From: an uncultured Succiniclasticum sp.
GTDB lineage: Bacteria > Bacillota > Negativicutes > Acidaminococcales > Acidaminococcaceae
Length of the DNA: 44,836 bases
Assembly (NCBI GenBank): GCA_905235335.1
Contig: CAJOKZ010000003.1
Location: 1-44,836, forward strand
Direction: 5' to 3'
Shown piece after piece: positions 1 through 44,836 of the stretch; the first letter of the stretch is position 1; each line of letters starts with the position of its first letter. The notes beneath the pieces are model-generated. The model searched no databases. It was given only the letters and a program-made list of their open reading frames with translations, and was not told the origin of the DNA. Made by a program: the position numbers and the translations under genes.

Positions 1-28
1 CCTGAGCCAGGATCAAACTCTCCATAAT
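1..28 (-). rRNA. rrs: 16S rRNA, 5' end only
   Basis: Read on the minus strand, bases 21 to 1 give AGAGTTTGATCCTGGCTCAG, the universal start of bacterial 16S rRNA. The mature 5' end is placed about seven bases before this by analogy with E. coli. The rest of the gene lies left of the window. Confidence 0.95.
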
Positions 29-170
29 ATCTTATAGAAAGCCGATTCGGCTCTGCTATTGTTCTCAGAAATTTTTTTGACGTTAGGCCGTTCCCTTTTT
101 CAGGAATCCGGCCCGCACATTCATCTGGTTCGTTATTCGGTTCTCAAGGTTCCTTCGTCTTTCGACGGCC
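29..170 (-). other. rRNA operon leader (transcribed spacer before 16S)
   Basis: About 140 bases between the predicted transcription start and mature 16S. No ORF of note is present. It probably holds the antitermination and RNase III processing sequences usual for rRNA leaders, but I cannot identify a convincing boxA, and the partner strand of any processing stem lies outside the window. Confidence 0.6.
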
Positions 171-171
171 T

Positions 172-1992
172 TTAAATAATAGCATTCGTTTCGACTCTTG
201 TCAAGTTCATTTCCGTATAATTTATCAAAATAAAAACAGATTTTTTCTCCCCAGTCCAAGGATCGTACAAAAATTCTTCTAATACGTACTTTTTGTGTAA
301 CTCACGCCAGTTTTTAAAGGTGTAATCAGGTATATATTTACGAACGATTTCTTCTTTCCTCCAAAACCGGGTCGCCTTATCGTAATTAATACCAGTCCGC
401 CAATAAAGCCATCCCGGTTTAAAATTCGGAAGATGCTGCAACACATCCAGCCGCAACAATTCCCGAATAATAAATATGCTGTCGGAATGTGTTTCAGCTG
501 TGTATTTAAACAGCATTTCGGCTGTTTCCATCCCGTTATGACCCAACCCAGCCAACCCTTTCCTGCGATACCATTCCGTAAAATCTGAATAAAAAACAAA
601 CGCGGAATCTTTTCCCATCTGTTTGACCATATATGTAAGAGTAAAAGGATAGCGTCCACTGTTAAAGGTCAGATCAAAAACTTCTTCCAATATCTTTAGA
701 AAACGGATCTCTTTGTAGCTGATATACCGGTTTGACAGTATTTCATACGGAGGCCGGGCCATAAATTCTATCCCATGCCGCAATGTGTTCCGGTCCATTT
801 CCGTTCCCGGCAACACCTTCAAAAAACCAATCTGAAGCACATGGGGACATAGTCTGTAAACATCGTCAAAAGAACGGGCGAAGCTTTTCATATCTTCTAA
901 CGGAAGACCCGCGATTAGATCCAAATGTATATGAATGTTTCCCATATGCAACAGTCTTGCCACATTTCCCTTTAGCCGTTCCCAGTTATCTTTCCGTCCA
1001 ATCGCCTGCAACACATCCGGATTGGTGCTCTGTACACCAATCTCAAACTGGAACCGCCCCCCAGGCACTGTCCCGAGAAATTCAACAGCCGCGGTACTCA
1101 GCATATCTGCCTTAATCTCAAAATGGAACGTGGTCTTTATATCTGCTTTTGCCAAAAACTCCATGATTGGCAAGTAATAGGACTCATCCAAATTATAAGT
1201 GCGATCTACAAACTTGACCAACGACGCGCCTGCCCGTATAAAATGCTCCAGATCAGTCAAAACCAAAGAAAGACTTCTTCGCCGTACCGAATGGGTAATT
1301 CCCGAAAGGCAATACGCGCAATGGAAAGGACAGCCGCGGGATGCTTCATAATACACAATCTTATGCTGTTTTACAACCTCTTCCAAATCCGGATACGGAA
1401 AGGGTATTTTGTCGAGATCCTGCAGCACAAGAGGTTTGTCAGGTGCCCGAACCTTATCCGGGGCATATCTGTAGGCAATCCCGCTGGGGATTACCTTCTG
1501 CCAGTCATGGAACTCTCGCATCAGAAAACCCTGGTCTCGCAACACCCTTATGTAAAAATCGTGGTTTTCCCTTGCAAGCTTTGCGAGATTTATCAAAAAT
1601 CCTGAGACCAGTTCTTCCCCTTCCCCGCAAATAATAAAGTCTGCAAAAGGGGCGTCTGATAATGCTTTTTCTGGATAAAACATCACTTCCGGCCCGCCCA
1701 ACAGCAACAATGAATCCGGCAGGACCTTTCGCAAAAGTTCACCCAGTTCCATCACGAAACTCCTGTTCCAGATATGCACATCCAGTCCTATCACCACCGG
1801 ACCCGTTTTCCCACCGGAGTGCGCTTCGACCAGTTCAGTAACCCGCGTCAGTACCGCAAGCACAGGCTCGTTTACCGTAGCTTCCAGCATATGGGCGGAA
1901 AGACCGGATGCCTTGCAATACTCTGTTATGCAACGGATTCCCAGCGCCGTATGTATATATTTGCTGTTGATACCAATAAAAAATGCCTGCAT
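172..1992 (-). CDS. B12-binding-domain radical SAM protein, DUF4080 family
   Basis: 606 residues. Residues about 1-150 form a Rossmann-like B12-binding type domain, although the cobalamin DxHxxG motif is not visible (the local sequence is DVHIWN). The radical SAM core follows with the cluster motif CPFHCAYC (C221, C225, C228) and then strands and helices typical of the TIM barrel. The last 200 residues match the DUF4080 tail in character (aromatic and charged). The substrate is unknown; relatives act in methyl transfer or ring chemistry. The gene sits directly upstream of, and in line with, an rRNA operon whose promoter lies in its final codons. A 15-base palindrome lies about 55 bases before its start. 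The start ATG follows an AGGTG-type ribosome site. Confidence 0.85.
   Translation of the reverse strand: MQAFFIGINSKYIHTALGIRCITEYCKASGLSAHMLEATVNEPVLAVLTRVTELVEAHSGGKTGPVVIGLDVHIWNRSFVMELGELLRKVLPDSLLLLGGPEVMFYPEKALSDAPFADFIICGEGEELVSGFLINLAKLARENHDFYIRVLRDQGFLMREFHDWQKVIPSGIAYRYAPDKVRAPDKPLVLQDLDKIPFPYPDLEEVVKQHKIVYYEASRGCPFHCAYCLSGITHSVRRRSLSLVLTDLEHFIRAGASLVKFVDRTYNLDESYYLPIMEFLAKADIKTTFHFEIKADMLSTAAVEFLGTVPGGRFQFEIGVQSTNPDVLQAIGRKDNWERLKGNVARLLHMGNIHIHLDLIAGLPLEDMKSFARSFDDVYRLCPHVLQIGFLKVLPGTEMDRNTLRHGIEFMARPPYEILSNRYISYKEIRFLKILEEVFDLTFNSGRYPFTLTYMVKQMGKDSAFVFYSDFTEWYRRKGLAGLGHNGMETAEMLFKYTAETHSDSIFIIRELLRLDVLQHLPNFKPGWLYWRTGINYDKATRFWRKEEIVRKYIPDYTFKNWRELHKKYVLEEFLYDPWTGEKKSVFILINYTEMNLTRVETNAII
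176..204 (-). promoter_or_regulatory. rRNA operon promoter inside the 3' end of the radical SAM gene
   Basis: On the minus strand there is a perfect TTGACA (199-204), a 17-base spacer, and TATTAT (176-181), followed by 16S about 150 bases downstream. The -10 hexamer covers the last codons before the TAA stop (172-174) of the preceding gene, so the promoter is embedded in coding sequence. Confidence 0.85.
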
Positions 1993-2046
1993 GGTTCACC
2001 TGTCCGTATACATATCCTTAAAAAAGCATGTCCTAGTTCCATGATA

Positions 2047-2061
2047 ATGATATAATATCAT
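2047..2061. promoter_or_regulatory. 15-base perfect palindrome, candidate operator
   Basis: ATGATAT-A-ATATCAT is a perfect 7-1-7 inverted repeat in the gap between the divergent DUF4080 and pepF genes. It also contains TATAAT on the plus strand. The 7-1-7 layout resembles Fur/PerR-type boxes, but the sequence matches neither consensus well. The regulator is unknown. Confidence 0.4.
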
Positions 2062-2095
2062 AAAGTGTTACCCTTGGGCCATTTGTCCAAATCTT

Positions 2096-2208
2096 TCCGG
2101 TCTCCTTCCCGGACTATGATTACATGTCTCCGCCAGTCGCATCCTTCGTAACCCGATGCCGGCTTTCATACCGTTTTCCAATCAATCCGGTACAGCAGGA
2201 CAACCTGC
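2096..2208 (+). other. Hairpin-rich intergenic segment upstream of pepF
   Basis: Four inverted repeats follow each other: TCCGG/CCGGA at 2096-2113; GCC..GCATC paired with GATGC..GGC at 2132-2163; TACCG/CGGTA at 2169-2192; GCAGG-ACAA-CCTGC at 2195-2208. There is no T-run, so it is not a plain terminator. It could be a structured 5' leader of pepF or an unassigned small RNA. The strand is inferred only from its position before the plus-strand gene. Confidence 0.35.
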
Positions 2209-2248
2209 CCCTACAATGTAAATTGCGCTACAAATTCAAGGAGGTATC

Positions 2249-4078
2249 ATGATTACACCAGATCACGGAAGTACCGTAAACCGAAAATATATCCCCGCTT
2301 CCTATCAATGGAAAATTTCCGATATATATAAGTCCCGCTCGGAATGGGAAAAAGCATGCACGGGATTAATCGACCTGATTACAGAAATAGGAAAATCTCA
2401 AGGGAAACTGAAAGATACTGCCATCCTGCTACAGACATTGCAACTAAGAGACCGTCTTTCCCGGGAGATTGATAAGATCTATGCCTATGCCCGTCTGCAA
2501 CAGGATGCTGATAACGGAGACACAGAAGCACAATCCCTTTCCGGAAAAGCCGAAGGCCTCCTGTCATCCTACTGCAACGCAATTTCCTTTATTGATTCGG
2601 AAATCAGCGCCCTGTCAAAGGAACATCTGGAAAACCTGGCAAAAGACCCTTCTTTTTCGGATTATGACTTTTACCTGAGAGACCTGGAACGAATGCGCCC
2701 CCACGTACTGCCATCCGACCAAGAGTCTATCCTTGCCCAAAGCCAGCTTGCGACAGGAACCGGTGCCGCTGCCTTTCGCGCACTGGTATCCGCCGACATA
2801 GATTTTCCTGCAGCCAAAGACGAAAACGGAAAGAATACTGTCGTCAGCGAAGGCCGCTACATGCTGAACATGTCCAGCAAAGACCGAACGTTGCGGAAAA
2901 ATTCCTTTAAAAGTCTTATGAAAACCTATCACCGCTACAGGAACACGCTGGCAGCCACTCTGACAGGAACCTGTCGCAGCCATTATTTCTATGTTCGTGG
3001 ATACCGAGATTCCATGGAAGCCTGCCTCGCAGAGGAAAATATCCCTGTAAGCCTGTATGATGGACTAATAGAAACTGTCCATAAGAGCCTGGATCCTCTC
3101 CACGAATATATTACCCTAAAAAAAGAGTATTTCAAGTATGATGAATTTCACCCCTATGACCTTTATGTTCCTCTTTCCGCGGAAGGAGAAAAAAGTTTTT
3201 CCTGCACCTTTGAAGAAGCCTGTAAAATAGTAAGGGATGCCCTGCAGCCTTTGGGCAAAAAATATATTTCGGCATTGGAAAAAGGAATGAACGAAGGCTG
3301 GATTGATGTATATGAAAATAAAGGGAAACGCAGCGGCGCCTATTCCTGGAGCGTGTATGGTGTGCATCCATACGTACTTCTGAATTTTCAACCGCGCTAC
3401 AGTAGCATATCAACGCTGGCTCATGAACTGGGGCATTCTCTACACAGTTACTTCAGCAGCAAAGTACAGCCCTACGCTAAAAGTGATTATACCATATTCT
3501 GTGCAGAAGTCGCTTCCACCACAAATGAAAACCTGCTTTTGGAATATGTCCTTTCCCATGCCGACAGAACGCAGAAGATTTTTTTGCTAAACCAGTTTCT
3601 GGAGGCGGTGCGCACCACCGTTTACCGCCAGGTCCAGTTTGCAGAATTCGAAAAATTTATTCACGATAAAATTACAGCCGGTGAATCTCTGCAGGCAGAA
3701 AATCTGGAACAATACTGGATAGAAAGTAACAGGATTTATTATGGACCGTCCCTGTTGGTCGATACCGGCCTGGGAAGCGAATGGAGTCGTATCCCTCACT
3801 TCCATACGCCATTTTACGTTTATAAATATGCGACCGGGTACAGCGCTGCCACGGCCTTCAGCGAAGGAATTCTGAAGGAATATGAAAAATCCGGAAAAAC
3901 TTCTTCAGCCCTAGGCCCTGCTACCTCTAAATATCTGGAATTCCTTTATTCAGGCGGCAGCGATTACAGCCTGAATATCCTTAAAAAAGCAGGTGTGGAT
4001 CTGAATACACCTCTACCGGTACAGATCACCCTTAAAAAATTTAACCAAAAACTGAAAGAACTGGAAGCTCTGTTATAA
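2249..4078 (+). CDS. pepF: Oligoendopeptidase F (M3B zinc metallopeptidase)
   Basis: 609 residues, the usual length of PepF. It cleaves oligopeptides in the cytoplasm. The zinc site is HELGH (392-396) in the context TLAHELGHSLHSY, with the third ligand probably E420 in the CAEVAST segment. The N-terminal 200 residues are the helical PepF lobe, and the C-terminal region carries the family features YYGPSL and the late Y/G-rich substrate loop. The start ATG has an excellent AAGGAGG six bases upstream. It is one of only two plus-strand genes in the window and stands alone: a divergent gene lies upstream, and a convergent gene follows beyond a long hairpin. Confidence 0.93.
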   Translation: MITPDHGSTVNRKYIPASYQWKISDIYKSRSEWEKACTGLIDLITEIGKSQGKLKDTAILLQTLQLRDRLSREIDKIYAYARLQQDADNGDTEAQSLSGKAEGLLSSYCNAISFIDSEISALSKEHLENLAKDPSFSDYDFYLRDLERMRPHVLPSDQESILAQSQLATGTGAAAFRALVSADIDFPAAKDENGKNTVVSEGRYMLNMSSKDRTLRKNSFKSLMKTYHRYRNTLAATLTGTCRSHYFYVRGYRDSMEACLAEENIPVSLYDGLIETVHKSLDPLHEYITLKKEYFKYDEFHPYDLYVPLSAEGEKSFSCTFEEACKIVRDALQPLGKKYISALEKGMNEGWIDVYENKGKRSGAYSWSVYGVHPYVLLNFQPRYSSISTLAHELGHSLHSYFSSKVQPYAKSDYTIFCAEVASTTNENLLLEYVLSHADRTQKIFLLNQFLEAVRTTVYRQVQFAEFEKFIHDKITAGESLQAENLEQYWIESNRIYYGPSLLVDTGLGSEWSRIPHFHTPFYVYKYATGYSAATAFSEGILKEYEKSGKTSSALGPATSKYLEFLYSGGSDYSLNILKKAGVDLNTPLPVQITLKKFNQKLKELEALL

Positions 4079-4091
4079 CGCAAGTCAAAAC

Positions 4092-4170
4092 AATGCCGAA
4101 GCAAACCCACTCCCGCCGTTTGCCCCGATAAAGGGACAGGCGTGAGGAATGCTTCGGCATTTTGTTTTTT
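4092..4170. terminator. Long bidirectional terminator between convergent genes
   Basis: AATGCCGAAGC (4092-4102) pairs with GCTTCGGCATT (4151-4161), enclosing a second GC-rich imperfect stem (about 4109-4145). TTGTTTTTT follows on the plus strand; on the minus strand a weaker TTGTTTTG follows. It can end both pepF and the convergent dehydrogenase gene. Confidence 0.8.
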
Positions 4171-4237
4171 ACTGATTTAAAGACCAGCCGGGCAACAGGA
4201 TTTTTCAAAGATTATTTTCCTTTACGCCGAATAGCTG

Positions 4238-5302
4238 TTAAAGCTTACACATCACAGCGTAAAGTTCCCTGAATAGCTCTTCCTTCATCCGCCGTGGCAT
4301 CATTTCCAAGTTGTCAAGGATCGTATACCGATCTTTTCCCACTTCCCGGGCAAACATCCAGGCCCTGACAAACATAACTTCCGTAATCCCCCGTCTTTTC
4401 GGATTGATATTGATGCCATATTCCTTTAGGAAATCCACCAACATCCGGTAATCCCGTTTCTGCAGCCATGCGGCCCCAATAGTTCCAATCCCCACCACAA
4501 TTCCGTGAGGCAGTCCGTGGTCAAACATTTGATCTAAAGCATGGCAAAACAAATGATCCGATCCGTTGCAGGGTCGGGAGCTGCCCGCGACCTGCATGGA
4601 AATTCCACTTAATACCAGGGACTGTGCCAGCATATTGATACCTTCCTGACTGACAAAGGACTTGATATTGGAATATAATAGGGCATTCAACGCACGCTCC
4701 GACAGCAGATATGCAAAATCATTCAGCCGGCCGTGATGCATCCTGCATTCAAGCTCCCAGTCATAAAGGGCGGTATAATTGCTGATAATATCCCCTACCC
4801 CGGCTTCCATCAAAAGTCTCGGAGATTTAATGATAATTTCCGTATCGATGAGAAGCCCGTCCGGGGTTTTCGATGTAAATGCGTGAGTCCGGCTTCCCTT
4901 GGAAAACAATACGGAAACCGGCGAGCACACGCCGTCGTTGCTGAGAGCCGTCGGAACTGCAATATACGGAACATTGGCCACAAACGCCGAGTATTTTGCT
5001 GTATCCAGCGCAGTACCTCCGCCAAAACCGATGATCATCCGGATTCCTTCCATACTGATCTTCTTTGCAACAGAAACAGCATAATCATAAGAACTTGCTT
5101 CAACCGAGACCACTTCATATTCATCCAGTTGGGATAAAAGGGCGGTAACTTTTTTATCCAGTCCCTGCAGAAGCCCTTCTGTAGTCAATATTAAAATCTT
5201 TTTTCCCGCAACATCAGGAAAATACAGATTAAGATTTTCCTTTAATTCCTTTACCGCATCCGGCTTGACTTTCATAAACAAAGGAAGATTAAATTCACTC
5301 AT
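4238..5302 (-). CDS. sn-glycerol-1-phosphate dehydrogenase-like protein (EgsA/AraM family)
   Basis: 354 residues of the iron-dependent alcohol dehydrogenase-like fold. The NAD(P) loop GFGGGTALD is at 92-100 and IAVPTALSNDG at about 114-124 is typical of G1P dehydrogenases. Probable metal ligands are D171, H250 and H266. The family reduces dihydroxyacetone phosphate to sn-glycerol-1-phosphate, the archaeal lipid backbone; in Bacillus this feeds heptaprenylglyceryl phosphate synthesis. Substrate specificity cannot be proven from sequence; glycerol dehydrogenase is an alternative. The start chosen is the ATG of MSEFNLP, preceded by AGAAGGGG eight bases upstream; the 11-residue extension has no ribosome site. 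It lies downstream of membrane glycolipid-type genes. Confidence 0.75.
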   Translation of the reverse strand: MSEFNLPLFMKVKPDAVKELKENLNLYFPDVAGKKILILTTEGLLQGLDKKVTALLSQLDEYEVVSVEASSYDYAVSVAKKISMEGIRMIIGFGGGTALDTAKYSAFVANVPYIAVPTALSNDGVCSPVSVLFSKGSRTHAFTSKTPDGLLIDTEIIIKSPRLLMEAGVGDIISNYTALYDWELECRMHHGRLNDFAYLLSERALNALLYSNIKSFVSQEGINMLAQSLVLSGISMQVAGSSRPCNGSDHLFCHALDQMFDHGLPHGIVVGIGTIGAAWLQKRDYRMLVDFLKEYGININPKRRGITEVMFVRAWMFAREVGKDRYTILDNLEMMPRRMKEELFRELYAVMCKL

Positions 5303-5346
5303 TTCACTTTCCCCTTCTATATCCTGCGTAGCCACAACGATTCTAT

Positions 5347-5485
5347 TTATTTAAGACGAAGGCGCCATATTTTCTCCAGCAACAGCCCCCCAAGATAAAG
5401 CAAATCAAAAACTGCGTCCCGATTTGTCTGCTGCAGGTAAATAGATATCTACCGTATCAGTAATGAGATGCGCAAATGTTTTCAC
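5347..5485 (-). pseudogene. Small ORF split by an apparent one-base frameshift
   Basis: In the gap between the glycosyltransferase and the dehydrogenase, a GTG at 5485 opens a 26-codon frame (MKTFAHLITDTVDIYLPAAD and six more) that stops at TGA 5405-5407 directly after a run of five T. In the frame that one extra T would restore, the reading continues FDLLYLGG...KIWRLRLK to TAA at 5347-5349. Both halves look like protein, and joined they make about 46 residues with a leucine-rich amphipathic end. It may be a decayed micro-gene, a sequencing error, or a slippery small protein. The ribosome site is weak (AGAGTGA). I do not recognise a family. Confidence 0.35.
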
Positions 5486-5508
5486 AGCGATTCACTCTGT
5501 ATTATGAT

Positions 5509-7065
5509 TTATTTTTCTTCAAAAATGCAAATTCCTTTCCGTTCTTCCAGCAAGTGCCAACTTGCAGCATTTCCCTGATTTCCCATCGTGTCAAAGGTGC
5601 TGCGCCGAATTACCATGTATTTCGATTCACGGTCTCCAAGCAGTGTTTGAATATCCCCGGGCTTTCCGAAGTCCAGTCCAACACCAGGCATTTGGGCATA
5701 AAACATAAATCCAGGCCGCAAAAAATTTTCAATATACACCTTTCGATGAACATCAGCCGTAATATTATCAAAATGCACCGCCGCATCCTTCACGCTGAAA
5801 TACGGAGCTGCCACAGGCAGAAGGAAGGTATACGCAATAATCATCGTCAGGATACCCGTTGCGGCATGAAGCCAGGCTGCCAGCATGCCGTCTTTATAAA
5901 CAAGCAACGAAACCGCAACACCGATGCCAAGCATCAGTGTAACACTGCCCAACACAATTGCCCCGAATTCCAGTTCAGGCATCTTTTGTCCGCCTGCAAC
6001 CCAAAAGACAGAAGCAGTCAAATACGAAAGAATGCTGAGAAAGGCCCAGCTTTTAAAATTATTTTTGTCTTCCCGGACCATACGTTCAATGTTCCAGCTG
6101 ATCAGTACGGCTATCGCAGGAAAAGAAACAAGAGTCACATAAATCTGCCCCGTGTCACGAAAACAAAAGTACAACAGGGGTAGGATCCACCATAACAGTA
6201 AAAAGAGATTCCTCTGAAGATCGACGGTCTTGCTTTCACATATCCCGTCTTTAACGGATTTCAGGAGCAATCCAGTCCAGGGAAATATCCCCGCCAGCAA
6301 GACCGGAATATAATATCGACAGCCTGCCATCGGAAAGACTAACCGGATTCCAGCACCAAACACATTGTCAACCCAAAAGGCATACCGCAAAAATTCCATA
6401 CCATATGCCTCATACATAAGGATAAACCATGGCGAACACAAGATACCGGCCAAAAGCAATCCCGGAAGCAGGTGTATTCTTTTCAGTACGCTGGTGTGCC
6501 CGGTCAGAACACAGTACGGTATAATCACAGCAAATGGCAGAAGAAGTCCCGAAAGTCCCCATACCAGGATTCCCAATCCACAAAAAATATATACAGGCCA
6601 GTATAGCTCAAGTAAAAAACAAAGCAAGGCCCCGGTAATAAAGAACAGGCGTGTCGTCTCTGTTCCCGAGGTCTTGCCAGCGTAAAAAATCAGCAGGCTG
6701 CTGCATAAAATCATGCCGGACCAAAACCCGACCCGTTCATTCCACAGTAATGTAGCAGAAATATATACCATCATTACCGTCAGGACAGCCATTACAGCCG
6801 AAACAAAACGGGCTGCAAACTCACTGACGCCAAATATATGGAAAGCGCCGGCTGCAAACCAGAAATACAGAGGACAGGTATCCAAAAGATATACACCATA
6901 AAGCCGGGGTATCAGATAATCCTGAGATTCTGCCATCTCCCTAGCAATTTCTGCGCAGACAGGTTCTGCCGGATCCAGCAGCGGGATGGAGTTGTTTGCG
7001 AAGAACAATCCCATACCTGTTATAAAAAACAGAACCAAAAAAACATTTTTGGATACACGGTTCAT
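5509..7065 (-). CDS. ArnT/PMT-like polyprenyl-phosphate-dependent glycosyltransferase
   Basis: 518 residues with about 11-12 hydrophobic segments, a GT-C type membrane enzyme. The first loop holds LLDPAEPVCAEIAREM (D31, E34), matching the catalytic D-E loop of ArnT, and PRLYGV, usually PRLNGV. The family moves a sugar from an undecaprenyl or dolichyl carrier to lipid A or proteins on the outer face. Two usually conserved positions differ: the Arg of EARYAEI is Val, and the K of YLDKPPL is replaced (LLDTCPL). The function may therefore be altered. The last 120 residues form a soluble extracytoplasmic tail. The gene overlaps the upstream flippase-like gene by four bases, so the two are co-translated. 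Confidence 0.75.
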   Translation of the reverse strand: MNRVSKNVFLVLFFITGMGLFFANNSIPLLDPAEPVCAEIAREMAESQDYLIPRLYGVYLLDTCPLYFWFAAGAFHIFGVSEFAARFVSAVMAVLTVMMVYISATLLWNERVGFWSGMILCSSLLIFYAGKTSGTETTRLFFITGALLCFLLELYWPVYIFCGLGILVWGLSGLLLPFAVIIPYCVLTGHTSVLKRIHLLPGLLLAGILCSPWFILMYEAYGMEFLRYAFWVDNVFGAGIRLVFPMAGCRYYIPVLLAGIFPWTGLLLKSVKDGICESKTVDLQRNLFLLLWWILPLLYFCFRDTGQIYVTLVSFPAIAVLISWNIERMVREDKNNFKSWAFLSILSYLTASVFWVAGGQKMPELEFGAIVLGSVTLMLGIGVAVSLLVYKDGMLAAWLHAATGILTMIIAYTFLLPVAAPYFSVKDAAVHFDNITADVHRKVYIENFLRPGFMFYAQMPGVGLDFGKPGDIQTLLGDRESKYMVIRRSTFDTMGNQGNAASWHLLEERKGICIFEEK

Positions 7066-8090
7066 TCTTCTGTCCCCTTTTTATCCATCTGCTTTTCCGC
7101 TGCAGAAAGCACATTTGAGCCAAACGCCCGCAACGTGATGCAGGCTCCCAAAACAAAGGGAAGATATTCCGCTGTAAAACGCCATAACACCGCTAGAATA
7201 CCAACAGTGCCACTAGGAACCAGATGGGAGAAAAGCACGACAAAACCGGCTTCTGCAATCCCGCTCCCCCCTGGTGTAGGCGAAAAATACAAGACCAAGT
7301 TCAGCAGATACATACGTCCCAAGACCTGTATCAGGTCAAATTGAAATTGCAGGCCCATAAAATAACAGGGCACTGTCAGGTAAATAAAAGTCAGACTTAC
7401 CCCTGACTCGATAAATGCCCGCAAAACCATGACCGGCTGTTTCCCCATGACATATACTGCCTGCCGAAAATCATGGTACCATCGATATGCCTGGCGCCTT
7501 CTTTCATGCTTGAAATAACGGGAAAAATAGTAAATCATCCGTTCAGGATAATCCGTATGCATCAAAATAATTGAAATGACAGGTATGGAAATAAAAATCA
7601 GTGATACCAGAACAATGACCGGCAATGGAATCCAGCTGGTAATCGCCTCATCCTGTTCCATAAAAAAAGGTACCATGATGATCAGGAAAAAAATCGACAT
7701 GATTGTACGTACCAGGATGATCAGCGTGGAACGGGCCACCGGAACCCCGGCCCGACGCATAAACATGACCTGTGCAATGGCTCCCCCGGATGCGCCCGGT
7801 GTCAAAAGTGCCAGAAAATAATTGCTGAGCACAACCTTTGTCACGTCTGGTAACGAAAGTTCTTCCCCCGTAATCCTAGCCAGCGTCAATAGACGAGTTC
7901 CGTCAAAGAATAATCCGATTGCAAGAGATCCAATTGCGCACAAAATAGACCACGATGAAAACATGGTCAAATAATCAAGCGCACGAATATCAAACGTGAA
8001 GTAAATAACTGCAGCTGATACGGACAATACAAAAACTGCCAACAGCGCAATCCTTTTTAAGAGTTTACTACGATGCATTTCCTGAGCCAC
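7062..8090 (-). CDS. Flippase-like membrane protein, lysylphosphatidylglycerol synthase TM family (UPF0104)
   Basis: About 342 residues with eight or so transmembrane segments. The region LLTPGASGGAIAQ and the later FSPTPGGSGIAE are the two PGG/PGA loops characteristic of the YbhN/AglD/MprF-flippase family. Members are thought to move lipids or lipid-linked sugars across the membrane, and the four-base overlap with an ArnT-like enzyme fits that. The start is uncertain: TTG 8123, GTG 8090 and ATG 8078 share the frame. I prefer GTG 8090 because AGGA lies six bases before it, while the ATG has AGGA only one base away. Confidence 0.75.
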   Translation of the reverse strand: MAQEMHRSKLLKRIALLAVFVLSVSAAVIYFTFDIRALDYLTMFSSWSILCAIGSLAIGLFFDGTRLLTLARITGEELSLPDVTKVVLSNYFLALLTPGASGGAIAQVMFMRRAGVPVARSTLIILVRTIMSIFFLIIMVPFFMEQDEAITSWIPLPVIVLVSLIFISIPVISIILMHTDYPERMIYYFSRYFKHERRRQAYRWYHDFRQAVYVMGKQPVMVLRAFIESGVSLTFIYLTVPCYFMGLQFQFDLIQVLGRMYLLNLVLYFSPTPGGSGIAEAGFVVLFSHLVPSGTVGILAVLWRFTAEYLPFVLGACITLRAFGSNVLSAAEKQMDKKGTEE

Positions 8091-8230
8091 CAAATTTCCT
8101 GCCGCAAAACCACCCGGCGTCAATCTTTATCTTATTTCCATTTTCGCATCTGTCAGACAAGACCGGCAACGAAATGACCATATCGGATTTTTCCGAAAAC
8201 GGAATATCCCATAATCATTTCAAATTCGTT

Positions 8231-9253
8231 TTATAAATTCCGTGTGTTGGCAAAATGCAGCTTTACATAATGGCCTAACACATCTGAACCCTGTTTTTGT
8301 AACAGGCGGCGTGCTGCATTGGTTGCAGCCTCTCCCCCGCCCTTGGGGATTCGGCCAATCCCGGCCGTTTTCCCCAACTCCTGGATTTCCTGCAAAAACG
8401 CAGCCCTTGCCAGTACACTAGCCGCGGCTACTGCGATATCCTCTTCCGCCCTGGGCCGCTGAAGAATCTTCATATGGGGATTGAAAGCATGCACACCATC
8501 GGGAATACTGTCATTTTTGGCAAACTGATCGACAAGAGCCCACTTGCATTTTGGAAATTTTTCCCACGCTTTTTTCAGGGCCGCGATATGCCCAAGAGCC
8601 AGTAAAACGTTTAGAGTACCTCCCTGCCCCTGTATCTGCCCATAACGAATATTATAAACATGGGGTTTCATCACCAGCACACTGAAGGCCAAGGATGTTT
8701 TTTTAATGACCTCTGCCAGTTCCGTTACCCGGTTATCCGACATGGTCTTGCAATCTTTCACTCCGGCTTCCAGCAGCGTCTCTCCCCTTTTTCGGTCGAG
8801 ACAAACAGCCGCAACCACCAGCGGACCAAAATAATCCCCTTTTCCGCTCTCATCGCTGCCCATCCAGACACCCGGAAATCCCGGTTCATCCTCCAACAGG
8901 AAACGAACCTTTTCAGCGTTGATACACGCTTCTCCCGGTGCATCACCAATAACCTGCTCCTCTTTTTTCTTTTTGCTGCCGGTAATGTTACCACTTCTGA
9001 TGTCCTGCGGCATAATGCGGTGGACAAGATCTATCGCCTGCGTCTGCAGATCAGAATCGCCGCCGCCCCAGACCAGGCTGATTCCCTTCCTTCCATTATA
9101 CACATTAAGCGTAACTTTTTTCCCGATTCCTGTTAATATGATCTGCACGCCGTATTCAATGGTTTTGGTCTGAACATTTCCCAATGTACATAATGATTCT
9201 TCTATCGCGTTGACATAATCTTCAAATTCCAAAATGACGTCACCTGTTCTCAA
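8231..9253 (-). CDS. rnhC: Ribonuclease HIII
   Basis: 340 residues. The N-terminal 85 residues form the TBP-like substrate-binding domain that separates RNase HIII from HII. A lysine-rich linker (SKKKKEEQ, about 93-100) follows, then the catalytic domain beginning with GSDESGKGDYFGP (D134, E135) and later the acidic ALVDQF and RAEEDIAVAAASVLAR motifs. It degrades RNA in RNA-DNA hybrids. The start is ambiguous: TTG at 9253, or TTG at 9232, which has AGGTGA at good spacing. A probable extended -10 (TGATATAAT) just upstream of 9253 would leave almost no leader for the first, so 9232 is quite possible. Confidence 0.93.
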   Translation of the reverse strand: MRTGDVILEFEDYVNAIEESLCTLGNVQTKTIEYGVQIILTGIGKKVTLNVYNGRKGISLVWGGGDSDLQTQAIDLVHRIMPQDIRSGNITGSKKKKEEQVIGDAPGEACINAEKVRFLLEDEPGFPGVWMGSDESGKGDYFGPLVVAAVCLDRKRGETLLEAGVKDCKTMSDNRVTELAEVIKKTSLAFSVLVMKPHVYNIRYGQIQGQGGTLNVLLALGHIAALKKAWEKFPKCKWALVDQFAKNDSIPDGVHAFNPHMKILQRPRAEEDIAVAAASVLARAAFLQEIQELGKTAGIGRIPKGGGEAATNAARRLLQKQGSDVLGHYVKLHFANTRNL

Positions 9254-9353
9254 GTGTTTTATTATATCAGCATTGAAGCTGCTCCAGTAACCTTTCAGAT
9301 TCTTCCAGCAGCATGTATTGACGGAGGTGTTAATGTGTTTTCATATATAATTC

Positions 9354-10646
9354 TTATGAAATCAAAGATTCTTTCAAGGCAGCGGCTTCTACCGTCTTCA
9401 GAGGCTGCCCGCTTTGTTCAGCAAGTTTCCTGCAGTCTTCAAATTCAGGAGCTGCATTCACGACCTTGCCGTTCATCAGACCCTCCTTGACTCGCACCGA
9501 TCCCCAGGAGGTTTCTGCCATTTTCCATCGACGCTCCAGCGAGATACGTTTTACCGGGTAACTACGTATTCCCAGTGTGGTCGTTTCCATAAAAATGATT
9601 TGCTGCAGAATGTCCTGTTTTTCTGACCTGCATAAGACCTTCAGCATCTGGCCTGGCCGTCCTTTCTTCATCAAAATCGGCTGGAGCCATACATCCAGCG
9701 CTCCTGCATCCAGTAATTTTTCCATCACATAAGGAAGGATCTCCGGATTGATATCATCCAGGTTACATTCCAGTATCAAGAGAGTATCTTCCTGATAATG
9801 GTTCCCTCCGGAAAAAACAGGGGCCTCATCCAGAACACCTACATTGATCCTTAATACATTGGGAATGGAAACATCACGTGTTCCAGCACCATATCCGACG
9901 GCTTTCCCAATGAAACCAGACGGAACATCACTTACCGGAACCGCCAATACCTTTAACAATGCGGCCCCGGTGGGAGTAGTCATTTCTTTAGCGACAGTTC
10001 CCCGGTAATGAGGCAGTTCCTGCAGCAGTTCAGCCGTCGCTGGAGCCGGGACAGGCATCTGCCCGTGGGCACACTGAACAAACCCGAACCCCGTGTTTAC
10101 CGGGGCCGTAAAAATTTTTTCAATCCCCAGATACCGCAATGCTAAAATATTGCCGACCACATCAATAATCGTATCGATGGCCCCAACCTCATGGAAATGA
10201 ATTTTTTCCACAGTTGTCCCATGCACCTTCGCTTCCGCCCTAGCAATAGTCAGAAAGACTTCTTTCGCTTTGCCGATGACATCGCCGGGTAACCCGGATT
10301 GATCCAGTATCGCTTCAATTTCACGCAGATTGCGGTGGTCATGATGATGCCTGTGACTGTGATGGTGTAAGTGTTCATCATCGTGGTTGTGACCATGTTC
10401 ATGTTCTTGATGGTGCTCCTTGACACAGTCGTCATGATACGCAATTTCTTCCGGCAACACTACATTAAAATATCGTGCCTGGATTCCACTTTTGTTGACG
10501 CTTTTATCAATCAGTTCATACCCGCCCAAATGTAGCTTTGCAAATTCTTCCTGCAGGTACGCAAATGGAACCCCTGCATCCAACAACGCTCCTAATAACA
10601 TATTCCCACTGATACCAGCAAATGGTTCGATATACAGGACCTTCAT
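9354..10646 (-). CDS. larC: Nickel-pincer cofactor (SCS/NPN) nickel insertase LarC, single-frame form
   Basis: 430 residues. The N-terminus MKVLYIEPFAGISGNMLLGALLDAG is diagnostic of LarC. In the family, LarC inserts nickel into the pyridinium bis-thiocarboxylate mononucleotide in a CTP-dependent step. Residues 71-105 form a histidine/acid-rich stretch (at least 15 His) likely to hold nickel; it precedes the helical segment LREIEAIL. In Lactobacillus plantarum larC is read through a programmed frameshift; here both halves are in one frame. It lies 15 bases after larB. LarA and LarE are not in the window. The start is supported by AGAGGAG seven bases upstream. Confidence 0.92.
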   Translation of the reverse strand: MKVLYIEPFAGISGNMLLGALLDAGVPFAYLQEEFAKLHLGGYELIDKSVNKSGIQARYFNVVLPEEIAYHDDCVKEHHQEHEHGHNHDDEHLHHHSHRHHHDHRNLREIEAILDQSGLPGDVIGKAKEVFLTIARAEAKVHGTTVEKIHFHEVGAIDTIIDVVGNILALRYLGIEKIFTAPVNTGFGFVQCAHGQMPVPAPATAELLQELPHYRGTVAKEMTTPTGAALLKVLAVPVSDVPSGFIGKAVGYGAGTRDVSIPNVLRINVGVLDEAPVFSGGNHYQEDTLLILECNLDDINPEILPYVMEKLLDAGALDVWLQPILMKKGRPGQMLKVLCRSEKQDILQQIIFMETTTLGIRSYPVKRISLERRWKMAETSWGSVRVKEGLMNGKVVNAAPEFEDCRKLAEQSGQPLKTVEAAALKESLIS

Positions 10647-10661
10647 ACCAGTTCTCCTCTT

Positions 10662-11417
10662 TTATCTCAAATGATTAATAATGCTTGCCATCCGTCCTGC
10701 CCCAAACCCATTGTCAATGTTAACAACAGCCACTCCTGCACTGCAGCTGTTCAGCATCCCCAGCAACGCGGAAAGACCCCTAAAATTTGCTCCATAACCA
10801 ACACTTGTGGGAACTGCGATAACAGGCTTTTCTACCAACCCGCCAACCACGCTCGCTAAAGCCCCTTCCATGCCGGCAACCACGATGATCACATTGGCGC
10901 TCCTGATCTCTTCGACATGTCCTAAAAGTCGGTGAATTCCTGCAACACCTACATCGTAGATGCGCATGACTTCATTTCCCATCAGCTCCGCAGTAAGCGC
11001 CGCTTCTTCGGCCACAGAAACATCGCTGGTCCCAGCAGTGACAACGGCAATCTTATGATCCAGATCCTTGGGCAGAGGCTCCCGTTCCAGAACGATTAAC
11101 CTCGCCTGCGGATGGTAGGACGCTTCCGGGATTTCCTCCCTGAGTGCTTCATACAATTCCTCAGATGCCCTGGTGCCCAACACATTCGCATGACGTGAAG
11201 CCAGCACCGTCAAAATGGTTTTCGCCTGCTGGATAGATTTTCCTTCACAATATACGACTTCCGGGAATCCCCTACGCAGGCTACGATTGTGATCCAGCTT
11301 TGCAAACCCGAGATCGGTCATACCCAGATTATGAAATGCGTCCAAAACCTCTTTTTCAGTCAGCCGGCCAGCTTTGTACGCAGCCAGCGCTTCACTCATA
11401 TCTGTTTCGTACGTCAT
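10662..11417 (-). CDS. larB: Nickel-pincer cofactor biosynthesis protein LarB (NCAIR mutase-like)
   Basis: 251 residues. An N-terminal helical domain of about 90 residues carries the LarB signature LDHNRSLRRGFPEVVYCEGK. A PurE-like Rossmann domain follows (AVVTAGTSDVSVAEEA, VAGMEGALASVVGGL, VPTSVGYG). LarB carboxylates and hydrolyses nicotinic acid adenine dinucleotide, the first step of the nickel-pincer cofactor. The start is the ATG of MTYETD at 11417, preceded by GGAGG five bases away; the longer frame to 11459 lacks this. It is co-transcribed with larC. Confidence 0.92.
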   Translation of the reverse strand: MTYETDMSEALAAYKAGRLTEKEVLDAFHNLGMTDLGFAKLDHNRSLRRGFPEVVYCEGKSIQQAKTILTVLASRHANVLGTRASEELYEALREEIPEASYHPQARLIVLEREPLPKDLDHKIAVVTAGTSDVSVAEEAALTAELMGNEVMRIYDVGVAGIHRLLGHVEEIRSANVIIVVAGMEGALASVVGGLVEKPVIAVPTSVGYGANFRGLSALLGMLNSCSAGVAVVNIDNGFGAGRMASIINHLR

Positions 11418-11504
11418 TGGTTCCTCCAAAACCAGAAAATTGTTTGAGTTCATCATCAATTGTCAGGCAAATCTTGACCGTATCGCTATGAAAATCATCT
11501 GTGA

Positions 11505-14500
11505 TCAGACTGCTTTCTGTGATTTTCGCTTTTCTTTGTATTCTTCCGTCAGCATATAAATCAGTGGTACTACGACCAGCGTTAACAGGGTCGATGTGGT
11601 AAGCCCGCCGATCAATACGACACCCATGCTCTGCCGCAACTCTGCGCCGGCGCCAATACCCAGTGCCACAGGCAACATACCGAGCATGGTGGACAGCGTA
11701 GTCATCAAAATCGGACGAAGGCGCAGGGAACAGGCTTCCAGAACAGCTTTTTTCAGTGGCAGCCCCTTTTCCCTTGCCTGATTGGCATAGTCAACCAATA
11801 GAATCGCGTTTTTTGTAACCAGGCCTAACAGCATGGTAATGCCGATCAGGGACATCATGTTTCCGGTCTGGTTGGCAACCAAGAGCCCCAGCACCGCGCC
11901 GATGATGGCAAAAGGAAGACTCATCATGATAACAAATGGCTGGGTAAAGCTTTCAAATTCAGCAGCCAGCACCATATAAATCAATACAATAGCGAGAACC
12001 ACCGCTTTAACTATTTCCCTGAAGACACGGCTCATCATGTCAGAGTTTCCAATCAATTTATACCGGTATCCGATATCCATATTCAGTTCCGGAATCAACT
12101 GTCCTTCGATGATTCTCAGCAGGTCGCCGGCAGAGGTCCCTACCGTATTGGAATACACCCCGATCTGGCGCTGGCGGCCTTCCCGGTCGATACGCGTAGG
12201 ACCAGAACCAAGCGTCACTTCCGCCACATCTCCAAGACGGACGAACGTGCCGGTTTCGGTGGAAACCAGCAGATTCGCAACGTCCTGGATGGTCCTGCGG
12301 TCATTTCTATCCATCTGTATGACGATATCATAGTCATTATTACCAATCGTATACGAGTTAGTTGTACTCTTACCCTGGAACGCATACTGCACGACCTTAC
12401 CGACACTGGTGTTATCCAGTCCCAGTTGGCTTGCTTTCATCTGGTCCAACCGCACCATGATCTCTGGTTCCGGGTCGATACCTACCACTTCTACGTCCGC
12501 AGAGCCCGGCGTCTGGCGTATTTTTTCCGCAAGATCGTTGGCATATCTTGTCAGTTTGGTCAGATCGCTGCCCCGTAAACCAATCTGCACCGGCCTCGGA
12601 TCCCCGCGGTTGCCCTGATTGGTTACTACCGAGACCTGCATCTCGCCGATATCCCTAAAATCCCTGCGAAGCTCGTCCATAATGTCCAACATACCACGCT
12701 TCCGGTCTGCCAGCGGTTTTAGCCTGACTTCAATAGCTCCTTCGTTTACCGGAGTCCGAATCCCGCCCAAGTGCATTGCGGTTACGTTGACTTCTTTAAT
12801 TTTTCTTACCATGTCCTCCATCGGCTTTGACCATCTTGCCATCTGATCCAAACCAATGCCCGCCGGCGCCTTTAGGTTAACGCGAAACTCTCCGGAGTCA
12901 TAAATCGGCTGAAGTTCTGTTCCTACAAAGGGTATCAAAAAAAGATTGAATACCAATGTTGCAAGGGAACCGGCCACGATCTTTTTGGGATGCCGAATCG
13001 CAAAGGCCATCAGTTCATCATAAAGACCCCGCACATATTCAAACCCATTGTTAAAACGTTCCAAGGCAGAATCCACTAATGCCGGCCGCCTTGTTTTATC
13101 CTCCCCCGGCGCCTTCAGCCAGTGGGCGGAAACCATTGGGGTAAGGGAATATGCCGAAATGGTTGAGAACGTCAGCGCAAACGCCACGGTCAGACCAAAC
13201 TGCTTGAAGAACTGACCGACCGTCTCGCCCATGCTTCCGATCGGCACAAAGACAGCCAGTAACGACATGGAGGTTGCCAGAATCGCCAGTACCAGTTCTT
13301 TTGTGGCATCAGCAGAGGCACGGAACGGATCCTTTCCCAACTCCATATGCCGGAAGATATTTTCCACCAGAACGATAGCGTCGTCGATCAGGAACCCGAC
13401 CGCCAGTGACAACCCCATCAGGGACATATTGTTCAGGGTAAAATCCATGAGACCCATCAGGAAGAAAGTAGCGATGACAGACGTGGGAATCGCAAGGCCG
13501 CCGATAATTGTGGCTCGAAGGTCGCCAAGGAACATATAGGTAATCAGGAGAGCAAGGAATCCGCCGAACAAGATAGTATTCCAGACATCGGCCACATTTT
13601 CGCGGATATATCGGCTCTGATCCTGCACAACTGATACCTTGATATCCGGCGGCATATCCTGTTTCATAATCTTATTCAGTTCCTTGTTAACTGCATCAAT
13701 GACCTCGACGGTATTGGTGCGGCTCTGCTTCCGAACGGCCATCATAACGGACGGCACCCCATTCGTACGGGCAAAGGACTCTGCATCTTTCCAATCATCC
13801 TCCACATCCGCAACATCCGTCAGCCGGATGGGCTTTCCGTCCTTATTGGCAACAATGATCCGCTTAAAGTCGTCGATAGTATTCAGCTTGCCCATGGTAC
13901 GGACTGTGATGGTATTGTTATTATCCCTCACCTTGCCGCCCGGAGTATTGAGATTGGCATCATTTACCTTTTTCAGCACTGTCTGGAAGGAAATTTCGTA
14001 CTGATCCAGTTTTTCTGATTTTACATGGATCAGCATGGCCCGGTCCGCAGAACCGTAAACAGTCACATCCGCAACGCCTTCCAGCATCTGCAGGCTGTCG
14101 ACAACTACGTCCTTGACGATACGGCGGATCTCGCCGGTACTGCGTTTCTCCGAAGAGAACGTATAGTTCGCGATAGCCTGTGACGAAATATCAAACCTTT
14201 GTACCACCGGCTCGTCGATATCATCCGGCAACATCCGGCGCACGCCAGCCACCTTTTCGCGAACCTCACTGGACATCTGGCGCGGGTCGACCCCCATCTC
14301 AAATTCCAGCACCGTCTGGGAATACCCCTCGCGGATCGTTGATGTAATGGTCTTTATACCGGAAACCTGACTCACCCGGCTCTCGATGGGTTTTGTGATC
14401 AGCGTCTCCATCTCTTCAGGAGCTGTGCCTTCGTAAGTAACGGTAACACCGACCATAGGAAGGTCCACATCCGGATAAAGATCCACACCCAGTCCCGGAT

Positions 14501-14579
14501 ACGCACGAATGCCGAATACAATCAATACCAGGATAAACATTGTGGTAAAGACAGGACGTTTGATAAAAGTTTCTATCAT
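11505..14579 (-). CDS. RND efflux pump, inner-membrane transporter (AcrB/MdtC, HAE1 family)
   Basis: 1024 residues, the standard length. It starts MIETFIKRPVFTTM with the first TM helix, then a large periplasmic loop, the central membrane block with the proton-relay pair in FLIDDAIVLVENI, a second periplasmic loop, and a C-terminal membrane block (LLGLVTKNAILLVDYA). It is a proton-driven exporter of drugs, detergents or lipids. It starts four bases inside the end of the adaptor gene, so translation is coupled. No TolC-like outer-membrane channel is present in the window, so the third component must be elsewhere. Confidence 0.94.
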   Translation of the reverse strand: MIETFIKRPVFTTMFILVLIVFGIRAYPGLGVDLYPDVDLPMVGVTVTYEGTAPEEMETLITKPIESRVSQVSGIKTITSTIREGYSQTVLEFEMGVDPRQMSSEVREKVAGVRRMLPDDIDEPVVQRFDISSQAIANYTFSSEKRSTGEIRRIVKDVVVDSLQMLEGVADVTVYGSADRAMLIHVKSEKLDQYEISFQTVLKKVNDANLNTPGGKVRDNNNTITVRTMGKLNTIDDFKRIIVANKDGKPIRLTDVADVEDDWKDAESFARTNGVPSVMMAVRKQSRTNTVEVIDAVNKELNKIMKQDMPPDIKVSVVQDQSRYIRENVADVWNTILFGGFLALLITYMFLGDLRATIIGGLAIPTSVIATFFLMGLMDFTLNNMSLMGLSLAVGFLIDDAIVLVENIFRHMELGKDPFRASADATKELVLAILATSMSLLAVFVPIGSMGETVGQFFKQFGLTVAFALTFSTISAYSLTPMVSAHWLKAPGEDKTRRPALVDSALERFNNGFEYVRGLYDELMAFAIRHPKKIVAGSLATLVFNLFLIPFVGTELQPIYDSGEFRVNLKAPAGIGLDQMARWSKPMEDMVRKIKEVNVTAMHLGGIRTPVNEGAIEVRLKPLADRKRGMLDIMDELRRDFRDIGEMQVSVVTNQGNRGDPRPVQIGLRGSDLTKLTRYANDLAEKIRQTPGSADVEVVGIDPEPEIMVRLDQMKASQLGLDNTSVGKVVQYAFQGKSTTNSYTIGNNDYDIVIQMDRNDRRTIQDVANLLVSTETGTFVRLGDVAEVTLGSGPTRIDREGRQRQIGVYSNTVGTSAGDLLRIIEGQLIPELNMDIGYRYKLIGNSDMMSRVFREIVKAVVLAIVLIYMVLAAEFESFTQPFVIMMSLPFAIIGAVLGLLVANQTGNMMSLIGITMLLGLVTKNAILLVDYANQAREKGLPLKKAVLEACSLRLRPILMTTLSTMLGMLPVALGIGAGAELRQSMGVVLIGGLTTSTLLTLVVVPLIYMLTEEYKEKRKSQKAV

Positions 14580-15709
14580 TCTTTTCCCGATTCCTTCCCT
14601 GACACTTTAACGTCTGCGCCTTCACGGACCTTGTTCAGTCCTCCGGTAATAATATAATCCTTCTCGCTGACGCCGCCCAACACTTCCACCAGATTCTCCC
14701 CTATGTATCCGGTAGTCAGTATCTTTCGCACTGCCTTTCCATCTTCTATGGCGAAACAGGTGCGCTGGTCATCCCTCATGGAAATGGCTGTCATGGGAAT
14801 CGTCAGCACGTTGTTTTTCGGAATTGCGGTAATCAGCGCCTCCGCATACATACCGCCCCGCAGGCGGTTATCGCTGTTATCCACCGTAACCTCTGCCTCA
14901 AAAGTCCGAGCCGGCTGCATCGCAACCGGGCTGATGCGGGTAATACGCCCCTTTGCCGTTTTATCGTCGCCACTCATGGACGGAATGGTAAATACCACCT
15001 CTCCTCCTACAGCCACGCTGTTGACATATCCTTCGGGAACATCAATCTTCGCGAGCAGGGTGGAAATATCTGCGATATTAAACAAGGCTGTCCCAACCTT
15101 GGCGTAATATCCTTCCTGGAAATAGCGCTTCTGAACAATACCTTTTCGAGGTGTGGTTACGGTAGTGCCTCCCATGTTTGATTCGGCGGAAGAAAGACTA
15201 CCCTGGGCAGCCTCCAGTTTTCCCCTGGCATTTTCCAGGGCAAAACGCATATTATCCAGCGCTTCCTGAGAAACCGCACCCTTCCGATATAGTTCTTCAT
15301 AACGACGCACATCCATCTTTGCTTTTTCATAATTTGTCTTGGCATCCAAATATGTGCCCTTGGCATTCATCAAACCAGCTGCCGTATCTATCTGTTCCAG
15401 CACAACCAGCGACTGCCCGGCTTTAACAGCTTGTCCTTCCTCCACGAGGACCTTTTCGATACGCCCGTCCACCTTAGCTGCCACATCAGCCTGCCATATG
15501 GGGTCCAGCGTACCGGAAAAACGGAATTTCGGTATAATCGTCTCCCGCTTGGGATAAGCAGCCGTAATCACGGCAGTCCGACCCTGCCTGCTGCTTTTGG
15601 CAGCCGTATTCCGTGCCATGATGTTCGAGATTACACGGAATGCGACCACTCCCAATATGACCACGACTCCGATGATAAGAATTCGCAACCTTTTATCCTG
15701 CAGATTCAT
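14576..15709 (-). CDS. RND efflux periplasmic adaptor (membrane fusion protein, HlyD/AcrA family)
   Basis: 377 residues. A single TM anchor is at about 8-27 (LRILIIGVVVILGVVAF) with no lipobox. Then come the first lipoyl half (ADVAAKVDGRIEKVLVEEGQAVKAGQ), a coiled-coil hairpin (about 112-175), the second lipoyl half, a beta barrel, and the membrane-proximal domain with GGVSEKDYIITGGLNKVREGADVKV. It links the RND pump to an outer-membrane channel. The ribosome site AGGAAGG lies inside the end of the upstream PilO-like gene, which it overlaps by 17 bases. Efflux and pilus genes are therefore in one transcript. Confidence 0.93.
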   Translation of the reverse strand: MNLQDKRLRILIIGVVVILGVVAFRVISNIMARNTAAKSSRQGRTAVITAAYPKRETIIPKFRFSGTLDPIWQADVAAKVDGRIEKVLVEEGQAVKAGQSLVVLEQIDTAAGLMNAKGTYLDAKTNYEKAKMDVRRYEELYRKGAVSQEALDNMRFALENARGKLEAAQGSLSSAESNMGGTTVTTPRKGIVQKRYFQEGYYAKVGTALFNIADISTLLAKIDVPEGYVNSVAVGGEVVFTIPSMSGDDKTAKGRITRISPVAMQPARTFEAEVTVDNSDNRLRGGMYAEALITAIPKNNVLTIPMTAISMRDDQRTCFAIEDGKAVRKILTTGYIGENLVEVLGGVSEKDYIITGGLNKVREGADVKVSGKESGKE

Positions 15710-16442
15710 GACTTTTCCTTCCTTTGTCCTCGTTTATACGCAAACATCTGCGCTCAGTCCCCGGAAAATAATATATGTTGATCCGCGCACGCAAAGTCAA
15801 TCCTAAGTCCTTGCCCCGTCGGACCTGCACGGTCTCCAGCCGTGAAATAGGATCCTGTGTCTCAATGTCTCTGATAAATTCCATCAGTGCCCACCATGTT
15901 CCGGCAAATTCCGTATCCCAGGCGAACCTTCGGATCCGGTGCTCTCCTGTTATGGAGCGCTCTTCCGTCAGCCCGTTGCTCTTGATACCGGTGCCGTTTT
16001 TTATCTTCTTCTCATCCGAGGAATTTTCATTCCCCCGTCCAGTACCTGCAGTGCCTACCGCGACACGCTTCATCTGTCGGACTATCACTCCATTTTGCTT
16101 TGCCGTCCTGCAGATCCAATCCGCCAAGCCGTTTTCTTCAGGTCGTTCCGGAAGACTGTCCTTTAACCGCTGCAGTGCTATCTGCTGTTGCATGAGCCTT
16201 TGCTTCCTGTCAGACTCATGAAGAAACTTGCGATAAACCACGATTTCTTTTTTCGCATACCTCGCCTGCTCATCCATCTTCAACATTTCTTGCCGCAGGG
16301 GCTGCACAACCTCTGTCACAGTGCAAGTCAGGAGGACGACTGAAAGCATCAGCATACAGGCATTTCTGTTGTTTTCAGTCATGCTCTTTTTAAATATTTG
16401 AATTTTTTTTAATGGCAGGAATGAATGTATCTGCAGATTCAT
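15693..16442 (-). CDS. PilO-like type IV pilus inner-membrane protein
   Basis: 249 residues. A short basic cytoplasmic head, one TM segment at about 29-47 (CMLMLSVVLLTCTVTEVV), then a coiled coil (about 50-95, rich in K/E/Q/R) and a small C-terminal domain interrupted by a polar low-complexity stretch (about 130-160). The topology and gene position fit PilO, which pairs with PilN in the periplasm. The closing segment (WWALMEFIRDIETQDPISRLE) resembles the PilO ferredoxin-like core. The assignment rests on topology and neighbours more than on strong motifs. The start overlaps the preceding stop by four bases (ATGA). Confidence 0.6.
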   Translation of the reverse strand: MNLQIHSFLPLKKIQIFKKSMTENNRNACMLMLSVVLLTCTVTEVVQPLRQEMLKMDEQARYAKKEIVVYRKFLHESDRKQRLMQQQIALQRLKDSLPERPEENGLADWICRTAKQNGVIVRQMKRVAVGTAGTGRGNENSSDEKKIKNGTGIKSNGLTEERSITGEHRIRRFAWDTEFAGTWWALMEFIRDIETQDPISRLETVQVRRGKDLGLTLRARINIYYFPGTERRCLRINEDKGRKSHESAG

Positions 16443-17560
16443 GGCAACGCCCCCTTCCTGTCAGGATTGAGACCTGCCTGAAGAATAAATGTCACTGCAG
16501 GATTTTCATATGTATCCGGGATTTTCCGTGTTATATCTCTCTCACTACTTTCCGCCATCCGTACTCCGGTGAGAATTTCTGAAGCTTTCAGCCGGTCCGC
16601 AAATTCCATGGACCGGGTCAGTGCCATAGAACAGCCATGTATCTCCAGCTGAGACGAAGATCCTTCTTTTCCCCTGATTTCCTCCAACCAACATTCATCC
16701 GGCAGGTTCTCTGCTACAGTTTCCAGCACCTGATGCCAAACAACAGTCTTTCGGGATATACCCTGGAGAGCTTTCCGGTATTCGCCGATCCGGTATTCCA
16801 GTTCCTTCCCTCTTATGTACTCCTTTTTGACCTCGTCCAGCGGTTGAAGCTGCTGCCGGACATCCTGCAGTATGTCTTTTTTCTGCTGCCATGCAACAGC
16901 ATTCCAGATTAAAAGTAGAAGAGAAATAGTCGTACAGAGAAATGTCAGCCCTTTATAAGTCCAATGGAGGGCTCTTTTTTTCCACGGTATCTTCGGGAGC
17001 AGGTTAATAGGAAGCACTGTCCCATCAGGGCACACAGCAGTTACTTCAACAAGCCCCGCTTGCAGAAATCCCGCGCAGCGCTTCAGACCGTCTAACTTCT
17101 CCTGTGGAAGTGCAACCAGGAGGAATGCCTTTTCTCCCGGCAGAGCGTCCTCTTTCCAGGATACAGCCATCTCTTCCCCACTCTCTCCCGAGTTCCAGGG
17201 ATACAGCGCTGCCTGATAGGTTCCCTGTTCAAAGGGGACATGCTTTCCACTTTCCCAAAAGATCCATTTTTCCTGCTGTTTGTCTGTCATATCCGGCAGC
17301 ATAAGTGTCTGCAGATAAACCTGACTGCTATCTAATACAAATCTGCATCTCCTGACACGAATGTGTTTCGCTTCCAGGACTGCTCGCAGCCACCCTGCCA
17401 TCTCTTCCGGGCGATACAGGTAATTGCAGTTTTGAAATGACTTCGGAAGATCCAGCGTCAATGATCTTTTTCCATGGCGGATCTCAATTTTCGACACTTC
17501 CGGAAGAAGTGTCGTCTTTTCACCGTAAAATAACGTAAAAAGAATGCGTGAAAAATCCAT
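16439..17560 (-). CDS. PilM-PilN fusion-like pilus assembly protein (GspL-like)
   Basis: 373 residues. Residues 1-180 are soluble and resemble a shortened PilM/GspL cytoplasmic domain. At 185-189 comes INLLPKIPWKKR, the usual first residues of a free-standing PilN, then one TM (about 203-223), a coiled coil (225-265) and a PilN-type domain with LPDECWLEEI (286-295) and LEIHGCS. So one chain appears to combine cytoplasmic PilM and membrane PilN roles, as GspL does in type II secretion. The PilM part is about half the normal 350 residues, so the actin-like ATPase fold is probably incomplete. The start is the ATG at 17560 after GGAGGAGG, 17 bases behind the peptidase stop. Confidence 0.65.
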   Translation of the reverse strand: MDFSRILFTLFYGEKTTLLPEVSKIEIRHGKRSLTLDLPKSFQNCNYLYRPEEMAGWLRAVLEAKHIRVRRCRFVLDSSQVYLQTLMLPDMTDKQQEKWIFWESGKHVPFEQGTYQAALYPWNSGESGEEMAVSWKEDALPGEKAFLLVALPQEKLDGLKRCAGFLQAGLVEVTAVCPDGTVLPINLLPKIPWKKRALHWTYKGLTFLCTTISLLLLIWNAVAWQQKKDILQDVRQQLQPLDEVKKEYIRGKELEYRIGEYRKALQGISRKTVVWHQVLETVAENLPDECWLEEIRGKEGSSSQLEIHGCSMALTRSMEFADRLKASEILTGVRMAESSERDITRKIPDTYENPAVTFILQAGLNPDRKGALP

Positions 17561-17577
17561 GACCGTGCCTCCTCCTG

Positions 17578-18198
17578 TTATAAAAACCAGGAAAGGTACC
17601 ATGCCAGGATCTGTGGCTGGTAAAAAAAGCTCAAACCCGCCCCCAAGCTGAGAAATGGACCAAAGGGAACCTTTGACTTCAGCGTAACTTTACGAAAGAC
17701 ACACAGCAAAACAGCTGCTATGCCGCTAGTTACAAACGCCAAGGCAAGACATACAAGTATACCCGGTGCTCCCAGCCAAACTCCCAGAACCCCTGTATAC
17801 TTCACATCGCCCAAACCAAATCCGCCTTTGCTCACGATGTAGATCAATCCAGTAACCAGAATGCCAGTAACAACTCCTGTCAACGGTTCCTGCCATCCCT
17901 CCCCGCAAGCCGTCCTGTAACCCAGTCCCGCAAATAAGATGACCAGAAGAATCTCGTCCAATATAATCATATGCCGGATATCAATATACGTTTCCACCGT
18001 CAGGCCAAAAAGAAATAGCCAAACAGTTACCAGACGGATACCCGGGAAAAAATAACATCCGGCAAAATATGCCAGAAACGACAGGAAAATCCCGAACAGC
18101 AATGTGCGGCACAACGTTACAGAATCATATCGGCGATTTAGGAATGAACCGCTTGCAACTCCAAGGAATAAACTGCTTAAAAACATAACAATTTTCAC
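17578..18198 (-). CDS. Prepilin peptidase (A24 aspartic protease), lacking the methyltransferase region
   Basis: 206 residues, almost wholly membrane-embedded (six to seven segments). The two catalytic aspartates are in ETYIDIRHMIILDEI (D73) and GGFGLGDVKY (D131), and the late KVPFGPFLSLGAG motif is also present. The N-terminus keeps GSFLNRRYDS, but the cytoplasmic domain with four cysteines that normally follows is missing, so it probably cleaves prepilins without N-methylating them. GTG 18198 is preferred because GAAAGGAG lies seven bases upstream; TTG 18216 is in frame but lacks a site. It is the first gene of the pilus-efflux operon. No pilin gene is visible nearby. Confidence 0.88.
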   Translation of the reverse strand: MKIVMFLSSLFLGVASGSFLNRRYDSVTLCRTLLFGIFLSFLAYFAGCYFFPGIRLVTVWLFLFGLTVETYIDIRHMIILDEILLVILFAGLGYRTACGEGWQEPLTGVVTGILVTGLIYIVSKGGFGLGDVKYTGVLGVWLGAPGILVCLALAFVTSGIAAVLLCVFRKVTLKSKVPFGPFLSLGAGLSFFYQPQILAWYLSWFL

Positions 18199-18324
18199 GG
18201 TAAGGCTCCTTTCCAAAAGCCCGCCGATCCTTCAGGCAATTCCCGTGAAAAGAAAATCTGGCTCTATGCGATGTCTTTGATTCCAGATTTTTTTATCTGA
18301 AAGTTGACATACGCATACATAGTA

Positions 18325-18354
18325 ATTATATCACTGATTAAACCGCAATGTATA
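18325..18354 (-). promoter_or_regulatory. Probable promoter of the pilus-efflux operon
   Basis: On the minus strand TATACA (18349-18354), 18 bases, then TATAAT (18325-18330) preceded by TG (extended -10). It lies about 125 bases before the prepilin peptidase start. The -35 is only fair. The 18217-18461 stretch holds no gene; several other AT-rich -10-like sequences occur on both strands there. Confidence 0.45.
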
Positions 18355-18461
18355 GGTTGATTTACAAAAGTGCTATAATTTTACTTTTTTTTCACAAACT
18401 CTAGATATATTCCTATTCCATCTGCCCGGAAAATGATGCCGGATCCTTGGTTTCAGAACAG

Positions 18462-18489
18462 AAAAATCGGCATCCGAAAGGATGCCGAT
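18462..18489 (-). terminator. Terminator of the PEP synthase gene
   Basis: ATCGGCATCC-GAAA-GGATGCCGAT hairpin (18466-18489) followed on the minus strand by five T. It lies about 100 bases after the ppsA stop. Confidence 0.9.
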
Positions 18490-18585
18490 AATGAGCTTAT
18501 TTTGTTACTATCCCATTCTGTTTAAAAGATAAACGGATATTCCCTCACTGCATATGCAGATGTGATGCCGTTTTACGCTTTTCCC

Positions 18586-20979
18586 TTACCAGTTCAGATT
18601 CTCTGCTTCTTCGCGGCCTCTGTGAGTCAGGGAATCCAACAGTATGCGCTGCTCAATTTGTGCCGCCAGCTTTTTGGTAAATTTAACCGTATCCGGATTT
18701 ACGGATATGCTGTCGATGCCGCTCTTAATCAAGAATTCACAGAATTCCGGATATACCGACGGAGCCTGGCCACAGATGGAAACCGTCTTTCCAGCTTTAT
18801 GGGCCACCTCGATCAGATGACGCACGGCTCGCCGGACTGCCAAATTCCGTTCATCATAGATATGGGAAACAGTATCATTATCCCGGTCACATCCCAAGAT
18901 CAGCATGGTCAGGTCATTGGATCCGATGGAGTAGCCGTCCACGAACTCATTGAACTGGTCTGCCAGGATAATATTGGAAGGAATCTCCGCCATGAGCCAC
19001 ACCTTGAAATCCTTACCCCTGGCCAGTCCCTGCTCCGCCATGATGGCCGTAACCTTCCGGGCTTCATCAATATTACGGCAGAACGGAATCATAACGTTCA
19101 GGTTCTTTAAGCCGAACTCCTCACGGACCTTCCGTACCGCCTGGCATTCGAGCTTGAAACCTTCGATATATTTCGGGTCGTAGTAGCGGGAAGCTCCGCG
19201 CCAGCCCAATAGGGCAGAGGGTTCATAAGGCTCGAATTCGTCGCCGCCTTTCAGGTCGCGATATTCGCTGGATTTAAAATCGCTGAAACGCAGGGTCACC
19301 GGACGCGGCGCCATGGCCTGGCAGACCTGTCGGATGCCTTCAGCTAATTGATCCACAACCTTTTCCGGATGGCCTGTCTTAATGAGGTACAGGGGATGTT
19401 CATGGATATAAGTCGTCCAAATGAATTCCTCGCGCATCAGACCGATGCCATCGCAGGGAAGAGATGCGTATTTTTCTGCCAGTTCTGGATCGCCAAGATT
19501 CATATAGATCTTTGTGCCAGTAGGCGGGAAGAACTCAGCCGTCACCGTTGCACCGGCCGCAGGAGCTGCAACGGCGGCAGCCGGTTTTGTTTCTTCCAGA
19601 ATACCTTCATAAACTACGCCATGGGTGGCATCTACCGTAATGTCATCGCCATTTTGAATGGACGCAGTAGCCGCTGCGCCTCGGCTTTTGGTGCCGACGA
19701 TACAGGGAATCCCCAATTCGCGGCTGACGATGGAAGCATGACAGGTCATGCCACCGCTGTCGGTGACGATAGCTTTCGCTTTTTTCATAGCCGGTACCCA
19801 GTCAGGCGCAGTCATTTCTGTGACCAGAATTTCGCCCTGTTTAAATTCATCGATCATAGACGGGTCAAGAATGACATGGGCTTTGCCGGCAACCTGTCCG
19901 GGACTTGCAGGGGCGCCTTTAACGATTACATTACGCTCCACGGTAGTAGCCTCCTTTGCTTCCGTTTTCTCAGTTTCTTTTGCCTTACGACGGCTCCAGA
20001 CCGTCTCAGGGCGGGCCTGCAGGATCCATATCTTACCGTCCCTTTCGTCAATACCCCACTCCATATCCATATAGCAACCATAATGCTTTTCAATCTTCAG
20101 CGCATATCCGGCCAGCTCTTTAATCTGCGCGTCCGTCAGCTTCTGAGCTTCGCCTTCCTCTTTCGGCACCGTAACTTCTTCCACATCACCGCCCGGTTTG
20201 CGGATCAGCTTAATTTCCTGCGGATTAATTGTCTTTTCCAGAATTTCCAGCTTATCCTTGGATACCAGATAGTCATCCGGTGTTACCGTGCCCTGAACAA
20301 CATATTCGCCCAGACCGTAAGCGCCTTCGATCAACACGTTCTTGTCTTCGCCATTAGCTACATTGACCGTAAACATAACGCCGGCAGCCTTAGAATATAC
20401 CATCATCTGAATAACGGCAGACAAGGCCACATCCAGATGGTCAAATCCCTGTTTCTCCCGATAATATACGGCACGGTCGGTAAAACAGGAAGCATAGCAT
20501 TCCTTAACCTTTTGAATAATCATTTTGGCGCCCTGGACATTCAGGTATGTATCCTGCTGTCCTGCAAAGCTTGCATCAGGAAGATCCTCTGCCGTAGCGC
20601 TGGACCGAACGGCTACGTAAGGTTCCTTTTCACCAACCTTCTTACCCAATTCTTTATACGCCTTGGTAATAGCAGCCTGCAGATCCTTGGGCATTTCTTC
20701 GTCCATGATTGCCTTACGGAGTTTTGCGCTGATATCCCGCAAAAGCGCTGTATTTTCCACATCGGTCAGTTGTGAAATCAGGTCCGCCATTTTCTGCTTT
20801 AGACCGGTCTTTTCTATAAAGTAACGGTATGCGTATGCAGTTGTCGCATAGCCATAGGGAACCGGCACATCTGTTTTAGCCGTCATCTCTCCCAGCGAGG
20901 AGGATTTCCCACCGACAATTGCTACATCTTTGCGTTCCATCTGCTCAAACCACAACAGATATTCCTTTTCTTTCTCCAT
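18586..20979 (-). CDS. ppsA: Phosphoenolpyruvate synthase (pyruvate, water dikinase)
   Basis: 797 residues, the standard PpsA length. It makes PEP from pyruvate and ATP, giving AMP and phosphate, for gluconeogenesis. The N-terminal ATP-grasp domain has AVRSSATAEDLPDASFAGQQ (from about 123), a swivelling domain carries the phosphohistidine in GGMTCHASI (H414), and the C-terminal PEP-binding barrel has GLMREEFI and the catalytic cysteine in SICGQAPS (about 743). A disordered K/E-rich linker (about 330-347) precedes the swivelling domain. Its water-dikinase architecture (about 800 residues) separates it from pyruvate phosphate dikinase (about 880). The start ATG has AAGGAGAG upstream. Its own promoter overlaps a 16-base palindrome. 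Confidence 0.95.
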   Translation of the reverse strand: MEKEKEYLLWFEQMERKDVAIVGGKSSSLGEMTAKTDVPVPYGYATTAYAYRYFIEKTGLKQKMADLISQLTDVENTALLRDISAKLRKAIMDEEMPKDLQAAITKAYKELGKKVGEKEPYVAVRSSATAEDLPDASFAGQQDTYLNVQGAKMIIQKVKECYASCFTDRAVYYREKQGFDHLDVALSAVIQMMVYSKAAGVMFTVNVANGEDKNVLIEGAYGLGEYVVQGTVTPDDYLVSKDKLEILEKTINPQEIKLIRKPGGDVEEVTVPKEEGEAQKLTDAQIKELAGYALKIEKHYGCYMDMEWGIDERDGKIWILQARPETVWSRRKAKETEKTEAKEATTVERNVIVKGAPASPGQVAGKAHVILDPSMIDEFKQGEILVTEMTAPDWVPAMKKAKAIVTDSGGMTCHASIVSRELGIPCIVGTKSRGAAATASIQNGDDITVDATHGVVYEGILEETKPAAAVAAPAAGATVTAEFFPPTGTKIYMNLGDPELAEKYASLPCDGIGLMREEFIWTTYIHEHPLYLIKTGHPEKVVDQLAEGIRQVCQAMAPRPVTLRFSDFKSSEYRDLKGGDEFEPYEPSALLGWRGASRYYDPKYIEGFKLECQAVRKVREEFGLKNLNVMIPFCRNIDEARKVTAIMAEQGLARGKDFKVWLMAEIPSNIILADQFNEFVDGYSIGSNDLTMLILGCDRDNDTVSHIYDERNLAVRRAVRHLIEVAHKAGKTVSICGQAPSVYPEFCEFLIKSGIDSISVNPDTVKFTKKLAAQIEQRILLDSLTHRGREEAENLNW

Positions 20980-21034
20980 AATGTTCTCTCCTTTTTTATA
21001 TTATTATTGTACACATAAAACTAAACAACCTCTT

Positions 21035-21073
21035 TATAGTATATACTATACCACCTATTTATCAGATATTCAA
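21035..21073 (-). promoter_or_regulatory. ppsA promoter overlapped by a 16-base palindrome
   Basis: On the minus strand TTGAAT (21068-21073), 17 bases, TATAGT (21045-21050). The perfect palindrome TATAGTATATACTATA occupies 21035-21050, covering the -10 and the expected start site. That position suits a repressor, though AT-rich symmetry can arise by chance. Confidence 0.65.
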
Positions 21074-21206
21074 GAGCTACTTATTAATTATAATCGTCTG
21101 GTATAAACCAAATGCTATTTACAAACTTCCGCAAAACCGACCGGGTCATTCACCACCTAATTGCAACAAAATTGCGGATAATCCTCCTGGTTACACCCTC
21201 CCGAAA

Positions 21207-21243
21207 CAAAAAAATCCTGATGCGCCGAAAAACGCATCAGGAT
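21207..21243 (-). terminator. Terminator of glyQS
   Basis: ATCCTGATGCG (21214-21224) pairs with CGCATCAGGAT (21233-21243) around an eight-base loop, with seven T following on the minus strand. It starts about 40 bases after the glyS stop. The 21074-21206 stretch between it and the ppsA promoter shows no convincing feature. Confidence 0.92.
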
Positions 21244-21280
21244 GGATTGTCTTAAAGCCAGGCATAGCCGGAATATCTTC

Positions 21281-23335
21281 TCACATTACAATTTTGGAAA
21301 GATCCCCGACACAATTTACCAAGTCCTTCACCTGACACAACAGGGAAAGGCGGTTATTCTTCACTGCTTCATCCTTGTCCATAACCATCACATCATCAAA
21401 GAACTTGTTCACCGGTTCGTTCAGTTCGCTCAACAGATTCAGCGCACCGGCATAGTCGCAGCGGATCACGAGCGGGATAATCTCCGTATCCAGCTTCCTG
21501 ACTGCCACATACAAGTCTTTTTCCGCCTGTGCTGTAAGCAAGGATTCATTGACGGGAATTTCTATCTCCGCCTTATTGCTGAGGTTGTTGACACGGGTTG
21601 CCGCCTGTATTACGGCCGTAGCTTTATCACCGTTCACATATTCATTTAGCGCCCGGACCCGCAGATACAGATCATATAAATCATTATTGCGTTCCTCCGC
21701 AAAAACTGCATCAATGACATCATAACGGACTTTCTGCTCCAGCAACAGGTTACGGAAACGAAGCCTGATAAACTCAAGGATCTGCTGTACCAGGTCCTTT
21801 ACCTTTTCCATTGGAACCTTCAACAGCAGGACGGCAGCCCCCGTTACCTTGGCCATGTCCAGATTCATTTTTCCTTCCAGCAGGATGTTAATGATACCCA
21901 ATGCCTGGCGTCGCAGCGCAAAAGGATCCTGAGAACCGGTCGGTGCTTTGCCACGGCTGAAGGTCGCCACAATATTGTCAACCTTGTCTGCGATACCAAG
22001 TATCCGGCCGAGTTCAGTGGACGGCAGGATATCGCCCGCAAACCGGGGCAGATAATGTTCAAAAATGCCTTCGCAGATATCTTTCTTTTCCCCGTCCAGA
22101 CGCGCATACTCACGCCCCATAACACCCTGTAGTTCAGTGAACTCCGTTACCATTCCGGTCACGAGGTCGCACTTGCTTAAACGGGCTGCCCGCTTCAGAT
22201 CCTCCAGCGGGACACGGCTCTGCAGGTTAAAATGTATCATTTCCACCAGCTGTATGAGCCGCTGGCTCTTATCGTACATGTTGCCCAGACCTTCCTGGAA
22301 CACAACGGTCTTGATCTTTTCCTCATAGTCTTCCAGCTTTTGCCTGCGGTCTTCGTTGAAGAAAAATTCCGCATCGCTGAGACGTGCCCGAAGCACCCGC
22401 TCATTCCCGTGTATCACATTTTCAAGAAATGCACTGCCGCCATTGCGCACCGCAATAAATTTGTTCAACAGCTTTCCGTCGCGATTGCGGACCGGGAAGT
22501 AACGCTGATGATCCCGCATGGGAGTAATGATGGCAGCTTCCGGCAGGGCTAGATATTTTTCTTCAAATGTCCCACACAGTGGAGTGGGATATTCCACAAG
22601 GTAATTAACCTCCTCCAGCAGATCCGGTGCAATCTCCACTTCACCGCCTTCAGCCTGCGCCAGCTCTGTGATCTGCCTGTGAATCATCTCCTTGCGCTTT
22701 CCCTGGTCAACGATAACAAAATTGTCCTCCAAAATCTTTTCGTAATCATCGGCAACCGGAATTTCGATTTTCCGGTTGCTTAAGAAACGGTGTCCCATGG
22801 TATACCTGTCAGATTTTACATCAGTGACCGATACCGGAACCACATCTGACCCAAACAGCGCCACCATCCAGTGGATCGGCCGCAGGAAGCGGAAATCGAA
22901 GTCTGCCCACCGCATATGATTGGGAAATGGGATATTGTTCAGTATCTCGTCCAATACACGCGGCAGCAACTCGGCAACTGGCCGGCCCTGCGTATGTCTG
23001 ACAGCATAAATGTAATTGTCCCGGATGACAAGATCCTTTACGTCTACTCCTTTGCCACGGGCAAAACCCTGGGCCGCTTTGGTAGGTTCCCCGTCCTTAA
23101 AGGCAATATTTACGGCGGGTCCTTTAAACTCTTCCGTGTTGTCAGCCTGGGTTTCTTCCACATCACTGACGAGAACTGCCAGACGGCGGGGTGTACCCAG
23201 TGCGCTCACATCCCCGAATGGGATACGGGCATCCTGCAACTTTTTCCTAGCAAGGATCTCAAGGTCTCTTAAGATATTCGGCATATAATTGGCCGGCAGT
23301 TCTTCCGTTCCGATTTCAAACAATAATTTTTTCAT
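21281..23335 (-). CDS. glyS: Glycyl-tRNA synthetase beta subunit
   Basis: 684 residues, typical of GlyS of the bacterial alpha2beta2 enzyme. The start motif [18 protein letters not shown] is family-specific. The GAD-like and HD-like (FSRGKAPTGSQDPFALRRQ) regions follow, with the helical anticodon-binding domain at the C-terminus. It recognises tRNA-Gly and works with GlyQ. The true ATG (23335) shares its A with the glyQ stop (TAATG), so the subunits are translationally coupled; the frame extends 23 codons further upstream inside glyQ but this is not used. Confidence 0.97.
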   Translation of the reverse strand: MKKLLFEIGTEELPANYMPNILRDLEILARKKLQDARIPFGDVSALGTPRRLAVLVSDVEETQADNTEEFKGPAVNIAFKDGEPTKAAQGFARGKGVDVKDLVIRDNYIYAVRHTQGRPVAELLPRVLDEILNNIPFPNHMRWADFDFRFLRPIHWMVALFGSDVVPVSVTDVKSDRYTMGHRFLSNRKIEIPVADDYEKILEDNFVIVDQGKRKEMIHRQITELAQAEGGEVEIAPDLLEEVNYLVEYPTPLCGTFEEKYLALPEAAIITPMRDHQRYFPVRNRDGKLLNKFIAVRNGGSAFLENVIHGNERVLRARLSDAEFFFNEDRRQKLEDYEEKIKTVVFQEGLGNMYDKSQRLIQLVEMIHFNLQSRVPLEDLKRAARLSKCDLVTGMVTEFTELQGVMGREYARLDGEKKDICEGIFEHYLPRFAGDILPSTELGRILGIADKVDNIVATFSRGKAPTGSQDPFALRRQALGIINILLEGKMNLDMAKVTGAAVLLLKVPMEKVKDLVQQILEFIRLRFRNLLLEQKVRYDVIDAVFAEERNNDLYDLYLRVRALNEYVNGDKATAVIQAATRVNNLSNKAEIEIPVNESLLTAQAEKDLYVAVRKLDTEIIPLVIRCDYAGALNLLSELNEPVNKFFDDVMVMDKDEAVKNNRLSLLCQVKDLVNCVGDLSKIVM

Positions 23336-24213
23336 TATCTGTTTCCTCCCTTCAGCAATGGGAAGCCCATCTTTTCCCGTTGTTCCACATAAGCTTTTGC
23401 ACACAGGCGGGCCAGACGGCGCACACGCCCGATATAGGCGGCCCGCTCGCTGACACTGATTGCGCCCCGGCTGTCCAGCAGGTTAAAGGTATGGGAACAT
23501 TTTAACACATAGTCATAAGCCGGGCGGATATTCCCGGTCTCCACAATCCTCTCCGCTTCTTTTTCAAACTTCTCAAACATATCGAACAGCATGTCCGTAT
23601 CCGCCAGCTGGAAAGAATACCAGCTCTGCTCCACTTCATTGTCATGGAACACATCACCGTAGGTCACATTCCCGACCCACTTCACGTCATACACATTTTC
23701 CACGCCTTGGATATACATGGCAATTCGTTCCAAGCCGTACGTAATCTCAACGGCCACCGGTTTAATGTCCAGGCTGCCGACCTGCTGGAAATAGGTGAAT
23801 TGGGTGATTTCCATGCCATCCAGCCAGACTTCCCATCCTAATCCCCAGGCACCCAGCGTGGGAGATTCCCAATTATCCTCTACGAAACGGATATCGTGTT
23901 CCTCCGCTTTAAACCCAAGAGCTGCCAGACTCTGCAAATACAAATCCTGAATATTGGCCGGCGACGGCTTGATGATGACCTGGTATTGATGATGCTGGAA
24001 CAGACGGTTCGGGTTGTCACCATACCGACCGTCAGCCGGGCGCCTAGAAGGTTCAACATATGCCACCCGCCAAGGCTCCGGTCCCAGAACCCGTAAAAAA
24101 GTAAAGGGATTCATGGTTCCCGCCCCTTTTTCCATGTCATAGGGCTGAGCCAGGATACACCCTTGCTCAGACCAGAATTTCTGCAGTGTCAAGATCATTT
24201 GCTGAAAATCCAT
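23335..24213 (-). CDS. glyQ: Glycyl-tRNA synthetase alpha subunit
   Basis: 292 residues, the normal size. It is the catalytic subunit that makes glycyl-adenylate. The class II core is plain: [49 protein letters not shown], and [19 protein letters not shown]. The start at 24213 is set by GGAGG seven bases upstream and by alignment with the family; the frame stays open to 24495 but that part is the T-box leader RNA. Confidence 0.97.
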
Positions 24214-24296
24214 TTTTTCCTCCTTCGTGTCACAAAGCCGCCTTCGCTGTGCAACTCCCGTTTTATCCATCCGCGCTGTCGGAACCACAGCACACA

Positions 24297-24489
24297 AATA
24301 AAAACGCCCCTGCAACAAATTAATGTTACAGGGACGGATTGTCTCCGCGGTTCCACCCTGCTTGACCACCAAACTGTGATCCGCCTCAATGGTTATTCGA
24401 TTACGCTCAAAGCTGCCTTCTTCCGCCTCTTGCCGGCTTTCACCCACCCGGCTCGCTGCAGCAGCGGAATACTTGTTCTTATCATCGCT
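24297..24489 (-). promoter_or_regulatory. Glycine T-box riboswitch
   Basis: The minus-strand leader holds the T-box AGGGTGGAACCGCGG (24345-24359). A terminator stem overlaps downstream (CCCTGTAAC pairing with GTTGCAGGG, about 24308-24333, then GTTTTTATTTG). Stem I contains the GGC glycine specifier at 24415-24417 in the context AAGGCAGC. Uncharged tRNA-Gly pairs with the specifier and the UGG of the T-box, favouring the antiterminator and glyQS expression. Transcription-type control is inferred from the intrinsic terminator. Confidence 0.96.
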
Positions 24490-24496
24490 ACGCATT

Positions 24497-24525
24497 ATTA
24501 TATGAAGTCAGACTGTCTTTGTCAA
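24497..24525 (-). promoter_or_regulatory. glyQS promoter, full consensus
   Basis: TTGACA (24520-24525), exactly 17 bases, TATAAT (24497-24502), both perfect, about seven bases before the expected start of the T-box leader. Confidence 0.95.
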
Positions 24526-24565
24526 ATGATTTCCGAATCTTTATTGCAAATCGAGAAATCACCGG

Positions 24566-25138
24566 TCAATAATTTTCCGCCTTGATTGCGAAGAATGGTC
24601 TGGGATGGGCACAGACCGGACATTCTATCGGTGCCTCAACAGATTCAACTACATAGCCGCAATTGGCACACATCCAAAGCTTTTTTTCATCCCGTTTGAA
24701 CAACTTTTCATTTTCAATATTCGCAAGTAGCAGCCGGTATTGCTTTTCATGCCGCTTTTCAATTTCCGCTACCCGTTCAAAGAGAAAAGCGATCTCTTCA
24801 AATCCTTCTTCTTTTGCCGTTTTGGCAAATCCCGGATACATAGAAGTCCATTCTTCATTTTCACCGTCAGCCGCCATCTTCAGATGCTCAGGCGTTGATT
24901 TGGATAAATCCCCCAACAGCCAGAACCAGATCTTTGCATGGGCCCGTTCCTGTGCCGCAGTTTCATCCAGAATATCTGCAATCTGCCGGCTCATGGCACT
25001 ATTCTTTTCAGCCTGTCTGGCGAACAGGGTATATTTTACGTGAGCCTGGGATTCCCCAGCGAATGCAGCCTCCAGATTCTTTTCCGTCCGGGTACCCGCC
25101 AACCGTTTCATCTCTTCCATCGCTTTTGTTTCATTCAT
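24566..25138 (-). CDS. rbr: Rubrerythrin
   Basis: 190 residues. The N-terminal ferritin-like four-helix domain has the di-iron residues in [11 protein letters not shown] (E23, E29 area) and ETAAQERAH (E59, E64, H67) and a second pair near E113-H130. The C-terminal rubredoxin-like domain has CANC (157, 160) and CPVC (173, 176). It reduces hydrogen peroxide in anaerobes using electrons from rubredoxin or NADH. The start ATG follows AAGGAGGAA. It appears to be a single-gene unit: upstream is a MITE, downstream is the glyQS promoter. Confidence 0.96.
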
Positions 25139-25285
25139 GATGATTCCTCCTTTGTAAATTGGCTTTTTAAATAACAGCTCTCTATGACCTCATAACAAAT
25201 TCGTAACTATGCTGCCTAACAGAACCGCCATCCCTGAGCTATCCGTTAAATGCTTTCAGTACGCACGCAGCATTGCATTTTCTAA

Positions 25286-25443
25286 GGAGACGCTGATTAA
25301 ATGAGTTTGTGCGATGACCGAGGGCTTTTTGCGACTGCCAAGAAAATGGCCCAAAGGCGCAGCCGTAGCTGCGTTGAGGGACATTGACGCAGTCAGTCAC
25401 AAAAAGCACCGGTCAGCGTGCAGACGAATTAATCAGCGTTTCC
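25286..25443. mobile_element. 158-base MITE with terminal inverted repeats and CTAA target duplication
   Basis: The left end reads GGAGACGCTGATTAA and the right end, reversed, GGAAACGCTGATTAA. The two arms stay similar over most of their length (GACCG..GCTTTTTG.GACTG in both) and meet at CGCAGC..GCTGCG near the centre. CTAA lies at 25282-25285 and again at 25444-25447, a four-base target duplication. It has no ORF, so it would need a transposase elsewhere. The YTAR-like target and GGA termini suggest an IS5-type partner, by inference only. I saw no second copy in the window. Confidence 0.8.
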
Positions 25444-26196
25444 CTAACCTTTTTTATCCGCCAGTTGCCGGATGAACTCCAGGCTTTTCAGGGGCTGTTC
25501 CGTCTGATAGACAAGATATTGAAGAAGTATGTGCTCCAACTCCATCAGTGTCCCTCCCTTTACCGAAAACTGTCCAGGCTCTGCAAAGTCCAACAGCCTA
25601 AGGCGCTGCCAAAGCATCCGGACTTCTTCTGTAAACAGAAGGCTGTCACCGGTCTGTCCGTGTATCTTTCCGCATTCACTGCAGATGTACCCGCCCTGCT
25701 CACAGCTGAACCATCCTTCTTTATCTGCAGGGCTGCTACAGTTGACGCAAACCTCATATACCGGACCGATTCCACAGTGATCCAGCAGCTGAATCAGGTA
25801 GACCAACGCAGCAATACGGGGATTCCGCGAAATCAGCAAGCGAAGGCATCCTTTCAGCAGCAGATATATTCCTTCAGAAGGTTCTCCCAGCTCCGTCAGC
25901 CGGTCTGTTGCTTCCGCCATCAAAAATCCATACGCCAGCCTGTCAATCTCCATCTGTGGCATGGGCTCCGCCAGGTCGCAGGATTTCAGCTTGTCGGCAT
26001 GGCTTCCATTGTAAAATTCAGCATTCAGGCAGAAGAAAGGCTGAACCAACCGTCCTGTCCGGCTTTTAGGATAACGGGCGCCGTAGGCGAAAAACACAAT
26101 CTTTCCATGTTCCTTCGAAAAACAAACCGCTCTTCTATCCGCGGTCTGCCAGTTGTTAACTTGTAGCACTATGATTTCATCCTGATAGCTTTCCAT
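25444..26196 (-). CDS. recO: DNA repair and recombination mediator RecO
   Basis: 250 residues, the usual size. The N-terminal OB fold (to about 80) has VVL-type strands and KSRTGRLVQPF. A helical middle follows, then a zinc site with C150, C153, C172 and C175 (CVNC and CSEC). It loads RecA on SSB-coated single strands with RecR. Its TAG stop falls in the CTAA target duplication, so the MITE begins immediately after it and the protein is intact. It follows era and the CorC gene in an operon, a common Firmicute order. The Shine-Dalgarno sequence is poor. Confidence 0.93.
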   Translation of the reverse strand: MESYQDEIIVLQVNNWQTADRRAVCFSKEHGKIVFFAYGARYPKSRTGRLVQPFFCLNAEFYNGSHADKLKSCDLAEPMPQMEIDRLAYGFLMAEATDRLTELGEPSEGIYLLLKGCLRLLISRNPRIAALVYLIQLLDHCGIGPVYEVCVNCSSPADKEGWFSCEQGGYICSECGKIHGQTGDSLLFTEEVRMLWQRLRLLDFAEPGQFSVKGGTLMELEHILLQYLVYQTEQPLKSLEFIRQLADKKG

Positions 26197-26255
26197 GTTC
26201 GCACTTGTTCTATCTGTGGCACAACTACCCTGTTCTGCTGCCGAGCAGTTTCAAT

Positions 26256-27572
26256 TTATCCTTCGTCAGAACCGTCAGATTCGATTTTCTCCGCCTGTAC
26301 CCGTTCAATTCGGAACTGATTTACCTTCAATACAGCAAACCGCCAATTCTTCCAACGAATCTCATCTCCCTCTTCCGGCTTCCGACCGAGCCTGCTGAAG
26401 ATATAACCGCCTAGTGTATCGTCTTCATCCCGCAATTCGAAAGAAAGAGAAAGCAGTTCGCCTACATCCTCCAGCAGCATCTCCCCATCCAAATTATAGC
26501 TTCCATCCGGCAGGAGTAAAACTTCAGGCACCTCCGGTTCATCCCGGATATCCCCGACGATCTCTTCTATCAGGTCCTCCAGTGTCACCAATCCCGCAGT
26601 ACCGCCATATTCATCCAGCACCAAAGCAATATGTATCCTCTGCTTCTGCATTGTCTGAAGCACCCGCTGCGCATTCATACTGTCCGGCACCATGATCGTT
26701 TTTCGCACCAGAGACCGGATGTCAAAATCCGGCGTAATTTCCGCATTGAACAGATCCCTGATATGCAGGACTCCCAACACATGGTCCTTATCCTTCTCGC
26801 ATACAGGGAAACGGGTATAATTATTGGTACGGATCACTTTCCGTATTTCCTCCATGCTGTCTTCCACGTACAGACACACCATGTCCTGCCGGGGTACCAT
26901 GACCTCCCTGGCAACAATATCATCAAATGAAAAAACATTGTCGATCATCGTACGCTCCGCGCTGTCCAGTTCCCCTTCTTCCTCACTGGCAATAACAATC
27001 TGGCGCAGTTCCTCCTCGCTGTATGAGATGTCTTCCCTAGGAAAATACCGGACACCTAACAGATGGGCAATACCCTTAGCCAGGAAAAAAGCAATGCTTA
27101 CAAAAGGAAAGGTCAGCGCATAGATGACCCGCAAAAAAGTCCCCATATGCTGTATCACGATTTCCACGCGGTCCCATACGATCATCCTCGGAATCAGTTC
27201 CCCAATCACCACATGGAGCATTACCAGAATCAGGAATACACAGAGGATGCTAATAGTGGATGCTTCCGAGCCGGCCGGTATCAGAGGAATCTGATGCTGC
27301 ATATTCATTATTTCCTGCAGTTCCGGACATGACAGAATCCATTTCGCCAGAAAAGGCCCCCCATACCAGCCAAGCAGTAATGATGTACAGCTAATGCCAA
27401 CCTGCGCTGCGCTGATATAATGATTCCTTTGATCGAAAATCCGCAACAGTATATCCGCACCGTCGAAGCCCTGTGCTTTCATTTCCAGAATCTGTCCTTT
27501 CCGAATCATGGCTAGCGAACATTCTGCCATCACAAACAGGGCATTCAATAAAACCAGAAAAACAATATACAT
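26256..27572 (-). CDS. CNNM/CorC (HlyC) family membrane transporter with CBS domains
   Basis: 438 residues. The N-terminal DUF21/CNNM membrane domain has about four TM helices. A tandem CBS pair follows (VMVPRQDMVCLYVEDSMEEI and the later MVPDSMNAQRVLQTM, LVLDEYGGTAGLVTLEDLIEEIVG), then a C-terminal CorC_HlyC domain (about 350-425). Proteins of this type move or sense magnesium or cobalt; older names call them hemolysins without good support. It starts two bases after the era stop and shares its transcript. Confidence 0.92.
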   Translation of the reverse strand: MYIVFLVLLNALFVMAECSLAMIRKGQILEMKAQGFDGADILLRIFDQRNHYISAAQVGISCTSLLLGWYGGPFLAKWILSCPELQEIMNMQHQIPLIPAGSEASTISILCVFLILVMLHVVIGELIPRMIVWDRVEIVIQHMGTFLRVIYALTFPFVSIAFFLAKGIAHLLGVRYFPREDISYSEEELRQIVIASEEEGELDSAERTMIDNVFSFDDIVAREVMVPRQDMVCLYVEDSMEEIRKVIRTNNYTRFPVCEKDKDHVLGVLHIRDLFNAEITPDFDIRSLVRKTIMVPDSMNAQRVLQTMQKQRIHIALVLDEYGGTAGLVTLEDLIEEIVGDIRDEPEVPEVLLLPDGSYNLDGEMLLEDVGELLSLSFELRDEDDTLGGYIFSRLGRKPEEGDEIRWKNWRFAVLKVNQFRIERVQAEKIESDGSDEG

Positions 27573-27574
27573 AC

Positions 27575-28477
27575 TTACTCTTCCTTATAGCCGAATTCCT
27601 TAAGCAATTTTTCCTTGTTTCGCCAATCAGCCCGCACCTTTACCCAGAGATCAAGGAACACTCCACCGCCCGTCAGGTTTTCGATATCCTGCCGTGCCTC
27701 CTGTCCTATTTTTTTCAGCAGACTGCCCCCGGACCCGATTACGATTCCCTTCTGGGATTCCCGTTCCACATAGATGACTGCACGGATAAAGATATTCCCG
27801 TTAGTGCGCTCCTTGAACTCATCGATTTCCACCGCAATAGCGTGGGGCACCTCGTCACGGGTATTACGCAGCACCTTTTCCCGAATCATCTCCGCTGCGA
27901 TGACACGCATGGGCTGATCCGTCAGTTCATCCTCCGGGAACAAGCTGGGCCCTTCCGGCAGGAAACGGATAATCTCCTCCCGGAGCTCATCAAATCCTTC
28001 CTGTTTCAGGGCACTGACCGGAATGACTGCTTCAAAGCGCATTGTCTCTGTATAGCTTTTCATGATGGAGAGCAACCGCCTCTTATCCTCCAGCCTGTCA
28101 ATCTTATTGATGACCAGCAAGACCGGTGTCTTCACCTTCTTCAGCTGTTCCATGATGAACAGTTCCCCCGCCCCTTTTTTCTCCGTCGCGTCAACCACGA
28201 AAAGGATCACATCCACATGATTCAGTGCTCCCACAGCAGTCTGGTTCATATATTCCCCCAGCTTATGCAGTGGCTTGTGGATACCTGGCGTATCCAAGAA
28301 CATGATCTGGGCATCTTCCGCAGAATAAATCCCCATAATCTTGTTACGAGTGGTCTGGGGGCGGTCGCTCATAATCGCAATCTTTTCCCCAATCATCCCG
28401 TTCATCAGCGTTGACTTTCCTACATTCGGCCGGCCTGCCAGAGCCGCGAAGCCGGTGCGGTGTCTGATTTCCGTCAT
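27575..28477 (-). CDS. era: GTPase Era
   Basis: 300 residues, typical. The G domain has G1 GRPNVGKS near the start, the switch segment RPQTTRN, G3 DTPG, and G4 NKID. The C-terminal KH domain has GIVIGSGGSLLKKIG. It binds the 3' end of 16S rRNA and helps 30S assembly. The start at 28477 (MTEIRHRTGFAAL) fits the family; the 45-residue extension upstream does not. It follows the ybeY-cdd fusion with a gap of about 200 bases that holds no recognised gene. Confidence 0.97.
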   Translation of the reverse strand: MTEIRHRTGFAALAGRPNVGKSTLMNGMIGEKIAIMSDRPQTTRNKIMGIYSAEDAQIMFLDTPGIHKPLHKLGEYMNQTAVGALNHVDVILFVVDATEKKGAGELFIMEQLKKVKTPVLLVINKIDRLEDKRRLLSIMKSYTETMRFEAVIPVSALKQEGFDELREEIIRFLPEGPSLFPEDELTDQPMRVIAAEMIREKVLRNTRDEVPHAIAVEIDEFKERTNGNIFIRAVIYVERESQKGIVIGSGGSLLKKIGQEARQDIENLTGGGVFLDLWVKVRADWRNKEKLLKEFGYKEE

Positions 28478-28675
28478 ATAATCTCCTCTGCTTTTTCGAC
28501 TTTTCTTTCTGTTATCAATGCTGTCGATTGTTTCACTACTCCAGGCTGCATTCTTCCTCAATCCGTTTTCACATTTTCGCTGATGCTCATTTCTGTTTTC
28601 ATCAAGACGCATTCCTGTCTTTCAGCATACATCCTGTTCAAGTCAATGGGCCAGTATTTCTACTCATGATTTTTC

Positions 28676-29743
28676 TCAGGAAAAATCAGCCGCCTTGAAA
28701 CCAAAAGGTAGCAGTTCTTCAAGGCTTATCTTCCGGACATCCCCTTTTATATTGGCCATAATAACTATCGGAATCTCAAACTCGGCCATTACCTGGCGGC
28801 AGGCACCGCAGGGTGAGGTCACATCATCCGTATCCGCCACTACCAGCAGCACACTGATCTCCCCGGGACGCACACCGTTGGAAGCTGCCGTGAAGATAGC
28901 CGTCCGTTCCGCGCAAACCGTCAGCCCAAAAGACGAATTTTCAATGTTGCAGCCTGTAAAAACATCTCCTTCTTTCGTCAGTAATGCCGCCCCAACCTTG
29001 AATCTCGAGAAAGGGACATATGCGTTTTCACGTGCTTTCAATGCCTTTTTTAACAATCCCTGTGTTGTTTTGTCCATCCTTTTGACGTCATTCTGCCTCA
29101 TTCGCAACTTTCTGTCTTTCTTTTCCGCCTTTTTACCAGACCTTTCTGCCTTTTCCTTTTTGCCTGCCTTAGAAGCTGCCACATTGTCTTCGGTTCCCTC
29201 TTTTTTTTCTGACGCCAAATTTATGACAGTAGCGGCAAAATGAACCGGATCTGCGTCCTCGCCGTCCTGATCCAGATCCTCCTGGCTAAGGCTAATCTTC
29301 TGAAGCGCCTTCTCCTCTTCTGCCCGCATCTTTACCTTGTCATCCCGGTTCATGTGGTCATAGCCTAATAGGTGTAGCAGGCTGTGTACGCCAAGGTAAA
29401 CAAGTTCCCTGTTCAGTCCGTGCCCGTACTCCTTTCCCTGCCGCACAGCCGTTTCGGCCGATATGATGATATCGCCCAGCAGATGCTGCTCCGGCCCACC
29501 GGTCTCCTCCGGCTCTTCCGCCTCGTCCAGCGCGAAGGAAAGGACATCCGTCGGCCGGTCGATGCCCCGGTAATTTTTGTTCAGGACATGGATCACCTCA
29601 TCGCTGACCAGCGATACACTTACCTCCGTCTTTTCAGAAAGACCGTGAATCTCTGCAACCGCTTGTAATCCCTTTTTTAAAAGCGTTATTGCTTTTTTGG
29701 GAATCTTTACCTCATCCTGGTCATCACTTAAATTAATGATCAT
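28676..29743 (-). CDS. Fusion of endoribonuclease YbeY and cytidine deaminase
   Basis: 355 residues in one uninterrupted frame. Residues 1-150 are YbeY, the metal-dependent factor for 16S rRNA maturation, with H120, H124 and H130 in HSLLHLLGYDH. Residues 151-222 are an acidic then strongly lysine-rich linker. Residues 223-355 are cytidine deaminase: CAE at 277-279 (zinc Cys and catalytic Glu) and PCGAC at 311-315 (two zinc Cys). Family enzymes convert cytidine to uridine. In other Firmicutes ybeY, dgkA and cdd are separate genes between phoH and era; here dgkA is absent and the two outer genes are joined. M223 could be an internal start but has no well-spaced ribosome site. The gene overlaps phoH by 11 bases. 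Confidence 0.93.
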   Translation of the reverse strand: MIINLSDDQDEVKIPKKAITLLKKGLQAVAEIHGLSEKTEVSVSLVSDEVIHVLNKNYRGIDRPTDVLSFALDEAEEPEETGGPEQHLLGDIIISAETAVRQGKEYGHGLNRELVYLGVHSLLHLLGYDHMNRDDKVKMRAEEEKALQKISLSQEDLDQDGEDADPVHFAATVINLASEKKEGTEDNVAASKAGKKEKAERSGKKAEKKDRKLRMRQNDVKRMDKTTQGLLKKALKARENAYVPFSRFKVGAALLTKEGDVFTGCNIENSSFGLTVCAERTAIFTAASNGVRPGEISVLLVVADTDDVTSPCGACRQVMAEFEIPIVIMANIKGDVRKISLEELLPFGFKAADFS

Positions 29744-30743
29744 GCTGATTCTCCATTTCTTCGGAAGCGCCGCCTTCCTGCTTCCTGTCAAACTTCTCGT
29801 ACGCTTTGATAATCGCGCCCACAATCTCGTGGCGGACGACATCCTTTTCATCAAAATAGTTAATACTTATCCCAGGTACCTCTTTCAGCACTTTGGCAGC
29901 ATGAATCAGTCCGCTCTTTCTGCCTGCCGGGAGATCGATCTGCGTCACATCTCCCGTCACTACCATATGGGATCCGAAACCGAAACGCGTCAGTATCATC
30001 TTCATCTGTTCCGGAGTGGTATTCTGTGCCTCATCCAAAATGATGAAGGATCCGTTTAGCGTCCGTCCACGCATATAGGCGAGCGGCGCTACTTCAATAG
30101 TACCCCGTTCAAGATATTTCTGTGCCGTATCGCTGCCCAACATGTCAAACAACGCATCGTACAAGGGACGCAGATAGGGATCGACCTTTTCCTGCATATC
30201 ACCGGGAAGGAATCCCAGTTTTTCCCCAGCCTCCACAGCGGGGCGGGTAAGGATGATCCGCTCCACCTCCCGCTTTTTCAGTGCCGTCACCGCCATCGCC
30301 ACCGCCAGATATGTCTTGCCGGTTCCGGCCGGTCCGATGCCAAAGGTGATGAAATTATTTTTTATCGCCCGCACATAGTTCCACTGTCCCAGGGTCTTCG
30401 CCTTGATCTGATGGCCGCGCCAAGTTACGATCAACGTTTCCGCGTACATGTTGTGGAGCTTGGCCACAGCGCCTCCCTGCACCATATAAATACTGTATCG
30501 GACATCATGGCTGGTAATGGGAAGGCCCTGCCTGTACAGGAACAGCAACTCCTTGAAAAGCTGCTCCAGTTTCAGGTTCTCTTCCTCGCTGCCACTAAAG
30601 ATGATCTTGTTGCCCCGGGCCATGATCGTGGCTTCAAAGCTGGCGTCAATCAGTCGCAGAAATTCGTCATTCCGGCCCAGGATCGCGATCATCTCCTGCT
30701 GGTCATTGATTTCAATAACATGTTCGTCTGATAAAAAAGACAA
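29733..30743 (-). CDS. PhoH family ATPase (YbeZ/PhoH-like)
   Basis: 336 residues. An N-terminal KH-like region is followed by the PhoH ATPase with Walker A GPAGTGKT (137-144), RPAVEAGEKLGFLPGD and Walker B FIILDEAQN (D237, E238). PhoH/YbeZ pairs with YbeY in rRNA maturation, which matches the 11-base overlap with the ybeY fusion. The start is TTG at 30743, one base after the preceding stop, with GGGAG at nine bases. Confidence 0.93.
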   Translation of the reverse strand: MSFLSDEHVIEINDQQEMIAILGRNDEFLRLIDASFEATIMARGNKIIFSGSEEENLKLEQLFKELLFLYRQGLPITSHDVRYSIYMVQGGAVAKLHNMYAETLIVTWRGHQIKAKTLGQWNYVRAIKNNFITFGIGPAGTGKTYLAVAMAVTALKKREVERIILTRPAVEAGEKLGFLPGDMQEKVDPYLRPLYDALFDMLGSDTAQKYLERGTIEVAPLAYMRGRTLNGSFIILDEAQNTTPEQMKMILTRFGFGSHMVVTGDVTQIDLPAGRKSGLIHAAKVLKEVPGISINYFDEKDVVRHEIVGAIIKAYEKFDRKQEGGASEEMENQHDH

Positions 30744-30744
30744 A

Positions 30745-31323
30745 TTACTTTTCTCCCTTCACTGCATCTTCTCCCTCAAGGATCGTAATTTTACGGATGA
30801 CGATGGGGACAATCGGCCTGTCGTTTGCATCTGTTTTACTATGCCCGATTTTTTGGACAATATCCATGCCTTCGCTGACCCGTCCGAAAACCGAATGATG
30901 ACCGTCCAACCAGGGAGTTGCTTTCAGGGTGATAAAAAACTGGCTGCCTCCGGTGTTGGGTCCCGCATTGGCCATGGAAAGCACGCCCGGTCCACTGTGG
31001 CGCAGTTCCGAACTAAATTCGTCCCGGATAGTATATCCGGGGCCACCAGTTCCCGTCCCATTGGGGCATCCCCCCTGGATCATGAAGTCATCAATTACGC
31101 GATGAAAAATCAGCCCGTCATAGAAGCCTTTTTTGGCCAGCTTAATAAAATTTTCCGTAGTCAACGGCGCCAGCCTGGTCTCCAGCCGGCAGGAAAAAGT
31201 TCCGACGCTGGTTTCAAATACAGCCTTCGCCGGTTTGGGCTGCGGTTTTTCCGTTGCCTTCCCACAAGCTGCAAACGAAACACTTATCATCAGGCACAAA
31301 CACAACATAAAAAATTTACGCAA
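30745..31323 (-). CDS. Peptidyl-prolyl cis-trans isomerase, cyclophilin type, exported lipoprotein
   Basis: 192 residues. A signal peptide of about 17 residues ends in a lipobox-like FAAC-G, so it should be lipid-anchored outside the cytoplasm. The cyclophilin domain has FHRVIDDFMIQGG, GPNTGGSQFFITL, and WLDGHHSVFGRV, covering the active site R/F/Q/H set. It speeds proline isomerisation in exported proteins. The start is chosen as TTG 31323 with AGGAG eight bases upstream; GTG 31332 lies inside that ribosome site. It reads into phoH with one base between. Confidence 0.92.
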   Translation of the reverse strand: MRKFFMLCLCLMISVSFAACGKATEKPQPKPAKAVFETSVGTFSCRLETRLAPLTTENFIKLAKKGFYDGLIFHRVIDDFMIQGGCPNGTGTGGPGYTIRDEFSSELRHSGPGVLSMANAGPNTGGSQFFITLKATPWLDGHHSVFGRVSEGMDIVQKIGHSKTDANDRPIVPIVIRKITILEGEDAVKGEK

Positions 31324-31513
31324 TGGAAACACTCCTTTTATTTACTTCGCTTTGAAACGATGTCTCAGCATGACACTCTGCCGGCAGATAGATTTTAAAA
31401 GCAGTGCCAAACAGTTATCTCAGCCAACCTCGGGCATTTAATGCGAAAACACTTCTGCTCACAGAAAAAGCTCCTTTTGGTATCATAAAACAACCCATTA
31501 TATATTATATAAC

Positions 31514-31543
31514 AAAAAAGGCAGGCTTGAAAGTGCCTGCCTT
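31514..31543 (-). terminator. Terminator of the yajC-secDF operon
   Basis: AAGGCAGGC (31518-31526) pairs with GCCTGCCTT (31535-31543), then TTTTTTG on the minus strand. Immediately after it comes TATAAT-like sequence that may be the cyclophilin promoter. Apart from this, the 31324-31675 gap holds no gene. Confidence 0.92.
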
Positions 31544-31675
31544 AATTTAAGGATCCGCTTATTAATATATCTTCACACCATCAACGCCAGAACCGCGGGA
31601 TTGATCTGGTTTACAGACAGATAGATCTTCTGCCGAAAATTCTTCGACAACGTCAGCATACCGCAGCTGACTTCC

Positions 31676-32560
31676 TCATTCTCCTGCTTTCTTATGCTGC
31701 AGGAACAGCCAGATCGTGCCTGCCAACAAGATCGACGTATAAGCACCGCTCACGCAGCCGGCCAGCATAGCAAAAGAGAAATTATGGATGGTCTCTCCGC
31801 CAAAGAGGAAGATGGCCACAATCGCGAACAGCGTTGTTATCGTCGTGTACACGGTGCGTGTCAGGGTGGATTTGATGCTGTTGTCGATCATATCCGTCAC
31901 CGTCTCGCTACGGCGGTGGACCTTAAGGTTTTCGCGGATACGGTCAAAGATGACGATGGTCCCATTGATGGAATAACCTACGACCGTCAGAAGCGCTGCC
32001 ACAAACGTAGAATCAATTTCCAGCTGCAACAGTGAGAACCAGCTCAGTGTCACCGATACGTCCACCATCAAGGCTATGATAGCAGCCAGTGCAAAGTTGA
32101 ACTGGAACCGGACTGTGATATACAGAATCATCAGCACCCAGGAGAGGAAAATCGCGATGGCAGCCTGCTGAATCAGTTCGCCGCCAATCGTGGCGCCCAC
32201 ATTCTCTACACGGCGGATCTCAAATTTCCCCAGGGATTTCTCCATATCCGCCATGACAGCCGTACGGTCATTATCCGCAATGACCTGGGTCCGGATCAGA
32301 ACACCCTGGGAAGAGGTTGCGGCAGAATCATTGCCTTCCAGCTGTATGATAGCCCCGCCAAGATTGTGTTTGCTCAATACCTCGCGGACCTGTGCCACTT
32401 GTACCTCTTTTTCAAACTTCAGATCCATGATACTGCCGCCGGTAAAATCTATACCCAGATTAAATCCGCGGAAAATCATGGAACCATAACCGATCATCAG
32501 CCCGATAATCGTAATCGCAAAGAATATCTTCCAGTTTCTTACAATAGAAAATTTTTTCAT
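31676..32560 (-). CDS. secF: Protein translocase subunit SecF
   Basis: 294 residues, six TM helices. The family motifs are FNLGIDFTGGS near the first periplasmic loop, ATIGGEL, VGYSINGTIVIFDRIREN (TM5 region) and the C-terminal ILLAGTIWLF. With SecD it uses the proton gradient to pull exported proteins out of SecYEG. ATG 32560 overlaps the secD stop (ATGA); the longer frame to 32755 lies inside secD. Confidence 0.97.
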   Translation of the reverse strand: MKKFSIVRNWKIFFAITIIGLMIGYGSMIFRGFNLGIDFTGGSIMDLKFEKEVQVAQVREVLSKHNLGGAIIQLEGNDSAATSSQGVLIRTQVIADNDRTAVMADMEKSLGKFEIRRVENVGATIGGELIQQAAIAIFLSWVLMILYITVRFQFNFALAAIIALMVDVSVTLSWFSLLQLEIDSTFVAALLTVVGYSINGTIVIFDRIRENLKVHRRSETVTDMIDNSIKSTLTRTVYTTITTLFAIVAIFLFGGETIHNFSFAMLAGCVSGAYTSILLAGTIWLFLQHKKAGE

Positions 32561-33792
32561 TTTGCCACCTCCTCTGTCTTCGGAGCGGAGATGCCAAATG
32601 CTGTCGGGCTCTTGGTAAAGTTTGCGTCGATCAGGAATTTCAGAAGGAACTTGGTCACAGTGACCGCCGTAAACATACTCAGGATGACACCGATTGACAG
32701 TGTAACTGCAAATCCCTTGATCGGTCCCGTACCCAGATAGAATAGTACGGCACAAGCCATCAGGGTAGTAATATTAGAGTCAAGGATGGTGACCAACGCG
32801 CGGCCAAAACCGTTGTCCATCGCCTTACGCAGGGATTTCCCGGCACGAATCTCTTCCTTAAACCGTTCGAAAATCAGTACGTTGGCGTCAACTGCCATAC
32901 CGATGGACAGGATGATCCCCGCCATACCCGGCAGCGTCAGCGTCGCGTTCAGGTACCGCATAACGAGCAGAAGCAGCATGGTGTACAGCAGCAGCGCAAT
33001 ATCCGCCACGATCCCGCTGAGGCGGTAGAACAGGATCATGAACACAAAGACGCCCGCCACGCCGATCAGAAATGCCTTCTGGCTGGCTTCCTTGGAGTCC
33101 TGGCCCAGAGTGGGACCGACGGTACGGTTCTCAATGATCTCCAGTTTTACAGGAAGGGAACCGCTGCGAAGCAGGATTGCCAGATGCTGCGCCTCTTCCA
33201 TAGTCCGGTTACCGGTGATCTGGGCACGGCCCCCGGTGATGGCTTCCTGCACGGTAGGTGCCGTCAAAACTTCGCCATCAAGAGTAATCGCAATACGTTT
33301 TCCCACGTTGCGGGCCGTTACATCCGCAAATTTTTTACCGCCTTCATCAGAAAATTCCATGGATACCAGCGGCTGGTTTCCATTTCCGATCACGGCTTTT
33401 GCATCTTTCAAATCTGTACCGGTCAGAACCGTCTTGTCGTTAGGATCCTTGAACTCCAGCATAGCGGTCTTTCCCAGCATATTGATCGCTTTTTCCGGAT
33501 CCTTTACACCCGGCAGTTCAACAATGATACGGTCCCGGCCCTGGCGCTGTACCACAGGCTCCGTCAGACCCAGCGCATTGACGCGGCGCTCAATGATATT
33601 GGTCGCACGGTCCAGCGCATCGTCATTCACTTTTAGCTGCGGTGTATCCACAGCCTGCAACACGACGTGGGTCCCGCCCTGCAGGTCCAGGCCCTGCTTA
33701 ACCGAACTGGCAAGCGGCCGGATATACATACAGAATCCCCCGACGATTGCCAATGCAACAATCAGGAATTTTCCTAACTCATTCCACCTCAA
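32557..33792 (-). CDS. secD: Protein translocase subunit SecD
   Basis: 411 residues from the preferred start. The motifs are VKQGLDLQGGTHVVLQAVD, the P1 head domain with DRIIVELPGV, and the TM block with AVDANVLIFERFKEE. It is shorter than enterobacterial SecD (about 615), as in many Firmicutes. TTG 33792 is preferred (MRWNELGKFL) with GAAAGGGG ten bases upstream; TTG 33828 is also possible. Translation is coupled to secF. Confidence 0.96.
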   Translation of the reverse strand: MRWNELGKFLIVALAIVGGFCMYIRPLASSVKQGLDLQGGTHVVLQAVDTPQLKVNDDALDRATNIIERRVNALGLTEPVVQRQGRDRIIVELPGVKDPEKAINMLGKTAMLEFKDPNDKTVLTGTDLKDAKAVIGNGNQPLVSMEFSDEGGKKFADVTARNVGKRIAITLDGEVLTAPTVQEAITGGRAQITGNRTMEEAQHLAILLRSGSLPVKLEIIENRTVGPTLGQDSKEASQKAFLIGVAGVFVFMILFYRLSGIVADIALLLYTMLLLLVMRYLNATLTLPGMAGIILSIGMAVDANVLIFERFKEEIRAGKSLRKAMDNGFGRALVTILDSNITTLMACAVLFYLGTGPIKGFAVTLSIGVILSMFTAVTVTKFLLKFLIDANFTKSPTAFGISAPKTEEVAK

Positions 33793-33907
33793 AATTACTT
33801 TACCCCTTTCATACGTTACCTGCGGCAACCTTTATCAGACTTCTATTGCAAGACGCAGCCGCGATCCATTCAGCAGCATCACGGGCGCCTCATAAACCAT
33901 TTGCAGT

Positions 33908-34483
33908 TTACTTTCCGTTACAACGGATCAGACCCGTCTCGGTGACCAGCATATCCACTTTCCTGTCATGGTCATCCACAGGCAGTTCCTGTAGCAGCAG
34001 CCGGTCGCTGGTAACTCCCAGGGTAACACCCCGCACCCTTTCCAGAAAACGGTCGTAATACCCTGCGCCTCGTCCCATGCGGCAGCCCTCCGGCGTAAAC
34101 CCTGTCCCTGGCACCAGAACCAGGTCGAACCGATCCGGTGGAACCGCCGTAACAGGTTCCGGCGTCGTCCGGATTCCGTATCGGTCCAGCGGCAGGTCTT
34201 GCAGCGATTCCAGCCGTGCGGCCAGCATTTCCGTCGCAGAAATGATATGGGGAACCGCTACCAGCTTTCCCAGCCGCAGAGCTTCCAACAATACCCTGTC
34301 TACAGAGATTTCGTGACCAAAGGAAAGGAATCCGAAGACCGCCTTCGCGTCCCGAAACTCCCGGCTTTGCAATATCAACCCGCTGACCGCGTCACTTGTC
34401 TTTTCCACATATTCTTCAGAAAAGCCTGCTTCAATCCGTTTCAGCCCGTTCCGCACTTCTATTTTCTGCAAAGGATTCCCCAT
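33908..34483 (-). CDS. 5-formyltetrahydrofolate cyclo-ligase
   Basis: 191 residues. It converts 5-formyl-THF to 5,10-methenyl-THF using ATP. It has the basic N-terminal motif (NGLKRIEAGF), FGFLSFGHEIS, and the signature LVPGTGFTPEGCRMGRGAGYYDRFL. It begins on the last base of the yajC stop (TGATG), so it is translated with the Sec genes although its chemistry is unrelated. Confidence 0.93.
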   Translation of the reverse strand: MGNPLQKIEVRNGLKRIEAGFSEEYVEKTSDAVSGLILQSREFRDAKAVFGFLSFGHEISVDRVLLEALRLGKLVAVPHIISATEMLAARLESLQDLPLDRYGIRTTPEPVTAVPPDRFDLVLVPGTGFTPEGCRMGRGAGYYDRFLERVRGVTLGVTSDRLLLQELPVDDHDRKVDMLVTETGLIRCNGK

Positions 34484-34788
34484 CAGGAGGCACTCTTTTC
34501 TACATCAGCGGTTTTATCCGCATCCTGAAAAGTCCCCACAGAGGTCCTCGCCATTTCAATTTCCACACCTTCCGCTATCTTTACGGTAACTTTCTGCGGG
34601 CCGACCTTTGTCAGCGTACCGTATATGCCGCCGACGGTGATAATCTTATCCCCTTTCTTCAGGGAATCCAACAGGGCCTGTCTTTTTTTCTGATCCTGCT
34701 TCTGGGGACGCCAGAGCAGGAAATAAAAGATGGCAATCATAATGATAAACGGCGCTACCGTGTTGGCAACAAAGAATAAATCGTTCAT
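34483..34788 (-). CDS. yajC: Sec translocon accessory protein YajC
   Basis: 101 residues. One N-terminal TM (APFIIMIAIFYFLLWRPQKQ) is followed by the conserved cytoplasmic domain LKKGDKIITVGGIYGTLTKV. It associates with SecDF. The start at 34788 is fixed by CGGGAGG upstream; the nine-codon extension is spurious. It is the first gene of the yajC-FCL-secD-secF unit. Confidence 0.96.
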   Translation of the reverse strand: MNDLFFVANTVAPFIIMIAIFYFLLWRPQKQDQKKRQALLDSLKKGDKIITVGGIYGTLTKVGPQKVTVKIAEGVEIEMARTSVGTFQDADKTADVEKSAS

Positions 34789-34850
34789 AAAACACCTCCC
34801 GGCAATATCATTCATCAGAAATTTATGATCATGAAAGAATAAGCAAAATT

Positions 34851-34896
34851 ATTATAGCAGAGTTTTATCATTTTGTCTTATTAAATTCAAGACAAA
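34851..34896 (-). promoter_or_regulatory. yajC operon promoter with inverted repeat over the -35
   Basis: On the minus strand AAGACA (34874-34879), 17 bases, TATAAT (34851-34856). The -35 is part of an inverted repeat TTTGTCTT-N9-AAGACAAA (34872-34896), a possible operator. A second repeat, GAACAA-AAA-TTGTTC, lies at 34961-34975. The rest of 34897-35042 holds no convincing gene. Confidence 0.6.
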
Positions 34897-35042
34897 CGCT
34901 TAATTCTTTTAACGGATTTTATAACGTCAGCACATCAAAATACGCATAGCGGTATACAGGGAACAAAAATTGTTCACATGTTTATACGACGCGTTCTTTA
35001 AAAACCCGTAGCCTGTCCCGTCTTCCCTGTACAACCACCTTT

Positions 35043-36206
<1,164 letters not shown>

Positions 36207-36272
36207 TCAATACTTAAAAAGTGCCAATCAAATATGTAATCGTTGAAAAATAAATCGACAATGTTTTAAAGC

Positions 36273-37316
36273 TTACGCCTGCATCGGCCTGTCTTCCAGT
36301 GTTGTAATGAACATAGCATCCCCAAAAGAAAAGAAACGGTATCTTTCTTTGACGGCCTCCGCATATGTGCGCAGCATCAGTTCACGAGATGACAGTGAGG
36401 ACACCAGCATCAGAAGGGTGCTCTGCGGCAGATGAAAGTTCGTCACCAGCGCGTCCACGATATGCCATTGAAAGCCCGGATAGATATAGATTTTTGTCCA
36501 GCGGCTTCCCGCTTCCACATTACCGCCTGATCCGGCCGATTCCAACGTCCGCACCGCAGTCGTTCCCACCGCGATCACCCGACGTCCTTCTGCTTTGGCC
36601 CTGTTGATAGCCGCAGCCGCTTCCGGTGTCACAGTATAAAATTCCCTGTGCATAGGGTGGTCTTCGATATTCTCCTCGGTAACCGGCCGAAACGTACCTA
36701 ATCCCACATTCAGCGTGACAAACACCTCTTCGCAGCCCATATCTTTTATCTTCTGCATCAGCTCTGTCGTAAAGTGAAGTCCCGCAGTCGGCGCAGCGGC
36801 GGAACCGGGATCCCGGTTGTACACCGTCTGGTACCGCTCCTTATCTTCCAGCTTCGCCGTAATATATGGAGGAAGCGGAACTTCTCCCAAACGGTCAAGG
36901 ATCTCTTCAAATACGCCGGAAAACTCGAACCGGATTATCCGACCTCCGAAATCCGTATGTCCGGTAATCATTCCTTCCAGCTCATCCGAAAACTTTACAT
37001 GGGCCCCCACCTGCAGCTTTTTTCCCGGACGTACCAGTACTTCCCAGTCCGTGTTGTTCAGCCGCGTCAGCAGGAACACCTCTACATGGGCGCCGGTGTC
37101 TTTGAACCCGTACAGTCGGGCCGGAATCACACGTGTATCGTTAAATACAAGCAGGTCCCCGGGCCTCAGATATGCCGGCAAATCATAAAAATGCCGGTGT
37201 TCCAACCGACCGGTCTCCTTATCCACCACCAGAAGCCGGCTGTGATCCCTGGGTTCCACAGGATGTTGGGCAATCAGTTCTTTCGGCAGTTCATAATCAA
37301 AATCAGTGACTTTCAT
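36273..37316 (-). CDS. queA: S-adenosylmethionine:tRNA ribosyltransferase-isomerase QueA
   Basis: 347 residues, standard. It adds the epoxycyclopentanediol from SAM to preQ1 in tRNA. Signatures are FDYELPKELIAQHPVEPRDHSRLL, LVFNDTRVIPARL, PTAGLHFT, and FHLPQSTLLMLVSS. It lies between spoIID-like and tgt genes on the same strand. Confidence 0.97.
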   Translation of the reverse strand: MKVTDFDYELPKELIAQHPVEPRDHSRLLVVDKETGRLEHRHFYDLPAYLRPGDLLVFNDTRVIPARLYGFKDTGAHVEVFLLTRLNNTDWEVLVRPGKKLQVGAHVKFSDELEGMITGHTDFGGRIIRFEFSGVFEEILDRLGEVPLPPYITAKLEDKERYQTVYNRDPGSAAAPTAGLHFTTELMQKIKDMGCEEVFVTLNVGLGTFRPVTEENIEDHPMHREFYTVTPEAAAAINRAKAEGRRVIAVGTTAVRTLESAGSGGNVEAGSRWTKIYIYPGFQWHIVDALVTNFHLPQSTLLMLVSSLSSRELMLRTYAEAVKERYRFFSFGDAMFITTLEDRPMQA

Positions 37317-37337
37317 AAAAAGACTTCTCTCTTATAT

Positions 37338-38846
37338 TTAATATATAGAAACCAGATAGGTTCCCGGATAATAATGCTGTAAAATCGTTTTGTAATAGTT
37401 CTCCGACTTCTCCGGCGCTTCATCCGCCATGCCTTTTGCACCCCATTTGGACAAGCCAAGACCGGATCCGGTTCCCTTTCCCTTAAACACCAGGGTTTCA
37501 TCCTTGCTTTGATTCAAAAAATGGTATCCGGGAATGACCGACTTCCAGGCATTTCCGTCCTTTCCTTTGATCTCAATAGGAATTTGCTTCCTTCCAACCT
37601 CCATGCCATAGCTGTTTTCGATCGGCACATCCAATTTGTCAGGCATCGGTTCCGAATCATAAACATCAAACAAACTGCTGCTCAGCGCCAGCATGTCCGC
37701 AAATTCCTTTCCGGAAAGGATGACGCTTCCTAACTCTCCCTGCCAGTAGATTGATTTGATCCGACCGCTGGGATAACGGTCCCGTGCCTCCGGACGCTCG
37801 CTGTCAGACAGACGGTATCCCTGCAGCCGTCCGACCTTATAGCCGTTTTGATCCAGAATCCGGCTGATGGTCGCCACCTGGATATTCTTCACCCAGGAAA
37901 AATTGGGACAGTCCGTATCATAATCCACCACGGGCTGCAGATACGGGATCTTTTTCCCCAGCACTTCTTCTGCACTGACGGTCATTCCGCCGCTGCTTTC
38001 ACATGTATAGGCCGCGGCAGGGCTTCCATCGAAATAAAGCACCTGCCCGGCGGTCTTCGCCGCCACTTTCGTTATATTTTTATTCTCATTCCGAACTCCG
38101 CCGTAAAAAGATTCCGGTTCCGCTGCCCTGACGGCAAATACATGACTCTCCGGATAGTTCCGGAAATACCATGCAAGGCTGCGGACAGCCACCGCCTGGG
38201 CCTTGATCGCTTCATCCGGCCAGATGGGCGAAGACTTTGGCCCCAGGACGGAATTGACATAATATTCCAAAGGCACGCGGTTCACTATCGTCATCTTCTT
38301 TCCGTCATCCGTTACATAAACCTGCAGTGCGCCTCTGTATTCCTGCCTGTTCACCGAAAACAGACGGTGGGAACGATTGGTTGTAATTCCTGCCGGAGGC
38401 TCCGCCTGCGGAGAAGCCTTGCCGGTTGCTCCCTTTGGCTTTGGGTCTTGCGTTGCGCCAGCCGCGGCAGCCTGGGGGTAAGGCGAATCGGCTCCGCCTG
38501 TGCCAGCTTTTTCCTTTACCAGTGTATCCTGTGGAAGACTTTTAACGGTGTCGGTACGTCCGGCATTTTCCGCCGTTTTCAGGACCGTACCGCTGGAAAA
38601 GAAAAAATCTCCCAAAAGAATCTTTCCTTCTTTGACTGCGATAAAATATTTTCCTTTATCTATCTCCGTTGTTTTTCCATCTGGTTCTGTCGCGGTAAAT
38701 GGGCAAGGCGCCACCAGCTCGGCCGAAAACTGCGACACCACCAGACCTACGGAAAGTTCCGATGGATCCTCTGCAAGACAGGATCCACACAAGCCCAGAA
38801 GCATCGCCACAACGGCAAGAAAAGAATGGTAAAATGTAAACTTCAT
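37338..38846 (-). CDS. SpoIID/LytB domain protein, exported
   Basis: 502 residues. An N-terminal signal peptide (to about 25, ending SCLAED) is followed by a low-complexity Ala/Pro/Gly stretch (about 113-155) and then the SpoIID domain: VPLEYYVNSVLGPKSSPIWPDEAIKAQAVAVRS, CESSGGMTVSAEEV and the late GKGTGSGLGLSKWGAKGMA. SpoIID is a lytic transglycosylase of denuded glycan strands in sporulation; homologues also occur in non-spore-forming Negativicutes. Nothing else sporulation-related is visible here, so a wall role outside sporulation is likely. It is placed between queA and queH. Confidence 0.92.
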   Translation of the reverse strand: MKFTFYHSFLAVVAMLLGLCGSCLAEDPSELSVGLVVSQFSAELVAPCPFTATEPDGKTTEIDKGKYFIAVKEGKILLGDFFFSSGTVLKTAENAGRTDTVKSLPQDTLVKEKAGTGGADSPYPQAAAAGATQDPKPKGATGKASPQAEPPAGITTNRSHRLFSVNRQEYRGALQVYVTDDGKKMTIVNRVPLEYYVNSVLGPKSSPIWPDEAIKAQAVAVRSLAWYFRNYPESHVFAVRAAEPESFYGGVRNENKNITKVAAKTAGQVLYFDGSPAAAYTCESSGGMTVSAEEVLGKKIPYLQPVVDYDTDCPNFSWVKNIQVATISRILDQNGYKVGRLQGYRLSDSERPEARDRYPSGRIKSIYWQGELGSVILSGKEFADMLALSSSLFDVYDSEPMPDKLDVPIENSYGMEVGRKQIPIEIKGKDGNAWKSVIPGYHFLNQSKDETLVFKGKGTGSGLGLSKWGAKGMADEAPEKSENYYKTILQHYYPGTYLVSIY

Positions 38847-38921
38847 GATTTTCCCGCTTCACTTGTAAATATCATATTACATATTGCTTTCACGCGTCGT
38901 ACTGCACTTTCATTTCCCATT

Positions 38922-39596
38922 TTATTTAAATAAAATCGTATCCTGCTTCCCAAGCTGGATAATATTTTTGTTGATCCTCACAAAAGGCCTGTCCTCTGAT
39001 TTTCCGTTTACACCGGCAGCCCCGTCCTGCAATCCCGGCCCTTTGCATTCGTCCTCTTTCGGTCTCTTCCATTCCATGTACCGGTCCCGCTCACTGAACA
39101 CACAGCCACAATACGGCTGACGGTACAGACCCAGCTGCAGGCTGATCTCCTTGCCCGATTCATAAAAGGGACGCCAGTCCCGGTAATAAAACGCTACCCC
39201 AAACTCCTCCGCGGCAGCTTCCGCCGTCTGTATGATAAGTTCGTGTTTCTGGTACGGACTGTACAGCAGTGTGCTGGAAAAAGCCGTGAACCCATGGTCT
39301 GCTGCATATTTTGCCGTATAGCGCAGGCGCATCCGGTAACAGAAGGCACATCGCACCGAAGGCTCCTCCAACATTCCCTTCACACACTCCTCGAGAGGAT
39401 AGGTCTTATCTATAACCAGCCGGTAATCCCTTTTTTCCGCCAGTTCCCGCAAGGCAGACAGCCTGCGTTTAAATTCCTTATATGGGTGGATGTTCGGATT
39501 GTAATACAACAGTGTAAAATCCACGCCCTCCGCAGACAGTTCCTGTGCCGGATAACAGGCACAAGGTCCGCAGCAGGCATGCAGCAATAATTTCAT
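38922..39596 (-). CDS. queH: Epoxyqueuosine reductase QueH
   Basis: 224 residues. It reduces epoxyqueuosine to queuosine in tRNA, the last step, as the non-cobalamin alternative to QueG. The cysteines expected for the iron-sulfur cluster and adjacent metal are HACCGPCAC (C8, C9), CAFC (C83, C86) and YCGC (C163, C165). The C-terminal 40 residues are a polar tail outside the core. The start is the ATG of MKLLLHACCG at 39596; the 12-codon extension is not conserved in character. Confidence 0.95.
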   Translation of the reverse strand: MKLLLHACCGPCACYPAQELSAEGVDFTLLYYNPNIHPYKEFKRRLSALRELAEKRDYRLVIDKTYPLEECVKGMLEEPSVRCAFCYRMRLRYTAKYAADHGFTAFSSTLLYSPYQKHELIIQTAEAAAEEFGVAFYYRDWRPFYESGKEISLQLGLYRQPYCGCVFSERDRYMEWKRPKEDECKGPGLQDGAAGVNGKSEDRPFVRINKNIIQLGKQDTILFK

Positions 39597-39735
39597 AACA
39601 ACTTCCTTATGATCCTCAACCCGGTAAAACATGATAGCAGACCAGCCATGGTCAACGATATTTCAGCAAAGACAGTGTTTCAGGTTCGCCCGAAAACAGA
39701 CAAATATCCGCCACTGACCCGACGCCCGCTTTGAA

Positions 39736-40779
39736 CTACAGCAACGATGGCTGCTCTGCTTTCATCCCGGAGCCCCCGTCATCGGGATACGGGACCCCCA
39801 GATAGCGGTACGTCTCCCGGGTAGCTATCCGCCCGCGGGGCGTGCGCTGCAGCAGACCCAGCTGCATCAGGTACGGCTCTACCACGTCCTCAATGGTGCC
39901 AGACTCTTCGCTGACAGCCGCCGCGATGGTATCCACGCCGACCGGACCCCCGCCAAAAGTCCTGACAATCGTATTCAGGATACGGCGGTCATTCTGATCC
40001 AGCCCATACCGGTCCACTTCCAGCCGGGAAAGAGCCTGATCCGCCAGGTTCTTATCGATCATGTCCTTCCCCTCCACCTGGGCAAAATCCCTCACCCGTT
40101 TCAACAGACGGTTAGCCACACGGGGCGTGCCCCGGGATCGGCGGGCAATTTCCAACGCCCCCTCCGGAGTCATCGTAACCTTCAGCTTTTCCGCCGACTT
40201 GTTCACGATAACGCGAAGCTGCTCCGGCTGATAAAATTCCAACCTGCACTGCACACCGAACCGGTCCCGCAGTGGCGCAGCCAAAGAGCCGAGACGCGTC
40301 GTGGCTCCGATCAGCGTGAATTTCGGGAGCGGCAAGCGCACGTTTTGCGCCCCCGGTCCTTTTCCGATCACTATATCCAGCTGATAGTCCTCCATCGCTG
40401 AATATAAAATTTCTTCCACGGCCTTAGGCAGGCGATGTATCTCATCAATAAACAGCACTTCCCCTTCCGCAAGGGTGCTGAGAATCGCCGCCAAATCACC
40501 CTGCCGCATGATAGCAGGTCCCGATGTAACACGCATGTTTACATGCAGTTCATTGGCTATGATATTGGCCAGCGTCGTCTTCCCAAGACCGGGAGGACCG
40601 AACAGCAGCACGTGATCCAGCGCCTCGTTCCGCTTCAATGCCGCTTCAATAAAGACCGCTATATTCTTTTTGACCTTGTCCTGCCCGATGTACTCATCCA
40701 GCGTCCGGGGACGCAGGCTGAACTGTTCCGCATCCAATTCCGTAACTTCCGATGTTACCAGCCGGTCACCAAAATCCAT
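39736..40779 (-). CDS. ruvB: Holliday junction helicase RuvB
   Basis: 347 residues, standard. AAA+ motor with Walker A GPPGLGKT (61-68), Walker B IDEIH (D112, E113), sensor 1 GATTR, and a C-terminal winged helix ([17 protein letters not shown]). It drives branch migration with RuvA. It starts 34 bases after the ruvA stop. Confidence 0.98.
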
Positions 40780-40813
40780 GTTCTTCCCCTTTTACCATCC
40801 TGTCTGCCACAAA

Positions 40814-41425
40814 CTATTTTTTCGCAAAAAGCTGTAATGCCCTGCGGATCAGATCATCCCGCTTCAGCGTCCCGTAATCCGGGATTTTACGAAGTACCGG
40901 CAGAATTTCCGAGTTGGAATACCCCAGGGCTGCCAGCGCGGCCATCGCCTCGTTCACCGCTTCCGAACCTGCAGCCCCGCTGACTGCCTCGGCAAACTCC
41001 CTGTCGTTTTCCGCCCCTTCCAGGGTGCCGATCTTATCCTTCAGTTCCAGAACCATCCGTTCCGCAGTTTTCTTGCCGATACCCGGCAGCTTGGTCAGCA
41101 TCTTCAAGTCCCGGCTTTGGATCGCCAGATAAAAGGCCTCTGGTTTTGACGCACCCAAAATCCCCAGCGCACCTTTAGGCCCCACGCCGCTCACACTAAG
41201 CAGCAGTGTAAAAAGATCGTAGTACTGCTGTGTGAGAAAACCATACAACTGGATGGCGTCCTCCCTTACCGCAGTATAAGTCAAGACCCGGACCTCCTGC
41301 CCCATCGTCAGTGTCCTCAATTGGGAAACCGGCATAAAGATGCGGTACCCGACACCACCCTCCGTTTCCACAAGGCAGTACTCGGCCGCCTGATATGCCA
41401 CCATTCCTTTTACCGAACCAATCAT
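40814..41425 (-). CDS. ruvA: Holliday junction DNA-binding protein RuvA
   Basis: 203 residues. OB fold (MIGSVKGMVAYQ..), tandem helix-hairpin-helix (GVGPKGALGIL, LPGIGKKTAERMVLELKDK), an acidic linker, and the C-terminal RuvB-binding domain (EAMAALAALGYSNSEI). It forms the tetramer that holds the junction open. The 229-base gap to ruvC on its upstream side holds a pair of direct repeats. Confidence 0.97.
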   Translation of the reverse strand: MIGSVKGMVAYQAAEYCLVETEGGVGYRIFMPVSQLRTLTMGQEVRVLTYTAVREDAIQLYGFLTQQYYDLFTLLLSVSGVGPKGALGILGASKPEAFYLAIQSRDLKMLTKLPGIGKKTAERMVLELKDKIGTLEGAENDREFAEAVSGAAGSEAVNEAMAALAALGYSNSEILPVLRKIPDYGTLKRDDLIRRALQLFAKK

Positions 41426-41549
41426 AATGCACGCTCCATCGTTATATCACTAAGAAAAACTGCTTAAAGCACTGATCAAAGAAACCGCTAACATATCGGT
41501 CCATTTTGCTTTTAATCTGACGGTGCTCTCGAATTTACGGGTATAGGAA

Positions 41550-41659
41550 AAGTGTCGGAAATTCCTTATCCGTGGTCACCCTTTGCCCGGCAGGCCCTTG
41601 TATGGAAAAGACCGGATTTATTTCGCAAGTGTATCAACAGTTCCTTATCCGCGATTACC
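41550..41659. repeat. Two imperfect direct repeats in the ruvC-ruvA gap
   Basis: AAGTGT-N8-TTCCTTATCCG-TG-GTCACC at about 41550-41580 recurs as AAGTGT-N8-TTCCTTATCCG-CG-ATTACC at about 41627-41659, 77 bases apart. The right copy runs into the last codon and stop of ruvC. This looks like an old local duplication. No gene is evident in the rest of the gap (41426-41654). Confidence 0.5.
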
Positions 41660-42203
41660 GCTTGCTCAGCGGATTGCGCTGCGCATCCAATATTTCCCCG
41701 ATGCTTTGGCCACCTTTCGTTTGCATCCGCAGGATTCTCGCCTGACTGAGACCGCATACTGCTGCCGCCAGGGCATCCGCCGTGTCATCGGGATCGATCT
41801 TTTCCCTGATGCCCAACAGTCGCTGTATCATAAAGATGACCTGCTTTTTATCAGCCGTCCCCGTCCCTGCAACCGACTTCTTGATCTGCATCGGTGTGAA
41901 CTCCAGCACAGGAAGTTCCTGCTGCGCGGCAGCCAAGAGGACCACACCCCTCGCCTGGGCCACCGGGATAGCGGTATTGACATTCCGGTTGAAATACAGC
42001 TTCTCCACCGACATAAAATCCGGATGATAATGGCTGATGATATCAGACACATCCTGATAGATCCGCCGGAGCCGTTCCTCCGGTTTCCAATCCTTGTCCG
42101 TCAGAATGGAGCCGTAAAAAACCGGGCGCAATATACTCCCCTTCATCTCAACAACCCCATACCCGCAGATCGCGGTACCCGGATCAATCCCCAGTGCCAG
42201 CAT
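41655..42203 (-). CDS. ruvC: Holliday junction resolvase RuvC
   Basis: 182 residues. RNase H-like nuclease with acidic residues D7 (LGIDPGT), E67 (MSVEKL), D140 and D143 (DDTADALA). It cuts Holliday junctions symmetrically. The C-terminal 20 residues extend past the usual end. It is separated from ruvA and from yebC by gaps of 229 and 319 bases, so the three ruv genes may not share one promoter. Confidence 0.97.
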   Translation of the reverse strand: MLALGIDPGTAICGYGVVEMKGSILRPVFYGSILTDKDWKPEERLRRIYQDVSDIISHYHPDFMSVEKLYFNRNVNTAIPVAQARGVVLLAAAQQELPVLEFTPMQIKKSVAGTGTADKKQVIFMIQRLLGIREKIDPDDTADALAAAVCGLSQARILRMQTKGGQSIGEILDAQRNPLSKR

Positions 42204-42258
42204 TTCATCATCCTCCAGCCGTCTTCATCCTGCCCGTTTTATATCATACATGATATCA

Positions 42259-42487
42259 TTATACATGAAACGCATGGCAAATCTGTGAAACAATTCGCCT
42301 GCACTGTCCGCAAAACGCACCCGCATACCAACCCGTACCTGATATCTCTTTTACAGCCTTCATTTTCTCCAAGTATTTTGGTTCTTTATGCCTTTATGTC
42401 TTCGTGTCTGAAGCCATAGATTTTATAGCCATCCTGCGGTAAAAAGGACGCTGTCGGCGCATCCTCCTTTTCCCGTTCATAATACAT
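42259..42487 (-). other. Gap between ruvC and yebC with two very short ORFs
   Basis: The 319-base gap (42204-42522) holds the yebC terminator and two short minus-strand frames. ATG 42487 opens 33 codons (MYYEREKEDAPTASF...) ending at 42386. ATG 42363, with GGAG three bases upstream, opens 34 codons (MKAVKEISGTGWYAG...) ending at 42259. Their residue mix looks protein-like but I recognise no family and cannot show they are translated. The palindrome ATATCAT-AC-ATGATAT at 42241-42256 lies next to ruvC. Confidence 0.25.
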
Positions 42488-42517
42488 AAAAGGCAGGCCC
42501 CCCGGGAAGCCTGCCTT
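42488..42517 (-). terminator. Terminator of yebC
   Basis: AAGGCAGGC (42490-42498) pairs with GCCTGCCTT (42509-42517), then TTTTATG on the minus strand, five bases after the yebC stop. The stem is identical to that behind secF. Confidence 0.88.
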
Positions 42518-42522
42518 CTTCT

Positions 42523-43266
42523 TTATTCCTCGTCGTCATCATCCGGCAAGTCTGCGTTGGTATAGACTTCCTGAACGTCGTCCATATCGTCAAACATGTC
42601 GATCGTCTTCCGCACCTTTTCCGCGTCTTCTTCCGAAAGCTGCACCATCGTGTCAGGAACCATGGTAATCTCCGACATGACTGTTTCAATGTTATTGTCT
42701 GCCAGCGCTTTTTCAACTGCGTCATAGTCTTCCGGCTGGGCCACGATCTCGAAACTGTCTTCCAGGGATTTCATGTCTTCCGCACCGGCATCCAGTGCGA
42801 TCATCATGACTTCGTCCTCGTCATAACCGGCCTCTTTATCGATTGTAAAAATACCTTTGCGTTTGAACATCCATCCTACCGAACCGGTTTCACCCATGTT
42901 TCCGCCATGTTTGGTGAAAGCGTGTCGGATATCAGCCGCTGCGCGGTTCCGGTTATCGGTCAAGACATCCAGCATAATTGCCACGCCGGCCGGCCCATAC
43001 CCTTCATAGGTGATCTCTTCATATTTCGCGCCATTCGCTTCACCAGCCCCCTTGGCAATCGCACGTTTGATATTGTCCTTCGGGATATTATTGGCCTTGG
43101 CTTTTGCAAGCGCCAGTTTCAAACGCATATTGCCGACCGGATCGGGACCGCCCATCTGCACCGCGATTGTAATTTCCCGGCCGATCTTCGTTGTTATCTT
43201 CCCTCTGGCGGCATCTGCCTTGCCTTTTTTGTGTTTGATATTTGCCCACTTTGAATGTCCGGACAT
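42523..43266 (-). CDS. yebC: YebC/TACO1 family protein
   Basis: 247 residues. Start MSGHSKWANIKHKKGKADAARGK is diagnostic. The three-domain fold continues with GGPDPVGNMRLKLALAKAKANNIPKDNI and YEGYGPAGVAIM. Members help ribosomes through proline-rich stretches and were earlier called transcriptional regulators; long members next to ruvC are common. The acidic tail (DDDDEE) is a local feature. The ATG follows TTGGAGGAA, and a strong promoter lies about 55 bases upstream. Confidence 0.96.
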   Translation of the reverse strand: MSGHSKWANIKHKKGKADAARGKITTKIGREITIAVQMGGPDPVGNMRLKLALAKAKANNIPKDNIKRAIAKGAGEANGAKYEEITYEGYGPAGVAIMLDVLTDNRNRAAADIRHAFTKHGGNMGETGSVGWMFKRKGIFTIDKEAGYDEDEVMMIALDAGAEDMKSLEDSFEIVAQPEDYDAVEKALADNNIETVMSEITMVPDTMVQLSEEDAEKVRKTIDMFDDMDDVQEVYTNADLPDDDDEE

Positions 43267-43320
43267 ACAAATTCCTCCAATTTATTGTCTTTGAAAAGAT
43301 AATTAAATTTTAACTATGTT

Positions 43321-43349
43321 ATTATACTATATTTTCCACATCATGACAA
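43321..43349 (-). promoter_or_regulatory. yebC promoter
   Basis: TTGTCA (43344-43349), 17 bases, TATAAT (43321-43326) on the minus strand. The -10 is perfect and the -35 differs at one position. Confidence 0.88.
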
Positions 43350-43570
43350 TGATTTTCTTGTGAAAGCGATGGCAAAAACATGTTCTCCGCAAAACACACT
43401 GCCCCCTCGCCAAGTGATTCGGTGTCCGGTTCTTTGCATCAGGAAATATTGCTTAATTTTTCTGTCCGTTTTCCGGACAATGCATCGAAAACTGAAACGC
43501 AGGCACCTGGTCCGGCCTGTTTCTTTTTTCTATTCCCGTGAATACCCCTGACATCTCTCCCGACTTTTTC

Positions 43571-43599
43571 TATACAAACAGACAAATATCATTTATAAT
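43571..43599 (+). promoter_or_regulatory. Probable promoter of the aldo/keto reductase gene
   Basis: TATACA (43571-43576), 17 bases, TATAAT (43594-43599), about 65 bases before the start codon. The -35 matches consensus at four of six positions. The 43350-43570 stretch holds no convincing gene. Confidence 0.6.
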
Positions 43600-43663
43600 A
43601 ATATAAATAAACCAAGACAGAATATCTGTGCAAAAAAGCAAGAGGACTCACAGGAGGGACATC

Positions 43664-44695
43664 ATGGAAATCAAAAAAGTCAGATTAGGAAAAACAGAAC
43701 TTTTTGTCACTAAGACCGCGATGGGATGCCTGCCTATCCAGCGCATCACCCACGAGGCCTCCAAATCGCTGTTGCGCAAGGCATATGACAGCGGCATCAA
43801 CTATTTTGACACCGCCAACATGTACACGGACAGCGAAGAAAAAATTGGGGAAGCCCTGCACGATATACGGCACAATATCGTCATCTCCACCAAAAGCGGA
43901 GGCACAGATTACAAAACCGTCACGGAACATATTGAGACCTCTTTAAAACGTCTCCGTACAGATTATATCGATCTGTTCCAGTTCCACAATCCCGCAGTCA
44001 TGCCGGATCCCAATGATGGGAAAGGACCCTACGCGGCTGCGCTGGATGCAAAAAAGAAAGGCTACATCCGTCATATCGGTATCACCAACCATCGTCTGAA
44101 AGTTGCCCACCAGGCAATCGACTCAGGATTCTTTGAGACTTTACAGTTCCCCTTCTGCTATCTCGCAACGGAAAAGGATATTGAACTGGTCAATGACTGT
44201 AAAGCGCACGATATGGGATTCATTGCCATGAAAGGCCTGTCCGGCGGTATGCTGAACAACGCAGCAGCGTGCTACGCTTTCATGCAGCAATATGACAATG
44301 TGGTTCCCATCTGGGGAATCCAGTTCGACTGGGAGTTGGACCAGTGGCTACGCCTGACGGAGACCAACCAGCAGATGACAGAAGAATTGAAAGCTGTAAT
44401 CACGAAGGACCGCGCAGAACTGTCCGGCAATTTCTGCAGAAGCTGCGGATACTGCATGCCCTGCACCGTCGGCATCGAAATCCCACAGGCCGCCCGGATG
44501 GCCATGCTGCTGCGGCGTTCACCCTACCGCCCCTTTATGTCGGACGAATGGCATGCCAAAATGCAAAAAATCGAGGAATGTGTCCATTGCGACCTTTGCA
44601 AGAGCCGTTGTCCTTACAGCCTGGATACGCCTTCCCTGCTGCAATATATGCTGAAGGACTACAATGAATTTTACGCGAAACACCATAACGATTAA
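43664..44695 (+). CDS. Aldo/keto reductase with C-terminal 4Fe-4S ferredoxin-type domain
   Basis: 343 residues. Residues 1-260 form the (beta/alpha)8 reductase barrel with the tetrad D49, Y54, K77 and H108. The C-terminal domain has FCRSCGYCMPCTVGIEIP and CVHCDLCKSRCPYSLDTP, eight cysteines able to hold two iron-sulfur clusters. The substrate is unknown; the domain pairing suggests electron transfer between ferredoxin-like partners and a carbonyl compound. The start is fixed by AGGAGGG five bases before ATG 43664; the 12-codon extension is unlikely. It converges with the rRNA operon beyond. Confidence 0.92.
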   Translation: MEIKKVRLGKTELFVTKTAMGCLPIQRITHEASKSLLRKAYDSGINYFDTANMYTDSEEKIGEALHDIRHNIVISTKSGGTDYKTVTEHIETSLKRLRTDYIDLFQFHNPAVMPDPNDGKGPYAAALDAKKKGYIRHIGITNHRLKVAHQAIDSGFFETLQFPFCYLATEKDIELVNDCKAHDMGFIAMKGLSGGMLNNAAACYAFMQQYDNVVPIWGIQFDWELDQWLRLTETNQQMTEELKAVITKDRAELSGNFCRSCGYCMPCTVGIEIPQAARMAMLLRRSPYRPFMSDEWHAKMQKIEECVHCDLCKSRCPYSLDTPSLLQYMLKDYNEFYAKHHND

Positions 44696-44745
44696 AAAGT
44701 ACGGCAGCAGCAGCCGGAATAAAACCGATAAAAACACAGCAAGAA

Positions 44746-44774
44746 AAAGCCCCCGCACAATGTGCGGGGGCTTT
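44746..44774. terminator. Bidirectional terminator between aldo/keto reductase and 5S rRNA
   Basis: AAAGCCCCCGCACA (44746-44759) and TGTGCGGGGGCTTT (44761-44774) form a strong GC stem. On the minus strand it is followed by T-rich sequence and ends the rRNA operon; on the plus strand it follows the reductase gene. Confidence 0.93.
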
Positions 44775-44779
44775 GTTCC

Positions 44780-44836
44780 TGACCGGCAACAATCTATCCT
44801 CCCGGGCCGCTTCCAGCCAAGTACTTTCGACGCGTG
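44780..44836 (-). rRNA. rrf: 5S rRNA, 3' part
   Basis: The minus strand reads GTACTTGGCTGGAAGCGGCC, then CGGGAGGATAGATTGTTGCCGG, the usual last third of a Negativicute-type 5S rRNA. The 5' part lies beyond the right edge. The exact 3' end is approximate. Confidence 0.88.

Follow-up and report, generated by a model that had tools for sequence, protein, structure and literature searches.

A probable reduced type IVa-derived pilus with a PilN-fused half-PilM and a methylase-less prepilin peptidase in Succiniclasticum

A compact set of pilus genes in a rumen bacterium with a Succiniclasticum-type genome (Negativicutes, Acidaminococcaceae) raises the question of which machine it serves. An earlier note, made from the sequence alone, had suggested an unusual and simplified type IV pilus. 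The set could also belong to a secretion apparatus, to a system in decay, or to ordinary pili that have lost only their regulation.

The three-gene module and its neighborhood

Three consecutive open reading frames were confirmed at positions 15693-18198 of the window, i.e., the whole stretch of 44,836 nucleotides that was analyzed; they and the other features of the window listed below are on the minus strand. The first encodes a PilD-like prepilin peptidase of 206 aa that has no methylase domain (17578..18198; Pfam, alignment, and start site) and starts at a GTG with the SD sequence AAAGGAG upstream. The second is a pilM-pilN fusion (373 aa, 16439..17560; translation, Pfam, alignments, and AF2 model), whose frame is open to 17602 and for which we chose the ATG at 17560, with AGGAGG upstream. 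The third is pilO (249 aa, 15693..16442), recognized by homology, profile, fold, and synteny with PilO of P. faecium. Its 3' end is overlapped by the gene of an RND periplasmic adaptor (14576..15709, assigned by synteny), a conserved neighbor that is outside the pilus machine. Downstream of a terminator-like hairpin that follows ppdK (18466-18489) lies a candidate promoter (TATACA-18-TATAAT, the second hexamer being preceded by TG, 18325..18354), identified by a consensus scan only, in which promoter-like sites of the region showed no excess over shuffles.

A search for related loci using the fusion alone as a query found no relative, and such loci were collected using the conserved neighbor MFP. 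The order ppdK-pilD-pilM(-)N-pilO-MFP-RND is kept in many related genomes, with pilM and pilN either fused or separate, and the synteny runs from full pilB-T-C-A-D-M-N-O operons to the fused forms. Among related Succiniclasticum genomes the fusion has a dN/dS of 0.2-0.4, which indicates purifying selection. Together, the conserved gene order and this ratio argue that the module is not a chance assemblage. An assembly or frameshift artifact was rejected, since dozens of intact frames occur across independent assemblies. Hence, open reading frames, Pfam, synteny, and dN/dS all speak for the reality of the reduced three-gene pilus module proposed earlier.

The fused protein, PilO, and the peptidase

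The N-terminal part of the fused protein (residues ~1-181, 17018..17560; alignments, profile, and AF2 model) derives from PilM and consists of a degenerate 1A subdomain and of subdomain 1C. The match to the N-terminal half of PilM covers residues ~8-181, whereas alignments with separate PilM proteins reveal that the C-terminal nucleotide-binding half and the phosphate-1 loop are missing. The PilN portion begins directly at the INLLP motif, the peptide by which the N terminus of PilN binds PilM. Translation and alignment with the N termini of separate PilN place it at residues 185-189 (16994..17008), deep in a longer chain as had been noticed before. A helix spanning residues 193-271, including the transmembrane segment and a coiled coil, leads to a periplasmic ferredoxin-like domain (residues 274-365, 16466..16741; Pfam PilN and fold match), with fold matches to XcpY/PulL/PilO (Z 8.7-10.8). 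Pfam identified PilN in the fusion (E 1.2e-8) and matched no family to its PilM part. Yet the profile of the reduced fusions retrieved PilM from the PDB (3jc8, E 6.9e-12; 2ych, E 2e-10), and in the AF2 model residues 8-181 superpose on residues 11-178 of 2ych (Z 10.1). The half-size PilM suspected at the N terminus is thus borne out, residues ~8-190 folding as PilM (VIA Z 12.6 to PilM:PilN 5eou).

The earlier note had called this protein GspL-like. This stands for architecture and fold: an actin-like cytoplasmic domain, one membrane helix, and a periplasmic ferredoxin-like domain share one chain, as in the GspL of type II secretion systems (T2SS; ~400 aa), and cyto-GspL (cyto-EpsL) is a less close fold match to the N-terminal part (Z 9.9). 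It does not stand for descent. Neither Pfam nor NCBIfam assigns the fusion to the GspL family, and the profile matched only PilM and PilN among PDB sequences, on which ground a GspL origin was rejected. Judged by sequence and synteny, the protein arose when the pilM and pilN already resident at the locus were joined, and it is not a GspL; the fusion is independent of that in GspL and has a more reduced cytoplasmic part. T4aP PilM-PilN-PilO (T. thermophilus 2YCH, P. aeruginosa 5EOU, M. xanthus 3JC8) share with the module sequence, fold, gene order, and INLLP, but lack its union of PilM and PilN in one chain and retain the PilM half and phosphate loop lost here. In the search for a separate PilM, the PF11104 matches that we opened were two MreB-like proteins and the others were weak; we conclude from these matches that the genome has no PilM besides the fusion. 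The NCBIfam model NF045709 (Amuc_1101 family PilM-like protein, ~608 aa) weakly matched the fusion of the window and another one (f13), in both cases over the PilN part, with 19 and 28 bits. These scores are so far under the curated cut-off of 650 that the 373-aa fusion is not a member of that family. We found no description of a half-PilM-PilN fusion in the open-access literature, the scope of our search.

The PilO-like protein has no Pfam match of its own. Its homologous and syntenic counterpart in P. faecium matches PF04350 (E 6e-15), its profile retrieves PilO 3jc8 (E 3.2e-16), and its AF2 model resembles PilO 2rjz (Z 14.4, rmsd 3.7, 114 aligned).

The PilD-like protein matches Peptidase_A24 (E 1.4e-14) and is the sole A24 peptidase of the genome. 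As proposed, it keeps both catalytic aspartates (D73 and the GxGD aspartate D131, 206-aa numbering), as well as GSFLN, and lacks the four-cysteine domain: both pairs of the CxxC...CxxC loop are missing in the alignment, and the methylase domain PF06750 was absent across the whole genome in a Pfam search. TadV and other methylase-less peptidases have the same composition, an A24 domain with two aspartates and no methylase domain. Unlike them, the protein descends from the bifunctional PilD of a T4aP locus. The PilD of syntenic relatives still carries both CxxC pairs, and methylase loss was observed only in lineages with fused PilM-PilN. In these comparisons the loss is lineage specific, the predicted ancestor being a bifunctional PilD within the T4aP locus.

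The rest of the machine and the parallel losses

The search of the genome for pilins, PilB, PilC, and PilQ, suggested with the original observation, recovered all of them, plus PilT and minor pilins. Together with the PilM-like fold of the N-terminal part, this means that neither of the two refutations named in the note came true. The machine is spread over three loci, of which the window module is one third. pilT and pilB lie together on contig C21, pilC is on contig C9, and the secretin PilQ is encoded at L007 12950-14467 (Secretin, E 1e-42). A 310-aa protein adjoins pilQ at the possible position of PilP (L007 11915-12847) and has no Pfam match to PilP. We found a GFSLIEV pilin and minor pilins; the class III leader (G|F....E5) is present in the pilin RRNGGFSLIEVI (PF07963, E 4.9e-6). 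PilB has 423 aa and intact catalytic motifs; PF05157 (MshEN) is absent from the entire genome, so that PilB lacks the N-terminal MshEN/GSPII domain. Succiniclasticum ruminis is a cultured species of the genus, and in its strain DSM 9236 an inserted element interrupts pilB. ComEC is encoded on another contig (G000:C36, E 1.7e-51). The only high-quality genome of the family without ComEC (G027) has no A24 peptidase either, and no PilB that passes the family cut-off.

The class III pilin, PilB/PilT/PilC, the secretin, and PilN with PilO are those of type IVa pili. Since there is no complete separate nucleotide-binding PilM, we regard the system as a T4aP-derived variant and not as an ordinary T4aP. 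The simplification suspected earlier is thus found in three places: with pilM and pilN fused, the C-terminal half of PilM, the MshEN of PilB, and the methylase loop of PilD are, by alignment and domain search, lost, and the rest of the machine is present. T2SS ATPases bind EpsL/XpsL through their N-terminal domain, which the partner ATPase lacks here. Like the Com pilus of monoderm Firmicutes, the system has a core-only extension ATPase, ComEC, and a likely role in DNA uptake. However, Com pili lack PilMNO, PilT, and secretin (PMC10191384), which are all present here, PilM in reduced form.

The losses in PilM and PilB go together. PilB lacks MshEN in 41 Acidaminococcaceae genomes carrying a fusion and keeps it in 7 of 7 in which PilM and PilN are separate proteins and a PilB was found. 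We do not take these counts as independent events, since within the family the PilB tree needs only one change between presence and absence of MshEN. The domain is also missing in the three fused genomes of a second family (3/3), and other families keep it in 8/8 genomes with separate PilM. The half of PilM that was lost is the same in both fused families (alignment). A single origin shared by the two was ruled out on the PilB tree (AU test, p-AU 0.0009), which implies a convergent co-reduction with two independent origins. As a correlation of events, two transitions are statistically not strong. The genomes can be ranked by how much of PilM they have deleted: some have a complete PilM, others a near-complete one in a fusion, others a 1A remnant with 1C, and Phascolarctobacterium (291 aa) has 1C alone.

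What the reduced pilus may do

We suggest that the three genes encode the base in the inner membrane and the pilin-processing enzyme of a living, secretin-bearing T4aP that evolved by reduction to a competence-like core, with a tethered PilM adaptor, and is likely used in DNA uptake, a reading to which we give a probability of about 70%. The PilM remnant, covalently tethered and independent of nucleotides, would serve as a collar that places the core ATPase of PilB beneath PilC and transmits force to PilN-PilO and the secretin. Prepilins would still be cleaved, but their N-terminal Phe would remain unmethylated. The retention of PilT suggests that the pilus is retractable and is compatible with motility; adhesion could be another role. 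Given ComEC, DNA uptake would be the most likely function and competence is plausible. In Veillonella, the T4P locus is a competence locus (PMC5397411).

The alternative to be taken most seriously, although we consider it rather improbable, is that these are ordinary adhesive or twitching pili from which regulation alone was dropped in host-associated bacteria. The MshEN of several PilB proteins does bind c-di-GMP (PMC11656802), and PilT and PilQ are retained. Yet lost regulation by itself leaves unexplained why half of PilM disappeared at the same time. Furthermore, deletion of GSPIIC in T. thermophilus abolishes T4P and twitching, yet leaves the cells hypertransformable (PMC6325625). A decaying, non-functional system in the course of gene erosion is unlikely: the lost domains, the dispersal over three loci, and the broken pilB of DSM 9236 would fit it, but frames are intact in dozens of species, the fusion is under the constraint described above, the catalytic motifs of PilB and PilD are intact, nearly all genomes retain the entire gene set, and the identical end state was reached twice. 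Least credible by far is a T2SS that exports proteins without a pilus, for which the size and fold of the fusion would speak (including XcpY/PulL at Z 9.6-10.8 for its C-terminal part), against the profile and synteny evidence, the PilT adjoining PilB, and a third gene that is PilO and not GspM.

How could a reduced T4aP dispense with these parts? In ordinary T4aP, MshEN and the C-terminal half of PilM may work, directly or indirectly, as one signaling unit, and we propose that the loss of one then frees the other. Studies in T. thermophilus bear on this: a PilM that no longer binds ATP can nonetheless bind the motor and stimulate it, and motors without GSPII (MshEN-type) domains bind PilMN and are not stimulated (PMC6325625). 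As a tentative extension, somewhat less probable than not, MshEN and the nucleotide-binding half of PilM would be one dispensable module that pili serving only DNA uptake repeatedly drop together, 1C, joined to PilN, would be the minimal core of PilM that still functions, and pilin N-methylation would become dispensable only afterwards.

A 2023 review described what methylation does as still a mystery, over 40 years on, and asked why PilMNOP exist at all (PMC10191384). The system described here addresses the need of T4aP for PilM, the role of its ATP, the N-terminal domain of PilB, and pilin methylation. In these genomes evolution has itself produced a series of PilM deletions, and the MshEN of the motor was lost on the same branches, twice. 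The series names the minimal parts of the machine, and the independent loss of the same base and motor parts in a second family shows which of its parts are dispensable.

The pilus module and the rest of the machine

Three tightly packed minus-strand genes form the module: a pilD-like gene for an A24 prepilin peptidase (17578-18198; GTG start behind AAAGGAG), a pilM-pilN fusion (16439-17560; ATG start behind AGGAGG) of 373 residues, as previously read, and a PilO-like gene (15693-16442). On the same strand, ppdK (18586-20979) lies upstream and an RND pump with its adaptor, MFP (11505-15709), follows, the adaptor gene overlapping the end of pilO. Pfam recognizes the peptidase (Peptidase_A24, E 1.4e-14) and, confined to the last part of the fusion, PilN (E 1.2e-8). 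The PilO-like protein has no Pfam match on its own sequence; its profile matches PilO among solved structures (E 3.2e-16) and its AF2 model fits PilO 2rjz (Z 14.4, rmsd 3.7, 114 aligned). Relatives and their neighborhoods were taken from the Acidaminococcaceae, the named ones through a scan with the adjoining RND adaptor. The nearest named genomes are Succiniclasticum, S. ruminis DSM 9236 among them, which places the window in a Succiniclasticum-type member of this family. Relatives keep the order ppdK-pilD-pilM-pilN-pilO-MFP-RND. In Phascolarctobacterium faecium the corresponding site carries pilM and pilN as two genes, its PilM, PilN and PilO matching their own Pfam families (E 1.5e-38, 2e-12 and 6e-15), and some other genomes carry a full pilB-pilT-pilC-pilA-pilA-pilD-pilM-pilN-pilO-MFP-RND string. 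Many Acidaminococcaceae have ppdK before pilD and the pump with adaptor after pilO; in other Negativicutes MFP-RND likewise lies a few kb from pilMNO.

The remaining components are scattered over the 116-contig assembly. Contig C21 encodes PilB and PilT, whose genes diverge from those for the secretin PilQ and a protein of 310 aa; C9 encodes PilC, a GFSLIEV pilin, three minor-pilin-like proteins and a PilX-like protein; and C36 encodes ComEC. No further PilM was found in this genome. The search for pilins, PilB, PilC and PilQ thus recovered all of them, and the lack of any pilin or assembly ATPase, which the earlier note had named as refuting its reading, does not apply. The 310-aa protein (L007 11915-12847), between pilB and pilQ, has no above-cut-off Pfam match; its position and C-terminal GxF...GDxL...YxIxxI pattern suggest that it may be a diverged PilP.

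What remains of PilM

Aligned with PilM proteins encoded by separate genes, the fusion retains two pieces: a degenerate N-terminus that lacks the GIDIG phosphate loop, and VYLQTLMLPDMT...WESGKHVPFE...FLLVALPQEKLDGL, which corresponds to subdomain 1C in the naming of the PilM structure. Beyond 1C, the DIG and GGG motifs and the whole second domain are missing, and INLLP follows directly. A profile built solely from reduced fusions matches solved PilM (3jc8, E 6.9e-12; 2ych, E 2e-10) and PilN (3jc8, E 9.2e-6), with no GspL among its solved-structure matches. Structure prediction agrees with the alignment. In the AF2 model (mean pLDDT 88), residues 13-190 fit PilM:PilN 5eou (Z 12.6, rmsd 3.1, 162 aligned) and residues 8-181 fit 2ych 11-178 (Z 10.1, rmsd 3.7, 155 aligned); the model also matches cyto-EpsL (Z 9.9), and residues 273-364 match XcpY (Z 10.8). 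"Half-size PilM" and "GspL-like" are hence apt for the architecture; the descent is from PilM and PilN, and an origin from GspL is rejected on the profile. GspL itself is already known as a PilM-PilN fusion (PMC10191384). We found no description of a half-PilM-PilN fusion in the open-access papers searched. The fusion and L230 10025-11266 match weakly, over the PilN part, the NCBIfam Amuc_1101 "PilM-like pilus complex" family (608 aa), hinting that Akkermansia, too, possesses its own PilM-PilN fusion.

Reduction is graded within the Acidaminococcaceae. The largest fusions, of about 480 aa, keep most of PilM, one genus with a recognizable VDIGSSNIK loop (L057); those of Succiniclasticum (373-392 aa) keep a 1A remnant and 1C; and those of Phascolarctobacterium L123, L127, L128 and L129 (about 290 aa) keep 1C only. 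In genus g2 pilD is joined too, giving frames of 752-868 aa that unite methylase, peptidase, PilN and PilM-derived parts; the single frames of this PilD-PilM-PilN triple fusion at L216 4231-6477, L217 2831-5383 and L064 7800-10238 measure 748-850 aa.

Losses in PilD and PilB

The peptidase, the sole A24 enzyme of the genome, is as the earlier note described it: aligned with P. faecium and outgroups, which retain the cytoplasmic loop with two CxxC pairs, it has this loop deleted, keeping GSFLN ahead of the deletion and both catalytic aspartates (D73, D131). The methylase domain PF06750 is absent from the window genome and occurs in 18 of 59 family genomes, namely genomes with separate pilM, the triple-fusion genus and two members of genus g6. 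In a second family, f13, both CxxC pairs are still present in two fused genomes. Every clear methylase loss thus sits within, and is nested inside, a fused lineage.

PilB of the window genome (423 residues) has lost its N-terminal docking domain, MshEN (PF05157). Among 59 family genomes the domain turned up in nine: PilM and PilN are separate proteins in seven, an eighth encodes a separate PilM where a contig ends, and the ninth, G021, yielded neither pilM nor pilN. It is missing from all 41 family genomes in which a fusion was identified, although each of them encodes the PilB core (381-468 aa in complete copies). G029, whose genes are separate, was left out of the count because its assembly (81% complete) contains no PilB. 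On the family PilB tree the presence of MshEN changes only once, which prompted a search for an independent case. A class-wide search revealed f13, a family of another taxonomic order and probably Selenomonadaceae, with PilM-PilN in one frame. Its PilB is core-only (426-435 aa) in all three genomes with pilB inside the fetched stretch, two of them near-identical. In all eight fetched genomes from other families whose stretch includes pilB and whose pilM and pilN are separate, PilB carries MshEN (558-594 aa). The two MshEN-less groups stand apart on the PilB core tree, and a single origin is rejected (p-AU 0.0009); the correlation between PilM reduction and MshEN loss has two independent transitions behind it. 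Fusions of both families lost the identical half of PilM. Some in f13 lack INLLP (L231 9970-11127, L233 9091-10260, L235 9547-10719), as expected where the PilM and PilN partners are covalently joined.

Separately, pilB of S. ruminis DSM 9236 (G044) is broken after ...RSILRQD (L208/L250 18313-19083; L207 1085-2891) by an inserted element that encodes a large serine recombinase and carries small ORFs for Nif11-like leader peptides as well as, past the N-terminal half, several cytosine-methylase-like genes; L251, L252, L253, L254 and L255 belong to the loci examined here. Three more genomes break at the identical codon, where their contigs end; among these, G052 has two serine recombinases next to a pilT fragment. 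The break at one codon resembles prophage insertion in Listeria comK.

A reduced pilus base

The N-terminal domain of PilB can bind c-di-GMP and is believed to contact PilM (PMC11656802). In Thermus thermophilus, a PilM mutant unable to bind ATP still bound the motor and, with PilN, stimulated it; motors without GSPII domains kept PilMN binding and lost stimulation; and deletion of GSPIIC abolished pili and twitching yet gave hypertransformable cells (PMC6325625). MshEN and the nucleotide-binding half of PilM may work jointly in coupling or regulation, and a pilus serving chiefly in DNA uptake could shed both, 1C staying as a tethered collar. Secretin-bearing type IV pili are already known in Negativicutes (PMC5007114). 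In Veillonella, the T4P locus serves competence (PMC5397411), which is consistent with a role in DNA uptake, as is G027: alone among the high-quality family genomes in lacking ComEC, it has no A24 peptidase and no PilB above the family cut-off. A dN/dS of 0.2-0.4 for the fusion argues against decay. The observation of a simplified pilus module is confirmed and its interpretation largely supported: the module is the base of a type IVa pilus that has undergone convergent reduction. Such a base is useful as a natural experiment on PilM, the MshEN domain of PilB and pilin methylation.
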